From NCBI GenBank assembly GCA_016930635.1, contig JAFGGI010000037.1:1-52399 (forward strand): 52,399 nucleotides of DNA. Reading direction: 5' to 3'. Under the pieces are notes generated by a model. It made no database searches and had not been told where the DNA came from. It saw only the letters and a program-made list of their open reading frames with translations. Each line of letters begins with the position of its first letter. Position 1 is the stretch's first letter. The position numbers and the translations under genes were made by a program. Shown here piece after piece: positions 1 through 52,399 of this stretch. The stretch comes from Sedimentisphaerales bacterium (GTDB lineage: Bacteria > Planctomycetota > Phycisphaerae > Sedimentisphaerales > UBA12454).

Positions 1-1
1 T

Positions 2-2002
2 ATAATTGACATTCAAAATGCCAACGGAACTGCAGCATTAGTAATGAACAATCTTGGCAAAGTCGGCATAGGCACAGCAAATCCGACAGCAAAGTTAGCA
101 ATAGAGGAAATCTTTAATAATAGAGTCAACCATGATGGATTGTATCTTTACAGTACATCTGAGAGCGGATACGCAGCTCTTAAAGTCAGGACTATGTATG
201 GACTTACTGACGGTGGCGACATGTTAGACATTCAAAATGCCAATGGAACTGCGGTGTTATTAATGAACAATCTTGGCAATGTCGGCATAGGAACAGATAC
301 ACCAGATGAGAAATTGCACGTAGACGGAAAAGTCAAGGCAACATCCTTTGTTGGAGACGGCTCAGAACTGACTGGAATAGAATTCCCGGAAGAAACCGAT
401 CCGCAAGTCGCCGATAATATTGATACGCATTTTGTTCCAAAATGGGATGGCCTGTCTCTTTCACAAGGTTCGATCTTTGATAACGGCACTATCGGTATTG
501 GAACAACAAATCCGGAAAGCAGGCTTACTATAGATAACGGCAGTGTTATCATTCGCTCCGGCTACAGGCTTTATTTCCGTCCAAGTTCAAATGATTGGGA
601 CTGGAACATATATTCTTCGGGCGATCAGCCTAACAGTAAATTATTTTTCAACAGCGGAGCTGATATCGATACGGTCATGACGCTGCAACAGTCAAATGGC
701 AACGTCGGTATCGGGAACACAGATCCACAAGCATCTCTGCACGTAGGCGGCTATTTTTCTGCATTTGGAGCTATGTCAACTACAATGGCAACTAATGCCG
801 GTCTGCTTGGAACAACAACAGGAGATGAGCTTTCCCTGGCAAGTATAGGATATCAAACGGGCAATATGGGATGGTTAGGCATTAGAGCACTTAGAACCGC
901 TGACGGTAGTGATTGGACAACAACGGCAATTGGTCTTGGGATGGATATTGATAATACCGTTAGAGCAGGAGCAAACTTATGGCTCAATGCAAACGGCAAT
1001 GTCGGTATCGGAACAGCAAATCCTGGATCCAAACTGGAAGTGGCTGGTGTCACTAATGGAGGCGATTTGCGTATAAGAAGTGCAACCGGTCTGGAGACAG
1101 CAGGACAATCAGTAGGATTAGGATTTTATTCACTCGGAGGCAATGTTCCTTCCGGAAGTATTAGAACTATTTCTGAAAGTTCTTCTCAGGCATCACTAGC
1201 ATTTTATACATATAATGCCGGAGTTGGTGAAAGAATGAGAATCAGAGAAAACGGTTATGTTGGTATTGGAACATCAAATCCAGATTATGCAAAACTGCAG
1301 GTTGAAGGTCTTTCGAAGCAATACAATCTGGATAACGGGCATATTTCAGCCCAGGTTATCGGTACATCAAAACGAATCAACATGGGCTATGACACATCTG
1401 TTGACGCAGGATACATTCAATCTGTAGAAAGCGGCGTTGGAAACAAACCACTGCTTCTAAATGGAGTTGGCGGCAACGTTGGTATCGGCACATCAAATCC
1501 TCAGGAAAGACTCGAGGTAGCAGGCGGTATAACTGTCGGCAATACAAGCGGTACAACTGCCGGTACGATACGATGGACCGGAACTGCTTTCGAAGGTTAT
1601 ACCGGTACTGAATGGGTTCCATTAAGCGGCAACAGCGGACCAGGAAAATGGACACATTCAGGAGCTCAGGTATACAGCGGACCGGGTTCAGCAACTATAG
1701 CACACGTTTATTATACCAATCATCTGGATTTGTCCGGCTATGTCGGTCAAAACCATGCTCTGGTTTACTTAAGATTTACTTCATCGCAAGGCGCCAAAAG
1801 TGTTGGTGTCAAGCCTTATGGCCAAGGAGATACAAACTATCCCAATACCGCAGAAACAAGTGGTCCAGGTGCCGGATATATACAGGATGCCGGAGACTAT
1901 GTCATGTTAATAACCGAAACAGATTCACAAGGCAGGGTAACATGGGCCGGCGGCGGCACAACAGCTAACGTAACAATAGATTTGATGGGATATATAAATT
2001 AA
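2..2002 (+). CDS. VGIGT-repeat surface/tail-spike-like protein, 5' end outside window
   Basis: The frame is open from the first bases: codons before the first ATG (position 44) encode DIQNANGTA, which recurs about 73 residues later, so the true start lies upstream of the window. The visible 660 or so residues carry at least seven copies of a motif of the form VGIGTxNPxxxLxV, each followed by a variable stretch. This architecture is known from large exported beta-rich proteins and phage tail-spike-like proteins. No peptidase S74 chaperone domain is seen at the C-terminus; the last 120 residues form a separate Gly/Thr-rich domain ending LMGYIN. Function is unknown; surface adhesion or structure is an inference. 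A small hairpin (CCTTC-ATAA-GAAGG) follows the stop codon, and the real terminator is about 100 bases further on. Confidence 0.75.
   Translation: MIDIQNANGTAALVMNNLGKVGIGTANPTAKLAIEEIFNNRVNHDGLYLYSTSESGYAALKVRTMYGLTDGGDMLDIQNANGTAVLLMNNLGNVGIGTDTPDEKLHVDGKVKATSFVGDGSELTGIEFPEETDPQVADNIDTHFVPKWDGLSLSQGSIFDNGTIGIGTTNPESRLTIDNGSVIIRSGYRLYFRPSSNDWDWNIYSSGDQPNSKLFFNSGADIDTVMTLQQSNGNVGIGNTDPQASLHVGGYFSAFGAMSTTMATNAGLLGTTTGDELSLASIGYQTGNMGWLGIRALRTADGSDWTTTAIGLGMDIDNTVRAGANLWLNANGNVGIGTANPGSKLEVAGVTNGGDLRIRSATGLETAGQSVGLGFYSLGGNVPSGSIRTISESSSQASLAFYTYNAGVGERMRIRENGYVGIGTSNPDYAKLQVEGLSKQYNLDNGHISAQVIGTSKRINMGYDTSVDAGYIQSVESGVGNKPLLLNGVGGNVGIGTSNPQERLEVAGGITVGNTSGTTAGTIRWTGTAFEGYTGTEWVPLSGNSGPGKWTHSGAQVYSGPGSATIAHVYYTNHLDLSGYVGQNHALVYLRFTSSQGAKSVGVKPYGQGDTNYPNTAETSGPGAGYIQDAGDYVMLITETDSQGRVTWAGGGTTANVTIDLMGYIN
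8..295 (+). repeat. Direct repeat inside the VGIGT protein gene (219-bp offset)
   Basis: A segment beginning GACATTCAAAATGCCAA at about 8-75 recurs at about 227-295 with a few substitutions. The 219-base offset is 73 codons, so the reading frame is kept. This looks like a recent internal duplication of one protein repeat unit. Confidence 0.8.
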
Positions 2003-2103
2003 CCTTCATAAGAAGGTGATAAAAAGTTCGCATAATACTCGGTGCATATCTCCACAGGCAGATGCCGGGGTATGTGACAAAAAAAATAAAATGTAAAATC
2101 GAG

Positions 2104-2140
2104 AATCGGCACTTAACTACTTTTAAGTGCCGATTTTTTT
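2104..2140 (+). terminator. Rho-independent terminator after the repeat protein
   Basis: A perfect 13-bp stem AATCGGCACTTAA / TTAAGTGCCGATT with a 6-base loop is followed by a run of T on the plus strand. It ends transcription before the convergent htpX gene. Confidence 0.9.
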
Positions 2141-2147
2141 ATGTCCT

Positions 2148-3368
2148 CTAAGACTGAACTGCTGATATTCTTCCGCATCTGGGGCATTTTACTTTATCGG
2201 ATTTGAAATTGGGCGGTATTTTCATTTTCAAGCCGCACGCACAAGTCAGGAAATGATAGCCGTTGGTACGCCACATAATATCGCCTACATCCCTGCTCTG
2301 CCTTTTAACATCTACCGCCTTTTTCTCACCAGCCTGGCGGATATCAACAGCTTCATCACTCTTTAGTGCAGAGGCCGGTATTGGCGTTGAATGGTTTGTC
2401 GCTTTTCTAAAGGCATTAGAATAGTCAGCAAAAGAAGCCCCTGCCATAGCACGAAGCACCTTTATACGTTCTGATATCGGCGGATGGGTACTGGTCATAT
2501 CTGAGAGTTTCATTCCCTCTTCCTGCAGCGGATTAGCGATATACATCGGAGCGGTAACCTTATTGGCAACAGCAAGAGGTTTGGTATTTTGAGAAATTTT
2601 TTCAAGGGCGCTTGCAAGTCCTTCCGGATAGCGGGTAAGTCTCGCGCCTCCTGCATCGGCGAGATATTCCCGTCTTCTGGAAAGCGCAAAATATAAAAGC
2701 GTCGCCATAAGCGGCGCAAGTATCGCAGCAATCAGTGCGATTATCATCAGAACTAACTGAGCCTGACCGCCGCCGGAGTTTGACCGGGATGAATATCGTC
2801 TGCCTGAGCCCATCGAACTGTAAAACATACCGCGGAGAAAGACATGCGAAATCAAAGTTATTGTGCCAAGCATTACACCAGCCAGGGTTACGAATAAAAT
2901 ATCACGATGCAGTATATGGCTCATTTCATGTGCAACAACGCCCTGCAGCTCATCTCGATTAAGCCTGCCCAAAAGACCTGCAGTAACAGCTATCGACGCG
3001 GTTTGAGGACTTCTGCCGGTGGCAAAGGCATTAGGAGCAGGATCAACGATTATATAAACCTTCGGCATCGGCAACTGGGCGGCGATTGCCATTTCCTCAA
3101 CGACATTAAACAATTGCGGATGGACATTTTTAGTTACCGGCACCGCTTTACTGGCAGCTAAGAATATCTGGTCGCCGCCGGCAAAACTAACTATCACCAT
3201 AATAATCCAGAGGCCAATTGCAATGACAATGCCGAGAGTACCTGCCATCGGGTCAGACACAAAAGCCATCCCTATTATCCAGCCGATGAAACTCAACACT
3301 GCCGCCATTAAAACAAGCAGCAGTATCGAATTGCGCTTATTTGCTCGTATCTGTTCCCACATAAGCAT
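2148..3368 (-). CDS. htpX: M48 family membrane zinc metalloprotease, HtpX-like, with C-terminal zinc ribbon
   Basis: This is an inner-membrane protease expected to degrade misfolded or damaged membrane proteins. Two N-terminal membrane segments (about residues 15-36 and 42-64) precede the zinc-binding HEMSH motif at 147-151; two more hydrophobic segments follow, and the third zinc ligand is Glu in REYLADAGG (about 234). The C-terminal 35 residues add a CxC...CPRCG module (about 374-402) that resembles a zinc ribbon and is not part of classical HtpX, which is near 290 residues. The gene sits 6 bases after lemA, and LemA-HtpX pairing is common in bacteria. The start MLMWEQ may instead be the second Met. 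No clear ribosome binding site is visible, so coupling to lemA is likely. Confidence 0.88.
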   Translation of the reverse strand: MLMWEQIRANKRNSILLLVLMAAVLSFIGWIIGMAFVSDPMAGTLGIVIAIGLWIIMVIVSFAGGDQIFLAASKAVPVTKNVHPQLFNVVEEMAIAAQLPMPKVYIIVDPAPNAFATGRSPQTASIAVTAGLLGRLNRDELQGVVAHEMSHILHRDILFVTLAGVMLGTITLISHVFLRGMFYSSMGSGRRYSSRSNSGGGQAQLVLMIIALIAAILAPLMATLLYFALSRRREYLADAGGARLTRYPEGLASALEKISQNTKPLAVANKVTAPMYIANPLQEEGMKLSDMTSTHPPISERIKVLRAMAGASFADYSNAFRKATNHSTPIPASALKSDEAVDIRQAGEKKAVDVKRQSRDVGDIMWRTNGYHFLTCACGLKMKIPPNFKSDKVKCPRCGRISAVQS

Positions 3369-3374
3369 TTAAAA

Positions 3375-3929
3375 TTAAAAACTAACCTTAGGCACATCTC
3401 TTTCAGCAGCATCTTCAATTTCGAAAAAGTCGCTCTTTGTGAAATTGAACATCCCTGCAACGATATTCGATGGGAACATCTGGATCTTGTTGTTGAAAAA
3501 GAGCACCTGGTCGTTATAAGCCTGGCGGGCAAATGCGATCTTATTCTCTGTACTGGAGAGCTCTTCCTGCAGGGCGAGGAAATTTTGATTTGCTTTCAAA
3601 TCAGGATAAGCCTCAACAGTCAACAGGAATTTGCTCAATGCCTGTCCAAGCAGACCTTCTGATTTAGCTGACTCAGCAACATTTTTGGCACCCATCGCCT
3701 GGGCACGCGCATTAGTAACAGCTTCAAGAGTCTCACGTTCATGTACCATATAACCTTTTGCCGTTTCGATCAGATTAGGTATCAAATCGTGACGTCTTTT
3801 CAGCTGGACATCGATCTGAGACCAGGCATTGGCAACCTGGTTGCGAAGCCTGACGAGAGTATTGTATAAGCCGATTATAAACCCGGCCAGTACAACAACT
3901 ATCACTAATACAACAATTAAAGCACCCAT
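3375..3929 (-). CDS. lemA: LemA family protein
   Basis: The protein has the LemA pattern: one N-terminal membrane segment (about residues 3-24) followed by a helical domain that starts YNTLVRLRNQVANAWSQIDV and contains KRRHDLIPNLIETAKGY. The N-terminus faces outward or into the periplasm in known members. Biochemical function is not established; the frequent partnership with HtpX-like proteases, seen here as an adjacent downstream gene, suggests a role in membrane protein quality control. At 184 residues the length is typical. A purine-rich AAAGGAAGGAT precedes the ATG. Confidence 0.92.
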   Translation of the reverse strand: MGALIVVLVIVVVLAGFIIGLYNTLVRLRNQVANAWSQIDVQLKRRHDLIPNLIETAKGYMVHERETLEAVTNARAQAMGAKNVAESAKSEGLLGQALSKFLLTVEAYPDLKANQNFLALQEELSSTENKIAFARQAYNDQVLFFNNKIQMFPSNIVAGMFNFTKSDFFEIEDAAERDVPKVSF

Positions 3930-3947
3930 ATCCTTCCTTTCTAAAAT

Positions 3948-4988
3948 TTATCTGGCGGAAAATTTATATGTAGTTAACTGCCTGTAAAATTCACCCGGAT
4001 TCAGGATAACTGAAGGAAAATCAGGCTGATTAGGTGAATCGGGATAATGCTGCGGTTCGATGCAAAAGGCCGCATGTACATTATAGACGGCCCCTTCTTT
4101 GCCCCTGACTGCATTGAGAAGATTGCCGGTAGAAAACTGCACTGCCGGCTCAGTTGTATAAATCCGCATTACCCTGCCGCTTCGAGGCTCAATAACCTCT
4201 GCGGCGAAAGATAGTTCCTGGGGCGAAGTTTTATTAAGAATATAATTAAAATCGTATCCAAGACGGAACCTGCCGATATTCTCACTTATTTTATTAAGAC
4301 GTGTAAGGTCAAACTCGCTGTCTATGACGTTTTTAATCTGGCCGGTAGGAATACCATCGCTATTAACAACGGTTATTTCATCAGCATCAATTCTTACCTG
4401 ATGAGAGAGAATGCCGCCTTTGTTGTGGCCGATAAGATTGAAACAGCTATGATTAGTAAGATTAACTATAGTCTTCTTATTACAGGATGCGGTATAATTG
4501 ATCCTCAACTCATCATCATCAGTGAGTGTATACATAACTTCAACGTCCAGATTGCCGGGGTAGCCTTCTTCTCCATCGGGACTTGAATACTTAAAAACGA
4601 CGCCGCAGTTATCTTCTTTTTCAAATTCCGTACCCAGCCACGGCGCCCTGTTAAAGCCCTTGATCCCACCATTGAGATGATGATGGCCGTCATTGGCAAT
4701 TAGTTTATACTCTGCATCGTCAATTTTGAATTTTGCGTTAGCGATACGATTGGCAAACCGCCCTAAAGTACAACCGAGATAATATTTATCCGCCAGGTAG
4801 CCGGAAAAGTCGTCATAACCAAGAACAATATCAGCCAGGACTCCATTTTTGTCGGGCACTTTGAGCGAAATAAGAGTCGCTCCGAACGATATCAGTTTCG
4901 CCTCTGTGCCGCTTTTGTTTTTCAGGATGAAAAACTCAACATTTCTGTTCCTGCTTAGAGACCCGAAAATACCTTTTTCAATTGCCAT
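3948..4988 (-). CDS. galM: Aldose 1-epimerase (galactose mutarotase family)
   Basis: It interconverts alpha and beta anomers of aldoses in the cytoplasm. Family features are present in order: GRFANRIANAKF near residue 80, GHHHLNGG with a substrate-contact His, NLTNHSCFNL with the catalytic His, and CIEPQHYPDSPNQPDFP with the catalytic Glu near the C-terminus. Three in-frame ATGs lie close together; I chose the one at 4988 (MAIEKG) because AGGAGA sits just upstream, within the end of the preceding gene, giving an 11-base overlap with it. A longer form from 5006 is possible. The product is about 346 residues, the usual family length. Substrate specificity cannot be told from sequence alone. Confidence 0.88.
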   Translation of the reverse strand: MAIEKGIFGSLSRNRNVEFFILKNKSGTEAKLISFGATLISLKVPDKNGVLADIVLGYDDFSGYLADKYYLGCTLGRFANRIANAKFKIDDAEYKLIANDGHHHLNGGIKGFNRAPWLGTEFEKEDNCGVVFKYSSPDGEEGYPGNLDVEVMYTLTDDDELRINYTASCNKKTIVNLTNHSCFNLIGHNKGGILSHQVRIDADEITVVNSDGIPTGQIKNVIDSEFDLTRLNKISENIGRFRLGYDFNYILNKTSPQELSFAAEVIEPRSGRVMRIYTTEPAVQFSTGNLLNAVRGKEGAVYNVHAAFCIEPQHYPDSPNQPDFPSVILNPGEFYRQLTTYKFSAR

Positions 4989-5391
4989 TGTTCTCCTCAT
5001 TTCCATTTTGATTAAACATTTCTGTAAGAAGTTTTATAACCTTTCGCTCTTTATCGAAGGTTCCCTTAGCCAGTATCTGAGATAATTCACCTCTGTCAAA
5101 CCATAGCCCATGTTCTTTGGGACAGCGGTCGATAATGACAGGTTTATCACCGGAAGATGCGATGATCTTCTGCATTTTTTTCAGACATATCGGACAGCGG
5201 CAAGGTTTTTCAGCTATACCCTCGGCCGGTTTAAAAGAGGAAACAAGCTCGCCAGCCTGGGCTGAATCGGCAAAGAGCATTTCAAGCTCACCGGCATCAA
5301 GCCAGATACCGCCGCAGTCCGTACAGTAATCTGTCTCCACACAGTCAAGCTCCAGCACAACCATCGGATTTTTGCAGAGCGGACAATCCAT
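4978..5391 (-). CDS. zf-TFIIB domain protein with two zinc-ribbon halves
   Basis: A 137-residue cytoplasmic protein. It begins MDCPLCKNPM, then YCTDCGGIWLDAGELE, a spacer of about 35 residues, and a second unit CRCPICLKKM...RCPKEHGLWFDRGEL. The first unit matches the zf-TFIIB family (CPxC...CxxCxGxWLD), thought to bind zinc and possibly nucleic acid. The second is a diverged duplicate in which the second Cys pair is reduced to one Cys plus His. It lies 4 bases after the CorA-like gene and overlaps the epimerase gene, so the three are cotranscribed. No specific function is known. Confidence 0.85.
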   Translation of the reverse strand: MDCPLCKNPMVVLELDCVETDYCTDCGGIWLDAGELEMLFADSAQAGELVSSFKPAEGIAEKPCRCPICLKKMQKIIASSGDKPVIIDRCPKEHGLWFDRGELSQILAKGTFDKERKVIKLLTEMFNQNGNEENNGN

Positions 5392-5395
5392 TAAA

Positions 5396-6346
5396 TCATT
5401 TCCCGTTTATATGGCGATGTGGCCCCGGCATAAACTTTTTCAGCAGGATAACGGTAAGAAAACCGATTATAACCATAGCGAGCATTAATAAGCTGTACGC
5501 GATTTTCCAGTTCATTTTTCCGGTTACCATAGTATATTCGGACATTCCGCCTATACCGGCGATAAGATTAAGCGGCAGAAAGATTACGTTTATTATCGTA
5601 AGATTTTTGATCAGGGTATTCATATTATTGTTGATAATCGAGGCGCGTGCGTCCATCATGCTGGCAAGAACCTGAGAGAATATTTCGGTCTGAGCGAGAC
5701 ACTGAGTATTTTCAATAGACATATCGTCGAGAAACTCGAGATTCTCCTGTGTGAATTTAATCTTTGCGGTACAACCCTTGAGTCTGTTTATCAGGGCGGC
5801 ATTGGAATGTATCGCATTTAAGTAATAAACAAGACTTTTCTCGAGAGTAAACAAATTGAGCAGATATTTATTTTCCATTGAAACATTTATCTGCATCTCA
5901 AGTTCGTCGGAAATGCGGTTTATTGCTCTAAGGTGTTCGACAAAATGCAAAATTGCACGGTAGATAAGTTTAAGCGAAATATCAATAATTGAATTGATCC
6001 TGTTAAAGATCTTACCGTCAAACAAGGCAATATCTTCAGCAACAACTATAACCAGCCGGTCAGCAAACAAAAACACACCGACCGAAAGCACCTTAAAGAG
6101 AAATTCTTCCTGCGGAGCATAATGCTTGGGTCTTTTGATAATCATCGCCACATGCTCCGGCTCAAATTCCAGCCGGCTCGGCTCATCAGGGTCAAGAGAT
6201 GAATTTAGAGTATGCTCGTCTATCTTGAGTTCATCAACAAGATATTTTTTCTCATCATCATCAGGGGCAACATAAACGAAAACAACGGCATTATCATCAT
6301 TGCATTCGACAAGTTTCCCATCTTCTATGTGCAGTTTTTCAAGCAT
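5396..6346 (-). CDS. CorA-like divalent cation transporter with GMS in place of GMN
   Basis: The architecture is that of CorA (Mg2+/Co2+ channel): a soluble cytoplasmic alpha/beta domain, a long helix (about residues 135-250) and two C-terminal membrane segments (about 250-270 and 284-306). In CorA and ZntB the first membrane helix ends in the selectivity motif GMN; here the corresponding stretch is AGIGGMSEYT, so Asn is replaced by Ser. The tail is basic (KKFMPGPHRHINGK), as in the family. A ribosome binding site AGGGTG lies 6 bases before the ATG. It is probably the first gene of the five-gene run ending with htpX. The ion transported is uncertain because of the motif change. Confidence 0.8.
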   Translation of the reverse strand: MLEKLHIEDGKLVECNDDNAVVFVYVAPDDDEKKYLVDELKIDEHTLNSSLDPDEPSRLEFEPEHVAMIIKRPKHYAPQEEFLFKVLSVGVFLFADRLVIVVAEDIALFDGKIFNRINSIIDISLKLIYRAILHFVEHLRAINRISDELEMQINVSMENKYLLNLFTLEKSLVYYLNAIHSNAALINRLKGCTAKIKFTQENLEFLDDMSIENTQCLAQTEIFSQVLASMMDARASIINNNMNTLIKNLTIINVIFLPLNLIAGIGGMSEYTMVTGKMNWKIAYSLLMLAMVIIGFLTVILLKKFMPGPHRHINGK

Positions 6347-6518
6347 ATAAGCACCCTGCTACCCATTTATACGATAATCCTGAAAACCTATGGACATAGG
6401 CAATTAAGTACAGTTTCGCAGATTTTAACAGCCCATATCCCGATGGCAAAGAAAAAAATTTATGTTTTGCAGGCCTTGCTCTGCTGGATAATTAAGTAAA
6501 ATCGGGCTGCTAAATCTT

Positions 6519-6547
6519 TTGACATTTTTCAGACTCGGACGTACAAT
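6519..6547 (+). promoter_or_regulatory. Sigma70-type promoter for sppA
   Basis: TTGACA (6519-6524), a 17-base spacer and TACAAT (6542-6547) give a near-consensus promoter 38 bases upstream of the sppA start codon. Confidence 0.75.
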
Positions 6548-6584
6548 CCACTACTACTGATTCCAGAAGTGAAAGGATTGAAAG

Positions 6585-7595
6585 ATGGACCCAATTGAAA
6601 ATCCATACGCATCAGATATGCCGGCTAAAAAATCAGGAAAAGGGCTCGGCTGGAAGATATTTTTTGCGATTATTTTAGCCTTTTCAATAATCGCTAACAT
6701 GGTCCTTTTTTTCACCCTTATGATTTCAGTAATCGCATTTACTGCCTCCGAAAGCGGGCACCGTCTTGAAAAAACACTGAGAGAAGGTTCAGGCAAAAAT
6801 AAAATCGCCGTTATCAAAATTGAAGGGGTTATAAATAAAGAGTTAGCCGAGTCCGTTACCCAGCAGATAGAAGATGCTAAAAACGACAAAAAGGTCAAGG
6901 CTGTGATTTTTCACACAAACACTCCCGGCGGTTCTGTCTCAGCAAGTGACAGAGTATATGACCAGATAATCAGATTTCGAGCCGAGACCGGCAAACCTGC
7001 TGTCGCCTTTATGGAAAGCATCGCCACATCCGGCGGCATGTATACCTCGGCCGGCTGCGACAAGATTATCGCCGAACCTACCGCAATTACAGGTTCAATC
7101 GGTGTAATAATGGGACATTTTGTCTTTCAGGAATTATTTGAGGAAAAGCTGGGTATAAGACCTTCGGTAGTAAAGTCCGGCGAAAAAAAGGATTGGCCGA
7201 CTTCATTTGAGCCTGTTACAGAAGAACAAAGACAGTATCTCAGCGACAAATTGATAATGCCCGCCTATGAAAGATTCGTAAATATTGTTGCCGAGTCAAG
7301 AAAAGATTTGCTGGAATACGAACAGGTCAGGGCGCTTGCAGACGGCAGTATTTACAATGCAACCGAAGCGATGGAAAATAAGCTTATCGATGAAATAGGT
7401 TATATGTCCGAAGCGGTGGAACTTGCCAAATCACTTGCGAATATAAGTGATGCAAAGGTTGTAGAATACGAAAAACCTTTTTCTCTTGAAGATTTCCTGG
7501 GCGCAAAAACCCTGCTAAAACTCAACAGGGATACTATCGTTGATCTTACAACACCTCAATTAATGTATCTGTGGGATGCAGGACTCCAGTTTTAG
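6585..7595 (+). CDS. sppA: Signal peptide peptidase SppA, S49 family
   Basis: A membrane-anchored serine protease that cuts cleaved signal peptides. One membrane segment lies at about residues 22-53, followed by the S49 fold. The expected Ser nucleophile is in ATSGGMYTS (Ser149) and the general-base Lys in KSGEKKD (about Lys202), matching the Ser-Lys dyad of the short bacterial form. At 336 residues it is the single-domain type. AAAGGA lies 7 bases before the ATG. Its last codons overlap the end of the convergent PEP-CTERM gene by four bases. Confidence 0.92.
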   Translation: MDPIENPYASDMPAKKSGKGLGWKIFFAIILAFSIIANMVLFFTLMISVIAFTASESGHRLEKTLREGSGKNKIAVIKIEGVINKELAESVTQQIEDAKNDKKVKAVIFHTNTPGGSVSASDRVYDQIIRFRAETGKPAVAFMESIATSGGMYTSAGCDKIIAEPTAITGSIGVIMGHFVFQELFEEKLGIRPSVVKSGEKKDWPTSFEPVTEEQRQYLSDKLIMPAYERFVNIVAESRKDLLEYEQVRALADGSIYNATEAMENKLIDEIGYMSEAVELAKSLANISDAKVVEYEKPFSLEDFLGAKTLLKLNRDTIVDLTTPQLMYLWDAGLQF

Positions 7596-8269
7596 CACCT
7601 GTTATCAGCACCAGCCTTTTTCCTTTTGACCATAAAACAAAGACTGGCTGCAGCAAAAATCGCAAGCGTAGAAGGTTCCGGAATCTCCCCTCCCGGAATA
7701 TCTTCGGAACCACCATGACAGCCGCCCTTTCCCCTGCGACCTCTATCATAGCAATGGCCCACAGTCTCCGGGGCAGACCCGCAACTGCCGCCTTTATATT
7801 TCTTGAGTACTACTTTCAGATTTTCATCATTCTGGTGACCGTGGCTATAGCCGACTGAAGATCTCAGTCCGCCGATATATGACTTTGCAAATGATGCCCT
7901 TCTGCTGTCACTGTTGCCGAACTGGCCGACAATACAGCTCGTTATTTCTTCAATAGAAATGTCAGATTTGCAACTATATTCTACATCCCCATCTTTCCAG
8001 CTTTTATCTTTATTATTACAGACAAGATTAAGAGTTGTACCGCAGTCCCTATAGAGGTTCTTTTCCATATCTACTAATGCATGCAGAGCAACACCGTTAC
8101 CCTTGCAGCTTGCACTGTCTGCCCAGGAGCCAAGCTCATCGGCGCTGACATTGATAACGGTCCCCTGCGCAACAACCGCAGCGGCCATAATTATTATGAC
8201 CGCTGTGGATTTAGTCTGAGTAAATTTAACCTGAGTAAAACGGTTTCTTCTGCAATTTGTTTCTGTCAT
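7592..8269 (-). CDS. PEP-CTERM sorting domain protein, small Cys-rich exported protein
   Basis: A 225-residue exported protein. An N-terminal hydrophobic segment (about residues 21-36) follows a basic leader. The C-terminus has the complete PEP-CTERM signal: IPEPS (about 196-200), a hydrophobic helix, then KRKK. Such signals are recognised and cut by an exosortase, which is not in this window. The mature part has at least eight Cys, including GSC, GHC and GGCHGG near the end and NLVCNN and YSCKSD in the middle, which suggests disulfides or metal binding. AAAGGT precedes the ATG. I do not recognise the core domain. Confidence 0.8.
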   Translation of the reverse strand: MTETNCRRNRFTQVKFTQTKSTAVIIIMAAAVVAQGTVINVSADELGSWADSASCKGNGVALHALVDMEKNLYRDCGTTLNLVCNNKDKSWKDGDVEYSCKSDISIEEITSCIVGQFGNSDSRRASFAKSYIGGLRSSVGYSHGHQNDENLKVVLKKYKGGSCGSAPETVGHCYDRGRRGKGGCHGGSEDIPGGEIPEPSTLAIFAAASLCFMVKRKKAGADNRC

Positions 8270-8299
8270 TCGTTACCTTTAAACAACACTGTCTCTGTT

Positions 8300-8315
8300 T
8301 AAGGCACAAGCCTTA
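8300..8315. other. Short perfect hairpin between the pseudopilin and PEP-CTERM genes
   Basis: TAAGGC-ACAA-GCCTTA forms a 6-bp stem with a 4-base loop about 40 bases after the pseudopilin stop. No T-run follows on either strand, so it is a weak terminator candidate or an mRNA end-stabilising hairpin. Confidence 0.35.
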
Positions 8316-8355
8316 CGATAAGCTAAGACATAAACCTCAGCTAATTCTACACTTG

Positions 8356-8775
8356 TTATACCGGGCTGACTTCCGCCGGTATACTGCTGCTTGCTGAATC
8401 AAAGCCCTCTTCAGTGAAGATTACTTCATAGGCACCATAGCCTGCTGAAGCACCATCGCGTGTCAGGGTCAACGACCAGGAACTTTCAATGTCTCCAGTA
8501 CTTCCAGCTGCAACAGCGGCAACAGTAAAATACTTCGGGGTGTTGAACTTGATCTCAAGACTGTTGACGTCTGAAGCATAGGTGCCCCACTTCGCATTGT
8601 AACATTCCTGAGCTGTCTGTACGCATGCCAGGTAGTTAAAAGCCTCGGCAGCTTTGGACTGTTCAATGGAGTTCCTGAATCGCGGTACAACAAAGGCAGC
8701 CAGAACACCGATAATCACAATGACTACCGCAAGTTCGACCAGTGTAAAACCGCTTCTTTTCATTTTCCGTTTCAC
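8356..8775 (-). CDS. Type II secretion/type IV pilin-like pseudopilin (paralogue A)
   Basis: A prepilin with the class-III leader: a short basic N-terminus, then the cleavage motif G^FTLVELAVVIVIIGVLAAF, followed by a pilin globular domain. Prepilin peptidase would cut after Gly and methylate Phe. The start is GTG at 8775, chosen because AGGGAGG lies 7 bases upstream; an ATG four codons later is an alternative. It is a close tandem paralogue of the upstream gene: both share KAAEAFNYL near residue 40 and a C-terminal pattern SWSLTLTR.GA..GYGAY.V. The pair lies far from the gsp operon, so these are probably accessory or minor pilins. Confidence 0.88.
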   Translation of the reverse strand: MKRKMKRSGFTLVELAVVIVIIGVLAAFVVPRFRNSIEQSKAAEAFNYLACVQTAQECYNAKWGTYASDVNSLEIKFNTPKYFTVAAVAAGSTGDIESSWSLTLTRDGASAGYGAYEVIFTEEGFDSASSSIPAEVSPV

Positions 8776-8833
8776 GTTTTTGCCTCCCTAAAGATACCCT
8801 TTACATCAGGATACTAAATTTACATTACTCTCA

Positions 8834-9268
8834 TTAAGATGTAGTCGCCATTGGGTTAATGTCAGAATGAGACTCAATAGTACTGTTGGCTGAATCATAG
8901 CCTTCATTGGTGTATACGACTGTATAAGCACCATAACCAGTTGTAGCGCCACTGCGTGTAAGTGTCAAAGACCAGTCAACTTCGATGTCGCTTGATGGAC
9001 TTGTAACAGTACCTGCGGTGAAATACTTAGGTGCACTCATTGTTACATCAAGGTTAGCTGTATTAGTCTCATAGGTGCCCATCCTTGCGTGATAAACTTC
9101 CTGAGCTGCCTGGAAAGAAGCCAGGTAGTTAAATGCTTCTGCTGCTTTTGAACGCTCAACTGCAGCTCTAAAACGTGGTACAGCAAAAGCTGCTAATACG
9201 CCGATAATCACTATGACTACGGCGAGTTCGACCAGTGTAAAACCTTTTTTCATAGTTGTCTTTTTCAT
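8834..9268 (-). CDS. Type II secretion/type IV pilin-like pseudopilin (paralogue B)
   Basis: Same layout as its downstream paralogue: basic leader MKKTTMKKG, cleavage before FTLVELAVV, a long hydrophobic helix and a globular domain ending in a Ser/Thr-rich tail. The start at 9268 is supported by GGGAGG seven bases upstream; an in-frame ATG at 9310 would add 14 charged residues with no ribosome binding site. The two genes are 58 bases apart and both have GGGAGG, suggesting a shared transcript with strong independent initiation. A 9-bp inverted repeat lies in the leader upstream. Confidence 0.88.
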   Translation of the reverse strand: MKKTTMKKGFTLVELAVVIVIIGVLAAFAVPRFRAAVERSKAAEAFNYLASFQAAQEVYHARMGTYETNTANLDVTMSAPKYFTAGTVTSPSSDIEVDWSLTLTRSGATTGYGAYTVVYTNEGYDSANSTIESHSDINPMATTS

Positions 9269-9315
9269 TTTTGTTACCTCCCGGAAATCCCTTTCTCTCG
9301 TATCATCCATTTACA

Positions 9316-9396
9316 AAAGTTTCCAAAATTCAGTTTAAAAATCTCAAATACGCTCATAATTCCTCATGCATCTACCATAGGTGCACAGGAAACTTT
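9316..9396. repeat. 9-bp inverted repeat in the leader of the pseudopilin pair
   Basis: AAAGTTTCC (9316-9324) and GGAAACTTT (9388-9396) are perfect inverted copies 63 bases apart, upstream of the minus-strand pseudopilin genes. An AT-rich TATA-like stretch lies just beyond (about 9400-9420) and is a possible minus-strand promoter. The repeat could be an mRNA leader stem or a protein-binding dyad. Confidence 0.5.
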
Positions 9397-9537
9397 CGTC
9401 TGTATAAATATATACAAAGTAAAATGTAACGATGCTGAACTAATGGAAATAAAGGTTATAACGTCCGGTAAAATGGAAAAACGCGTGTTATCAGGGGAAG
9501 GTTTGCTGAAAATTCTTTAGAAAAATTTTTATTTTTT

Positions 9538-10989
9538 TCAGCGTCTCTGCCAGGAAACGGCATAAGAGGTAAAAGAAGCCGGTAAATCGGCATTCAGACT
9601 ATTAGAGATAACAAGCTGATATTCGGTATTCGGGTCAAGCTCGACATAAAGGTGTTCAACATTATCCACAGGGCTGTCACTGTAATCGACAAGTTTATTG
9701 CCGCCGGCAGCATCAATTGTCCATAATTCAAGTCTTAAATCCGCCTGGGATTGCTGAGGCTCAAAAGGATAACTGTTCTCATAACTCTTATTCCACACAA
9801 GAGTCGAAGAAAGATGTGTTTTTTCAGTTATATCCGTTTTGAAACGATACACTTTTTCAGCAATATAGTTCGGCTCGATCGCATCACTGTCCCAGCCGAT
9901 TGCCTTTACAGCCCCGCCATTTTGTATACCAGCGGTAAGGACTTTGTATGCAGCAGGGGCATCAACCATTCCTGCCCCCTGTTTAAAATCAAGAGGATGC
10001 TCGTGGTCATCGCCGCTTGTCGACCCGCCTTTATGCCATCCTGAAAGCTTTTCAGCACTGGTCAGCAGAATTGATTTCATAACGCAATTGCCCACAAAAG
10101 GAAATATCGTCATTTGCAGGTTCGGGTCGCTTTTGGCCTTTTGAACAAGTTGACAAGCAACGCCGGCAACTACAGGAACGGCAAAACTTGAGTAGTCACC
10201 ACAGGGCCTATAAGCTTCTTTACTGTCCCCGACAGCTATAAGGCAATTACCGGGAGCAACGATATCAGGCTTACAGCGGCCGTCAAGTGTCGGTCCTGAA
10301 CTGGAATGATTCGCATCGGGAGCGGTAAATTTCGAAAGTGAGCCTGATGAATCGGCAACACCGACAGCAAGTATATTCGACCCTGCCGCAGGATAAAGCG
10401 ACAGATCGTGCCCATCGGTTCCATTCCCGATCGCAGCGATAATCAGAATACCAAAGCTCTCAGCCATTTTATCTACGCCTCTGGTCCACCAGTTCTCAAT
10501 AGACCAGCCAAGACTCATCGTAAGTAAATCAGCCTCCGGCCAAACACCTGAAAAGACGTACTTAACAAGAAAATGACGAAACTCATAGATATCAAGACCC
10601 GCATCAGGGCAGGCCCCCTGATAAGCAAAATCACCTATAGGCTCAAAAGATGCATCAGGATCGAAACCTGCAAGGATAGAAGCTATGGCTGTCGAATGGC
10701 TTGAAACACCCGCTTCCCGGCTGTCCTGGTCGTCATGAAATCTTATTTTTACATCTTCTAAACTATTATGTGAAATATCAGGCCTGTAATCATTTTGAGG
10801 CTCTGAATCAATATAGGTATTGCTGCGACAGACAACGCCGATATTTACACCTTCACCTGTAAGATTCGGGTCCAGAGAGGCAAGTTTGTACACACCGGCA
10901 ACTTCAAGACCGGCCGGCTGCAGCGAAGCCAAAGCCGCCGCCGTACAGCACAGCACAAAAACCATTATTAAACTCAAAAATCTGCTCAT
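9538..10989 (-). CDS. Exported subtilase (S8 family) with altered catalytic Asp position
   Basis: About 483 residues. The ATG at 10989 is chosen over an upstream TTG because it gives a clean signal peptide (MSRFLSLIMVFVLCCTAAALA). Subtilisin landmarks follow: the Asp block is IGVVCRSNT instead of the usual VIDTG (Asp replaced by Cys); the His block is SSHSTAIASILAG (His near residue 98); the oxyanion block is AAIGNGT; the substrate-binding stretch DIVAPG is present; and the Ser block is SSFAVPVVAG, with Ser kept. A beta-rich C-terminal domain of about 120 residues resembles a proprotein-convertase P/jelly-roll domain. It is either a divergent enzyme with a different acid or an inactive homologue. 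It stands alone with a 216-base gap to pyrR in the opposite orientation. Confidence 0.82.
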   Translation of the reverse strand: MSRFLSLIMVFVLCCTAAALASLQPAGLEVAGVYKLASLDPNLTGEGVNIGVVCRSNTYIDSEPQNDYRPDISHNSLEDVKIRFHDDQDSREAGVSSHSTAIASILAGFDPDASFEPIGDFAYQGACPDAGLDIYEFRHFLVKYVFSGVWPEADLLTMSLGWSIENWWTRGVDKMAESFGILIIAAIGNGTDGHDLSLYPAAGSNILAVGVADSSGSLSKFTAPDANHSSSGPTLDGRCKPDIVAPGNCLIAVGDSKEAYRPCGDYSSFAVPVVAGVACQLVQKAKSDPNLQMTIFPFVGNCVMKSILLTSAEKLSGWHKGGSTSGDDHEHPLDFKQGAGMVDAPAAYKVLTAGIQNGGAVKAIGWDSDAIEPNYIAEKVYRFKTDITEKTHLSSTLVWNKSYENSYPFEPQQSQADLRLELWTIDAAGGNKLVDYSDSPVDNVEHLYVELDPNTEYQLVISNSLNADLPASFTSYAVSWQRR

Positions 10990-11127
10990 CAAAACAGGAC
11001 CCTGAAATCTAGAAATAATCAATTGTATTATACCATATTTTGCCCAATTTTCCTACTCTATCTTTCTTGTTTTTTAACTCTTTTTCACTAAAGAACTAAC
11101 GGCATAAATAATACCTAATTTCTCCTC

Positions 11128-11156
11128 TTGCTAAATATAATGCCAGTTGCTATACT
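11128..11156 (+). promoter_or_regulatory. Sigma70-type promoter of the pyr operon
   Basis: TTGCTA (11128-11133), a 17-base spacer and TATACT (11151-11156) lie 50 bases before pyrR. The remaining leader is too short to hold a PyrR attenuator of the Bacillus kind. Confidence 0.65.
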
Positions 11157-11205
11157 CTCTACCGTTGTTTCGGACTTTTAGTGCGTTTAATTAAGCAATA
11201 ATTCT

Positions 11206-11733
11206 ATGAAAACCTTATTAAGCTCCGATAAAATCGCTGAGTGCATCACTGCGCTGGCCGATGAGGTTGCTCGGCAGAGAACCGAGAGCACCAGGATCGC
11301 TATTATCGGTATCAGGAGCAGAGGAGAGGTTCTTGCCAAACGCTTAAGCGCAATACTGTCCAAAAAATTCGGCACAGAAATTCCCTGCGGCACACTGGAT
11401 ATAACTTTGTATCGCGATGACATAAATAACCCTCAAGGCTTATCACAGCCTGTCGTAAGAAGTACCGAAATCGGTTTCGATATTGACGAAAAAATCATCA
11501 TACTTGTCGATGACGTTCTGCACACAGGCAGAAGTACACGCGCAGCAATGGATGCACTGATTGACCTGGGAAGACCAAAGGCTATCAAGCTTGCAGTGCT
11601 GGTCGAGAGGTCCGGCAGAGAGTTGCCCATTGCGGCAGACTTTACAGGGATCAAAGCAGACCTGCCCGCTAAAGAAAATGTGCAGGTAAATTTTGTTGAA
11701 TCCGACGGAAAAGATCAGGTAATCATAACTTAA
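11206..11733 (+). CDS. pyrR: PyrR-type bifunctional pyr regulator / uracil phosphoribosyltransferase
   Basis: A 175-residue type I phosphoribosyltransferase of the PyrR family. The PRPP-binding loop is IIILVDDVLHTGRSTRAAMD (about residues 92-111), and the N-terminus has GIRSRGEVLAKRL, typical of PyrR. Family members make UMP from uracil and PRPP and in some bacteria bind pyr mRNA. It heads the pyrimidine cluster, with pyrB 19 bases downstream, which fits a regulatory or salvage role. No obvious ribosome binding site precedes the ATG. RNA-binding regulation is not shown by the sequence, because no attenuator structure is evident. Confidence 0.9.
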   Translation: MKTLLSSDKIAECITALADEVARQRTESTRIAIIGIRSRGEVLAKRLSAILSKKFGTEIPCGTLDITLYRDDINNPQGLSQPVVRSTEIGFDIDEKIIILVDDVLHTGRSTRAAMDALIDLGRPKAIKLAVLVERSGRELPIAADFTGIKADLPAKENVQVNFVESDGKDQVIIT

Positions 11734-11752
11734 TCCCGGATAGGCAGGAATT

Positions 11753-12733
11753 TTGAAGAAAAATCAGTTCATCTGGAAACGCAAGCACCTCCTGGGGCTG
11801 CGTAGTTTGAGCAGAGAAGAGATCGAACATATTCTTGACACCGCCAAAGGCTTTGAACAAATAAGCACCAGAAGCATCAAGAAGGCCCCTACCCTTCGCG
11901 GCAAGGTAGTGGTAAATCTGTTCTTCGAAGACAGCACAAGAACCCGAAACAGTTTCGCACTGGCAGCAAACAGATTAAGCGCTGATGTTATAGAATTCAC
12001 CCAGAAAAGCAGCAGTGTAAGCAAGGGCGAGACACTGCTGGACACCGCAAAAAACCTCGAAGCAATGGGAATTGATATAGTCGTTATAAGACACAGCGCA
12101 GGGGGCGTGCCTAAGTTTCTCAGCAGGAATATAAATGCCAGCGTGGTAAACGCCGGCGACGGCTTCTGTGAGCATCCTACCCAGGCACTTCTCGATACAT
12201 ATACAATAAGAGAAATAAAAGGTTCGCTTGAAGGACTCAAGATAGCAATCGTAGGCGATATTGCTCACTCACGTGTTGCAAGAAGTGATATATACGCAAT
12301 GACAAAATTAGGAGCCCAGGTTATTCTTGTCGGACCGCCTACTTTGATGCCGGCCAAAGTCGAACAGCTCCCGGTCAAAGTAAGCTATTCGCTCGATGAT
12401 ATTCTCGGCGAACTCGATGTAATTAACATGTTAAGGATCCAGTTCGAAAGACTCGGCAGCAATCCATTCCCATCAATAAAGGAATACTCACACTATTTCG
12501 GCCTGACCGTTGACAGGATGAAAAAAGCAAAAAAGGACATCCTTGTTATGCATCCCGGTCCTATTAACAGAGGTCTTGAGATGGAAAGCGAAGTAGCCGA
12601 CGGTCCAAACAGTGTTATCCTGCAGCAGGTCAAAAACGGCCTTGCAGTCAGAATGGCGGTACTGTTTCTCGTAAATCAGGGCGCAATGATGCGGCAGAAA
12701 ATAAAAGACAGAAGAGAAAGGCTTGAAGATTAA
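11753..12733 (+). CDS. pyrB: Aspartate carbamoyltransferase catalytic chain
   Basis: It catalyses carbamoyl phosphate plus L-aspartate to N-carbamoyl-aspartate, the committed step of pyrimidine synthesis. Key motifs are FFEDSTRTRNSF (carbamoyl phosphate site, about residue 56), HPTQALLDTYT (about 140) and MHPGPINRG near the end. The start is TTG with AGGAA just upstream; the encoded N-terminus KRKHLLGLRSLSREEIE aligns with the family start. At 326 residues it is full length. Its stop codon TAA shares one base with the ATG of pyrC, so translation is coupled. No regulatory chain (pyrI) is nearby. Confidence 0.95.
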   Translation: MKKNQFIWKRKHLLGLRSLSREEIEHILDTAKGFEQISTRSIKKAPTLRGKVVVNLFFEDSTRTRNSFALAANRLSADVIEFTQKSSSVSKGETLLDTAKNLEAMGIDIVVIRHSAGGVPKFLSRNINASVVNAGDGFCEHPTQALLDTYTIREIKGSLEGLKIAIVGDIAHSRVARSDIYAMTKLGAQVILVGPPTLMPAKVEQLPVKVSYSLDDILGELDVINMLRIQFERLGSNPFPSIKEYSHYFGLTVDRMKKAKKDILVMHPGPINRGLEMESEVADGPNSVILQQVKNGLAVRMAVLFLVNQGAMMRQKIKDRRERLED

Positions 12734-14031
12734 TGCCAAGTTTGCTCATAAAAAATGGTCGCGTAATAGACCCAGCCAATGACATAAACGAAAAGGCTGA
12801 TATTCTTGTCGTTGACGGCAGCATCGCACAGGTCGGCAAAATCGAGGCAACATCTGATTTAACGATTAACGCTAAGGGTAAATTTGTCCTGCCGGGCCTT
12901 ATTGATATTCACGTCCATTTCCGCGAACCGGGCGATGAGGAAGAAGAAACAATCGCTTCGGGCTCAGCTGCCGCTGTAGCAGGCGGATTTACTTCGGTTG
13001 TCTGTATGCCGAATACCAATCCGCCGATCGACGATGCCACAAGCGTCGAATATGTCCATAGAATGGCCAGGCAGGCAAGAAAAACTCATGTTTATGTAAT
13101 GGGCGCAATAACAAAAGACAGGGCCGGCGAACAGCTTAGTGAAACTGGCTTTATGATTCAGGCAGGCGCGGTCGGCTTTACCGACGACGGCAACGGTGTC
13201 CAGAATACATCAATGATGCTAAAGGCTCTTAAATATGCTTCAATGTTCAAAAATATCGTCATCGCTCAACATTGTGAAGACACTTCTCTGGGTACTAAAG
13301 GCGTAATGAATGCAGGTTATAATTCAACTGTGCTCGGCCTGCCCGGAATAGATCCGCTGGCCGAAGAAATGATGGTCTGGCGGGATATACAGCTCGTAAG
13401 AAAGACAAAAATGCGATATCACGTCCAGCATGTCTCCACTGCTCGTTCGGTAGAACTTATTCGCCAGGCTAAACACCAGGGCCTGCCGATAACCTGCGAA
13501 GTTACACCTCATCATCTGCTTTTGACCGATGCAGCCTGCTGCGATTACGACACAAATCACAAGGTCAATCCGCCATTGCGAACCGATGATGATATCAAAG
13601 CTATAAAACAGGGAATACAGGATGGTACTATTGACGCACTTGCATCAGATCATGCGCCGCATCTTAGAAGCGAAAAGGAACTTGAATTCCTGGCGGCACC
13701 CTTCGGAATAGCAAGCCTCGAATGTGCATTAGGCTTATATATAAAGGCATTGATTGAGCCGAGAGTTATCGATTGGCCGCAGCTCGTATCTATAATGACT
13801 CAAAGACCCGCCCAGATAATCAGCGTCGATAAAGGCACACTGGGCAAGGGTAAACAGGCTGATATAACTATTATAGACCCAGAAGCAACCTACAGAGTTG
13901 ACGTTAATAAATTCCGCTCGAAAAGCAAAAACTGCCCTTACGACGGCTGGAAACTGGCCGGCAAAGTCGAATACACCATCGTCGGCGGAGAAATAAGGTA
14001 TTCATCACGAAAGCAGGACAGTGCTGATTGA
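12733..14031 (+). CDS. pyrC: Dihydroorotase (type I)
   Basis: A cytoplasmic zinc enzyme that cyclises carbamoyl-aspartate to dihydroorotate. Metal-binding DIHVHFREPG lies near residue 58, followed by GFTDDGNGVQ, CEVTPHHL and ASDHAPH, all expected for the 430-residue type I enzyme usually partnered with PyrB. The sequence appears intact and active. It overlaps pyrB by one base and the following NYN-domain gene by 11 bases, a strong sign of one transcript. Confidence 0.95.
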   Translation: MPSLLIKNGRVIDPANDINEKADILVVDGSIAQVGKIEATSDLTINAKGKFVLPGLIDIHVHFREPGDEEEETIASGSAAAVAGGFTSVVCMPNTNPPIDDATSVEYVHRMARQARKTHVYVMGAITKDRAGEQLSETGFMIQAGAVGFTDDGNGVQNTSMMLKALKYASMFKNIVIAQHCEDTSLGTKGVMNAGYNSTVLGLPGIDPLAEEMMVWRDIQLVRKTKMRYHVQHVSTARSVELIRQAKHQGLPITCEVTPHHLLLTDAACCDYDTNHKVNPPLRTDDDIKAIKQGIQDGTIDALASDHAPHLRSEKELEFLAAPFGIASLECALGLYIKALIEPRVIDWPQLVSIMTQRPAQIISVDKGTLGKGKQADITIIDPEATYRVDVNKFRSKSKNCPYDGWKLAGKVEYTIVGGEIRYSSRKQDSAD

Positions 14032-14500
14032 CGGCTACAATCTGCTAAGAGCTATAGAGAATTTCTCAGAGCATCCCGAACCTATTACCGATGTCCAGCT
14101 ATGTATGGTTTTAAGCAGATACCTTCTCCGCGTAAAAAAGAAAGGAACAATCGTCTTTGATGGCACAGGACCAAGAGATAAAGTAATTTTTAGAAACATA
14201 AGAAACCTCGAAGTGATATTTTCAGGTACGAGTCATGAAGCCGATGATATCATTGAAAAGCTAATACTGGAAAATACCGCACCGAAAAGGCTCGTCGTCG
14301 TCAGCAGTGACAGGAGAGTCAAAGCCGCTGCTAAAAAACGAAGGGCAACATCCATTAGCTCTTTAGATTTCTGGGAAGAAGTAATAAAACAGCTTGAAAA
14401 GAAAAGGAGAAAACCTGAGCCCCGCCAGAAGTTTTCAGGAATAAGCGAATTCGAAACAGACCTCTGGCTCAAAGAATTCGGCCTAAAAAAGGACACTTGA
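14021..14500 (+). CDS. NYN/PIN-like ribonuclease domain protein (YacP-like)
   Basis: A 159-residue protein starting VLIDGYNLLRA, the acidic-site signature of the NYN (YacP/DUF901) branch of PIN-like nucleases. Further conserved acidic positions are in FDGTGPRD, SHEADDIIEK and VVVSSDRRVK, where Asp residues would bind metal. The C-terminal third is Lys/Arg-rich. YacP homologues take part in RNA processing; the specific target here is unknown. Translation starts at a GTG with GCAGGA upstream, inside the last codons of pyrC. Placement between pyrC and aroA suggests cotranscription without implying a shared pathway. Confidence 0.85.
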   Translation: MLIDGYNLLRAIENFSEHPEPITDVQLCMVLSRYLLRVKKKGTIVFDGTGPRDKVIFRNIRNLEVIFSGTSHEADDIIEKLILENTAPKRLVVVSSDRRVKAAAKKRRATSISSLDFWEEVIKQLEKKRRKPEPRQKFSGISEFETDLWLKEFGLKKDT

Positions 14501-15810
14501 CCAAAACAAATCCTCCGAATACTATTGGCAATATGAAACTTATTGCGAAAAAATCCCGGTTAAGAGGCACTGTCGCCATCCCTACATCGAAGTCGCACAC
14601 TATACGCGCTGTCGCGATCGCCTCTCTGTCAGATGGAAAAAGTCTCATCAAAAATCCCCTTGCCTCAGGCGATACACTAAGCGCTGTAGATTGCTACAGG
14701 GCTTTAGGGGCCGATATAGACACAACAGATACCTCCTGCTGGATAGTTAAAGGAACGGCAGGCAAGATTATCCCGCCCGGCAAAATAATAGATATAGGTA
14801 ACTCCGGTACAAGTTTAAGGGTTGCCCTGGGCTCAGCAAGTCTTGCAACCCAAGGAGACAAGATAACCTTCACAGGTGACAAACAGATACAATCCCGACC
14901 GTTGGGACCCCTGCTGGATTCCCTTAATGATCTCGGAGCAAAGGCAAAATCGCTGAAGAATAACGGCTCTGCGCCGGTAGAGATAGAAGGCACACTGACT
15001 GGTGGAAAAACATCTATCAACTGTTTCACGAGCCAGTATCTAAGCAGCCTGCTGTTAGCGACACCTTTGGCTCAAAACAACAGCCAGATAGATGTAACGG
15101 TTCTTAACGAACCTGACTATGTGCAAATGACCCTGGACTGGTTGGACGCCCAGGGTATTGAATACGAGAATCAGGATTTTAAATGCCTCAAAGTCAAAGG
15201 CGGCCAGAAATACAAAGCCTTCGACAAAACTATACCTGCTGATTTCTCCAGCGCGACATTCTTCCTCTGCGCAGGCGCTATACTCGATGCCGATATAACA
15301 ATTACCGGCCTTGATTTCTCAGACAGCCAGCCCGACAAGGCTGTAGCTGATTACCTCAAACAAATGGGAGCGAAAATCGATATCACCGCCGAAGGTGTAC
15401 ATATAAAAACAAGCCAGTTAAAAGGCGCCGATATTGATATGAACCGAACGCCGGACGCTTTGCCCGCAATGGCTGTAACAGCGGCTATGGCCCAGGGTAC
15501 GACCACACTCGGCAACGTCCCCCAGGCCCGCGGCAAAGAGACCGACAGAATAACCTGTATGGCCCAGGAACTCACTAAATTAGGAATTAAAACCGAGGAA
15601 TTGCCTGACGGCCTTATCGTCCACGGCGGCAAACTTAAAGCAGCAAATCTGTCCGGCAGGGGCGACCACAGAATTGTTATGGCCCTGTCACTTGCAGCTA
15701 TGGCTCTGGATGAGCCTTGCGTTATCGATACGGCAGAGGCTATGAACGTCACTTTTCCCGACTATGTAAAGCTGATGAAATCCCTTGGCGCAAATATAGA
15801 GATAAAGTAG
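14497..15810 (+). CDS. aroA: 3-phosphoshikimate 1-carboxyvinyltransferase (EPSP synthase)
   Basis: It joins phosphoenolpyruvate to shikimate 3-phosphate in aromatic amino acid synthesis. Signature positions are visible: PTSKSHTIR (substrate Lys and Arg), GNSGTSLR (PEP loop), a PDALPAMAV block with the catalytic Asp, RGKETDRI (catalytic Glu and Arg) and GDHRIVMAL. At 430 or so residues it is full length. Two starts are possible: the TTG at 14497, overlapping the previous stop as TTGA with AAAGGA just upstream, or the ATG at 14533 (MKLIAKK), which fits the usual N-terminus but lacks a ribosome binding site. It is the last gene of the pyr-led transcript. Confidence 0.93.
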   Translation: MTKTNPPNTIGNMKLIAKKSRLRGTVAIPTSKSHTIRAVAIASLSDGKSLIKNPLASGDTLSAVDCYRALGADIDTTDTSCWIVKGTAGKIIPPGKIIDIGNSGTSLRVALGSASLATQGDKITFTGDKQIQSRPLGPLLDSLNDLGAKAKSLKNNGSAPVEIEGTLTGGKTSINCFTSQYLSSLLLATPLAQNNSQIDVTVLNEPDYVQMTLDWLDAQGIEYENQDFKCLKVKGGQKYKAFDKTIPADFSSATFFLCAGAILDADITITGLDFSDSQPDKAVADYLKQMGAKIDITAEGVHIKTSQLKGADIDMNRTPDALPAMAVTAAMAQGTTTLGNVPQARGKETDRITCMAQELTKLGIKTEELPDGLIVHGGKLKAANLSGRGDHRIVMALSLAAMALDEPCVIDTAEAMNVTFPDYVKLMKSLGANIEIK

Positions 15811-16080
15811 GACAATTGTCCGATAGCACCTCAAAAATCGACTAATTCTGCTAAAAATTTTTAGCTGTAACCCCTTGTGTTTTTGAATCTTAAGCCTAAA
15901 CGGCTTTTGAGCCCATCTTCCCAATAACTTTATCAGTTGCAATTGAGAAAACCAGAGTGGTAAAATATGTAAATGGAGGTGCAACTCTGGTGGGAAAAGA
16001 TGGGGAGTAGACATACACGTTAAAGTTGCATATGAATAAAACAAAAATATTTTCATAGGTAATTTTAAGGAGGCACACTC
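15811..16080 (+). promoter_or_regulatory. Structured leader/regulatory region of the pectate lyase gene
   Basis: Several dyads are visible. GCTAAAAATTTTTAGC (15850-15865) is a perfect 16-base palindrome. CCCATCTTCCCA (about 15912-15923) pairs with TGGGAAAAGATGGG (about 15991-16004), allowing a 2-base bulge. ACCAGAGT (15951-15958) pairs with ACTCTGGT (15984-15991) just inside it. TTGAGA (15943-15948), 17 bases and TATGTA (15966-15971) could be a promoter, which would put one ACCAGAGT arm in its spacer. A strong Shine-Dalgarno AAGGAGG (16067-16073) lies 7 bases before the ATG. Confidence 0.5.
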
Positions 16081-17979
16081 ATGTTAAAGCAAGATATAAA
16101 AACAATCCTTTTCTTACTCGTTGCACTTACTCTTATGACAACTACCGCTTTTGCTGCGGACGGTTGGGCAAGTCAAGGCGGCGGCACAACCGGCGGACAA
16201 GGCGGCACGACAGTTACTGTCAACAATGCTGCAGACTTCATTCTCTACGCACAGGATTCTGGACAAGACCCCTACATCATTCAGGTAAGCGGCAACATCA
16301 CTCTGCCCAGCACAAACATCCGTGTCCGTGGCAACAAGACGGTCATAGGCCTGCCGGGATCGCATATCAGCGGCAATCTCAAATGCTACCGCCTCGAGGA
16401 GAGCAACAACATCTTCAAGAATCTGGACATGGACAACTACGACAAGGTCGGAGATGGGGACTGCATCAGCCTTGACAGCGTCAATAACATTTGGATCGAC
16501 CACTGCACGTTTACTGATGGCGGCGACGGCAATGTCGATATCAAGAACGGCTCGGACTATATCACCATCTCCTGGTGCATATTCCAGTACACCTACGACA
16601 GCGGCCACAATTTCAGCAACCTCATCGGACATAGCGACGATAACGGCAGCATAGACAGCGGCCATCTCCTTGTCACTTTTCATCACAACTGGTGGTACAC
16701 ATTGTCCCATGAAAGAATGCCTCGTGTCCGTTTCGGCCAGGTCCACGTCTACAACAACTACTATGACTGCCCGGGCAACAATTACTGCATCCGCGCATGT
16801 ATAGGCTCGCAATTGCTTATCGAAAGCAACTATTTCGATTCAGTAAAAGACCCTTATTATGTCTATGTTACGACCGGCACCGATGGACAAATAGAGGCAT
16901 CCGACAATGTTTTTAATAACTGTACCGGTTTGATCGACCCGGGTACGGACAATGTATTTACCCCGCCATATTCCTACACACTCGATGACCCTTATGCTGT
17001 TCCGGGCATTGTAATGGCAGGAGCCGGCACCGGCAGCGGCGGCGATACAACACCGCCGGCAGCACCGACCGGTCTTGCTGCTGTCGCTGGTAATGGTACT
17101 GTCAGTCTCGACTGGGACGACAACGGCGAAAGCGACCTTGACGGTTATAATGTATATCGCTCGACCAGTTCCGGCAGCGGTTATAGCAGATTAAACGGTT
17201 CGCTCTTGAGTACTTCGGATTATGTGGACAACACAGTTACTAACGGCACAACTTATTATTATGTAGTTACAGCAGTAGATACATCAAGTAACGAAAGTAC
17301 TTACAGCGATGAAGCTTCTGCGACCCCGCAAGGCAGCCCGGCCCAATACATGCATGTCGATTCCATAGAACTCGACGGTATTTCCTGCGCCCCGGCACAA
17401 GAAACTGGGCAGGCAATAGTAACCATACATGATGAATATGGCGACCCTGTTGTCGGCGCCTTAGTAGATGGTATGTTCAGCGGTGATTTTGACGACGTTA
17501 TACTCGACCAGGTAACTGATGCCTCCGGCCAGGCGGTATTTACAGCATCAGGTTGCCTCAAAAAACCAAGCTTTTCGTTTTGCGTCAGTGATGTAACACA
17601 CGCCACACTGACCTATGATGAAGCTTCTAACACGCCGGGCACATCCTGCGGCGGAGGTCCTTGTACTCCAACAGAAGTATATGTAGAAGCAATTGACCCT
17701 GGTACCATCAGCTGCGGCGGAGCCAATAAAAATGGACAGGTAACTGTAACTATCTATGATGATTGTGGTAATCCTATAGCTGGAGCTTTGGTGGACGGTA
17801 CTTTCACAGGCGATTTCGATGACGTCTTCGTCGACGAGGTAACCGACACTAACGGCCAAGCGGTATTTACATCAACAGGCTGTATCAAGAAGCCAAGCTA
17901 TACATTCTGCGTTGATGATGTAACTGCCGCCCTGCCTTATAACTCTGCAAACAACGTAGAGACCTGCGATAGTAATTAA
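16081..17979 (+). CDS. Secreted multidomain pectate lyase, PL1 family, with FN3 and two tandem C-terminal domains
   Basis: The enzyme cleaves pectate by beta-elimination outside the cell. Domains in order are a signal peptide (1-25, ending TAFA^ADGW); a PL1 beta-helix (about 40-290) with NNIWIDHCTF (WIDH near 138), DGNVDIKNGSDYITISW and HERMPRVRFG (about 209-218, the RxPxxR catalytic Arg region); a fibronectin type III domain (about 324-415); and two homologous units of about 100 residues (about 422-520 and 530-630), each with GDFDDV, QAVFT and GC(L/I)KKPS. The tandem units look like Ig-like or anchoring modules. Codon use is richer in GC than in neighbouring leaders. A strong AAGGAGG precedes the ATG. 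Likely a substrate of the Gsp system encoded at the right end, which is an inference. Confidence 0.9.
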   Translation: MLKQDIKTILFLLVALTLMTTTAFAADGWASQGGGTTGGQGGTTVTVNNAADFILYAQDSGQDPYIIQVSGNITLPSTNIRVRGNKTVIGLPGSHISGNLKCYRLEESNNIFKNLDMDNYDKVGDGDCISLDSVNNIWIDHCTFTDGGDGNVDIKNGSDYITISWCIFQYTYDSGHNFSNLIGHSDDNGSIDSGHLLVTFHHNWWYTLSHERMPRVRFGQVHVYNNYYDCPGNNYCIRACIGSQLLIESNYFDSVKDPYYVYVTTGTDGQIEASDNVFNNCTGLIDPGTDNVFTPPYSYTLDDPYAVPGIVMAGAGTGSGGDTTPPAAPTGLAAVAGNGTVSLDWDDNGESDLDGYNVYRSTSSGSGYSRLNGSLLSTSDYVDNTVTNGTTYYYVVTAVDTSSNESTYSDEASATPQGSPAQYMHVDSIELDGISCAPAQETGQAIVTIHDEYGDPVVGALVDGMFSGDFDDVILDQVTDASGQAVFTASGCLKKPSFSFCVSDVTHATLTYDEASNTPGTSCGGGPCTPTEVYVEAIDPGTISCGGANKNGQVTVTIYDDCGNPIAGALVDGTFTGDFDDVFVDEVTDTNGQAVFTSTGCIKKPSYTFCVDDVTAALPYNSANNVETCDSN

Positions 17980-17999
17980 ACAATTGGACGGTTAGTTAA

Positions 18000-18039
18000 T
18001 TATCGAACGTCCCAGGTGCAAACCTGGGACGTTCGATAA
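18000..18039. terminator. Very stable 18-bp hairpin with GCAA tetraloop after the pectate lyase gene
   Basis: TATCGAACGTCCCAGGT (18001-18017) and ACCTGGGACGTTCGATA (18022-18038) are perfect complements closed by GCAA, a GNRA tetraloop; T18000/A18039 extends the stem. Only a weak T-rich stretch follows (AATTTGTCTT), so it may act as a terminator, an mRNA 3'-end protector or both. Confidence 0.7.
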
Positions 18040-18112
18040 ATTTGTCTTGAAATTTCCTACTAAAACACTTATACTTCTCTGGCTAATTAACCATAAGATT
18101 AGGAGATATATA

Positions 18113-19441
18113 ATGTTAGGTTGTCATTTTGGCAGAATGTTTCAGGTAACCGGCGGCGGCGGCTCATACCAGGATGGTTTGAGCATTATCGTCCAGGGGC
18201 TCCCTCCTGCTATGGCGGTAACAGAACAGGAAATCTACGGCGATTTGCTCCTGCGAAAGCCGGGCTCGGATGAATTGAGCTCACCCCGCAAAGAGCCTGA
18301 TTTGCCGATAATTTACACCGGCGTCAATGCTGCCGATACCGTAGAAAATGCCGGCAATAAGGGTCTGACAAACGGCACACCGCTGACTGTCCTTATTCCC
18401 AACCTCGACAGGCATTTCATCCATATCAAGCAGTATCAGGACACAAATCGGACCCCTCGGCCCGGACACGCTTCCTACGCCTCATTTATGAAGTACGGGC
18501 CCGCCGACGACGCTATCGGCGCAGGACTGTTCAGCGGCAGGTATTCGTCCACAATCGTCTCGGCAGGTTATCTGGCCAAGAAAGTACTCAAAAAATGCGG
18601 CATAGAGGTCTTCAGTTATGTAAAAGAGCTCGCCTCAGTCCGCTGCGGGGACGTTGACAGCTCTAAAGCCCTGAAATATACAGAAAACTACAAACAAATG
18701 AGGCGGGATTACGATGCCTTCTACCAGGAAATATATGTAAAGGGCAGGATAACAGGTGAGATGCGATTCCTTGAAAAAATGGCTGTCCTGGCCCAGGTAG
18801 AAAAAGAAATCGATAAGATTCGCGATAAGGCACCAAAGATGGATGCTGCTAAAATCAAGGACAAATACGGCGTACATCACATTCTCAACTGCCCGGATAT
18901 AAAGGCGGCAGAGGAAATGGTACAGGCCTGCAATAAAATCTCCGCAGGCGGCGATTCGGCAGGCGGCGTTGTAAAAGTTATCGTTAAAGGTGTTCCTGCA
19001 GGCCTTGGCGAGCCTATCTTCGATAAGCTCGACGCTGAGCTTGGAAAAATGCTCGGAATCGGAGCCATTAAAGGCGTCGAAGTCGGCGCAGGCTTCGCCG
19101 TAAAGGATATGACCGGTTCTCAATCCAACGACCAGATGCATTCCGAGAACGGCAAGGTGGTATTTGACTCAAACAATGCCGGCGGTATCACCGGCGGCCT
19201 GTCAACAGGACAGGATATTGTCGTCAGGCTGGCTGTAAAGCCGACACCTACTATTGATAAAGAACAGCACACAATCGACAAATATACGCTTGAGAACAAA
19301 ACGCTGGCTGCAATTACACGAAGAGATGCAACAATTGTTGCAAGAGTCTGGCCGGTAGCAGAAAATTACACCGCAATGGTTATTCTGGATAGCCTGATGG
19401 CCTATTACGGCTATGAAACAGTAAAGCAGAAGTTTGCTTAA
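18113..19441 (+). CDS. aroC: Chorismate synthase homologue with altered active-site signatures
   Basis: The canonical enzyme converts EPSP to chorismate using reduced FMN. This 442-residue protein keeps the second family signature (GLFSGRYSSTIVSAGYL, about 138-154), the RPGHA block (His119), and NNAGGITGGLSTGQDIV near the end. The first signature, normally GESHG, reads GGSYQ (Tyr19 at the His position), and the third, normally RHDPC, reads RRDAT (403-407). An extra helical stretch of roughly 80 residues (about 190-280) makes it longer than the usual 360. The start is the ATG at 18113, seven bases after AGGAGA; an upstream in-frame ATG at 18047 overlaps the hairpin region and is less likely. 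It may be a divergent chorismate synthase or a paralogue with another role. Confidence 0.78.
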   Translation: MLGCHFGRMFQVTGGGGSYQDGLSIIVQGLPPAMAVTEQEIYGDLLLRKPGSDELSSPRKEPDLPIIYTGVNAADTVENAGNKGLTNGTPLTVLIPNLDRHFIHIKQYQDTNRTPRPGHASYASFMKYGPADDAIGAGLFSGRYSSTIVSAGYLAKKVLKKCGIEVFSYVKELASVRCGDVDSSKALKYTENYKQMRRDYDAFYQEIYVKGRITGEMRFLEKMAVLAQVEKEIDKIRDKAPKMDAAKIKDKYGVHHILNCPDIKAAEEMVQACNKISAGGDSAGGVVKVIVKGVPAGLGEPIFDKLDAELGKMLGIGAIKGVEVGAGFAVKDMTGSQSNDQMHSENGKVVFDSNNAGGITGGLSTGQDIVVRLAVKPTPTIDKEQHTIDKYTLENKTLAAITRRDATIVARVWPVAENYTAMVILDSLMAYYGYETVKQKFA

Positions 19442-19455
19442 TACATAGATATAAA

Positions 19456-19496
19456 AAAAGCCCCTGCTCCTGCTTTTACAGGACGGGGGCTTTTGA
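19456..19496. terminator. Bidirectional terminator between aroC and the secretin gene
   Basis: AAAAGCCCCTGCTCCTG and CAGGACGGGGGCTTTT form a GC-rich imperfect stem. A-run on the left and T-run on the right make it work for both the plus-strand aroC and the minus-strand secretin gene. Confidence 0.88.
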
Positions 19497-19515
19497 ATTT
19501 CTATAATATATTCAA

Positions 19516-22332
19516 TTACTCCAGAGGAGCAAAGTATTCACGTTCTGATTCCTGCTGCAATATAATAGCAGGTTTAACAAGAACCAGCAGTACATCCTGG
19601 TCTTTTACCTGACTGCGGGTGCTGAATAATCTTCCAAGAAGCGGCACTTTTGAAACAACCGGAACACCCGATTCTTTATTGACTTCAGCGCCAAGCTTCT
19701 GCCCGCCGATCAGTAAGGTTCCGCCATCCGGCACACTCACGCGAGTCTGAAGCTCAGAAACCTGTCTGGTAGGAAGCGAAATAGGATACTCATAACCTTG
19801 TGTATCGGTAACTGTATAAGGGTCAAGAGCAGCTTTTGTAAAACTGGTACCAATCTGAAGAATAACATATTTTTTGTCCGCAGTTATTGTAGGTGTTACA
19901 TTAAGAACAACACCATCAGCAGTAATGTCAATCGTAACATCGGCCGCAACCCTTACAACGCTACTGGAAGCATCTGTGCCTGTAGCTGTTATATCCTCAA
20001 ATTCATAATCTGATACATAAGAATGCTCTGTAATGACTCTCATATAAGCTGATTCACCGCTAAGGACCGTAACTCTCGGGGCAGTAAGTACTCTTGCATC
20101 ACTATGGGCCTGTGTTGCCCTCAGGAAAAACGAAACGGCTAAATCATCAAGAACCGCGCCTCCGAGCCCACCATATAAGCCTCCGCCGAGAAGCGATGCC
20201 ACAACAGCAGTAGGATCGGTAACATTCTTGACAAGATTGCCTGAAATAGACGTATCCGTTGGCCTGGTATGAGCAGCTGTATCAAAGTCAAAAAGCAGCG
20301 AACTAATATTATCATGAATCTTTCCCTGCGGCACATATATCTGATCAATACCTAAACCAATATCTTCAAGGAAGTTTTCAGTAACAAACAAAAACCTGGC
20401 TTCTATAGAAACCTGCTGGCCGAGCGATTCACGCAAGTCTTCCAGCAGCAATTTCTGGATTTGTTCGTGGATTTGAGGCGTCTGGTTTATCACAAGTCTT
20501 CTTCCATGATTACTGATTGTGCCCTCTCCGCCGTTGATCAACCAACTCATCGGAGCTATCGTATTCTGTATCATTTCCATCACAAGAGGAATAGTTAATT
20601 CAGCACCTTCTATTTCCTGGTCTGATTCCTGTGTACCACCGCTAGAACCTGAAGCACTTTCTCCTGTCTGCAGATCTGTTTCATAATTGGCAGGTATACC
20701 AACAAGTTCGGTAATATCATAGACGTGCGTGACCAGTTTAGGTGGAAGAGATTCTGCTGTCGCTATGGTTATAATACCTTCTTCGATAGCAAAATCTATA
20801 TCTGTAATACCCCCGGAGACTGTACTGAGCAATTCCTTTAAGGCCTTTCCAAGAGGTATTCCCGCAAGACCCTGCATGCCTGAAAGCGTATCAGGTTCTA
20901 TATATGCATTTTCCTCAAGGTCTTTCCATCGCACAACAATCTTCAATGGCGGTTCCACAGAGATTTTTATCGTCTCTATAGCCTCATCAAAGGGCATATC
21001 CGGCGTAAGAGCTGTCAAATCAACAAGACTGTTAAGCTGTTCGTAAACTGCGGCATCAGCTTCTGAAAGACCCGTAATCATTGTTGGTTTTCTTTTAGCA
21101 GCTATATCCTGCCAGTTTCTCGGATAAGTCATCAGGTCGGCATGAGGGATCATAGACCTTTGATTTTCGTATAAAATATTCTGCTCTTCGCGCCCTATTT
21201 CTTTTTTCACTTCAAGCTGTCTGCGAAGATTAATAATATCTTCAAGCATCTGTTTGGTCCTCTTGGCTTCTCTATTCGTCGGCTCAATGGCTAAAAGTGT
21301 CTCGATCTGGGCCAGTGCTTCTTCGTATCTCTGCTGTTCCTGATACTCCGCTGAGTGCTTCATAAGGTCGCTGATCCTTCTGGCTCTGTCAGCAGACTGT
21401 TGATTTCTAAGCATTTCCTGAGTAGCCTGGGCTTCAGCTTTTGCTGTTTCGACATTACGGCGTTCAACTTCAATCTGGCGTGCATCCATTTCATCCAACA
21501 GCTGCTGCAAAGAAGCCTTATACTGCTCATAATCGGTATCACCAAGCAAAAGTCTGTTCTTTTCAACAGCACTTTGAGCCCGGGCAATTTCATCTTTTGC
21601 CTTGACGAAATCTTCGCCGGCAATATATGCCTTTGCATTCTCAATGGCTTCATTTACCACAGCTTTTATATAGCTTTGCTGGATGCTTCGTTTTTGCTTT
21701 ACAACCTCAATATAATCCTGCTTTGCGCCTTCCATTACAGGAGCCTGGGCCGGCTGATATGTCTCGACCTGATATTCCTGTTCGAGGGCAGGAGCCGGAG
21801 AAATATATTCCGGCAGAATTTCAATTTCTTCAACAACTATAGGACTCTGGCCTGCTGCCTCAATATCGGCAGGTTCTACCGGAGCAAATTCTATGTATTC
21901 GGTATCGACACCCGGCTGAGTTGATGTTGTTTCTTCAACAACCTGTTGATCGACAACCTGCTTCTCAACAACCTGATGTTCGACAAATTGCTTCTCGACA
22001 ACCTGATGTTCGACAATAACCGGTGCCTGAACACTCTGGCCCGGCTGGGCATGCAGTTTCTTAAGCAGCTCGTCAAGTTTACTTGCATCAGCAATACTTA
22101 GATACTGCCTGTATTGGGCAGCTTTGCCAAGGGTTTGTCTTGCGCCATCATACATCCCCCTTTTATATTGTTCATAACCAACGTCAAGCAACTGCTTGCC
22201 TGCCTGACGAAGGGTCTGCACTTTTACGGTAACTTCATCCGCTGCAAAAACTGGGGCGATCACCGGCAAAGAAATTAATAAAACTAGTACAACACCTATA
22301 AGTAACTTCGCTCGAGATATACCAATAGTCAC
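19516..22332 (-). CDS. gspD: Type II/IV secretion secretin with long N-terminal repeat and coiled-coil region
   Basis: An outer-membrane ring protein of 938 residues. A signal peptide (1-31, ending VFAA) is followed by a helical TPR-like part, a repeat region (about 105-135) of units like VEHQVVEKQ, a long charged coiled coil (about 210-400), a middle periplasmic part with AIETIKISVEPPLKIVV, and the secretin domain (about 640-925) with VPDGGTLLIGGQ and VPLLGRLFS. The start is GTG with AGGAG 7 bases upstream. Most secretins are 600-750 residues, so the N-terminal extension is unusual. The gspE-M operon lacks a secretin gene in this window, so this is the likely partner; a type IV pilus role is the alternative. 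Confidence 0.85.
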   Translation of the reverse strand: MTIGISRAKLLIGVVLVLLISLPVIAPVFAADEVTVKVQTLRQAGKQLLDVGYEQYKRGMYDGARQTLGKAAQYRQYLSIADASKLDELLKKLHAQPGQSVQAPVIVEHQVVEKQFVEHQVVEKQVVDQQVVEETTSTQPGVDTEYIEFAPVEPADIEAAGQSPIVVEEIEILPEYISPAPALEQEYQVETYQPAQAPVMEGAKQDYIEVVKQKRSIQQSYIKAVVNEAIENAKAYIAGEDFVKAKDEIARAQSAVEKNRLLLGDTDYEQYKASLQQLLDEMDARQIEVERRNVETAKAEAQATQEMLRNQQSADRARRISDLMKHSAEYQEQQRYEEALAQIETLLAIEPTNREAKRTKQMLEDIINLRRQLEVKKEIGREEQNILYENQRSMIPHADLMTYPRNWQDIAAKRKPTMITGLSEADAAVYEQLNSLVDLTALTPDMPFDEAIETIKISVEPPLKIVVRWKDLEENAYIEPDTLSGMQGLAGIPLGKALKELLSTVSGGITDIDFAIEEGIITIATAESLPPKLVTHVYDITELVGIPANYETDLQTGESASGSSGGTQESDQEIEGAELTIPLVMEMIQNTIAPMSWLINGGEGTISNHGRRLVINQTPQIHEQIQKLLLEDLRESLGQQVSIEARFLFVTENFLEDIGLGIDQIYVPQGKIHDNISSLLFDFDTAAHTRPTDTSISGNLVKNVTDPTAVVASLLGGGLYGGLGGAVLDDLAVSFFLRATQAHSDARVLTAPRVTVLSGESAYMRVITEHSYVSDYEFEDITATGTDASSSVVRVAADVTIDITADGVVLNVTPTITADKKYVILQIGTSFTKAALDPYTVTDTQGYEYPISLPTRQVSELQTRVSVPDGGTLLIGGQKLGAEVNKESGVPVVSKVPLLGRLFSTRSQVKDQDVLLVLVKPAIILQQESEREYFAPLE
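21930..22015 (-). repeat. Tandem coding repeat in the secretin gene (VEHQVVEKQ units)
   Basis: Units of about 21-24 bases of the form CAACCTGATGTTCGACAA repeat four to five times in the plus-strand reading. They encode alternating V-E-H-Q-V-V-E-K-Q/V-V-D-Q-Q units in the secretin. Such repeats can change copy number. Confidence 0.75.
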
Positions 22333-22665
22333 TGGTCAACTCCTGTTTAATAAAAGAATCTAAATAATAACAGCCGCCAAGTAATGCAGGAATCAGGCCC
22401 CTTTACACAACTGTCCGGCTTAACGTATCTTAACGACTTTACGACTGTTGTTGAGACTCTCTATTTTAACAAAAAAACCAAAGCTTTTCAAGTTAAATTT
22501 TGCCCTTCCTTATAGATATTTAATAATTAGCCGGATTTTTTCAAATTGGATTTTTTCAGGATTATCCGTTATTATTATCGGCAATAGTCTTTCGCTTAGA
22601 ATACTAATTGTAGAGTAAAAACCCAAAAAATATTACTTTTATAATTCGCTGTTTAATCAACACTT
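22333..22665. other. Divergent intergenic region between secretin and tsaB
   Basis: An AT-rich 333-base gap that must hold promoters for both directions. TATAAT at 22640-22645 is a possible -10 for tsaB, leaving a very short leader; no good -35 partner is evident. No gene, RNA or strong hairpin is seen. Confidence 0.45.
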
Positions 22666-23403
22666 ATGATAAAATCGGCAAACACAAATACCCCCTTGGC
22701 ACTGGCCCTGGAAACCTCTGGAAGGATAGGCTCAGTAGCAGTAGGATGCGATGGAAAATTATCGGACGAGAGGATTTTTTCAGCCCCTCTTCGACACAGC
22801 GCAGAATTATTTGACACAATAATCGAACTTATAGACAAGTCTAACAAAAAGGCAAACCAGATAGGCTATGTCTGTATATCTATCGGGCCGGGCAGTTTCA
22901 CGGGCATTCGTATCTCGGTAACGGCCGCAAAGATGATGGCTCTGGCAGCACAAAGTAAAATATTAGCGGTAAGCACAACTGATGCGATGGCTCTCAATGT
23001 TGAGGATAAAAAAATCAAAAAAATTGCTACGATCATAGATGCAAAAAGAGGACAGTTTTTCATCGCAGTATTCGAAAGAAAAGATGGAACATGGAAAAAG
23101 ATTTTAGCCGATTGTCTTTTGACTGCTGAACAGTTCAAAGAAAAATTTGATCTGCCAAACGAACCAATCTGGCTGCTCGGCGAAGGACTGCTCTACTACG
23201 CTAAAAAATTTGAAACAGATAATATTAAAATACTCAATGAAAAATTCTGGTCGCCCAGGGCATCGAATATTTTTAAGATAGGTGTGCAAATGGCGGAAGA
23301 AGGAAAATTTTCCGACCCCTTAACTGTTGTACCCTTCTATTTGAGAAGACCTGAAGCTGAAGAAAACTGGGAGAAAAAACAGACCAAATCAACCGGCAGT
23401 TAA
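22666..23403 (+). CDS. tsaB: tRNA N6-threonylcarbamoyladenosine biosynthesis protein TsaB
   Basis: TsaB is the ASKHA-fold partner of TsaD and TsaE in making t6A37 in ANN-decoding tRNAs. The sequence has LALETSGRIGSVAV near the N-terminus, LRHSAELFDTI, and SIGPGSFTGIRISVTAAK (about 75-92), all hallmarks of TsaB. At 245 residues it is normal length. No ribosome binding site is visible before the ATG and the leader may be very short. Its 3' end overlaps the convergent miaB gene by 15 bases, so both tRNA modification genes could interfere in transcription. Confidence 0.92.
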   Translation: MIKSANTNTPLALALETSGRIGSVAVGCDGKLSDERIFSAPLRHSAELFDTIIELIDKSNKKANQIGYVCISIGPGSFTGIRISVTAAKMMALAAQSKILAVSTTDAMALNVEDKKIKKIATIIDAKRGQFFIAVFERKDGTWKKILADCLLTAEQFKEKFDLPNEPIWLLGEGLLYYAKKFETDNIKILNEKFWSPRASNIFKIGVQMAEEGKFSDPLTVVPFYLRRPEAEENWEKKQTKSTGS

Positions 23404-24756
23404 TTCGCCAAACAGTGTCAATGGACTTGTTTTCGTGATTTTTACATCTGAAAACTGCCCTGCCAGGTTTTGTGGTCCGTTGAATACCACAATATAATCC
23501 CCTGCCGTCCTGCCGATGAGCTGAGGATGATTTGTTTCTTCGCCGCTGGCAAGATGAGCCTTTTTACTCGTTCCTTCGATGAGGACTTTTACGGTTTTGC
23601 CTATGAAATTTTTGTTCAGCTCGGAACTTATTTTTTCCTGTACACCGAGCAGTTCTGTGTTCCGTTGTTTCTTTACTTCCATGGGAATATCATCCGGGAT
23701 TTTATCGTCCGCTCTTGTACCCGGCCGTGGTGAGTATTTGAAGATGAAACAATTCTTGTACCGCGCCTTTTCGATAAGCTCAATGCTTTTTTGAAAATCT
23801 TCTTCTGTCTCACCGCCAAAACCGACAATGAAATCACCCGCTATTGAAATGTCAGGAACAACCTGCCTTGCTGTCTCTATTATATTCAGATACTCATCGC
23901 AGGTATAACCTCTGTTCATAGCCTTTAGAACCTTATCCGAGCCGCTCTGGGCGGGAATATGCAGGTATCGGCAAATCTTGGGCAGATCAGCCATTGCGCT
24001 GAATATCTTCTCATCAAATTTCTTCGGATAGCAGGTAACAAACTTGATCCATTCGATACCATCTATTTTGCTTACCTCATAAAGCAACTCAGCAAATGAA
24101 AAACCCTTATAACAGTATGAATTTACGGTCTGGCCCAGCAGTGTGACCTGCTTTACACCCGTATCAGCGAGCCTTTGTATCTGCGAGATTATCTTGTCAG
24201 GTGGGCGTGAAACCTCCGGCCCGCGGACATAAGGTACAATACAATAGGAACAAAAGTTGTTACAGCCATGCATTACGCGTACAAATGCCTGTGCGGGAAG
24301 ATGCTCTTCAGCAGAATCGTAGGATGTTTCGAAGTCATCGAGCAGTTCTGTCTGCTGCTGCGATAAATCCCTGATATCAGTACTAAAAACAGCTTGTTTT
24401 GTTGTGTTATCAATCGCTTTATTAACGAGATTTACTAACTGAGGTATCTGAATCGGCCCACAGACAATGTTTACCGCTTCGTGACTGAGCAGTTCACTTT
24501 TGAGCCTTTGTGCCATACAGCCGAAGACCGCAACTATAATCTCGGGGCGGCTCTTTTTCTGATGTGATATATAGCCCAGCAGGGACAAAACCCGCTTCTC
24601 AGCATGTTGGCGCACAGAGCAGGTATTAATAAGCACGATATCAGCACTGTCAGGGCTGTTTTCTAATTGGAATCCGGCCTGGACAAATGAATTGGCCACC
24701 AGGTTACTGTCCAGTTTATTCATCTGGCAACCGTAGGTTTGGATAAATACTTTCAC
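23389..24756 (-). CDS. miaB: tRNA-2-methylthio-N6-dimethylallyladenosine synthase MiaB
   Basis: A radical SAM methylthiotransferase that adds a methylthio group to i6A37 of tRNA. Three N-terminal Cys for the auxiliary cluster are in GCQMNKLDS, NTCSVRQHAEKR and GCMAQR. The radical SAM cluster motif is CNNFCSYC (about residue 166) followed by IVPYVRGPE, and a TRAM-like domain ends the protein. It has 455 residues, as expected. The start is GTG with GGAG 8 bases upstream. It is preceded by a methyltransferase gene 15 bases away on the same strand. Confidence 0.94.
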   Translation of the reverse strand: MKVFIQTYGCQMNKLDSNLVANSFVQAGFQLENSPDSADIVLINTCSVRQHAEKRVLSLLGYISHQKKSRPEIIVAVFGCMAQRLKSELLSHEAVNIVCGPIQIPQLVNLVNKAIDNTTKQAVFSTDIRDLSQQQTELLDDFETSYDSAEEHLPAQAFVRVMHGCNNFCSYCIVPYVRGPEVSRPPDKIISQIQRLADTGVKQVTLLGQTVNSYCYKGFSFAELLYEVSKIDGIEWIKFVTCYPKKFDEKIFSAMADLPKICRYLHIPAQSGSDKVLKAMNRGYTCDEYLNIIETARQVVPDISIAGDFIVGFGGETEEDFQKSIELIEKARYKNCFIFKYSPRPGTRADDKIPDDIPMEVKKQRNTELLGVQEKISSELNKNFIGKTVKVLIEGTSKKAHLASGEETNHPQLIGRTAGDYIVVFNGPQNLAGQFSDVKITKTSPLTLFGELTAG

Positions 24757-24771
24757 AGTATTTCTCCAAAC

Positions 24772-25539
24772 CTAAACATACTTTTCCGCGACTATGAGCA
24801 TTTCAAAATCTTCCGTTGTTAATTTATCTCCCCTCGAAAAGGCTCCAAGTTTCGCTCCAAAAATGTCTATTGTCTTATAGCCTAATGTCTTTAAAAGCCA
24901 CGTGATCTCGCTGGGCACATAATAACGCTCGTTACATTTAAGCTCCTTTTTATTGCCGGAATCGTCCTCAAAAACGACGGTATTATAATCACGAAAAGTC
25001 ATCAGATCAAAGGAGCACTCCTTACACTGGGACTGGCCTTCTTTCTGCGCCGACTCATAGAATTCCTTGACTGAATGAAAAAGCGGGAACAAGCCGTTTA
25101 ATGTAGTGAAAATGAGCTTGCCTTTATTTTTAAGCGCCTTTGTCGCGTTCTTGAGAATCTCGAAATTCATTTCGTCCGTTTCCATCAAAGAAAACCCGCC
25201 TTCACAAAGCATTATCGCGGCATCAAATTCACTGTTAAAAGGGAGATTACGGGCATCGTGTGCTTGGAAGTCGATTTTTAATCCCTGCTTTTTTGCCTTT
25301 TCCTTTGCGCTATTTAGCTGTGATTCAGATAAATCTATACCAGTAATCTGATAGCCTCTTTTGGCCAATTCAATAGAATGCCGGCCAGTACCGCAGCCGA
25401 TATCAATTATTCTTGTCTTTTTGTCATAATTTAATTCTTGTTCAATAAAATCACATTCTCCCAGCGTTCCCTGGACAAAACACTCCTTATCATATTTCTG
25501 TGCATAATTCTCAAAGAACGACTCATACCATTGTTTCAT
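24772..25539 (-). CDS. Class I SAM-dependent methyltransferase
   Basis: A 255-residue cytoplasmic methyltransferase with motif I IIDIGCGTGRHSIELAKRG (about residues 44-62), followed by ITGIDLSESQLNSA and an AIMLCEGGFSLME block. The fold is the Rossmann-like class I type of unknown target. The start at 25539 (MKQWYE) is supported by AAGGAA 6 bases upstream; a longer in-frame start would extend into the end of the transporter gene. It lies between an APC transporter gene and miaB on one strand with 13- and 15-base gaps. Substrate cannot be assigned. Confidence 0.85.
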   Translation of the reverse strand: MKQWYESFFENYAQKYDKECFVQGTLGECDFIEQELNYDKKTRIIDIGCGTGRHSIELAKRGYQITGIDLSESQLNSAKEKAKKQGLKIDFQAHDARNLPFNSEFDAAIMLCEGGFSLMETDEMNFEILKNATKALKNKGKLIFTTLNGLFPLFHSVKEFYESAQKEGQSQCKECSFDLMTFRDYNTVVFEDDSGNKKELKCNERYYVPSEITWLLKTLGYKTIDIFGAKLGAFSRGDKLTTEDFEMLIVAEKYV

Positions 25540-25552
25540 AATTATTCCTTTC

Positions 25553-27397
25553 TTAGTCTCTTTTCCTGCCGGACAGGAGGACAATGTCCCTTAGCTGCTC
25601 GATATTCCTGGCGGCGAACCATCGACTCTCAAATTCCGCTTCACTGACAACGTGAGCTATCGACATAAGGGCCTTGAGATGATAGTTCCTCTCGTCCGAT
25701 GAGCCTATGAGTATAAAGGCGGTTCTTACCGGTTCCTGCAGCTCGGAAAAGACAGCGCCTTCCTTACAGCGGACAAGCAGAATATCGAAGACATTTTGAC
25801 CATCAACTACGATATGCGGTATCGCAAGGCCGGGCTTTACGACGGTCGCGGATTCCTTCTCCCTGGCCACAAAGAGCTCGTACAGCTCATTTGGCCCGAT
25901 ATTGAGTCTCTTAGCCAGAGCCTCTGAGGCCCGATGGAAAAGGTCCGTTGCGGATATCTTCTCTTCTATATCAAGTATCTCACAATTCTTGACAAGCTCA
26001 TCAAATCTATCGGTTATGATCTCGTCCCGTCCAAGTGCAAGTTGCTTTAATTCCTCTTCGAGACCCGTTCTCTGGATATGTTTGGAGACGACATTCTTAA
26101 CAAGATAGACAATTGCCGATTCCCTGTCTATCCGCCTTTGGACATAAAATAAATACCAGACCATAGCAATAATGGCAAAGGTACCGGTCAGTGCCAGCGG
26201 TATATCTCCCATTCCAAAAATAAGGAACAGATATATCACTATTGTTATGATCTGTATCCAGGGAGTAAATGGAGCCTTGAATGTCGGCCGATAGCTCTGG
26301 ATTCCGCTGTGCCTCATTATGATGACCGACAGGTTCATCAGCACAAACATAATAATCATTATGGTAGAGGCTGTCTTGACGAGGTTTTCGATGGACAGGG
26401 TAAAAATCACGATTAGCATAAAACCAGCCGTAACCAGCAGTGAAAAGTGAGGTGTGTGAAACCGCTTGCCGGATTTCGACAGGAATTTGGGCACCAGACC
26501 GTCCCTGCTCATAGCCAGAGGCGTCCGCGAGGCGCTGAGCAGGCCAGCATTGGCAGTAGTGGCAAAGGCAAGAAAAGCAGCTATACCTATTAAAATCTGC
26601 CCCGTAGGTCCCGCAACAGTTTTAGCTGACAGAGCTACAGGGGTAAGAGAACCGCTTAAAGCATCTGCCGGCAATGTACCTACCACTGCAAAGACCACCA
26701 GCACATAAAGAAGGTTCACTACTATAAACGCTGTGAACATACCTAATGGGATATTCCTCGGCCCGTTACGCACCTCCTCGGATACATCAATAACTTTTGT
26801 AAGACCTCCAAAGGATACAAAAACAATACCTGCGACGACAAAGATGTTCTTGATACCGCCCGGTGCAAAAGGTGTATATTTATCAGGCCGAACGGAAGGG
26901 ATGGCTTTGGTTATAAAGAAGATTAAAATTCCAATAAGCATTATAACAAGAGCAACCTGAAGCCGGCCTGTTTCCTTGACGCTTGAGAGATTCACCAGAA
27001 GGAAAAACAGACAGGCCCCTGCCGCGACAAGTTTTATAGTACCCTCGCCGCTTTGGGGAAAAAGCATAGTTGCCATGGCACCGATACCTACCATCGCGAA
27101 GGTGGCCTTGAGAGCTATTGCCAGCCAGTTTGCAAGCCCGGCAAAAGTACCCATAATAGGCCCTAAACTGCGCTCGACAAAGAAGTAGCTGCCGCCTGAT
27201 TTGGGCATGGCGGTGGCAAGCTCGGCATTAGACAGCATCGAAGGTATCATTAATAAGCCAGCAAGAAAATACGAAATGACGATCGCCGGCCCTGCCTTTG
27301 CAAAGGCAAGTCCAGGCAGGATAAACAGGCCCGAACTTATCATAGCACCGGCTGCTATACTGAATACGCTGAAAAACCCCAATTGCTTTTTGAGCAT
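25553..27397 (-). CDS. APC-superfamily amino acid permease fused to a PTS EIIA (fructose/mannitol type) domain
   Basis: A 614-residue inner-membrane protein. The first 420 or so residues have about 12 membrane segments and open with FSVFSIAAGAMISSGLFILPG, the glycine-rich helix 1 of APC amino acid/polyamine permeases; AELATAMPKSGGSY is also typical. The remainder is cytoplasmic: a linker (about 425-460), then an EIIA-type-2 domain with GLAIPHIVVDG, in which His528 matches the phosphorylated His of EIIA-Fru/Mtl, and LIGSSDERNYHLKALMSIA. The domain pairing suggests transport controlled by PTS phosphorylation or a nitrogen-PTS signal. No other PTS gene is in the window. Substrate is unknown. Confidence 0.85.
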   Translation of the reverse strand: MLKKQLGFFSVFSIAAGAMISSGLFILPGLAFAKAGPAIVISYFLAGLLMIPSMLSNAELATAMPKSGGSYFFVERSLGPIMGTFAGLANWLAIALKATFAMVGIGAMATMLFPQSGEGTIKLVAAGACLFFLLVNLSSVKETGRLQVALVIMLIGILIFFITKAIPSVRPDKYTPFAPGGIKNIFVVAGIVFVSFGGLTKVIDVSEEVRNGPRNIPLGMFTAFIVVNLLYVLVVFAVVGTLPADALSGSLTPVALSAKTVAGPTGQILIGIAAFLAFATTANAGLLSASRTPLAMSRDGLVPKFLSKSGKRFHTPHFSLLVTAGFMLIVIFTLSIENLVKTASTIMIIMFVLMNLSVIIMRHSGIQSYRPTFKAPFTPWIQIITIVIYLFLIFGMGDIPLALTGTFAIIAMVWYLFYVQRRIDRESAIVYLVKNVVSKHIQRTGLEEELKQLALGRDEIITDRFDELVKNCEILDIEEKISATDLFHRASEALAKRLNIGPNELYELFVAREKESATVVKPGLAIPHIVVDGQNVFDILLVRCKEGAVFSELQEPVRTAFILIGSSDERNYHLKALMSIAHVVSEAEFESRWFAARNIEQLRDIVLLSGRKRD

Positions 27398-27460
27398 AGC
27401 TTTACCTTAAATAACCAGAAAGCATAATAACCTCTCAAAAGAGCCGGGGCAACTTTATTC

Positions 27461-27489
27461 TTGACCGGCAGGCAGTATTAAGATATTCA
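27461..27489 (+). promoter_or_regulatory. Possible promoter for the uxaE-like gene
   Basis: TTGACC (27461-27466), 17 bases, then TATTCA (27484-27489). The -35 is good and the -10 weak. The gap carries no other signal except GAAAGG 7 bases before the ATG. Confidence 0.35.
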
Positions 27490-27538
27490 ATACTCGGCAA
27501 ATACAGATTTCAAACGTATCGTTATTGAAAGGTTTAGT

Positions 27539-28786
27539 ATGAAACTTGAAAAATTCTCAATGGGTATAGGTGACAGGTTTTCTCATCAGGGCAAGGCTCA
27601 GCTTGCCGCTATAAAGAAAGCTAAAAAGGCAGGCTGTGATATAGTTCCGGTCTGGAACAAGAGCCACAGAGAACATACCATCATCGGTACAGAGCCCGCC
27701 GCCGTCAGGGAGGAAGCAGACGACGCTGTAAAAGCACTGGGCTGGAAGGACTCATACTATGTTGATGCGGACCACATTAACCTGAGTAATGTTGACCTGT
27801 TCATTGACTCGAGCGATTTCTTCACTCTCGATGTCGCTGACTATATAGGCGAAAAATGTGATGATAAAGACCTCAAAGCCTTCATCGAGCAGAACAAAAA
27901 ATACGTCGGTGAGGTTAAGGTACCGGAAATCTACGAAAAATTAACTATAACACAACAGGATATCGAGAAAATCGGGGCCAAATTCCTGCTCGCAGTCAAA
28001 AAGGCCGGCGAGATTTACAGGCATATCGCCGAGAAGAAAGGCAGCGATAACTTCGTGACTGAAGTTTCGATGGATGAGTCAAACGAACCGCAAAGTCCTG
28101 TAGAGATGCTCTTTATTCTCTCGGCCATTGCCGCTGAAAAGATCCCTGCCCAGACGATCGCACCGAAATTCACAGGCAGGTTCAACAAAGGCGTCGATTA
28201 TGTCGGCGACCTTAAACAATTCGAAAGAGAATTTAACGAGGACATCGCGGTCATTAATTTTGCTGTTAAGGAATTCGGCCTGCCGGACACTCTTAAATTA
28301 AGTGTTCATTCCGGCAGCGACAAATTCTCAATATATGAGCCTATGAAAAAGGCATTGAAATATTTCGATGCAGGACTGCATCTGAAAACCGCAGGAACTA
28401 CCTGGCTCGAAGAGATCATCGGCCTTGCCCTTGCAGAAGGCAGCGGCCTGAATATCGCCAAGGAGGTTTATAGCCAGGCACTCGAACATTTTGACGAGCT
28501 TTGTGCACCTTACGCCACTGTTATTGATATTAATAAGGACAATCTGCCTACTCCACAGGAAGTGGCAGGCTGGCATGGCGACAAATTCGCAAATACTCTG
28601 CGGCATGACCAGAGCTGTACAGAATACAACCCTGACTTCCGTCAATTGATACACGTCGGCTATAAGATAGCTGCTAAAATGGGCCCTCAATATATCAACG
28701 CACTGGAGAAATACGAAGAGACCATCGCACAGACCGTTACAGAGAATATTTACGACAGGCATATAGCCAGGCTGTTTCTGGATTAA
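27539..28786 (+). CDS. uxaE: Probable tagaturonate epimerase (UxaE family)
   Basis: A 415-residue cytoplasmic protein that I recognise as the UxaE family, which interconverts D-tagaturonate and D-fructuronate in galacturonate catabolism. Family-like stretches are MGIGDRFSHQGKAQL at the N-terminus, VPVWNKSHREHTIIGTEP (about 38-55), and a barrel-like body with YVDADHINL, LSVHSGSDKF and HLKTAGTTWLEE, rich in His, Asp and Glu for metal binding. GAAAGG lies upstream of the ATG. It is a single-gene unit flanked by its own terminator. The nearby pectate lyase gives a consistent pectin-degradation context. The assignment rests on sequence memory, not a search; another sugar epimerase is possible. Confidence 0.7.
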   Translation: MKLEKFSMGIGDRFSHQGKAQLAAIKKAKKAGCDIVPVWNKSHREHTIIGTEPAAVREEADDAVKALGWKDSYYVDADHINLSNVDLFIDSSDFFTLDVADYIGEKCDDKDLKAFIEQNKKYVGEVKVPEIYEKLTITQQDIEKIGAKFLLAVKKAGEIYRHIAEKKGSDNFVTEVSMDESNEPQSPVEMLFILSAIAAEKIPAQTIAPKFTGRFNKGVDYVGDLKQFEREFNEDIAVINFAVKEFGLPDTLKLSVHSGSDKFSIYEPMKKALKYFDAGLHLKTAGTTWLEEIIGLALAEGSGLNIAKEVYSQALEHFDELCAPYATVIDINKDNLPTPQEVAGWHGDKFANTLRHDQSCTEYNPDFRQLIHVGYKIAAKMGPQYINALEKYEETIAQTVTENIYDRHIARLFLD

Positions 28787-28792
28787 AATATC

Positions 28793-28827
28793 AAGGCTGG
28801 GAAATTTACACTCCCAGCCTTTCTTTT
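28793..28827 (+). terminator. Rho-independent terminator after the uxaE-like gene
   Basis: AAGGCTGGGA (28793-28802) and TCCCAGCCTT (28812-28821) form a 10-bp stem followed by TCTTTT. Confidence 0.9.
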
Positions 28828-28873
28828 GCACATATACAGGATAAAAAGACTCTCTTATGCTCTAATGTTTTGC

Positions 28874-28901
28874 TTGCCTCACGGGCAATAAGGGATATAC
28901 T
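28874..28901 (+). promoter_or_regulatory. Possible promoter for leuS
   Basis: TTGCCT (28874-28879), 16 bases, then TATACT (28896-28901). It is followed by a terminator-like hairpin before the leuS start. Confidence 0.45.
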
Positions 28902-28946
28902 ATTAAGGCTTTAGACAAAACAATGATACCTGATATATAAATGTTT

Positions 28947-28976
28947 GCCGCCTCGGGCGGCTTCCTTAATTTTTAT
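28947..28976 (+). terminator. Terminator-like hairpin in the leuS leader
   Basis: GCCGCC-TCG-GGCGGC (28947-28961) is a perfect 6-bp GC stem followed by TTCCTTAATTTTTATTTT. It lies between the putative promoter and leuS and could be an attenuator or a second terminator for the upstream unit. Confidence 0.6.
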
Positions 28977-29015
28977 TTTGAATCTTTTATTTTTGATTTT
29001 CTTAACACACCGATT

Positions 29016-31742
29016 ATGGACGAAAACAAGGGAAATTATAATTTCAACGATATAGAGAAGAAGTGGCAAAATTATTGGGAGACCAATAAGACCTTTGCCG
29101 CTGGTGAGGATAAATCCAAACCCAAGTATTATGTGCTGGATATGTTTCCGTATCCTTCCGGCCAGGGCCTGCACGTCGGCCATCCGGAAGGCTACACCGC
29201 AAGCGACATAGTCTCCCGCTACAAAAGGATGAAAGGCTTTAATGTGCTCCATCCCATAGGCTGGGATGCTTTCGGTCTGCCTGCTGAACAGTACGCCGTC
29301 CAGACAGGCACACACCCTGCACAGACCACCCAGAAGAATATCGATAATATGCGCCGGCAGATAAAATCGCTCGGCTTTTCATACGACTGGGACAGGCAGG
29401 TAGATACCACAGACCCGAAATACTTCAAATGGACGCAGTGGATATTCCTGAATATGTTCAACAGCTATTTCGACAAACAAGAACAAAAGGCAAAACCGAT
29501 ATCTGAACTTATCAAAAAGCTCGAAGCAGAAAATTTTTACATAGGTCCCGGCAGCGAGATCATCTGCGCAGACCCTATTCCCGCTGTAACGGGCGAACCT
29601 GTCGGGGCAAGAAAATGGTCTGAACTGAACAAAGAAGAACAAGAAGCCTTTATTAATGAAAATCGGCTCGCTTATGAAGACGAGGTAGCTGTCAACTGGT
29701 GCCCTGAGCTGGGCACGGTGCTGGCAAATGAAGAGGTCATCGGCGGCGTCAGTGAAAGAGGCGGCCATCCGGTAATACGAAAACCGATGCGCCAGTGGAT
29801 GCTGCGGATAACAAAATATGCCGACAGGCTGCTTGACGATTTGAAACTGGTTGACTGGCCTGAGTCGATAAAGAAACTGCAGACCGACTGGATAGGTAAA
29901 AGCATTGGAGCGGAAGTCGATTTCAAAGTCGATGGCTTCGATGAAATAATTACGGTCTTTACTACCCGGCCGGACACACTCTTCGGTGCAACATATATGG
30001 TGCTCTCACCTGAACATCCGCTTGTTGACGAAATCACTACAGCCGAGCAGAAAAATGCCGTTGAAGAATATAAAAAGACAGCTCAGAGCAAAAGCGATCT
30101 CGACAGGACGGACCTGGCCAAGGAAAAAACAGGTGTGTTTACAGGCGCCTTTGCAATTAATCCGGTAAATGATGAAAAAATCCCGATTTGGATAAGTGAT
30201 TATGTGCTTATCAGCTATGGCACCGGTGCGATTATGAGCGTACCGGCCCACGATGACCGGGATTTTGAATTCGCAAAGAAATTTAATTTGGCAATTATTC
30301 CTGTCGTTGAGCCACCAAAAGATAAAACCATAATGCAAGGAATAAGTAATCCTCCAATGGTAGCCACTAAAGATTTAACCGAAGAAGCATTATGGTCAGC
30401 TTTATATGAAGAAGTAATGAAGTGCGAACTTTGTTTTACTGGTAATGGTATTGCTGTAAATTCTGGCGAATTCACCGGCCTTTCGACTGCGGAATTCAAG
30501 GAACAGATTACAAACTGGCTCAATGAACAAGGTCTGGGTAAAAAAGCGATAAACTATAAGCTTCGCGACTGGCTGTTCAGCAGGCAGCGATACTGGGGCG
30601 AGCCATTTCCGCTATTGCATTGTGAAGACGGGACTACAATTGCATTGGAGAAGAAAGATTTGCCGCTGACTTTGCCAGAGGTAAAGACTTATAAGCCCGC
30701 AGGCACGGGTGAATCGCCTTTGGCTACGATAGACGAATGGCTAAACGTGAAACTTCCTGACGGAAGAACAGCAAAACGTGAGACAAATACAATGCCGCAA
30801 TGGGCAGGAAGCTGCTGGTATTACCTGCGGTATCTCGATGCACACAACGACAGTACCGCCTGGGAAAAAGAGAAGGAAAATTACTGGATGCCTGTCGATC
30901 TATATATCGGCGGAGCAGAGCATGCGGTATTGCATCTGCTTTACTCACGGTTCTGGCACAAGCTGCTGTACGATCTGGGTTATGTAAGTACGCCTGAGCC
31001 TTTTATGAAGCTTGTCAACCAGGGAATGATACTCGGTGAAGACGGCCAGAAGATGAGTAAAAGCCGCGGCAATGTAGTCAATCCCGACAAGGTTATAGCT
31101 GACTACGGTGCCGATTCGATGAGGCTGTATGAGATGTTCATGGGCCCGCTCGAGGCGGTAAAGCCCTGGAGTATGCAGGGAGTCGAAGGCGTACACAGAT
31201 TCCTGAACAAACTCTGGCGGACACTGACAGATGAGAAAGGCAACATCAAAGGAATTATCACAGAAAGCGATCCAGATGAAGAGACCAACCGGATACTCCA
31301 TCAGACGATAAAGAAAGTTACCATCGATATTGAGAATTTCCGATTCAATACCGCGATAAGTCAAATGATGATATTCGTCAATCACATAAGCAAGCTCGAA
31401 GCCATACCTAAAAAAGTAACCGAATCGTTCATACTCGTTTTGGCGCCTTTTGCGCCGCATATCGCAGAGGAACTGTGGCAAAAGCTGGGGCACAGCAATA
31501 CTTTGGCTTATGAGCCCTTCCCGGCGTTTGATGAACAAATCGCAAAGGAAAAGGAAATTGAGCTGGCTGTGCAGGTGCTCGGCAAGATCAAGGACAGGAT
31601 TATGGTGTCAGCCGAGGCGGATGAAGAGCAGATAAAGGAAAAGGCCCTGGCCTGCGAGAAAGTTCAAGCTGCAATTGAAGGCAAGGATATCAAAAAGGTC
31701 ATAGTCGTAAAATCCAGACTGGTCAATATAATTACAGGATGA
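29016..31742 (+). CDS. leuS: Leucyl-tRNA synthetase
   Basis: It charges tRNA-Leu with leucine. The class I signatures are present: the HIGH-type motif HVGHPEGY near residue 48 and KMSKS near 679 in [14 protein letters not shown]. The editing domain lies between, with [13 protein letters not shown] and the editing Asp in [12 protein letters not shown] chose the ATG at 29016 ([18 protein letters not shown]); an in-frame ATG at 28941 would translate through the hairpin at 28947-28961 and add 25 unconserved hydrophobic residues. At 908 residues it is slightly long, owing to an insert near 440-480. No ribosome binding site is clear. The CYTH-domain gene follows after 6 bases. Confidence 0.95.
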
Positions 31743-31748
31743 TGAGGA

Positions 31749-32312
31749 ATGCTGGAGATAGAACTAAAGCTAAAGGTCGACTCCCTCGAGCCGACAATTG
31801 AAAAACTCAAACAGCTCGGCGCTGAATTCGACGGCGATTATATCCAGACCGACAGCTACTATGACGACACGGAGGATTCATTAGTCAATTCCGACCGCTG
31901 TCTGCGGATAAGAAAGCATAAAAACCACGCCGGTGAGGCGATAGAACTAACTTACAAAGGCGCCCGTCAAAACCATCGCTTCAAAAGCAGGCGGGAGATC
32001 GGTCTGAAAGTCGAAAAGGCCGAAGAGTTATCGCATGTTTTTAATGAGCTTGGGTACAAAGAAAAACTTACCTTCGAAAAGAAAAGGAGCCTTTGGGAGT
32101 TCAAGGATTGCAAAATCGCTTTAGATGAGCTGCCGCTGCTGGGCAAGTTCGTGGAAATTGAAGGGCCTGACGATTCAACAATCGAGGAAGTTCAAAAATT
32201 GCTCGGCCTTGATAACATACAGCATACGCCTAAAAGCTATGCACATCTTATGGAAGATGCGATTAAAAAAACCGGCACAAAAAGCAGAAAAATATCATTT
32301 GACCAGAAATGA
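31749..32312 (+). CDS. CYTH domain protein (CyaB-like class IV cyclase/triphosphatase fold)
   Basis: The 187-residue protein starts MLEIELKLKV, the ExExK metal/triphosphate-binding signature of the CYTH superfamily. Other barrel-strand motifs are LRIRKHKN, ELTYKG and KFVEIEGPDD, with charged side chains pointing into a tunnel. Members hydrolyse triphosphates (thiamine triphosphate, inorganic triphosphate) or form cAMP; the sequence resembles CyaB-type proteins often annotated as class IV adenylate cyclase. The actual reaction is unresolved. It follows leuS closely and is probably cotranscribed. The stop codon lies 2 bases before the left arm of a perfect inverted repeat that ends at the next gene. 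Confidence 0.85.
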   Translation: MLEIELKLKVDSLEPTIEKLKQLGAEFDGDYIQTDSYYDDTEDSLVNSDRCLRIRKHKNHAGEAIELTYKGARQNHRFKSRREIGLKVEKAEELSHVFNELGYKEKLTFEKKRSLWEFKDCKIALDELPLLGKFVEIEGPDDSTIEEVQKLLGLDNIQHTPKSYAHLMEDAIKKTGTKSRKISFDQK

Positions 32313-32314
32313 GT

Positions 32315-32422
32315 CCCGCACCTTTTGAATATTCTGTTCTTTTATATACTTTTTGAGAGTTTTAAAGATCAATCAAAATCATAAAAGATTTAAATAAAGG
32401 TTAAATATAAAAAAGGTGCGGG
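32315..32422 (+). promoter_or_regulatory. Long-range inverted repeat covering the lipid kinase ribosome binding site
   Basis: CCCGCACCTTTT (32315-32326) and AAAAGGTGCGGG (32411-32422) are perfect 12-bp inverted copies 84 bases apart. The right arm holds the purine-rich AAAAGGTG used as Shine-Dalgarno and touches the ATG at 32423. A further 5 bp (ATATT/AATAT, 32329-32333 with 32404-32408) can pair after a 2-base internal loop. If formed in mRNA, the stem would hide the ribosome binding site. Confidence 0.7.
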
Positions 32423-33364
32423 ATGAGACCGCAGGACGGTTATATATCGCTGATAATAAACCCAAAATCGGGCGCAAGCAGCAATAAGCTGACGGTGAAA
32501 AAGTTTATTGACTACCTGCACCAGAAGGGTTTCGAAACAAAGGTCAATAATACCGAATCTTTGGCTCATGCACAATCTCTGGCAGCAGAAGCTGCGGTAA
32601 AATATGATTGTGCAATGGTAATGGCTGCAGGCGGCGACGGCACGATTCGGGAAGTAGCCCACGGCCTGGAAGGCAGCGACAAGCCTTTGATGCTTCTGCC
32701 CTGCGGCACTGAAAATCTGCTGGCATGTGAACTGGGGTGCAGAGGCACAGTCAAAAATCTGATAGAAGTTTTCGAAGCTCAGATACACCGGCCATTCGAC
32801 CTGTGCAAATCAGACGGCAGGTTTTTTACTTCGGTTGGAGGTGTAGGTATTGACGGCGACGTTGTAAAGCTCGTCGATAAACACAGAAACGGCAACATAA
32901 CACACCGAAGTTATTTTAGCCCTATATGGAATACCTTCTGGAACTATGATTTTCCAAAAGTAACTATCGAAGTCGATGATAAAATCGTCTTTTCAGACCG
33001 CGGTATTGCTATTTTCGGCAATATTTCAAGATATTCCCTCGGCATACCGGTACTTTATCTCGCCGATGTCTCAGACGGTCTGCTGGATTTATGCATTTAT
33101 AAATGCACAAATAAAATAGATCTCGTACGGCTTACATTTATGACAATATTAAAAAGTCATCGCAGAAGCAAAAATGTTATTTACAAACAAGGCAAAAAAA
33201 TCAAAATATACTCTGATAGTGTTTTAAATACCGAACTTGACGGCGATCCGGGCCCGCCGCTGCCGCTTGAAGTTACGATAATCCCGCAGGCCGTTAAGAT
33301 CCTTGTGCCGCCAAATGCCAAGCCCATTGGTATGAGGACAAGAATGTTTAAAATTTTCGGATAA
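32423..33364 (+). CDS. Diacylglycerol/lipid kinase family protein (YegS/DagK-like)
   Basis: A 313-residue kinase of the DAGK catalytic family. ISLIINPKSGA near the N-terminus is the phosphate loop, AAGGDGTIREVAHGL (about 72-86) is the family signature with the GGDGT nucleotide motif, and LPCGTENLLACELG follows. Members phosphorylate diacylglycerol or other lipids at the membrane surface using ATP. The neighbours kdsA (10 bases downstream) and CYTH suggest an envelope or lipid role. Its translation may be controlled by the inverted repeat that includes its ribosome binding site. Confidence 0.88.
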   Translation: MRPQDGYISLIINPKSGASSNKLTVKKFIDYLHQKGFETKVNNTESLAHAQSLAAEAAVKYDCAMVMAAGGDGTIREVAHGLEGSDKPLMLLPCGTENLLACELGCRGTVKNLIEVFEAQIHRPFDLCKSDGRFFTSVGGVGIDGDVVKLVDKHRNGNITHRSYFSPIWNTFWNYDFPKVTIEVDDKIVFSDRGIAIFGNISRYSLGIPVLYLADVSDGLLDLCIYKCTNKIDLVRLTFMTILKSHRRSKNVIYKQGKKIKIYSDSVLNTELDGDPGPPLPLEVTIIPQAVKILVPPNAKPIGMRTRMFKIFG

Positions 33365-33374
33365 TAAAGACAAT

Positions 33375-34184
33375 ATGAAGATATCAAATATTAAAATCGA
33401 ACCTGACAGCGGACTGTTTGTCATAGCAGGTCCCTGTGTAATTGAAACCGAACCGATCTGCCTGGACATTGCCTCACGGCTTAGCCAAATAAGCAAAAAG
33501 ACCGGCATCGATATAATCTTCAAGGCAAGTTTCGACAAGGCCAATCGCAGCAGTCTTGATAGTTATCGCGGGCCGGGTATAGAAAGGGGGCTGGAAATCC
33601 TTGCAAAGGTAAAAAAAGTAACCTCTCTTGCCGTTATCACTGATGTTCACGAGGTTTATCAGGCTATTGAAGCTGCCCAGGTAGTTGACTGTCTTCAGGT
33701 ACCGGCATTTCTGTGCAGACAAACTGACCTGTTGCTGGCCTGCGGGAAGACCGGCCTGCCGGTTAATGTCAAAAAGGGCCAATTCATATCCCCTGCCGAG
33801 ATGGGCAATGTGGTTGAGAAAATCCGCTCAACCGGCAACGACAATATCCTGCTGACCGAACGCGGCACATTTTTCGGCTACAACCGCCTCGTCAATGATA
33901 TGACAGCCATACCGGCTATGAAACAGCTCGGCTGTCCTGTCGTTTTCGATGCTACTCACAGCACCCAGCAGCCGGGTGGAGAGGGCAACCAAAGCGGCGG
34001 TACAAGAGATATGGCTCCGGTCCTGGCAAAGGCTGCCATCGCAGCCGGAGCCGATGGATTGTTTATCGAAGTACATACCGATGTGGAAAAATCAAAGTCA
34101 GATTCGACATCTATTATGCCTATCGAATGGGTTGAAAAACTTTTGACAGATTGCAAAAAGATCCGCGAAATAATCGGAAAATAG
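33375..34184 (+). CDS. kdsA: 3-deoxy-8-phosphooctulonate synthase (KDO-8-P synthase)
   Basis: It condenses arabinose 5-phosphate with phosphoenolpyruvate, a step in making the Kdo of lipopolysaccharide inner core. Motifs are IAGPCVIE near the start, FKASFDKANRSS (typical of KdsA, distinguishing it from DAHP synthase), LQVPAFLCRQTDLL, NVKKGQF and FDATHSTQQPGG. The Cys in AGPCVIE fits a metal-dependent form. It has 269 residues, the normal length. Its presence supports a lipopolysaccharide-bearing outer membrane. It starts 10 bases after the lipid kinase gene and is the last gene of the leuS-led transcript. Confidence 0.93.
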   Translation: MKISNIKIEPDSGLFVIAGPCVIETEPICLDIASRLSQISKKTGIDIIFKASFDKANRSSLDSYRGPGIERGLEILAKVKKVTSLAVITDVHEVYQAIEAAQVVDCLQVPAFLCRQTDLLLACGKTGLPVNVKKGQFISPAEMGNVVEKIRSTGNDNILLTERGTFFGYNRLVNDMTAIPAMKQLGCPVVFDATHSTQQPGGEGNQSGGTRDMAPVLAKAAIAAGADGLFIEVHTDVEKSKSDSTSIMPIEWVEKLLTDCKKIREIIGK

Positions 34185-34489
34185 CCGACCTTTTAACTCT
34201 TTTTAAGCCTTGACGGTACTGATAACCCATTTTAACAACCCAGCCTTTCAATAATATCTTAATATGGTCCAGCCGTGTCGATGGACCGCTTGCGATAACA
34301 TCCTTAAATCAAAAGTACTTATTTCAAACCTTTTGGCTCAGTTTCTAAAGAAAATGACGTTTTATGGCCGATAACTTCTATATATCTACTGTGTGATAAA
34401 AACGCCGATTTGGGAAAAATTTTTAAAAATCAGTTATCGGTCCGGACTTTTCGGCCGATAACTGTAATTGTAGTTATAGTATCGAAAAA
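34185..34489. other. Intergenic region with repeated GGCCGATAACT elements
   Basis: This 305-base gap has no gene. Copies of GGCCGATAACT lie at 34366-34376 and 34453-34463. The second is the right half of a dyad: CAGTTATCGG (34431-34440) and CCGATAACTG (34455-34464), extended inward by CCG/CGG after a one-base bulge, with a 7-base loop. TATAGT (34475-34480) is a possible -10 just downstream. The three half-sites look like operators for an unknown regulator of the genes that follow. Confidence 0.5.
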
Positions 34490-34741
34490 ATGAGAAGACA
34501 ATTGCAGCATAATATGAAACAGCTTGTTCTTAAGAAGGGCTCAGAAAGGTATATCTTCCGTTATCAAAACGGTTGTGAAGATGCACTTCTTGAGGCACTG
34601 GTCAGTCAGGCATCAGACAGCAGAACCAGCTTTGACTGGTTTGACGCTGCTGTCCTGAGCTTTAAGCTCACCCAGTCACTGATAAGCGAAGCAGACAAAC
34701 TCCTGAATGAACCGACATTTGAGACGGTTGAGCCCTTTTAA
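34490..34741 (+). CDS. Small hypothetical protein upstream of the Xer recombinase
   Basis: An 83-residue protein I do not recognise. It contains KQLVLKKGSERYIFRYQNGCEDA (split here only for description as KQLVLKKGSERY and IFRYQNGCED), then ALLEALVSQA and a Phe/Trp/Asp-rich FDWFDAAVLSF, and ends acidic. No signal peptide or membrane segment is seen. An alternative start is MKQLVLKK at 34514. Neither start has a strong ribosome binding site. Codon use and the purine-rich third positions look like a real gene, and the upstream dyads suggest regulated expression. It may be cotranscribed with the recombinase gene 54 bases downstream. Confidence 0.6.
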   Translation: MRRQLQHNMKQLVLKKGSERYIFRYQNGCEDALLEALVSQASDSRTSFDWFDAAVLSFKLTQSLISEADKLLNEPTFETVEPF

Positions 34742-34795
34742 AATCCAATAGCAAGGAATTTTCGTCGTTTACTGAGGCGATTTGGAGATAAAAAA

Positions 34796-35782
34796 ATGGA
34801 AAATTGTGCAATTATTCATGAGTTTCTGGACTATCTGAAATTTGAAAAACACTTCTCTGAGCATACAGCCAAGTGCTATCATGCCGACCTTGAGCAGTTC
34901 TGCCAGCACATAAGTGCCCAGCAAGGCAATACCTCCCAACAATGGTCAGGCAATGATCAATCAGGTGCTGTAGCGACTCAAACAGAGACAAAGATAGAAC
35001 AGCTTCTTCTGTCAACAACGTCCGACAATATCCGCGCTTACATGGCTGTTTTAAATGATAAACAATACTCGAAATCAACAACTGCCAGAAAACTGGCGAC
35101 GCTGAGAAGTTTTTACAAGTTTCTGGTCAAACGGGGACACGTAAGCGATAATCCTGTTGTTGCAATCAGAACGCCAAAGCAGGATAAAAAGCTGCCGAAA
35201 TTCCTCGAATATGACCAGGTCAAGAGACTGCTTCAGACGCCGCCTGCTGATAACTGGCTCGGAGCGAGGGACCGTGCAATAATGGAGACACTTTACAGCA
35301 CAGGGGTAAGGGTAAGCGAGCTGGTCGGACTTAATATCGAAGATGTTGACTTCCTCGGTGAGGTACTGCACGTCAGAGGCAAAGGTAAAAAGGAAAGACT
35401 GACTCCGATCGGCTCAGCTGCATTGCAGGCGATCCAGCATTATATGGAATACCGTAACAGACGGGCACAGAGCAACAGCAACTTTGACCCCAAGGTACTA
35501 TTCGTAAATAAGCACGGCAAAAGGCTCAGCACAAGAAGTGTCCGCAGAAAAATGGACAAATATCTGAAGATGGCAGGACTTGATCCATCAATCAGCCCTC
35601 ACACATTGAGACACAGCTTTGCAACTCACATGCTCAATAACGGTGCCGATCTGCGAAGTGTGCAGGAACTGCTGGGACACCAGTCACTGTCAACAACGCA
35701 GGTTTATACACATCTTACAACCAAGAAACTGAAAGAAGTTTATGACAGCTCACATCCCCGTGACGAAAATCAGCCGGGGTAA
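34796..35782 (+). CDS. xerC: Tyrosine recombinase of the XerC/XerD family
   Basis: A site-specific recombinase expected to resolve chromosome dimers at dif. The N-terminal SAM-like domain (about 1-115) has an insert rich in Gln/Ser/Thr (about 40-70). The catalytic domain shows Arg in STGVRVSELVGL, Lys near GKGKKERL, HTLRHSFATHML with the HxxR pair, LGHQSLSTTQVYTH with the second His and the Tyr nucleophile. All five catalytic residues appear kept, so it should be active. Length is 328 residues. A GGAGA motif lies 8 bases before the ATG. Whether it is XerC or XerD cannot be decided; there is no sign of an integrated element around it. Confidence 0.88.
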   Translation: MENCAIIHEFLDYLKFEKHFSEHTAKCYHADLEQFCQHISAQQGNTSQQWSGNDQSGAVATQTETKIEQLLLSTTSDNIRAYMAVLNDKQYSKSTTARKLATLRSFYKFLVKRGHVSDNPVVAIRTPKQDKKLPKFLEYDQVKRLLQTPPADNWLGARDRAIMETLYSTGVRVSELVGLNIEDVDFLGEVLHVRGKGKKERLTPIGSAALQAIQHYMEYRNRRAQSNSNFDPKVLFVNKHGKRLSTRSVRRKMDKYLKMAGLDPSISPHTLRHSFATHMLNNGADLRSVQELLGHQSLSTTQVYTHLTTKKLKEVYDSSHPRDENQPG

Positions 35783-35803
35783 TAAGTAAAATAATTTGAG
35801 TAA

Positions 35804-35836
35804 CAAAAAACCCATCTCACCGAGGCGGTTTTTTTT
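35804..35836. terminator. Terminator between xer and the dehydratase gene
   Basis: AAAAAACC and GGTTTTTT pair around a small inner CTC/GAG stem, with A- and T-runs on the two sides. It can serve both convergent genes, although the stem is weak. Confidence 0.65.
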
Positions 35837-35856
35837 ATGCGATGGTATTTACCGAC

Positions 35857-37818
35857 TTAATTCTCGTCCGTTTTACCGATATATTCAGGAACAATCTCTT
35901 TTATAGCAGAAATGATCTGCTCGTAATTCTTGTTGTCTATAGCTTCTATAAAATTACTTATCATCTGGCAAAGCTGATCTCTACTTAGAGTAACATTATG
36001 TTTCCAAATCCCTATCTTGGGATGGTGGGTAGAGGCCATATCCTCACCCTTGATAGACAGTTCTTCGAAAAGCTTTTCTCCGGGCCGAATGCCGGTAAAG
36101 ACGATTTCAATATCTTCACCCGGCCGAAAACCACTAAGAATAATAAGCTCTTTAGCCAAATCGACAATCTTAACCGGTTCGCCCATATCAAGCACAAATA
36201 TTTCTCCGCCTCGGCCCATAGAAGCAGCCTGCAGAACAAGCTGAGAGGCTTCCGGTATAGTCATAAAGTATCTTCTCATATCCGGGTGTGTTACGGTAAC
36301 AGGACCTCCGGCGGCTATCTGATTTTTAAATATCGGCACAACAGAGCCGTTTGAGCCCAGTACATTGCCAAACCTGACTGTCACAAAATGTGTATTGCTG
36401 GTGTTGTTAAGGTCCTGAATATACATCTCAGCAATGCGTTTGGTGGAACCCATGACACTCGTTGGATTCACCGCTTTATCTGTACTTATCATTACGAAAC
36501 TACCGGCACCATACTTGTCTGCTGCATCAGCAACTGTTCTGGTACCAATAACGTTATTTTTTACTGCCTCGCCTGGGTTAATTTCCATCATCGGTACATG
36601 CTTATGTGCAGCAGCATGAATAACTACCTGAGGCTTAAACTCTTCGAAAATTCGTTCGACTCTGCTTTTGTCGGCGATATCACAAATAAGAGATTCCATC
36701 GCAACCTGCGGAAAGCTCCTGTTAAGCTCTCTTGCGATAAAAAACAAGGCATTTTCCGCCTGCTCGACCAACAACAGTCTTTTAGGAGCAAAATGACAGA
36801 CCTGCCTGCACATTTCCGAGCCGATGGAACCGCCGGCTCCTGTAACAAGAATAACCTTATCATTGAGATATTGTTCAATAATATCGAGATCGAGTTTCAC
36901 AGCTTCGCGCCCAAGCAAGTCATTGATATCGACCGCACGGATTTGTGAAACTCTATATCTGCCGCTGGCAATATCCGTAATAGAAGGAACAGTCCTGAAT
37001 CTTACCTTTGCACCTTCACATATCTGCACAACCCTTCTGAGCTGTTTTGCAGTGGCACTCGGTATAGCAATAGCGATTTCTTCTACATTCTGCTCTTCAC
37101 AAATTTTCGGCAACTGCTCAACATTGCCCAGCACCGGAACACCATGAATATTCATGCCCTGTTTTACAGCATCATCATCAATAAAACCTACTACGTCATA
37201 CTGTTCGATCGGCATACGGTGTAACTCTCTCAACAAGGCCTCGCCGGCGTTACCTGCGCCTACAATCAGAAACCTCTTGAGCACACCAACCTGTTCGGTG
37301 CGGAATTCCTCATGATAGAGTCTTACAGCCATTCTCAAACCGCCAAGAAGCACAATTGTCGCAAACATATCAAGAATAAAGACGGCCTGGCTGAAAGTAG
37401 TAAACTCAGGCAGCCGCGTTCGCAATGTTTCCGTTGATAAAAGCATAAACCATAAAACAACCAGCACCAGTGTACTGACCAGAGAAGCCTTAACTATTGC
37501 CAGCAGGTCTGAAATGCCGACAAAACGCCACCAGCCCTGATATTGTCTGAAATATCCGAATATCAGAATTTTAACTACGACAAAACATAATAAAAGCTTT
37601 GGATACTGCTCAAAAAGCCAGTCATTGCGGAACTGCATATTATTAGTAAGCAGAAATGCCATCATTAAACTTGCAGCAAAGCCTACAATATGAGCAAACA
37701 TTATTATCTGCCTGCGGAATTGAAGCATCAGCGAAGATGATACTTTTTCATCATCCTGTTTTTTAGACTCCTTGGGAGATTGTAAGTTCTGATTTTCTTC
37801 GACCATATTTACTTTCAC
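35857..37818 (-). CDS. Membrane-bound nucleotide-sugar 4,6-dehydratase/epimerase (FlaA1/PglF/WbpM-like)
   Basis: A 653-residue polysaccharide biosynthesis enzyme. Four membrane segments lie in the first 165 residues, then a first Rossmann half with FLIVGAGNAGEALLREL (about 182-198) and the catalytic SDR domain beginning VTGAGGSIGSEM (about 323). STDKAVNPTSVMGSTKR has the Met-x3-Lys pair that replaces Tyr-x3-Lys in this family. Homologues convert UDP-GlcNAc to the 4-keto-6-deoxy sugar used for glycan or flagellin decoration. Translation may start at GTG 37818 or at ATG 37806. The preceding membrane protein gene ends 19 bases upstream, so the two form one unit. Confidence 0.88.
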   Translation of the reverse strand: MKVNMVEENQNLQSPKESKKQDDEKVSSSLMLQFRRQIIMFAHIVGFAASLMMAFLLTNNMQFRNDWLFEQYPKLLLCFVVVKILIFGYFRQYQGWWRFVGISDLLAIVKASLVSTLVLVVLWFMLLSTETLRTRLPEFTTFSQAVFILDMFATIVLLGGLRMAVRLYHEEFRTEQVGVLKRFLIVGAGNAGEALLRELHRMPIEQYDVVGFIDDDAVKQGMNIHGVPVLGNVEQLPKICEEQNVEEIAIAIPSATAKQLRRVVQICEGAKVRFRTVPSITDIASGRYRVSQIRAVDINDLLGREAVKLDLDIIEQYLNDKVILVTGAGGSIGSEMCRQVCHFAPKRLLLVEQAENALFFIARELNRSFPQVAMESLICDIADKSRVERIFEEFKPQVVIHAAAHKHVPMMEINPGEAVKNNVIGTRTVADAADKYGAGSFVMISTDKAVNPTSVMGSTKRIAEMYIQDLNNTSNTHFVTVRFGNVLGSNGSVVPIFKNQIAAGGPVTVTHPDMRRYFMTIPEASQLVLQAASMGRGGEIFVLDMGEPVKIVDLAKELIILSGFRPGEDIEIVFTGIRPGEKLFEELSIKGEDMASTHHPKIGIWKHNVTLSRDQLCQMISNFIEAIDNKNYEQIISAIKEIVPEYIGKTDEN

Positions 37819-37837
37819 TATTTTCTGTCAGAAGTTA

Positions 37838-39163
37838 TCACGACTGTTCGGTATTTTGTGACTGAACAGGCTCAGGTTTCTGTTCAGTTTCGATAAAAAC
37901 ACTGTCAAGAGGGGTCTGGTCAATTCCTTTTCGCAGCAAACAATAAATAATAGTACTGGCTGAAAAGTAGAAGCTGACGGCAAAAGCAATAACCACTCCT
38001 GCAATAACAAGTACCTGAAGATTAATAAGCCATTCTGCAAATGATTCAGTTCTGCTTTTGGCGATTTCGGCACCACTGCCTAACAGACTGAAGAATTCCG
38101 GCTTCGGCCAGATAACATCAAGTTTGTTCATTTGCTCGGCTTTTGCGGCATTTTTCCATATACTAATATAAAGAAACCATCTGCCGGCCGTAAGCATAAG
38201 AAAGACAAAGAATCTTGCAAATAAATAACAAACAGCACCGTAAACGGTTGCTATCAGCATATAAAAAGAGAGCCGCCAGGGCCTTGTATAGACATAACTG
38301 CAGGACCTGTTAAAAGCATCAAAAGCATCAGAATGCTCATATGCGATTACAGACGGCATAAGGTTGATACCTCCGCCGAGACCTATAATCATCAGGGTAA
38401 TACACACGCCCAGAACAAGAACAATTATAAATGTTAAAGGAAATGCCAGAAAAATTTCTCCAATCCACCCGATATTTGTTATCAGGCCGACTCCCAAAAG
38501 AAGCAATATGAAAATTATAATAAATACTATCGGTAATGAAGGAGCACCAAAAAGGGAAAGAAATTTTTTAAAGGCAAACTCCAGGCACGGCGTTATTCCG
38601 CAATTTTCATCTCTTGAGAATTTAAGAGCCGCTCCTCTGGATATTGCCCCGCTTGTTATGGAAAATATTATAAGAGCAATCAAAAACATAATTATACTGT
38701 AGATAGTATGGTGTTTGAACGCCCATATTGAGGCCAGGACACATTCTCTAAGTGCGCCGGCAAAGTTATCGAATCGCAATACTACAACCGAAGCAGCAGC
38801 TTTATTGAGACGTGACATACAGAAATTTGACCAGACTCTAAAGACACCCTGCTTGTGCGGTTTGTCCTTATATCTTTCTATATAACCTTCAATCCTGTCC
38901 GGGGCACCGATAAAACAATGCAGTTCTGTCGGCCAGTTCAGTGAACCTGTAAGACTCGATGAAATCAGATCTCCCCGGGTAACCTCGCCGGACACAGCAA
39001 CGGTTTTACTCAAATCCATCGTCCAGCCGATTACAAAAATCAGCGTCAATGCCAGAAAAGCTATGAAAATCCTTGCAGGCTGAATCGCTATTCGAAATGC
39101 CTTGAAGATATTTAAAAACAAAAGATTCTCGCAATATTGAGCTGGGCTCTTTTGTTCTGTCAT
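37838..39163 (-). CDS. Polytopic membrane protein of unknown function
   Basis: A 441-residue protein that I do not recognise. About six hydrophobic segments can be seen: near 28-50, 152-180, 210-240, 243-275, 308-335 and 382-412. A soluble loop (about 55-140) contains TELHCFIGAPDRIEGYIERY and Cys residues. LGGGINLMPSVIAYE precedes the fifth segment. The C-terminus is charged and acidic. Its genes on either side are a glycan dehydratase and a YacG-like zinc protein, which do not fix its role. A transporter or envelope assembly role is possible but unsupported. It is expressed with the dehydratase gene. Confidence 0.75.
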   Translation of the reverse strand: MTEQKSPAQYCENLLFLNIFKAFRIAIQPARIFIAFLALTLIFVIGWTMDLSKTVAVSGEVTRGDLISSSLTGSLNWPTELHCFIGAPDRIEGYIERYKDKPHKQGVFRVWSNFCMSRLNKAAASVVVLRFDNFAGALRECVLASIWAFKHHTIYSIIMFLIALIIFSITSGAISRGAALKFSRDENCGITPCLEFAFKKFLSLFGAPSLPIVFIIIFILLLLGVGLITNIGWIGEIFLAFPLTFIIVLVLGVCITLMIIGLGGGINLMPSVIAYEHSDAFDAFNRSCSYVYTRPWRLSFYMLIATVYGAVCYLFARFFVFLMLTAGRWFLYISIWKNAAKAEQMNKLDVIWPKPEFFSLLGSGAEIAKSRTESFAEWLINLQVLVIAGVVIAFAVSFYFSASTIIYCLLRKGIDQTPLDSVFIETEQKPEPVQSQNTEQS

Positions 39164-39238
39164 TTTTACAATCCTTTCAAAACAAACCTGACAGTCTGCG
39201 GTAAGATTGCCAAACCTGTATTATCACTTTTTAAGTTC

Positions 39239-39424
39239 TTATTTCAACATATTTTCCGGCTCATTATCTTCATCTTCTTCAATAGGATTGGAGATGATAT
39301 ATTCACTCTCGAGCCAGGCATTTAAATCAACCAGTTTGCACCTTTGCGAGCAAAATGGGAAAAAAGCTTCGTCTTTGGCTCTTTTTTCAACATTTTTACC
39401 GCAGATTGGACAGTTAAATCCCAT
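39239..39424 (-). CDS. yacG: YacG-like zinc-binding protein (DNA gyrase inhibitor family)
   Basis: A 61-residue protein with the YacG zinc finger: NCPICGKNVE followed by FFPFCSQRCKLVDLNAWLE (first Cys pair, then CxxxC, then the DLxxWL tail). In E. coli YacG binds gyrase B and inhibits it. The C-terminal 20 residues are strongly acidic. It lies between the membrane protein gene (75 bases away) and the DksA-like gene, separated from the latter by a terminator, so it may have its own promoter. Confidence 0.88.
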   Translation of the reverse strand: MGFNCPICGKNVEKRAKDEAFFPFCSQRCKLVDLNAWLESEYIISNPIEEDEDNEPENMLK

Positions 39425-39445
39425 AGTTACAGTATTATAAAGAAT

Positions 39446-39477
39446 AAAAAAGCCCGCTGCAATAATTCAGACGGGCA
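39446..39477 (-). terminator. Rho-independent terminator after the DksA-like gene
   Basis: On the minus strand GCCCG-T-CTG pairs with CAG-CGGGC, followed by a T-run (TTTTTTATTCTTT). It ends the minus-strand transcript before yacG. Confidence 0.82.
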
Positions 39478-39503
39478 TAAGATACCAAAACATAACTATA
39501 TAA

Positions 39504-40028
39504 TTACTCCAATTCGATACCTTCCGGTACCGGCTCACCAGCTCTGACAAGCCCCTTTTCAACAAGCCTGGCATATTCAATACAATATCTTGCCCATGGT
39601 CTGGCTTCAAGTCTTGCCTTTGGAATCCCCCTGCCGGTAACCTCACATATACCGTAAACCTGTTCATCGATTCTTCTTAACGCATCTACGATCTCGTTGA
39701 GTATCCTTCTTTCGCTATCGAGCAGATTCAAAGCAAATTCCTGATCATAATTGTCTGTACCAATATCAGCCATATGTATCGGCATACTTGAAAGGTCGCC
39801 GCTGGCATCAAGCCTGGACTTCTTGAGAGCACCATCTTCGATAGAATTAACATCTCCGATAAGTTCCTGCATCTTTTCGCGCAAGAGTTGACTATAATGT
39901 TCAACCTCCTGATCTGTGAGATACTCGCTTGTTTTTGTATATATAACCGCCGGTTCTTTTTTCACGGCGGTTCTTTTTGTACTTTTACGCCGTACGGGTC
40001 TTTTTTTGACTTCTTTCTTTTTTGCCAC
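39504..40028 (-). CDS. DksA/TraR-family protein with degenerate zinc finger
   Basis: A 174-residue protein. A Lys/Arg-rich N-terminus (about 1-27) precedes a coiled-coil stretch (YLTDQEVEHYSQLLREKMQE) and a C-terminal segment equivalent to the DksA zinc finger. The usual CxxC...CxxC is reduced: GICEVTGRGIPKARLEARPW keeps one Cys of the first pair, and ARYCIEYARL keeps one of the second. The RLxxxP core is retained. DksA proteins bind RNA polymerase in the secondary channel and mediate the stringent response; single-Cys forms without zinc exist in some bacteria. GTG is the start codon. A terminator follows the gene. Confidence 0.83.
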   Translation of the reverse strand: MAKKKEVKKRPVRRKSTKRTAVKKEPAVIYTKTSEYLTDQEVEHYSQLLREKMQELIGDVNSIEDGALKKSRLDASGDLSSMPIHMADIGTDNYDQEFALNLLDSERRILNEIVDALRRIDEQVYGICEVTGRGIPKARLEARPWARYCIEYARLVEKGLVRAGEPVPEGIELE

Positions 40029-40193
40029 TATTTATTCCGCCTGTTGTAAAATTTTTTGTAAGTTACTCTGTCGTCTTTATAAACTCTGTTGCTAAAAAGA
40101 CCACTTTTTCGAGACCCAATAATATAGTGGTGTCAAAGCCGGTTTGCAAGCTATTTTAACTTTATTCCTAACCCCTTTTTATACAAGGAGTTA

Positions 40194-41996
40194 TCAGGTT
40201 CTCTTGAACTGTTTTTCCAGTTCTGCAAGACTGAATTTGATGGTAGTCGGCCTGCCGTGCGGGCATCGGCTGGCTCTTTCGATAGCCTGTTTATCAGCTA
40301 AAAGCTGGTCGACCTCGGCTGGTGTGAGCTTTTGGCCTGCTTTTACAGCAGCTTTACATGCCGCCAGATCGAGAACTTTATGCAACAGCCTCTCAGAATC
40401 GATCTTACCTGTTGTTTCCATAAGTATATCCAGCATTTCCATAACAAATTCAACAGGTTTAACATTGCGCAGCAGACTGGGGAACGCCTGCAACGCCCAG
40501 ATGCCGGGACCGAAGGGTTCAAGCTCAATACCTATACGTTCAAGCAGACCTTTATTTTCTTCGAGTATCTGGATTTGTGTATCAGTCAGTTCGAAACTTT
40601 CCGGTATAAGAAGTTTTTGCGATTCCAGTTTGCCAGCACCGTCAGAGGCAAAACGTCTGCAAAGGTCTTCATATATTATTCGTTCGTGCAGAGCATGCTG
40701 ATCAATGATCAAAAACCCGTCTTCGTTTTGTGTTATTATGTAGCTGTCGTGAATTTGAAGATACCGCTGGGGTTCAGTGATATCCTGTGACACAGTTTCA
40801 TCGTAAAAATGCTCTCTTTGCTTAGCAACAGCCAGATCGCTGCTCTTTGTTATTTTCGAAAAATCGAAACGTCTTTGAGCAGAATCGGCGTACTTATTCT
40901 TATTAAAAAAACTCGCCATTGCACTGGTAATCTGATCCCTGGTGCCACTGTCCTGCGTTGGCACAGGTTCAGAACCTGTTTTCGGCAGCTTGACCTGCAC
41001 ATCAAGATCCATCGACAGCAGCTTTTCCCGTATAAGAGACAGTATCTGTGAATACACAAGATTCGAATTGTCAAACCGTACTTCTGTCTTGGTCGGATGA
41101 ACATTAACATCAAAATTCTGCGGCGGCATCTGAAGAAAGAGAAAAATAATCGGATATTTATTCGGCTCAATAAGCCCCCTGTAAGCCTCTTTTACCGCAT
41201 GAGCAAGAAATTTGTCGCGAATGAATCTGCCGTTGAGAAAAAAGTACTGAAACTTGGCACTGGAACGATTATTTTCAGGCTTGCAAAGTAAAGCACTGAC
41301 TTCAAGATCACGTTCACTGCTGTGCAGTTCGAGCAGAGAACCTGCAATCTCAGCAGAAAATAAACTTCTGACCCGCTCCTTTATACCGTTGCCATCGGCC
41401 AATCTGTAAAGTTCTCGGTCATTATGAAACAAAGCCATTGAAATATCGGTATGCGCCAGGGCAATCCTCGTAAACTGCTCGGTGATATGGGTCATTTCTG
41501 TATTCGCGGTTCGAAGGAATTTTTTCCTGGCAGGCAGCTTATAAAACAGATTCCGAACCTCAACTGTTGTACCTTTATCAGCACTGCAGGGTTTAATCTC
41601 TTCCCTGCTGCCGCAGTCAATTTCTATCTTGTAACCTTCAATAGCATCCGGGCATCTGCTGGTCAGCACAACTTGCGCCACGGAACCGATGCTCGCAAGG
41701 GCCTCGCCGCGAAAACCCATAGTTGAGATATTAAGCAGGTCCGCAGTGGTCTTGAGCTTACTTGTTGCGTGAGGTTCAAAAGCAACAGCAAGGTCTTCTC
41801 TATCCATTCCACAGCCGTTGTCTATTACACGGATGAGTTTTTTACCTCCATCTTCGATATGAATGGTTATTTGGGTTGCACCGGCATCAAGGCTGTTTTC
41901 CACAAGCTCTTTGACCACGCTGGCAGGCCTTTCGATTACCTCACCAGCGGCAATCATATTAACCATATTCTGGTCAAGTACTTTTATCTGACCCAT
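40194..41996 (-). CDS. mutL: DNA mismatch repair protein MutL with endonuclease motif
   Basis: The N-terminal GHKL ATPase has VIERPASVVKELVENSLDAGA (metal-binding Glu and Asn), DNGCGMDREDL and STMGFRGEALASIGSVA. After a linker (about 330-400) the C-terminal dimerisation domain carries DQHALHERIIYE, which fits the DQHAx2Ex4E endonuclease motif, with ACKAAVKAG and CPHGRPT completing the metal site. It therefore likely nicks DNA itself, as in bacteria lacking MutH. Length is 600 residues. It is encoded on the minus strand 31 bases after gpmI and is probably cotranscribed with it. Confidence 0.95.
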   Translation of the reverse strand: MGQIKVLDQNMVNMIAAGEVIERPASVVKELVENSLDAGATQITIHIEDGGKKLIRVIDNGCGMDREDLAVAFEPHATSKLKTTADLLNISTMGFRGEALASIGSVAQVVLTSRCPDAIEGYKIEIDCGSREEIKPCSADKGTTVEVRNLFYKLPARKKFLRTANTEMTHITEQFTRIALAHTDISMALFHNDRELYRLADGNGIKERVRSLFSAEIAGSLLELHSSERDLEVSALLCKPENNRSSAKFQYFFLNGRFIRDKFLAHAVKEAYRGLIEPNKYPIIFLFLQMPPQNFDVNVHPTKTEVRFDNSNLVYSQILSLIREKLLSMDLDVQVKLPKTGSEPVPTQDSGTRDQITSAMASFFNKNKYADSAQRRFDFSKITKSSDLAVAKQREHFYDETVSQDITEPQRYLQIHDSYIITQNEDGFLIIDQHALHERIIYEDLCRRFASDGAGKLESQKLLIPESFELTDTQIQILEENKGLLERIGIELEPFGPGIWALQAFPSLLRNVKPVEFVMEMLDILMETTGKIDSERLLHKVLDLAACKAAVKAGQKLTPAEVDQLLADKQAIERASRCPHGRPTTIKFSLAELEKQFKRT

Positions 41997-42027
41997 AGTA
42001 TCACCGGCAGGAGAAGTGAAATATATT

Positions 42028-43596
42028 TTAAGATACGAACAAACTCTTTCCTGTCATTTCCGCAGGCTTCGGCAGTTCCATCATTTCCAGCAGAGTAGGC
42101 AGCACATCGGCAAGTCTGCCGTCGCTTCGAAGTTTTCTATTCTTATTAAGTTCATCAAAAACTATCAAAGGCACATCGCCAATCGTATGAGCGGTATGAG
42201 GACCGTCGCCATCTTTCATCTTTTCGAAATTACCGTGGTCTGCTGTAATAATGGCCGCTCCACCAAGCTGCTTTACCTTATCAAGAATCCTGCCGACACA
42301 AGTATCAACTGTTTCGGCAGCCTTGACGGCGGCTGCAAGAATACCGGTATGCCCTACCATGTCAGGATTGGCAAAATTGATAACGATAACATCATATTTA
42401 TTCGTTTCGAGTCTCTCCATAACAACATCACAAACCTCATAGGCGCTCATCTCAGGCTTTAGATCATAGGTCCTGACCTTTGGCGAAGGCACTATCTGCC
42501 TGTCTTCACCCGGAAAGGGTTTTTCAGTGTAATCGTTGAAGAAAAACGTAACGTGTGCGTATTTTTCAGTTTCAGCACATCTAAATTGCTTCAGCCCCAG
42601 AGAACTGAAATAAGCCGCCGCGATATTCTTCATCTTGGGCGGCTTCGGAAAGATCACAGGAGCAGGGATCGTCGCATCATATTCGGTCATACATAGATAA
42701 TGAACCTTCGGTCTTGCGGTCCTTACAAATCCTGTAAAATCATCATCAACAAAAGCACGGGTTATCTCCCGCGGCCTGTCACCTCGGAAATTAAAGAACA
42801 CAACACCATCGCCGTCATCTATTTTCGCTATCGGTTCATCATTTTCATCGAGAATGCAAACCGGCTCGATAAATTCATCGGTTACTTCATTTTGATAACT
42901 CTGCTCTACAGCTTCTTTGACGCTTTTTGCCTTATTGCCTTTGCCGAGCGTCAAACAGTCATATGCCCTTTGTACTCTTTCCCATCGGCTGTCACGGTCC
43001 ATAGCATAGAACCGTCCCATCACAGCAGCAATTTGACCGACACCAATCTCAGACATTTTATTTTCTATCTGCGCCAGATATCCTTTCCCGCTGTCCGGCG
43101 GCGAATCCCTGCCGTCGGTAAATGCATGAAGGTAAACTTTTGTAAGGCTATTGCGTTTTGCAAGTTCAAGCAAACCATAAAGATGTTCAAGAAGTGAATG
43201 TACGCCAATGTCACTGCAAAGACCCAATAGATGGAGTTTGCTGTTATTTTTCTTTATATAATCTATGAGCCTGGCAAGCTCTGCGTTCTCAAAAAAAGAG
43301 CCTTCGCGAATAGCTTTGCTTATCCTGACAGATTCCTGGTCAACTATCCTTCCTGCACCGATATTTTGATGACCGACTTCGCTGTTTCCCATCGTCCCTG
43401 CAGGCAGCCCGACATCTTCACCGCTGGTATGGATAATACAATTCGGATACTGACTCATCAGCATATCGTCCGTCGGCGTATCAGCCTGCTTTACTGCGTT
43501 ATATGCATCCTCGGCAGGATTAGGATTATAACCCCAGCCGTCACGGATAATCAGCATGAAAGGCCTGCGTTTAAGAGCCGTTTTATCTTTACTCAT
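42028..43596 (-). CDS. gpmI: 2,3-bisphosphoglycerate-independent phosphoglycerate mutase
   Basis: A manganese-dependent glycolytic enzyme that interconverts 3- and 2-phosphoglycerate. The alkaline-phosphatase fold begins IIRDGWGYN; the phosphorylated Ser is in GTMGNSEVGHQNIGAG (about residues 68-83). Metal ligands near the end are in NPDMVGHTG and ITADHGNFEKM. At 522 residues it has the normal length. AGAGGT precedes the ATG. A 96-base gap separates it from the last gsp gene. Confidence 0.95.
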   Translation of the reverse strand: MSKDKTALKRRPFMLIIRDGWGYNPNPAEDAYNAVKQADTPTDDMLMSQYPNCIIHTSGEDVGLPAGTMGNSEVGHQNIGAGRIVDQESVRISKAIREGSFFENAELARLIDYIKKNNSKLHLLGLCSDIGVHSLLEHLYGLLELAKRNSLTKVYLHAFTDGRDSPPDSGKGYLAQIENKMSEIGVGQIAAVMGRFYAMDRDSRWERVQRAYDCLTLGKGNKAKSVKEAVEQSYQNEVTDEFIEPVCILDENDEPIAKIDDGDGVVFFNFRGDRPREITRAFVDDDFTGFVRTARPKVHYLCMTEYDATIPAPVIFPKPPKMKNIAAAYFSSLGLKQFRCAETEKYAHVTFFFNDYTEKPFPGEDRQIVPSPKVRTYDLKPEMSAYEVCDVVMERLETNKYDVIVINFANPDMVGHTGILAAAVKAAETVDTCVGRILDKVKQLGGAAIITADHGNFEKMKDGDGPHTAHTIGDVPLIVFDELNKNRKLRSDGRLADVLPTLLEMMELPKPAEMTGKSLFVS

Positions 43597-43692
43597 AATA
43601 CCTCTGTTAAATATTTAAAATCAGACATAGAGGGAGCATACTAAGGAAAATTAGTGAAAAAGTCAAATAAGAAAGAAATTTAAAACCTCAGG

Positions 43693-44196
43693 CTACTGAT
43701 AATATATGAATCTTATATCTGCCTTCCACAGGTTTTTTTCGCCCTTTATCTTTGACAGTGTCAGATTCGTACATTGAAGATTTACCCACCGCATATGCAT
43801 TACAGAAAGAAATCTTGCGAGCTTTTCGATGTCTATTCTGTCTATTGTCATGCTTGCATCCTGATTCTGCTGTCCGCCTTTCCTCCGTCTGACAGGACTG
43901 GAGCTGAGTTTATAAGAAGCCGATGAAATCCTGCAAACCTTTGTTACCTGATCAACTGCTGTTATATAGTCAAATGCGTCGCCTTCTTTTTTGTCTTTTG
44001 CGTAATCAAGTCTTTGCGGATCGATCTCGAGGATTTCAGTTATTAATTTTTCCGCATCGTTATATTCCCTGACCTCTTTTTTATAATTAGCTTCGGCACT
44101 CGGTATACCAAGCATCAAAAGCCACAGCGGCCAGATGGCCAAAAGGGCCGGCACAAGTATATAATAAAAAATCGGTTCTTTAGTTATATCTTTCAT
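43693..44196 (-). CDS. gspM: GspM/PilO-like inner-membrane protein of the T2SS operon
   Basis: A 167-residue protein with one N-terminal membrane segment (about residues 10-30), a short coiled-coil part (about 35-60) and a C-terminal periplasmic domain. GspM and PilO share this plan but have little sequence identity, so the name is given by position: last gene of the operon, 4 bases after the GspL-like gene. It has basic RRRKGG in the middle. It would form the inner-membrane platform with GspL. The operon ends here, before gpmI. Confidence 0.65.
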   Translation of the reverse strand: MKDITKEPIFYYILVPALLAIWPLWLLMLGIPSAEANYKKEVREYNDAEKLITEILEIDPQRLDYAKDKKEGDAFDYITAVDQVTKVCRISSASYKLSSSPVRRRKGGQQNQDASMTIDRIDIEKLARFLSVMHMRWVNLQCTNLTLSKIKGEKNLWKADIRFIYYQ

Positions 44197-44200
44197 TTTA

Positions 44201-45661
44201 TCACTGATTTAATTCAACGGTTAATCTGAATCGGTCTCTGCCCTCTTTGGATTCATAAGTTGCTGCACCTTTGACAAGTTTAGGATGTTTATCGACCGCA
44301 CCGAAGAGTTCCAGAGAACCCCTGTTGGAAGTGCTGCCTGTCAGGGTCATTGTCTTTGTGGTAACTGATATTTTTTCAACATCGATATCAACATTTTTAG
44401 GTACATTATTAATTGCTTCAAAGATAAAAGTCAGTTTCGCTTCAACAGAGTCCTCCCCGGTAGCACTTAACAGGCCGCTTTTGACATCTTTTATCCTGTT
44501 AATTTCACTTTTGAGTTTTCTAAGAGCTGTAGAACCTTTCGAAAACTTCGCGCCTGCCATCGCGATGGAGTATTCGGTCTTGAATTTATCTTTCAGCCGA
44601 TTTCTGTAGCTGTTTGTCCTGTAATACTGCAAATAGGCAAATACTCCCAGGGCGACAAATAACATAATGAGACTGAAACTAAGTATTTTAATACCTTTTT
44701 CCAGTGTCGCTTTTCGTCCCTGATAAGGCATAAAGTCCGGCCGAAAATCAACTTTCTCGCTTTTAACCAGCACACCTGCCGCAGCACCGGCCGCAATAAG
44801 CACATCAAGACCGTCACAATCTTCGGGATGCCCGTCCGGGGTAACAACTACATCAGTACTGTCAAAAGTTTCGACAGTAATACTTGTCTGTTCGCTGAGA
44901 ACCGAAGGAATAATCGACCCTGCGGAATCATACATAATAATTTTGGCGGCATGACTTGCTGTCGGAACCGATACCGCTGTGAGCATAACTTCCCTGGCAA
45001 GCATAGCTGTTTTATTCTGCCCGGCATCTGTAAGAAACGCCCTGATAGGAGCATTGCCCTGCTGTGACGGAGGAGAAATTATAAAACATTTATTATGAGA
45101 AAGTGCTATATATATCGGTTTTGTTTCAGCTTCATCAAAAGAACCCTGCTCTATGAGCCTTCTTAAACAAACAGAGTCCGGCTCAACAGAAATCGGATCG
45201 AGCTTGTTGTTCTGAAGCGCAAGGATTATTTCAGATATCACCGACCCTGTAATTGCAAAAACTGAAACCTCGGCACCTGAAATACCTTTCGAAACTATTT
45301 CAAAGGCTACTGCTGCCTCTGCAGCGTTTATCGCAATAGCCTCTTCTGCATCGAATTTGATAGTCTGTGCAATCTGTTTCGATTCTGAAAACTCTGAATG
45401 AATGACCTGCTGCCTGTAAAGTCTGCTGTCGATCGCAACAGTTACATCATTGAACCTGAGTTTTTTCTCCTGGCAGACAGAAGAGATGGCCTGCGCAGTG
45501 GCGTTAAAACTGAAGCCCTGCTCCTGGTCAGATTCGACTGCTATGCAAAACTGCTCAAGCAATTCTATCTGGGCACCTGCCTTGGCTGCGAGAACGACCG
45601 TAACCTTATCAGTACCGATGTATATTCCTAAACAAGCATTCTGTTCCAACTGCTGCTCCAA
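44201..45661 (-). CDS. gspL: GspL-like protein: PilM-type actin fold plus PilN-type segment
   Basis: A 486-residue inner-membrane platform protein. The N-terminal 300 residues form an actin-like cytoplasmic domain starting CLGIYIGTDKVTVVLAAK, with the second half near LDPISVEPDSVCLRRLI. A single membrane segment (about 322-346) precedes a periplasmic PilN-like part of about 135 residues. In GspL this joins the ATPase GspE to the pseudopilus platform. It lies between gspK (10 bases) and the GspM-like gene (4 bases). Confidence 0.8.
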   Translation of the reverse strand: MEQQLEQNACLGIYIGTDKVTVVLAAKAGAQIELLEQFCIAVESDQEQGFSFNATAQAISSVCQEKKLRFNDVTVAIDSRLYRQQVIHSEFSESKQIAQTIKFDAEEAIAINAAEAAVAFEIVSKGISGAEVSVFAITGSVISEIILALQNNKLDPISVEPDSVCLRRLIEQGSFDEAETKPIYIALSHNKCFIISPPSQQGNAPIRAFLTDAGQNKTAMLAREVMLTAVSVPTASHAAKIIMYDSAGSIIPSVLSEQTSITVETFDSTDVVVTPDGHPEDCDGLDVLIAAGAAAGVLVKSEKVDFRPDFMPYQGRKATLEKGIKILSFSLIMLFVALGVFAYLQYYRTNSYRNRLKDKFKTEYSIAMAGAKFSKGSTALRKLKSEINRIKDVKSGLLSATGEDSVEAKLTFIFEAINNVPKNVDIDVEKISVTTKTMTLTGSTSNRGSLELFGAVDKHPKLVKGAATYESKEGRDRFRLTVELNQ

Positions 45662-45671
45662 AAATTATTAA

Positions 45672-47063
45672 CTATTCGGTAATTATACCGATTTTCTGAA
45701 ATCTTTTCCCTTCTTTTTTAAGTGCCGCTATTGCACATACTTTTGCCACACCGCTCGTCGCTTCTGAACGTATCGAAAAATAATTGCTCTGTGTCGTTAT
45801 ATAAGACTGACATTTATCCACTGAATTACTGTAACTGAAAAGTCTTTTTTTAAGATCTTCGGCATCAGTAAAAGCCTTTTCTCTTCTTAAATTGATTATC
45901 GCATCAGCAATCTCTACCGCATCTCCGCCAAAGGTAAACGCCGCCTCAAGTACATGCCTTGGGGCTGTATTGACATTTACCTTATCGGTTCCCCACAGAC
46001 TGATATACTTAAGAGCAGACTCTTTGCGATCTTCATCTTCATTTACCGGTCTTGCGAGCCTTTCAACATCAAGCATAGGACTGTACATCAGCTTTGAAAA
46101 ATCTCTTGCATGTCCTACATCAGGCCTGGTCTGCTTTACCGTTCTGGTCCTTGCACGCCTGGACCGTCTGCTGCGCCTGGCTCTGCGCGACCTTCTGCGG
46201 CGAAGCCGGCTTTTACTGTCATCTTCTTTCTCCTCCTCATCTGCCTGACTTACCTGTTCTTTACCAACAGTAACAACCGGTTTTAATTCTGTGCTGAACG
46301 GTTTTATTTCCTTTATTTCTTCCAACTGTTCAAATATAGGCTTAATCTCATTCGGCTCCATCTGCATCCACTCGAAGAATGTCGTAACAGCAGCCTTTGT
46401 CTCCTGTTTAACTTCTTCATCAGAACTGATGCCCCAGGTCAGCGGTAATTTCGCATTTTCATCGATAATCTCAACCCTCACCCTGGAATAACCAAAATCA
46501 ATTTCAATCGGTTCGGTTATATAAGGCCAGGCAGGCCCATAAGGACCGCGAACGAAAAACTCCTGGTTACCATTAGGATCTTCTGCGGCAAAACCAGCCA
46601 GGAGATCTGAAAACATATTAGCATCATTGGCATCACTGGTATTATTAGTATCGTTAGTATCAAAAAGAAAAGACAGGCTCAATAACTGGCTGCCAAAATC
46701 AGTTTTACTTAAGTTATTGGCGTCGATCGTCATATTGTATTCCCGGGCCCAGGTCTCCATCATTTCGCTGTATTCTTCATCACTCATAGTGAATAGATCG
46801 GAAAAATCCGGCTCATTCGGCCTTGAAACATAATTAGGTTCAAATTTATCCATCATAGCCAATGCATATTTCAGGCCGGACTCACAGGCATACCTGGCTT
46901 TTTGATAATCTATCATATACTGCTGTCTGTGCTTCCATTGACTGACTGAAGAACCCACCCTGTACATTATGGCGGTCAGTACTATAAGTACAACCATCAC
47001 AAGCATCAATACGACACCTCTTCGATGTCCGGGAAAACAGGTTTTATAATTTCTAAAATTCAT
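45672..47063 (-). CDS. gspK: GspK-like minor pseudopilin with Arg-rich insert
   Basis: A 463-residue protein of the GspK family. The leader HRRGVVLMLVMVVLIVL has the Gly cleavage site and lacks the Glu5 present in other pseudopilins, as usual for GspK. Later KVNVNTAPRHVLEAAF and NLRREKAFTDAEDL are the helix-hairpin-helix region typical of GspK. Between them lies an unusual run of Arg and Ser (plus-strand positions 46135-46219), preceded by acidic DEEEKEDD. GspK caps the pseudopilus with GspI and GspJ. It directly abuts gspJ. Confidence 0.87.
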   Translation of the reverse strand: MNFRNYKTCFPGHRRGVVLMLVMVVLIVLTAIMYRVGSSVSQWKHRQQYMIDYQKARYACESGLKYALAMMDKFEPNYVSRPNEPDFSDLFTMSDEEYSEMMETWAREYNMTIDANNLSKTDFGSQLLSLSFLFDTNDTNNTSDANDANMFSDLLAGFAAEDPNGNQEFFVRGPYGPAWPYITEPIEIDFGYSRVRVEIIDENAKLPLTWGISSDEEVKQETKAAVTTFFEWMQMEPNEIKPIFEQLEEIKEIKPFSTELKPVVTVGKEQVSQADEEEKEDDSKSRLRRRRSRRARRSRRSRRARTRTVKQTRPDVGHARDFSKLMYSPMLDVERLARPVNEDEDRKESALKYISLWGTDKVNVNTAPRHVLEAAFTFGGDAVEIADAIINLRREKAFTDAEDLKKRLFSYSNSVDKCQSYITTQSNYFSIRSEATSGVAKVCAIAALKKEGKRFQKIGIITE

Positions 47064-47906
47064 TTAATCCGGCACTGAAGTTTTATCTCTATCCGATTCC
47101 TCATCAGATTCCATATCATTAGCATCCGAAGGCTCATTTACATCATCGGAAAATTCATCAAAATCTGTTTCATCCATCGAATTAGGACCGAAAAATTCCT
47201 TATACACGAACTGATAAGCCAACGGCCTGAAACGATCCACAACAACTGTCCTCTTCCGTATCGCATCTTCGGGAATAACCTTATCACCAAGCACATCTTC
47301 CTGTGGCTCTGTAAATGACAGCGATATTCTAAGGGCCGGGGGCAATTCGCTGCCCTGCCAAACATCAACAGTAGTATTAACATCTTTTACTATCTCAATT
47401 GAAAAAAGCGTAGCACCGCTGCAGATAGGAATAAACATCTCCAGCTCATAATCTTCTTTAGGCTCATCGAGCATCTTATCTTCCACCGTATAGCCGCTGT
47501 GAGAACGATAAATTATAAGCCCATTGGCATCGGGGTCAGCGTGGCTTTGCCAGATGATTTTTTCAGAAATCTGCGGCTTATTATTCTTATCATAAATTTG
47601 ACTTTCAATAATCATCTGTGCACTTTTATAGATGCCTGATTCTGTTTTGTTTTTAACGGACAACGTCACCTCCGAGCTTGGAAGTGCAAGCCTGTCAATA
47701 TCTTCAGCAATTCTCTGCAGTATTTCCGTGCTCAGAGTACCGGCTACGAGCCGGCGATTTATTGCCGCTTCAGATTTTCTTATGCCTGTATAAACACCCA
47801 CAGCGGTAATCATAACCATCGCCGCTATCACAAGCGCGGTAAGGGCTTCGGCAAGGGTAAAACCCGATTTACTGAAATAACCGTTATTTTTATATTTCTG
47901 CTTCAT
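47064..47906 (-). CDS. gspJ: GspJ-like minor pseudopilin
   Basis: A 280-residue prepilin with leader YFSKSG^FTLAEALTALVIAAM, so Glu5 is present. The body is larger than most minor pilins, which fits GspJ, and the C-terminal tail is strongly acidic (DANDMESDEESD). Assignment to J rests on order: it follows gspI and precedes gspK with no gap. It would join the tip complex with GspI and GspK. Confidence 0.8.
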   Translation of the reverse strand: MKQKYKNNGYFSKSGFTLAEALTALVIAAMVMITAVGVYTGIRKSEAAINRRLVAGTLSTEILQRIAEDIDRLALPSSEVTLSVKNKTESGIYKSAQMIIESQIYDKNNKPQISEKIIWQSHADPDANGLIIYRSHSGYTVEDKMLDEPKEDYELEMFIPICSGATLFSIEIVKDVNTTVDVWQGSELPPALRISLSFTEPQEDVLGDKVIPEDAIRKRTVVVDRFRPLAYQFVYKEFFGPNSMDETDFDEFSDDVNEPSDANDMESDEESDRDKTSVPD

Positions 47907-48632
47907 TTATTTTTTAAAAAACTTCGTCATTACAGCACTCCAGAATTCAGCCTCAGGCACCTGCCCCCAATGCTCATAACCTTCAGGCGGAGGCCCGAGT
48001 ATGTTATTCATTTGTGCCCAAAGCGCGGCCTCTTCGCTCTGCAGACTCACCGCAGGCTGTGATCCCTGTCCCGGTTGCAAACCCTGTCCTGATTGTGTGT
48101 CTTGTCCCAGTGTCGGATCTAAATCCTGCAGTAATCCGCTATCATCGAAATCTCCGCCGGAACCCATCGTCGACAGGTAATATGCATCCTGCCTTTGCTG
48201 CTGTTCGAGTATCTGTTCAACCTGCTTTTTGCTGAGGCTGGTGATCCAGTGTACCAGTTCAACCTTTTGTTCCTCACCGCCGGCATCAGTAAATTCCGCT
48301 GAGCATACCGCGCGTACCCACATATTCTCCGTCAAAGGCTCAAAAAACGACTCAATAGTGGTTTCCCAGGTTATGTCGGGATTTCTTTCACTCACACCGT
48401 ATTCGACCGTATCGGTAACCTTTTTGCCGGCAAGGATCTGTTCCATATTCTCCCTGGCGATATCGAACGCCTCCATCTTGGTCTGCCACAGCACAACGGT
48501 AGCAATGGCACGGTTGGCAACAACCAGTACCGTTGCTGTTATCAGGCCGAGTATTATCAGCGACGCTGTAACTTCGACCAGCGTAAACCCAACCCGGTAA
48601 TTTCGCAGATTTTTTCTAAAATCCCATTTCAT
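47907..48632 (-). CDS. gspI: GspI-like minor pseudopilin
   Basis: A 241-residue prepilin with leader LRNYRVG^FTLVEVTASLIILG and the usual Glu5. The globular part has ENMEQILAGKK, and the C-terminal third is Gln/Gly/Pro-rich with repeated QPGQGLQPGQ-like units, which is unusual. It overlaps gspH by 17 bases and abuts gspJ. The name is by order and size; such minor pilins are hard to tell apart by sequence. Confidence 0.78.
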   Translation of the reverse strand: MKWDFRKNLRNYRVGFTLVEVTASLIILGLITATVLVVANRAIATVVLWQTKMEAFDIARENMEQILAGKKVTDTVEYGVSERNPDITWETTIESFFEPLTENMWVRAVCSAEFTDAGGEEQKVELVHWITSLSKKQVEQILEQQQRQDAYYLSTMGSGGDFDDSGLLQDLDPTLGQDTQSGQGLQPGQGSQPAVSLQSEEAALWAQMNNILGPPPEGYEHWGQVPEAEFWSAVMTKFFKK

Positions 48633-49191
48633 CCGCAGTCCTCGGCGTAAGAATTTCTACATCACCTGTAACCAGTTCTATCATTCTATTTAATCTATTA
48701 ATTACAATTGAGTATTCACTGCCGTCTTCATCCGCAAGAACGACCTTGCCGCCATACTGCCAGCCATGTTGGCCGACCCTGAACAGCGCCGGCGATTCAT
48801 TTGTCCATTCACCGTCATCGAACATAACATAGACAGGTACAAAACGTTCGTCAAACTCGCCGGTCTGAATAATTTCTTCTTCCGGTATATCTTCTACCGC
48901 CATAAGACCGGTAGTTATTTCTCTCAGCAGATATGAGCCTTGAACAAAGTCTATAACTATCTCATATCGCCTGCCGGTCTGGCTGGCGCTTGTCGTCGCC
49001 ATTTCAAAGAGCTTGACAAGGTCATACGCCCTGCTTTTAAAGCTGCTTCTGCTTAGTACGTTAGAAAAGTTCATCATCGCGATCGTCATAAACAACGAGA
49101 TGATAAAAAGCACCATAATAACTTCTGCCAGAACCGCTGCTTTTCTGGCTCGGCCGTAATTCAACAAACGGTTGTAAGGACCGGCAGTCAT
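48616..49191 (-). CDS. gspH: GspH-like minor pseudopilin with noncanonical leader
   Basis: A 191-residue prepilin. The hydrophobic N-terminus reads ARKAAVLAEVIMVLFIISLFM: Ala takes the place of the Gly before the cleavage site, while Glu5 is kept if cleavage occurs between the two Ala. The rest has FEMATTSASQTGRRYEIVID, the GspH-like beta segment. It begins 3 bases after gspG. Prepilin peptidase tolerates Ala at -1 in some pilins, so it is probably processed. Confidence 0.75.
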   Translation of the reverse strand: MTAGPYNRLLNYGRARKAAVLAEVIMVLFIISLFMTIAMMNFSNVLSRSSFKSRAYDLVKLFEMATTSASQTGRRYEIVIDFVQGSYLLREITTGLMAVEDIPEEEIIQTGEFDERFVPVYVMFDDGEWTNESPALFRVGQHGWQYGGKVVLADEDGSEYSIVINRLNRMIELVTGDVEILTPRTADEMGF

Positions 49192-49194
49192 TTC

Positions 49195-49635
49195 TCATCC
49201 CGCATCGGTACTGTAAAGGTCCGCATCATATTCTTCCCCGCCTTCTTCACCATCAGCACCGAAACTTACAACTACATACGGCTTGCCGCTCTCAGGATAG
49301 GCAACATACACAAAATCATTGCCCCACGCATCAAGCGGCAATTCTGTTGAGTCGATGTATCCGCCCGGCTGATAACCCTTCACGTCGCTGGGCGGCTCGA
49401 TCAGGATAGAAAGACCCTCTTCTTCAGTCGGATACCTGCCCGTATCCATCTTGAACTGAGCAACCGCGTTATGGAGCATCTTCAGATTAGCTTTAGTCGT
49501 AGTAACGCGAGCCTTATCGGTTTGACCAAGAAAGTTCATCGCCCCGATCGCAGCCAACAGGCCAATGATAATGATCACGGCCATGATTTCAACAAGCGTA
49601 AAACCTTTTTTGTTTTTGCTTCTCTTTAACGTCAT
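49195..49635 (-). CDS. gspG: GspG major pseudopilin
   Basis: A 146-residue prepilin with leader KRSKNKKG^FTLVEIMAVIIIIGLLAAI. Downstream signs of GspG are LKMLHNAVAQFKMDTGRYPT, LPLDAWGNDFVY and a C-terminal SFGADGEEGGEEYDADL loop, which matches the calcium-binding region. It polymerises into the periplasmic pseudopilus. It is separated from gspF by the four-helix-bundle gene, an interruption of the normal EFG order. Confidence 0.93.
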   Translation of the reverse strand: MTLKRSKNKKGFTLVEIMAVIIIIGLLAAIGAMNFLGQTDKARVTTTKANLKMLHNAVAQFKMDTGRYPTEEEGLSILIEPPSDVKGYQPGGYIDSTELPLDAWGNDFVYVAYPESGKPYVVVSFGADGEEGGEEYDADLYSTDAG

Positions 49636-49662
49636 ATTAAAAACCTTTCCTTTGAAAATTTA

Positions 49663-50108
49663 AGATTGAATATTGAATATTTTATAAAAATCATTTTTTT
49701 CTCTTTGAATTTAACGTTTTTCGAGCAGCGAAAAATACCGCCTTTAATTCATTCGCTTCTTCAAGTAACAATTTTATTTTTGATTTTCGTGTCAATTTCT
49801 CTTCCAACGCAAACTCTATCCAAAAAACTGTTTCATCTGTTTCCTCAAGAACAATACTTAATTTAGCCGCAAAACCGGCTTTTGTCTGAGCCAGGTTACA
49901 GGCTCGATAATTTGCAGCTACCGACGTAGAGCATCTTATTAATTGCCTTGATATATGGCTACCTAATTTTGTCTCTCCCAAAGATATTGCAAACTTCACA
50001 CATCGGTGAGCAAAATCATTAGTTCGTTTTTCCATTTGTTTGTATTTGCTAATTTCAGCCATAATCTAAGTTTCTAATCTTCAATTTTCAACTTTCATTC
50101 TTCAATCT
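49663..50108. repeat. Imperfect inverted flanks around the IVS-type gene
   Basis: AGATTGAATATTGAA (49663-49677) and TTCATTCTTCAATCT (50094-50108) match as inverted copies at 13 of 15 positions. They bracket the four-helix-bundle gene and lie in AT-rich DNA unlike the neighbouring gsp genes. No target-site duplication was found by eye. Confidence 0.5.
49691..50062 (-). CDS. Four-helix-bundle protein of the 23S rRNA intervening-sequence (S23) type
   Basis: A 123-residue helical protein. RQLIRCSTSVAANYRAC and KLSIVLEETDETVFWIEF are family-like stretches. Such genes were first seen in intervening sequences of 23S rRNA genes and also occur between ordinary genes in many bacteria; function is not established. 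Here it sits between gspF and gspG on the same strand, flanked by AT-rich DNA with imperfect inverted repeats. The position suggests insertion into the operon. It would be cotranscribed with gsp genes. Confidence 0.88.
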   Translation of the reverse strand: MAEISKYKQMEKRTNDFAHRCVKFAISLGETKLGSHISRQLIRCSTSVAANYRACNLAQTKAGFAAKLSIVLEETDETVFWIEFALEEKLTRKSKIKLLLEEANELKAVFFAARKTLNSKRKK

Positions 50109-51321
50109 AAAAGTTTCCTGCCGAGAATCTCAATATCGGCAATAATGCCGCCAAGGCGATCATGGCAACAAAAAATGCCATTATTATAATAATGAACGGT
50201 TCAATTGCTGCACTTAGCCGTTCAATAACAATATCCGACATCGATTCTAAGTTATCACTTATACTCTTAAGCATTTGAGTAAGCTCACCGCTTTTTTCAC
50301 CAACAGTAACCATATGCGCTATCGCCGGCGATATCACACCGCTTTCACGCAAAGGCGTAGCGATATCAGCACCGGAAAGTATCCTGTCCCGTGCTTTTTT
50401 GACCGCATCTATCATAATCACGTTACCGGTAACCTCAGCCACTACCTTAAGCGACTCAGCCATACTTAATCCTGAGCCAAGTAATGTCGAAAGCGTAGAG
50501 GCAAAACGTGAAACAACACGCTGCTTTATCAGCGGCCCGAATATCGGCAAAGATAAAAGAGTCTTATCTCTCAGATAAGAACCTTTTTCCGTCTTCAAAA
50601 ATCTCTTGATACCCCAGACGATCAGACCGATTACAAGCAAAATCAGGTACCAGTAGTTTATAAGAGTATGACTGACGCCCATTAACGCCCTCGTTATCCA
50701 TGGCAACTCCATACCGGCCTTTTGGATCTGGGTAATTATCTTCGGCAAAACATATGTCGTAAGAAAAATAATAGCTCCCATTCCTATAACCACAATACAC
50801 AGCGGATAGATCATCGCGGTCATAAGTTTCGACTCTATACGCTGTCGTTTTTCCATAAAGCCTGAAATTGTCGCCATTGTTTTGCCCAGCGTTCCTGTCG
50901 CCTCGCCGACTCTTATCATACTGATATAAATAACATCAAAATATTCCGTATAGTCGCTCAGCGCATCGGCCAGTGCCTCACCAGTAACAATCCTGTCGCG
51001 TATATCAGTAATCACATTTCTGAACCGCGCATCGGATATCTGTTCTATCATAACCGAAAATCCCTCGGTCAGTTTTATATCAGAATTAAGCAGAATAGAC
51101 ATCTGCCTGGTAAACTCTATTATGTGAGATTTCTTGGTCCTGCCCAAAAGAGACAGCAGCCCGCTTTTGACTTCGCTCTCCGCTGCAACCTGCTTGACAT
51201 CTGTCGCGTGAATGCCGCGGGCGCGAAGCTGCTTCCGAGCTGAGTACGGATTCTCAGCGGTAACCGTTCCCTTAACGGTCTTGCCGCCTGCCGATAATGC
51301 TGTATATGAAAACCGAGGCAT
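50107..51321 (-). CDS. gspF: GspF inner-membrane platform protein
   Basis: A polytopic inner-membrane protein of about 404 residues with two T2SSF domains. The N-terminal start MPRFSYTALSAGGKTVKGT matches GspF/PilC; I chose ATG at 51321 over an ATG at 51336, which lies inside a hairpin. Further motifs are EFTRQMSILLNSDIKLTEG, the membrane segment YPLCIVVIGMGAIIFLTTYV and a second T2SSF domain with FASTLSTLLGSGLSMAESL. It links the ATPase GspE to the pseudopilus. A gap of 88 bases with AT-rich repeats separates it from gspE. Confidence 0.93.
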   Translation of the reverse strand: MPRFSYTALSAGGKTVKGTVTAENPYSARKQLRARGIHATDVKQVAAESEVKSGLLSLLGRTKKSHIIEFTRQMSILLNSDIKLTEGFSVMIEQISDARFRNVITDIRDRIVTGEALADALSDYTEYFDVIYISMIRVGEATGTLGKTMATISGFMEKRQRIESKLMTAMIYPLCIVVIGMGAIIFLTTYVLPKIITQIQKAGMELPWITRALMGVSHTLINYWYLILLVIGLIVWGIKRFLKTEKGSYLRDKTLLSLPIFGPLIKQRVVSRFASTLSTLLGSGLSMAESLKVVAEVTGNVIMIDAVKKARDRILSGADIATPLRESGVISPAIAHMVTVGEKSGELTQMLKSISDNLESMSDIVIERLSAAIEPFIIIIMAFFVAMIALAALLPILRFSAGNF

Positions 51322-51335
51322 AGTTAAAAAAGCCA

Positions 51336-51405
51336 TCCCCTCTCTTGCTTCGCAAGAAGCAGAGGGGATTCCACAATTTTTAATCTTAAATTTTTAATTT
51401 TAAAT
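51336..51405. repeat. Hairpin and AT-rich repeats at the gspE-gspF junction
   Basis: TCCCCTCT (51336-51343) and AGAGGGGA (51361-51368) form a stem around an inner hairpin CTTGC-TTC-GCAAG. It is followed by repeated AT words (TTTTTAATCTTAAATTTT) up to about 51405. Similar AT-rich words flank the IVS-type gene downstream. Confidence 0.6.
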
Positions 51406-51409
51406 CTCA

Positions 51410-52399
51410 TTATATATCCGCCTGTGTAACCCTGAGAACCTCTGCGATTGTCGTAGCTCCGGCCAATACTTTTCTTGCGCCATCCATCCGCAGCGTCTTG
51501 AGCCCCTTTTCAATTTCCCGCTGTTTAATTACTCCTGCCGTTTGGCGATTATGGATCATCTCGCGTACTTCCTCATCGATCATCATAAGCTCGTATATCC
51601 CCGTCCTGCCTTTATAGCCTGTGTTATAGCACTTGCTGCACCCTGCACCGACATAAAACTCGCCGTCAGCTTTATCTGTGATGCCAAGGTCTTTCAATTC
51701 ATGTTCTGCAGGCTCATACCTTTCTTTACATTCCGGGCATATCCTTCTCACCAGTCTCTGGGCAAGGATCGCAATAAGCGATGAGCTTACAAGATAAGGC
51801 TCAACACCCAAATCTAAAAGCCTGCTGATAGTACCGGCAGAATCATTCGTGTGCAGAGTACTGAAAACCAAGTGGCCGGTAAGCGAAGACTGTATCGCCA
51901 TTCTCGCTGTTTCCTGGTCGCGAACCTCACCGACCATTATCACATCTGGGTCCTGCCTGAGAACATGTCTAAGCGCTGTCACAAATGTCATTCCCTTTCT
52001 CGTAGCCACCTGCATCTGGCTTATACCGCCAAGCTGATATTCTATCGGGTCTTCTATAGTAATAATATTTTTCACAACCGAGTCCATCTGGTTAAGTGCT
52101 GCATATAGTGTCGTACTTTTTCCGCTGCCTGTCGGGCCTGTCACAAAGATCACGCCATGCGAACGGTCCAGCAGCGAATCAAACCGTTCCATATCATCTT
52201 CCCACATACCAAGTTCGGTCAGGCTGAAAAGCCCCGTACTTTTATCAAGCAGACGCAGCACACACCTTTCGCCGTAACTCGTCGGTACGGTACTGACACG
52301 CAGATCTATCTCGCGGTTGCCTACCCGAACAGAACACCTGCCATCCTGGGGCATCCTTCTTTCGGCGATATCCATACCAGCCATAACCTTTATACGCGA
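51410..52399 (-). CDS. gspE: GspE secretion ATPase, N-terminal part outside window
   Basis: The C-terminal 330 residues of the T2SS hexameric ATPase. The frame stays open to the window edge and encodes SRIKVMAGMDIAERRMPQDG, the conserved start of the catalytic domain, so the upstream part lies beyond 52399. Walker A is GPTGSGKSTTLYA; the Asp box is NIITIEDPIEYQ; Walker B is DPDVIMVGEVRD; the His box is HLVFSTLHTND. The tetracysteine zinc site is CPECKERYEP...CSKCYNTGYKGR. It is active by these motifs and is the first gsp gene visible here. Confidence 0.95.
   Translation of the reverse strand, partial: SRIKVMAGMDIAERRMPQDGRCSVRVGNREIDLRVSTVPTSYGERCVLRLLDKSTGLFSLTELGMWEDDMERFDSLLDRSHGVIFVTGPTGSGKSTTLYAALNQMDSVVKNIITIEDPIEYQLGGISQMQVATRKGMTFVTALRHVLRQDPDVIMVGEVRDQETARMAIQSSLTGHLVFSTLHTNDSAGTISRLLDLGVEPYLVSSSLIAILAQRLVRRICPECKERYEPAEHELKDLGITDKADGEFYVGAGCSKCYNTGYKGRTGIYELMMIDEEVREMIHNRQTAGVIKQREIEKGLKTLRMDGARKVLAGATTIAEVLRVTQADI

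Follow-up and report, generated by a model that had tools for sequence, protein, structure and literature searches.

A probable chorismate synthase of a distinct tyrosine-type clade in a Sedimentisphaerales bacterium

Results

The aroC-like gene and its neighbourhood

The stretch of DNA analysed here (the window; 52,399 nucleotides of contig JAFGGI010000037.1 from a Sedimentisphaerales bacterium) carries on its forward strand, at positions 18,113 to 19,441, an aroC-like gene for a protein of 442 residues that we term a Tyr-type chorismate synthase homologue. Chorismate synthase catalyses a step that is universal on the way to aromatic amino acids; the enzyme has been studied as a drug target, and its two active-site histidines are described as invariant. 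The open reading frame is genuine, beginning with an ATG at 18,113 and closing with a stop codon at 19,441 with no in-frame stop between them. A Shine-Dalgarno-like AGGAG, seen on inspection of the sequence, lies 7 nt 5' of the ATG (18,101 to 18,105, forward strand), and a promoter-like TTGAAA-17-TATACT, a pattern match only, is located upstream of the gene (18,047 to 18,075, forward strand).

The preceding step of the pathway is encoded by aroA, which occupies positions 14,497 to 15,810 of the same strand and whose product, EPSP synthase, scores 396 bits against TIGR01356 (cut-off 287). The original prediction had placed aroA three kilobases upstream; it does lie on the same strand, but it ends 2.3 kb from the aroC-like gene, and the pair is split by a gene for a pectate-lyase-like secreted protein (16,081 to 17,979, forward strand), assigned by inspection of its translation and giving no equivalog match. 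Among 96 loci, aroA lies directly upstream of the aroC-like gene, on the same strand and within about 200 bp, in 40, and inside the examined flank in 59. Between the pectate-lyase-like gene and aroC, a sequence scan revealed an 18-bp perfect hairpin (18,000 to 18,039, forward strand), a possible terminator; other terminator-like sites in the region are far weaker. Convergent with aroC, a reverse-strand gene (19,516 to 22,332) encodes a secretin-family protein that is MshL/PilQ/GspD-like with scores below the curated cut-offs; secretin homologues lie near the aroC-like gene in 19 of 80 loci.

Family membership, predicted fold and selection

PF01264 is the only Pfam match of the protein and is matched over its full length (306.5 bits over positions 1-327, cut-off 27). 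The TIGR00033 aroC profile gives 302.3 bits, above its cut-off of 212.2, and NF003793 is narrowly missed (315 against 321). Identity to E. coli AroC is about 33%. An AlphaFold model compared with known structures retrieved chorismate synthases only (28 chains with E < 0.001), with DALI-like Z scores of 23.8 to 28.3 for these and 3.9 for the next unrelated match. The confidence of the model is modest (pLDDT 72), and loops 100-139 and 326-365 are poor, so that the active-site loops are unreliable; the overall fold predicted by the model is that of a chorismate synthase. Judged by profile, predicted fold and most catalytic features, the protein is a member of PF01264, one that departs from the family in the GESHG histidine, and the signature-based family definition needs widening.

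The codon positions differ at 52-63% of third positions and at 11-13% of first and second positions, which indicates strong purifying selection, and the reading frame is intact across the homologues, with no stops. A degenerate, pseudogene-like AroC, or a sequencing or assembly error at the GESHG codon, would account for the departure from the signature taken alone, but the same residues in 94 of 94 independent homologues, together with this selection and the intact frames, leave that explanation with a negligible chance, and we reject it. A plasmid or phage origin was also considered and rejected: the best plasmid relative is only about 33% identical, and the long form is absent from viral contigs, where the two AroC sequences found were both canonical.

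Residues that set the Tyr-type enzymes apart

Residues 16-20 of the protein read GGSYQ, as the original prediction had noted, and align without gaps to the GESHG or GESHC of solved enzymes. Tyr19 (codon 18,167 to 18,169, forward strand) thereby falls on the histidine of the signature, which is His10 of the S. pneumoniae enzyme and His17 of the fungal enzymes. The middle signature SGRYSSTIV, the GGITGGLSTG block and the histidine of RPGHA are all retained, again as first described. The last of these, His119 (codon 18,467 to 18,469, forward strand), occupies the position of His110 (fungal His106) and is kept in 94 of 94 long homologues, as are the equivalents of Asp339, Arg337, Arg107, Arg134 and the proton-relay serines Ser9 and Ser132 (here Ser18 and Ser141). 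His10 is thus the sole one of the known catalytic residues to be replaced in the long form. For S. pneumoniae residues beyond those of the papers cited below, the site-lining positions are those of the 1QXO structure, with the numbering checked against the 1QXO sequence.

The C-terminal signature reads RRD (Arg403-Arg404-Asp405; 19,319 to 19,327, forward strand) in place of RHD. This departure is real, although it carries less weight than originally implied: Arg403 and Asp405, the equivalents of Arg337 and the catalytic Asp339, are unchanged, and the change is minor because solved enzymes have RSD (S. pneumoniae 1QXO and Bifidobacterium 4ECD) or RTD (Aquifex 1Q1L). The RHD histidine was accordingly rejected as a lost catalytic residue. 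Three other columns, 139, 144 and 148, are almost always Arg, Glu and Arg in canonical planctomycete AroC and are Leu or Ile, Tyr and Ile in the long form; with these near-invariant charged residues lost, the substrate site would therefore be remodelled beyond one residue.

The roughly 80 extra residues reported in the middle of the protein were found at about 178-257 (18,644 to 18,883, forward strand). The insert is predicted with high confidence to be helical and is conserved, with Lys, Arg and Tyr residues that never vary; no canonical sequence has it, and neither do the short Tyr-type relatives described below. Two smaller segments are also inserted, at about 73-83 and at about 101-104. 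His104 (codon 18,422 to 18,424, forward strand), invariant in Tyr-type enzymes, is carried by the latter, in a loop that reads DRHFIHIKQY in the long form and exceeds its counterpart in canonical AroC by 3-4 residues.

Conservation, phylogeny and distribution

In a first alignment of 94 long homologues with 41 canonical planctomycete AroC sequences, residue 19 was Tyr and residue 404 was Arg in every long form, and both positions were His in every canonical sequence. An enlarged set held 90 distinct long forms, four short relatives (L042, L043, L147 and L148, from planctomycete MAGs) and 49 canonical sequences. Here Tyr19, His104 and RRD occurred together in 90/90 long and 4/4 short forms, and none of the 49 canonical sequences had any of the three. 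The suggestion that GGSY might be fixed in a clade is borne out, and Tyr19 and RRD are shared by every long homologue in both alignments. The short relatives have GESYG, ITRRD(I/P)T and a loop of the form NxDxxxxHxxxY; they retain the canonical arginines and have no 80-residue insert, and two of them (L042 and L147) also lie directly behind aroA. In sequence these enzymes look like a state preceding the rise of the long form.

In an IQ-TREE phylogeny a branch with 100/99 support separates the Tyr-type enzymes, long and short, from the rest, and another with 100/100 support sets the long form apart on a stem of 2.21 changes per site. When proteobacterial AroC sequences were added, a FastTree phylogeny kept the Tyr-type group together with support 1.0. 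Since the group stays together in both trees, the simplest reading would be that the His-to-Tyr change arose once, with the position of the root and the exact sister unsure.

Long-form sequences of 72-77% identity are present in records with the titles Chitinivibrionales, Chitinispirillaceae, Fibrobacter, Raymondbacteria, Spirochaetales, Lentisphaerae and Victivallales (L093, L103, L105, L106, L116, L117, L127, L129, L132, L096, L100 and L112), suggesting transfer of the long form between phyla. In these records aroA is usually not adjacent to it.

Replacement of canonical AroC

A second canonical AroC in the genome would have argued against a shikimate role. None was found in the 2.45-Mb, 96% complete genome to which the window belongs, nor any second AroC in the closed chromosomes CP070728, CP070675 and CP070806, which carry this form only, and a shikimate role remains strongly favoured. 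Each of these four genomes encodes two chorismate-using PF00425 enzymes and a prephenate dehydratase.

When profile score and span were used to distinguish the AroC forms of 59 relatives, 37 had this form only, 11 a short form only (nine canonical and two GESYG), seven both and two neither, and two were unresolved fragments. The two forms tend to exclude one another, with a Fisher P of 1e-5, a value of a kind that relatedness inflates. Within genus g5, whose five genomes are all 98-99% complete, G157 and G325 have this form only, G209 and G261 the canonical form only, and G343 both. Thus, Tyr-type and canonical AroC replace each other among relatives, even inside one genus. In ten genomes the long form is accompanied by a canonical or second copy, which would allow the long form a separate role there. 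In several same-order relatives (L018, L037, L033 and others) canonical AroC forms the C-terminal half of a fusion protein of about 544 residues whose N-terminal part is a shikimate kinase; the long Tyr-type gene comes immediately after this fusion gene in G333 (L037).

Gaps in the shikimate pathway

In the window's own genome (G000) and the three closed chromosomes (G363, which is CP070728, G364 and G365), neither PF01202 nor the archaeal GHMP family gave a shikimate kinase above cut-off, and an archaeal-type GHMP kinase was rejected as the filler of this gap. The supply of EPSP in these four genomes is not fully explained, because the shikimate kinase goes unrecognised. PF01202 likewise recognised no shikimate kinase in 23 of the 37 long-form-only relatives, nor in the GESYG genomes G324 and G329, even though aroC and users of chorismate occur in these genomes; the archaeal GHMP family, where it was applied, gave none either. 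Because AroK is present in 14 other long-form-only relatives, the gap most plausibly reflects a kinase that escapes recognition and not some feature of the Tyr-type enzyme. DHQ synthase (PF01761) was not found in G363 and G333 despite the rest of the pathway.

Discussion

We conclude that the gene is very probably the functional chorismate synthase (EC 4.2.3.5) of its genome and belongs to a distinct, widespread Tyr-type clade, because it is the sole copy, is coupled to aroA and replaces canonical AroC among relatives, and because of its family, fold, conservation and purifying selection. The original prediction had left the choice between a clade-specific chorismate synthase and a paralogue with a different reaction; the first three of these observations, together with the fixation of GGSY in a clade, strongly favour the former.

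A paralogue would act on EPSP or on another substrate derived from shikimate, for example by a different elimination or in a side pathway, and chorismate would be made otherwise. In keeping with this, the phosphate-side histidine and several charged residues that are otherwise nearly invariant are lost, ten genomes hold both forms, and the stem branch is very long; the changes at 139, 144 and 148 together with that branch could reflect an altered substrate or reaction. Against it, the protein is the sole AroC homologue in closed chromosomes and in most relatives despite their chorismate users, chorismate has no other established route, the form exchanges with canonical AroC within a genus, and its gene lies next to aroA. 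On balance we regard a different reaction as improbable.

Bifunctional fungal chorismate synthases carry flavin reductase activity, and the insert might in principle add a second activity to a chorismate synthase, either this one or the missing shikimate kinase. Its size, its conserved helical character with invariant Lys, Arg and Tyr, and the many this-form-only genomes with no recognised kinase would suit such a role. However, the insert has no P-loop or nucleotide-binding motif, Pfam recognises PF01264 alone, other this-form-only genomes possess a separate AroK, and the insert-free GESYG genomes also have no recognised AroK, all of which makes a second activity very improbable.

In the enzymes already studied, flavin N1 receives its proton from His110 (fungal His106), whose replacement by Ala makes the enzyme 20-fold slower, and N5 is primed by Asp339 (fungal Asp367), mutants of which are 300-600-fold slower (PMC3509576). 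His17 lies close to the phosphate of EPSP and probably helps to protonate the leaving group (PMC7144000). In a Tyr-type chorismate synthase, reduced FMN and EPSP would be bound in the usual fold, with flavin and substrate held by Ser18, Ser141, Arg116, Arg143, Arg403 and Lys49/Arg48. His119 would protonate the reduced flavin, and Asp405 would prime flavin N5 for removal of the C6 proR hydrogen. Tyr19 would take the place of the histidine normally beside the leaving phosphate, whose departure may be helped by Tyr19 and/or the invariant His104 from the longer loop. The substitute for the phosphate-side histidine may be Tyr19, His104 or neither, and His104 is as good a candidate as Tyr19. That the enzyme is active, the roles given to its residues and the function of the insert, which is perhaps related to the oligomer or to flavin access, are our inferences.

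There is about an even chance that the Tyr-type enzymes are a second catalytic class, in which the Tyr19/His104 pair, in place of the histidine taken to be invariant, handles the leaving phosphate; the switch, loop and RRD would have arisen together once, and the long form would have spread across phyla and displaced canonical AroC. The enzyme family is already known, and what is new is the Tyr-type variant, an overlooked branch of chorismate synthase, on which searches of open-access papers on chorismate synthase (planctomycetes, Phycisphaerae, paralogues, non-orthologous replacement) yielded nothing. Motif-based searches for GESHG would miss such an enzyme or flag it as non-functional. Enzymes of this clade, which in many genomes are the only AroC and which have a covarying loop histidine, are natural test proteins for phosphate departure.

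The closest known systems are the canonical AroC enzymes (S. pneumoniae 1QXO, yeast and Candida Aro2 1R52/7RCA, and E. coli AroC), whose fold the window protein is predicted to have. Common to both are the equivalents of His110, Asp339, Arg337, Arg107, Arg134, Ser9 and Ser132, the GG(I/V)xGG flavin loop and the aroA-adjacent pathway context. In contrast to canonical AroC, the window protein has Tyr for the GESHG histidine, RRD for RHD, the insert of about 80 residues and a longer pre-RPGHA loop with an invariant His, and has lost the equivalents of Arg130, Glu135 and Arg139. The short Tyr-type relatives, 40-44% identical to it, resemble it in the Tyr at the GESH position, RRD and the loop histidine; unlike it, they keep the Glu and Gly of GES-YG, the canonical arginines and a GRETxxR motif, and have no insert.
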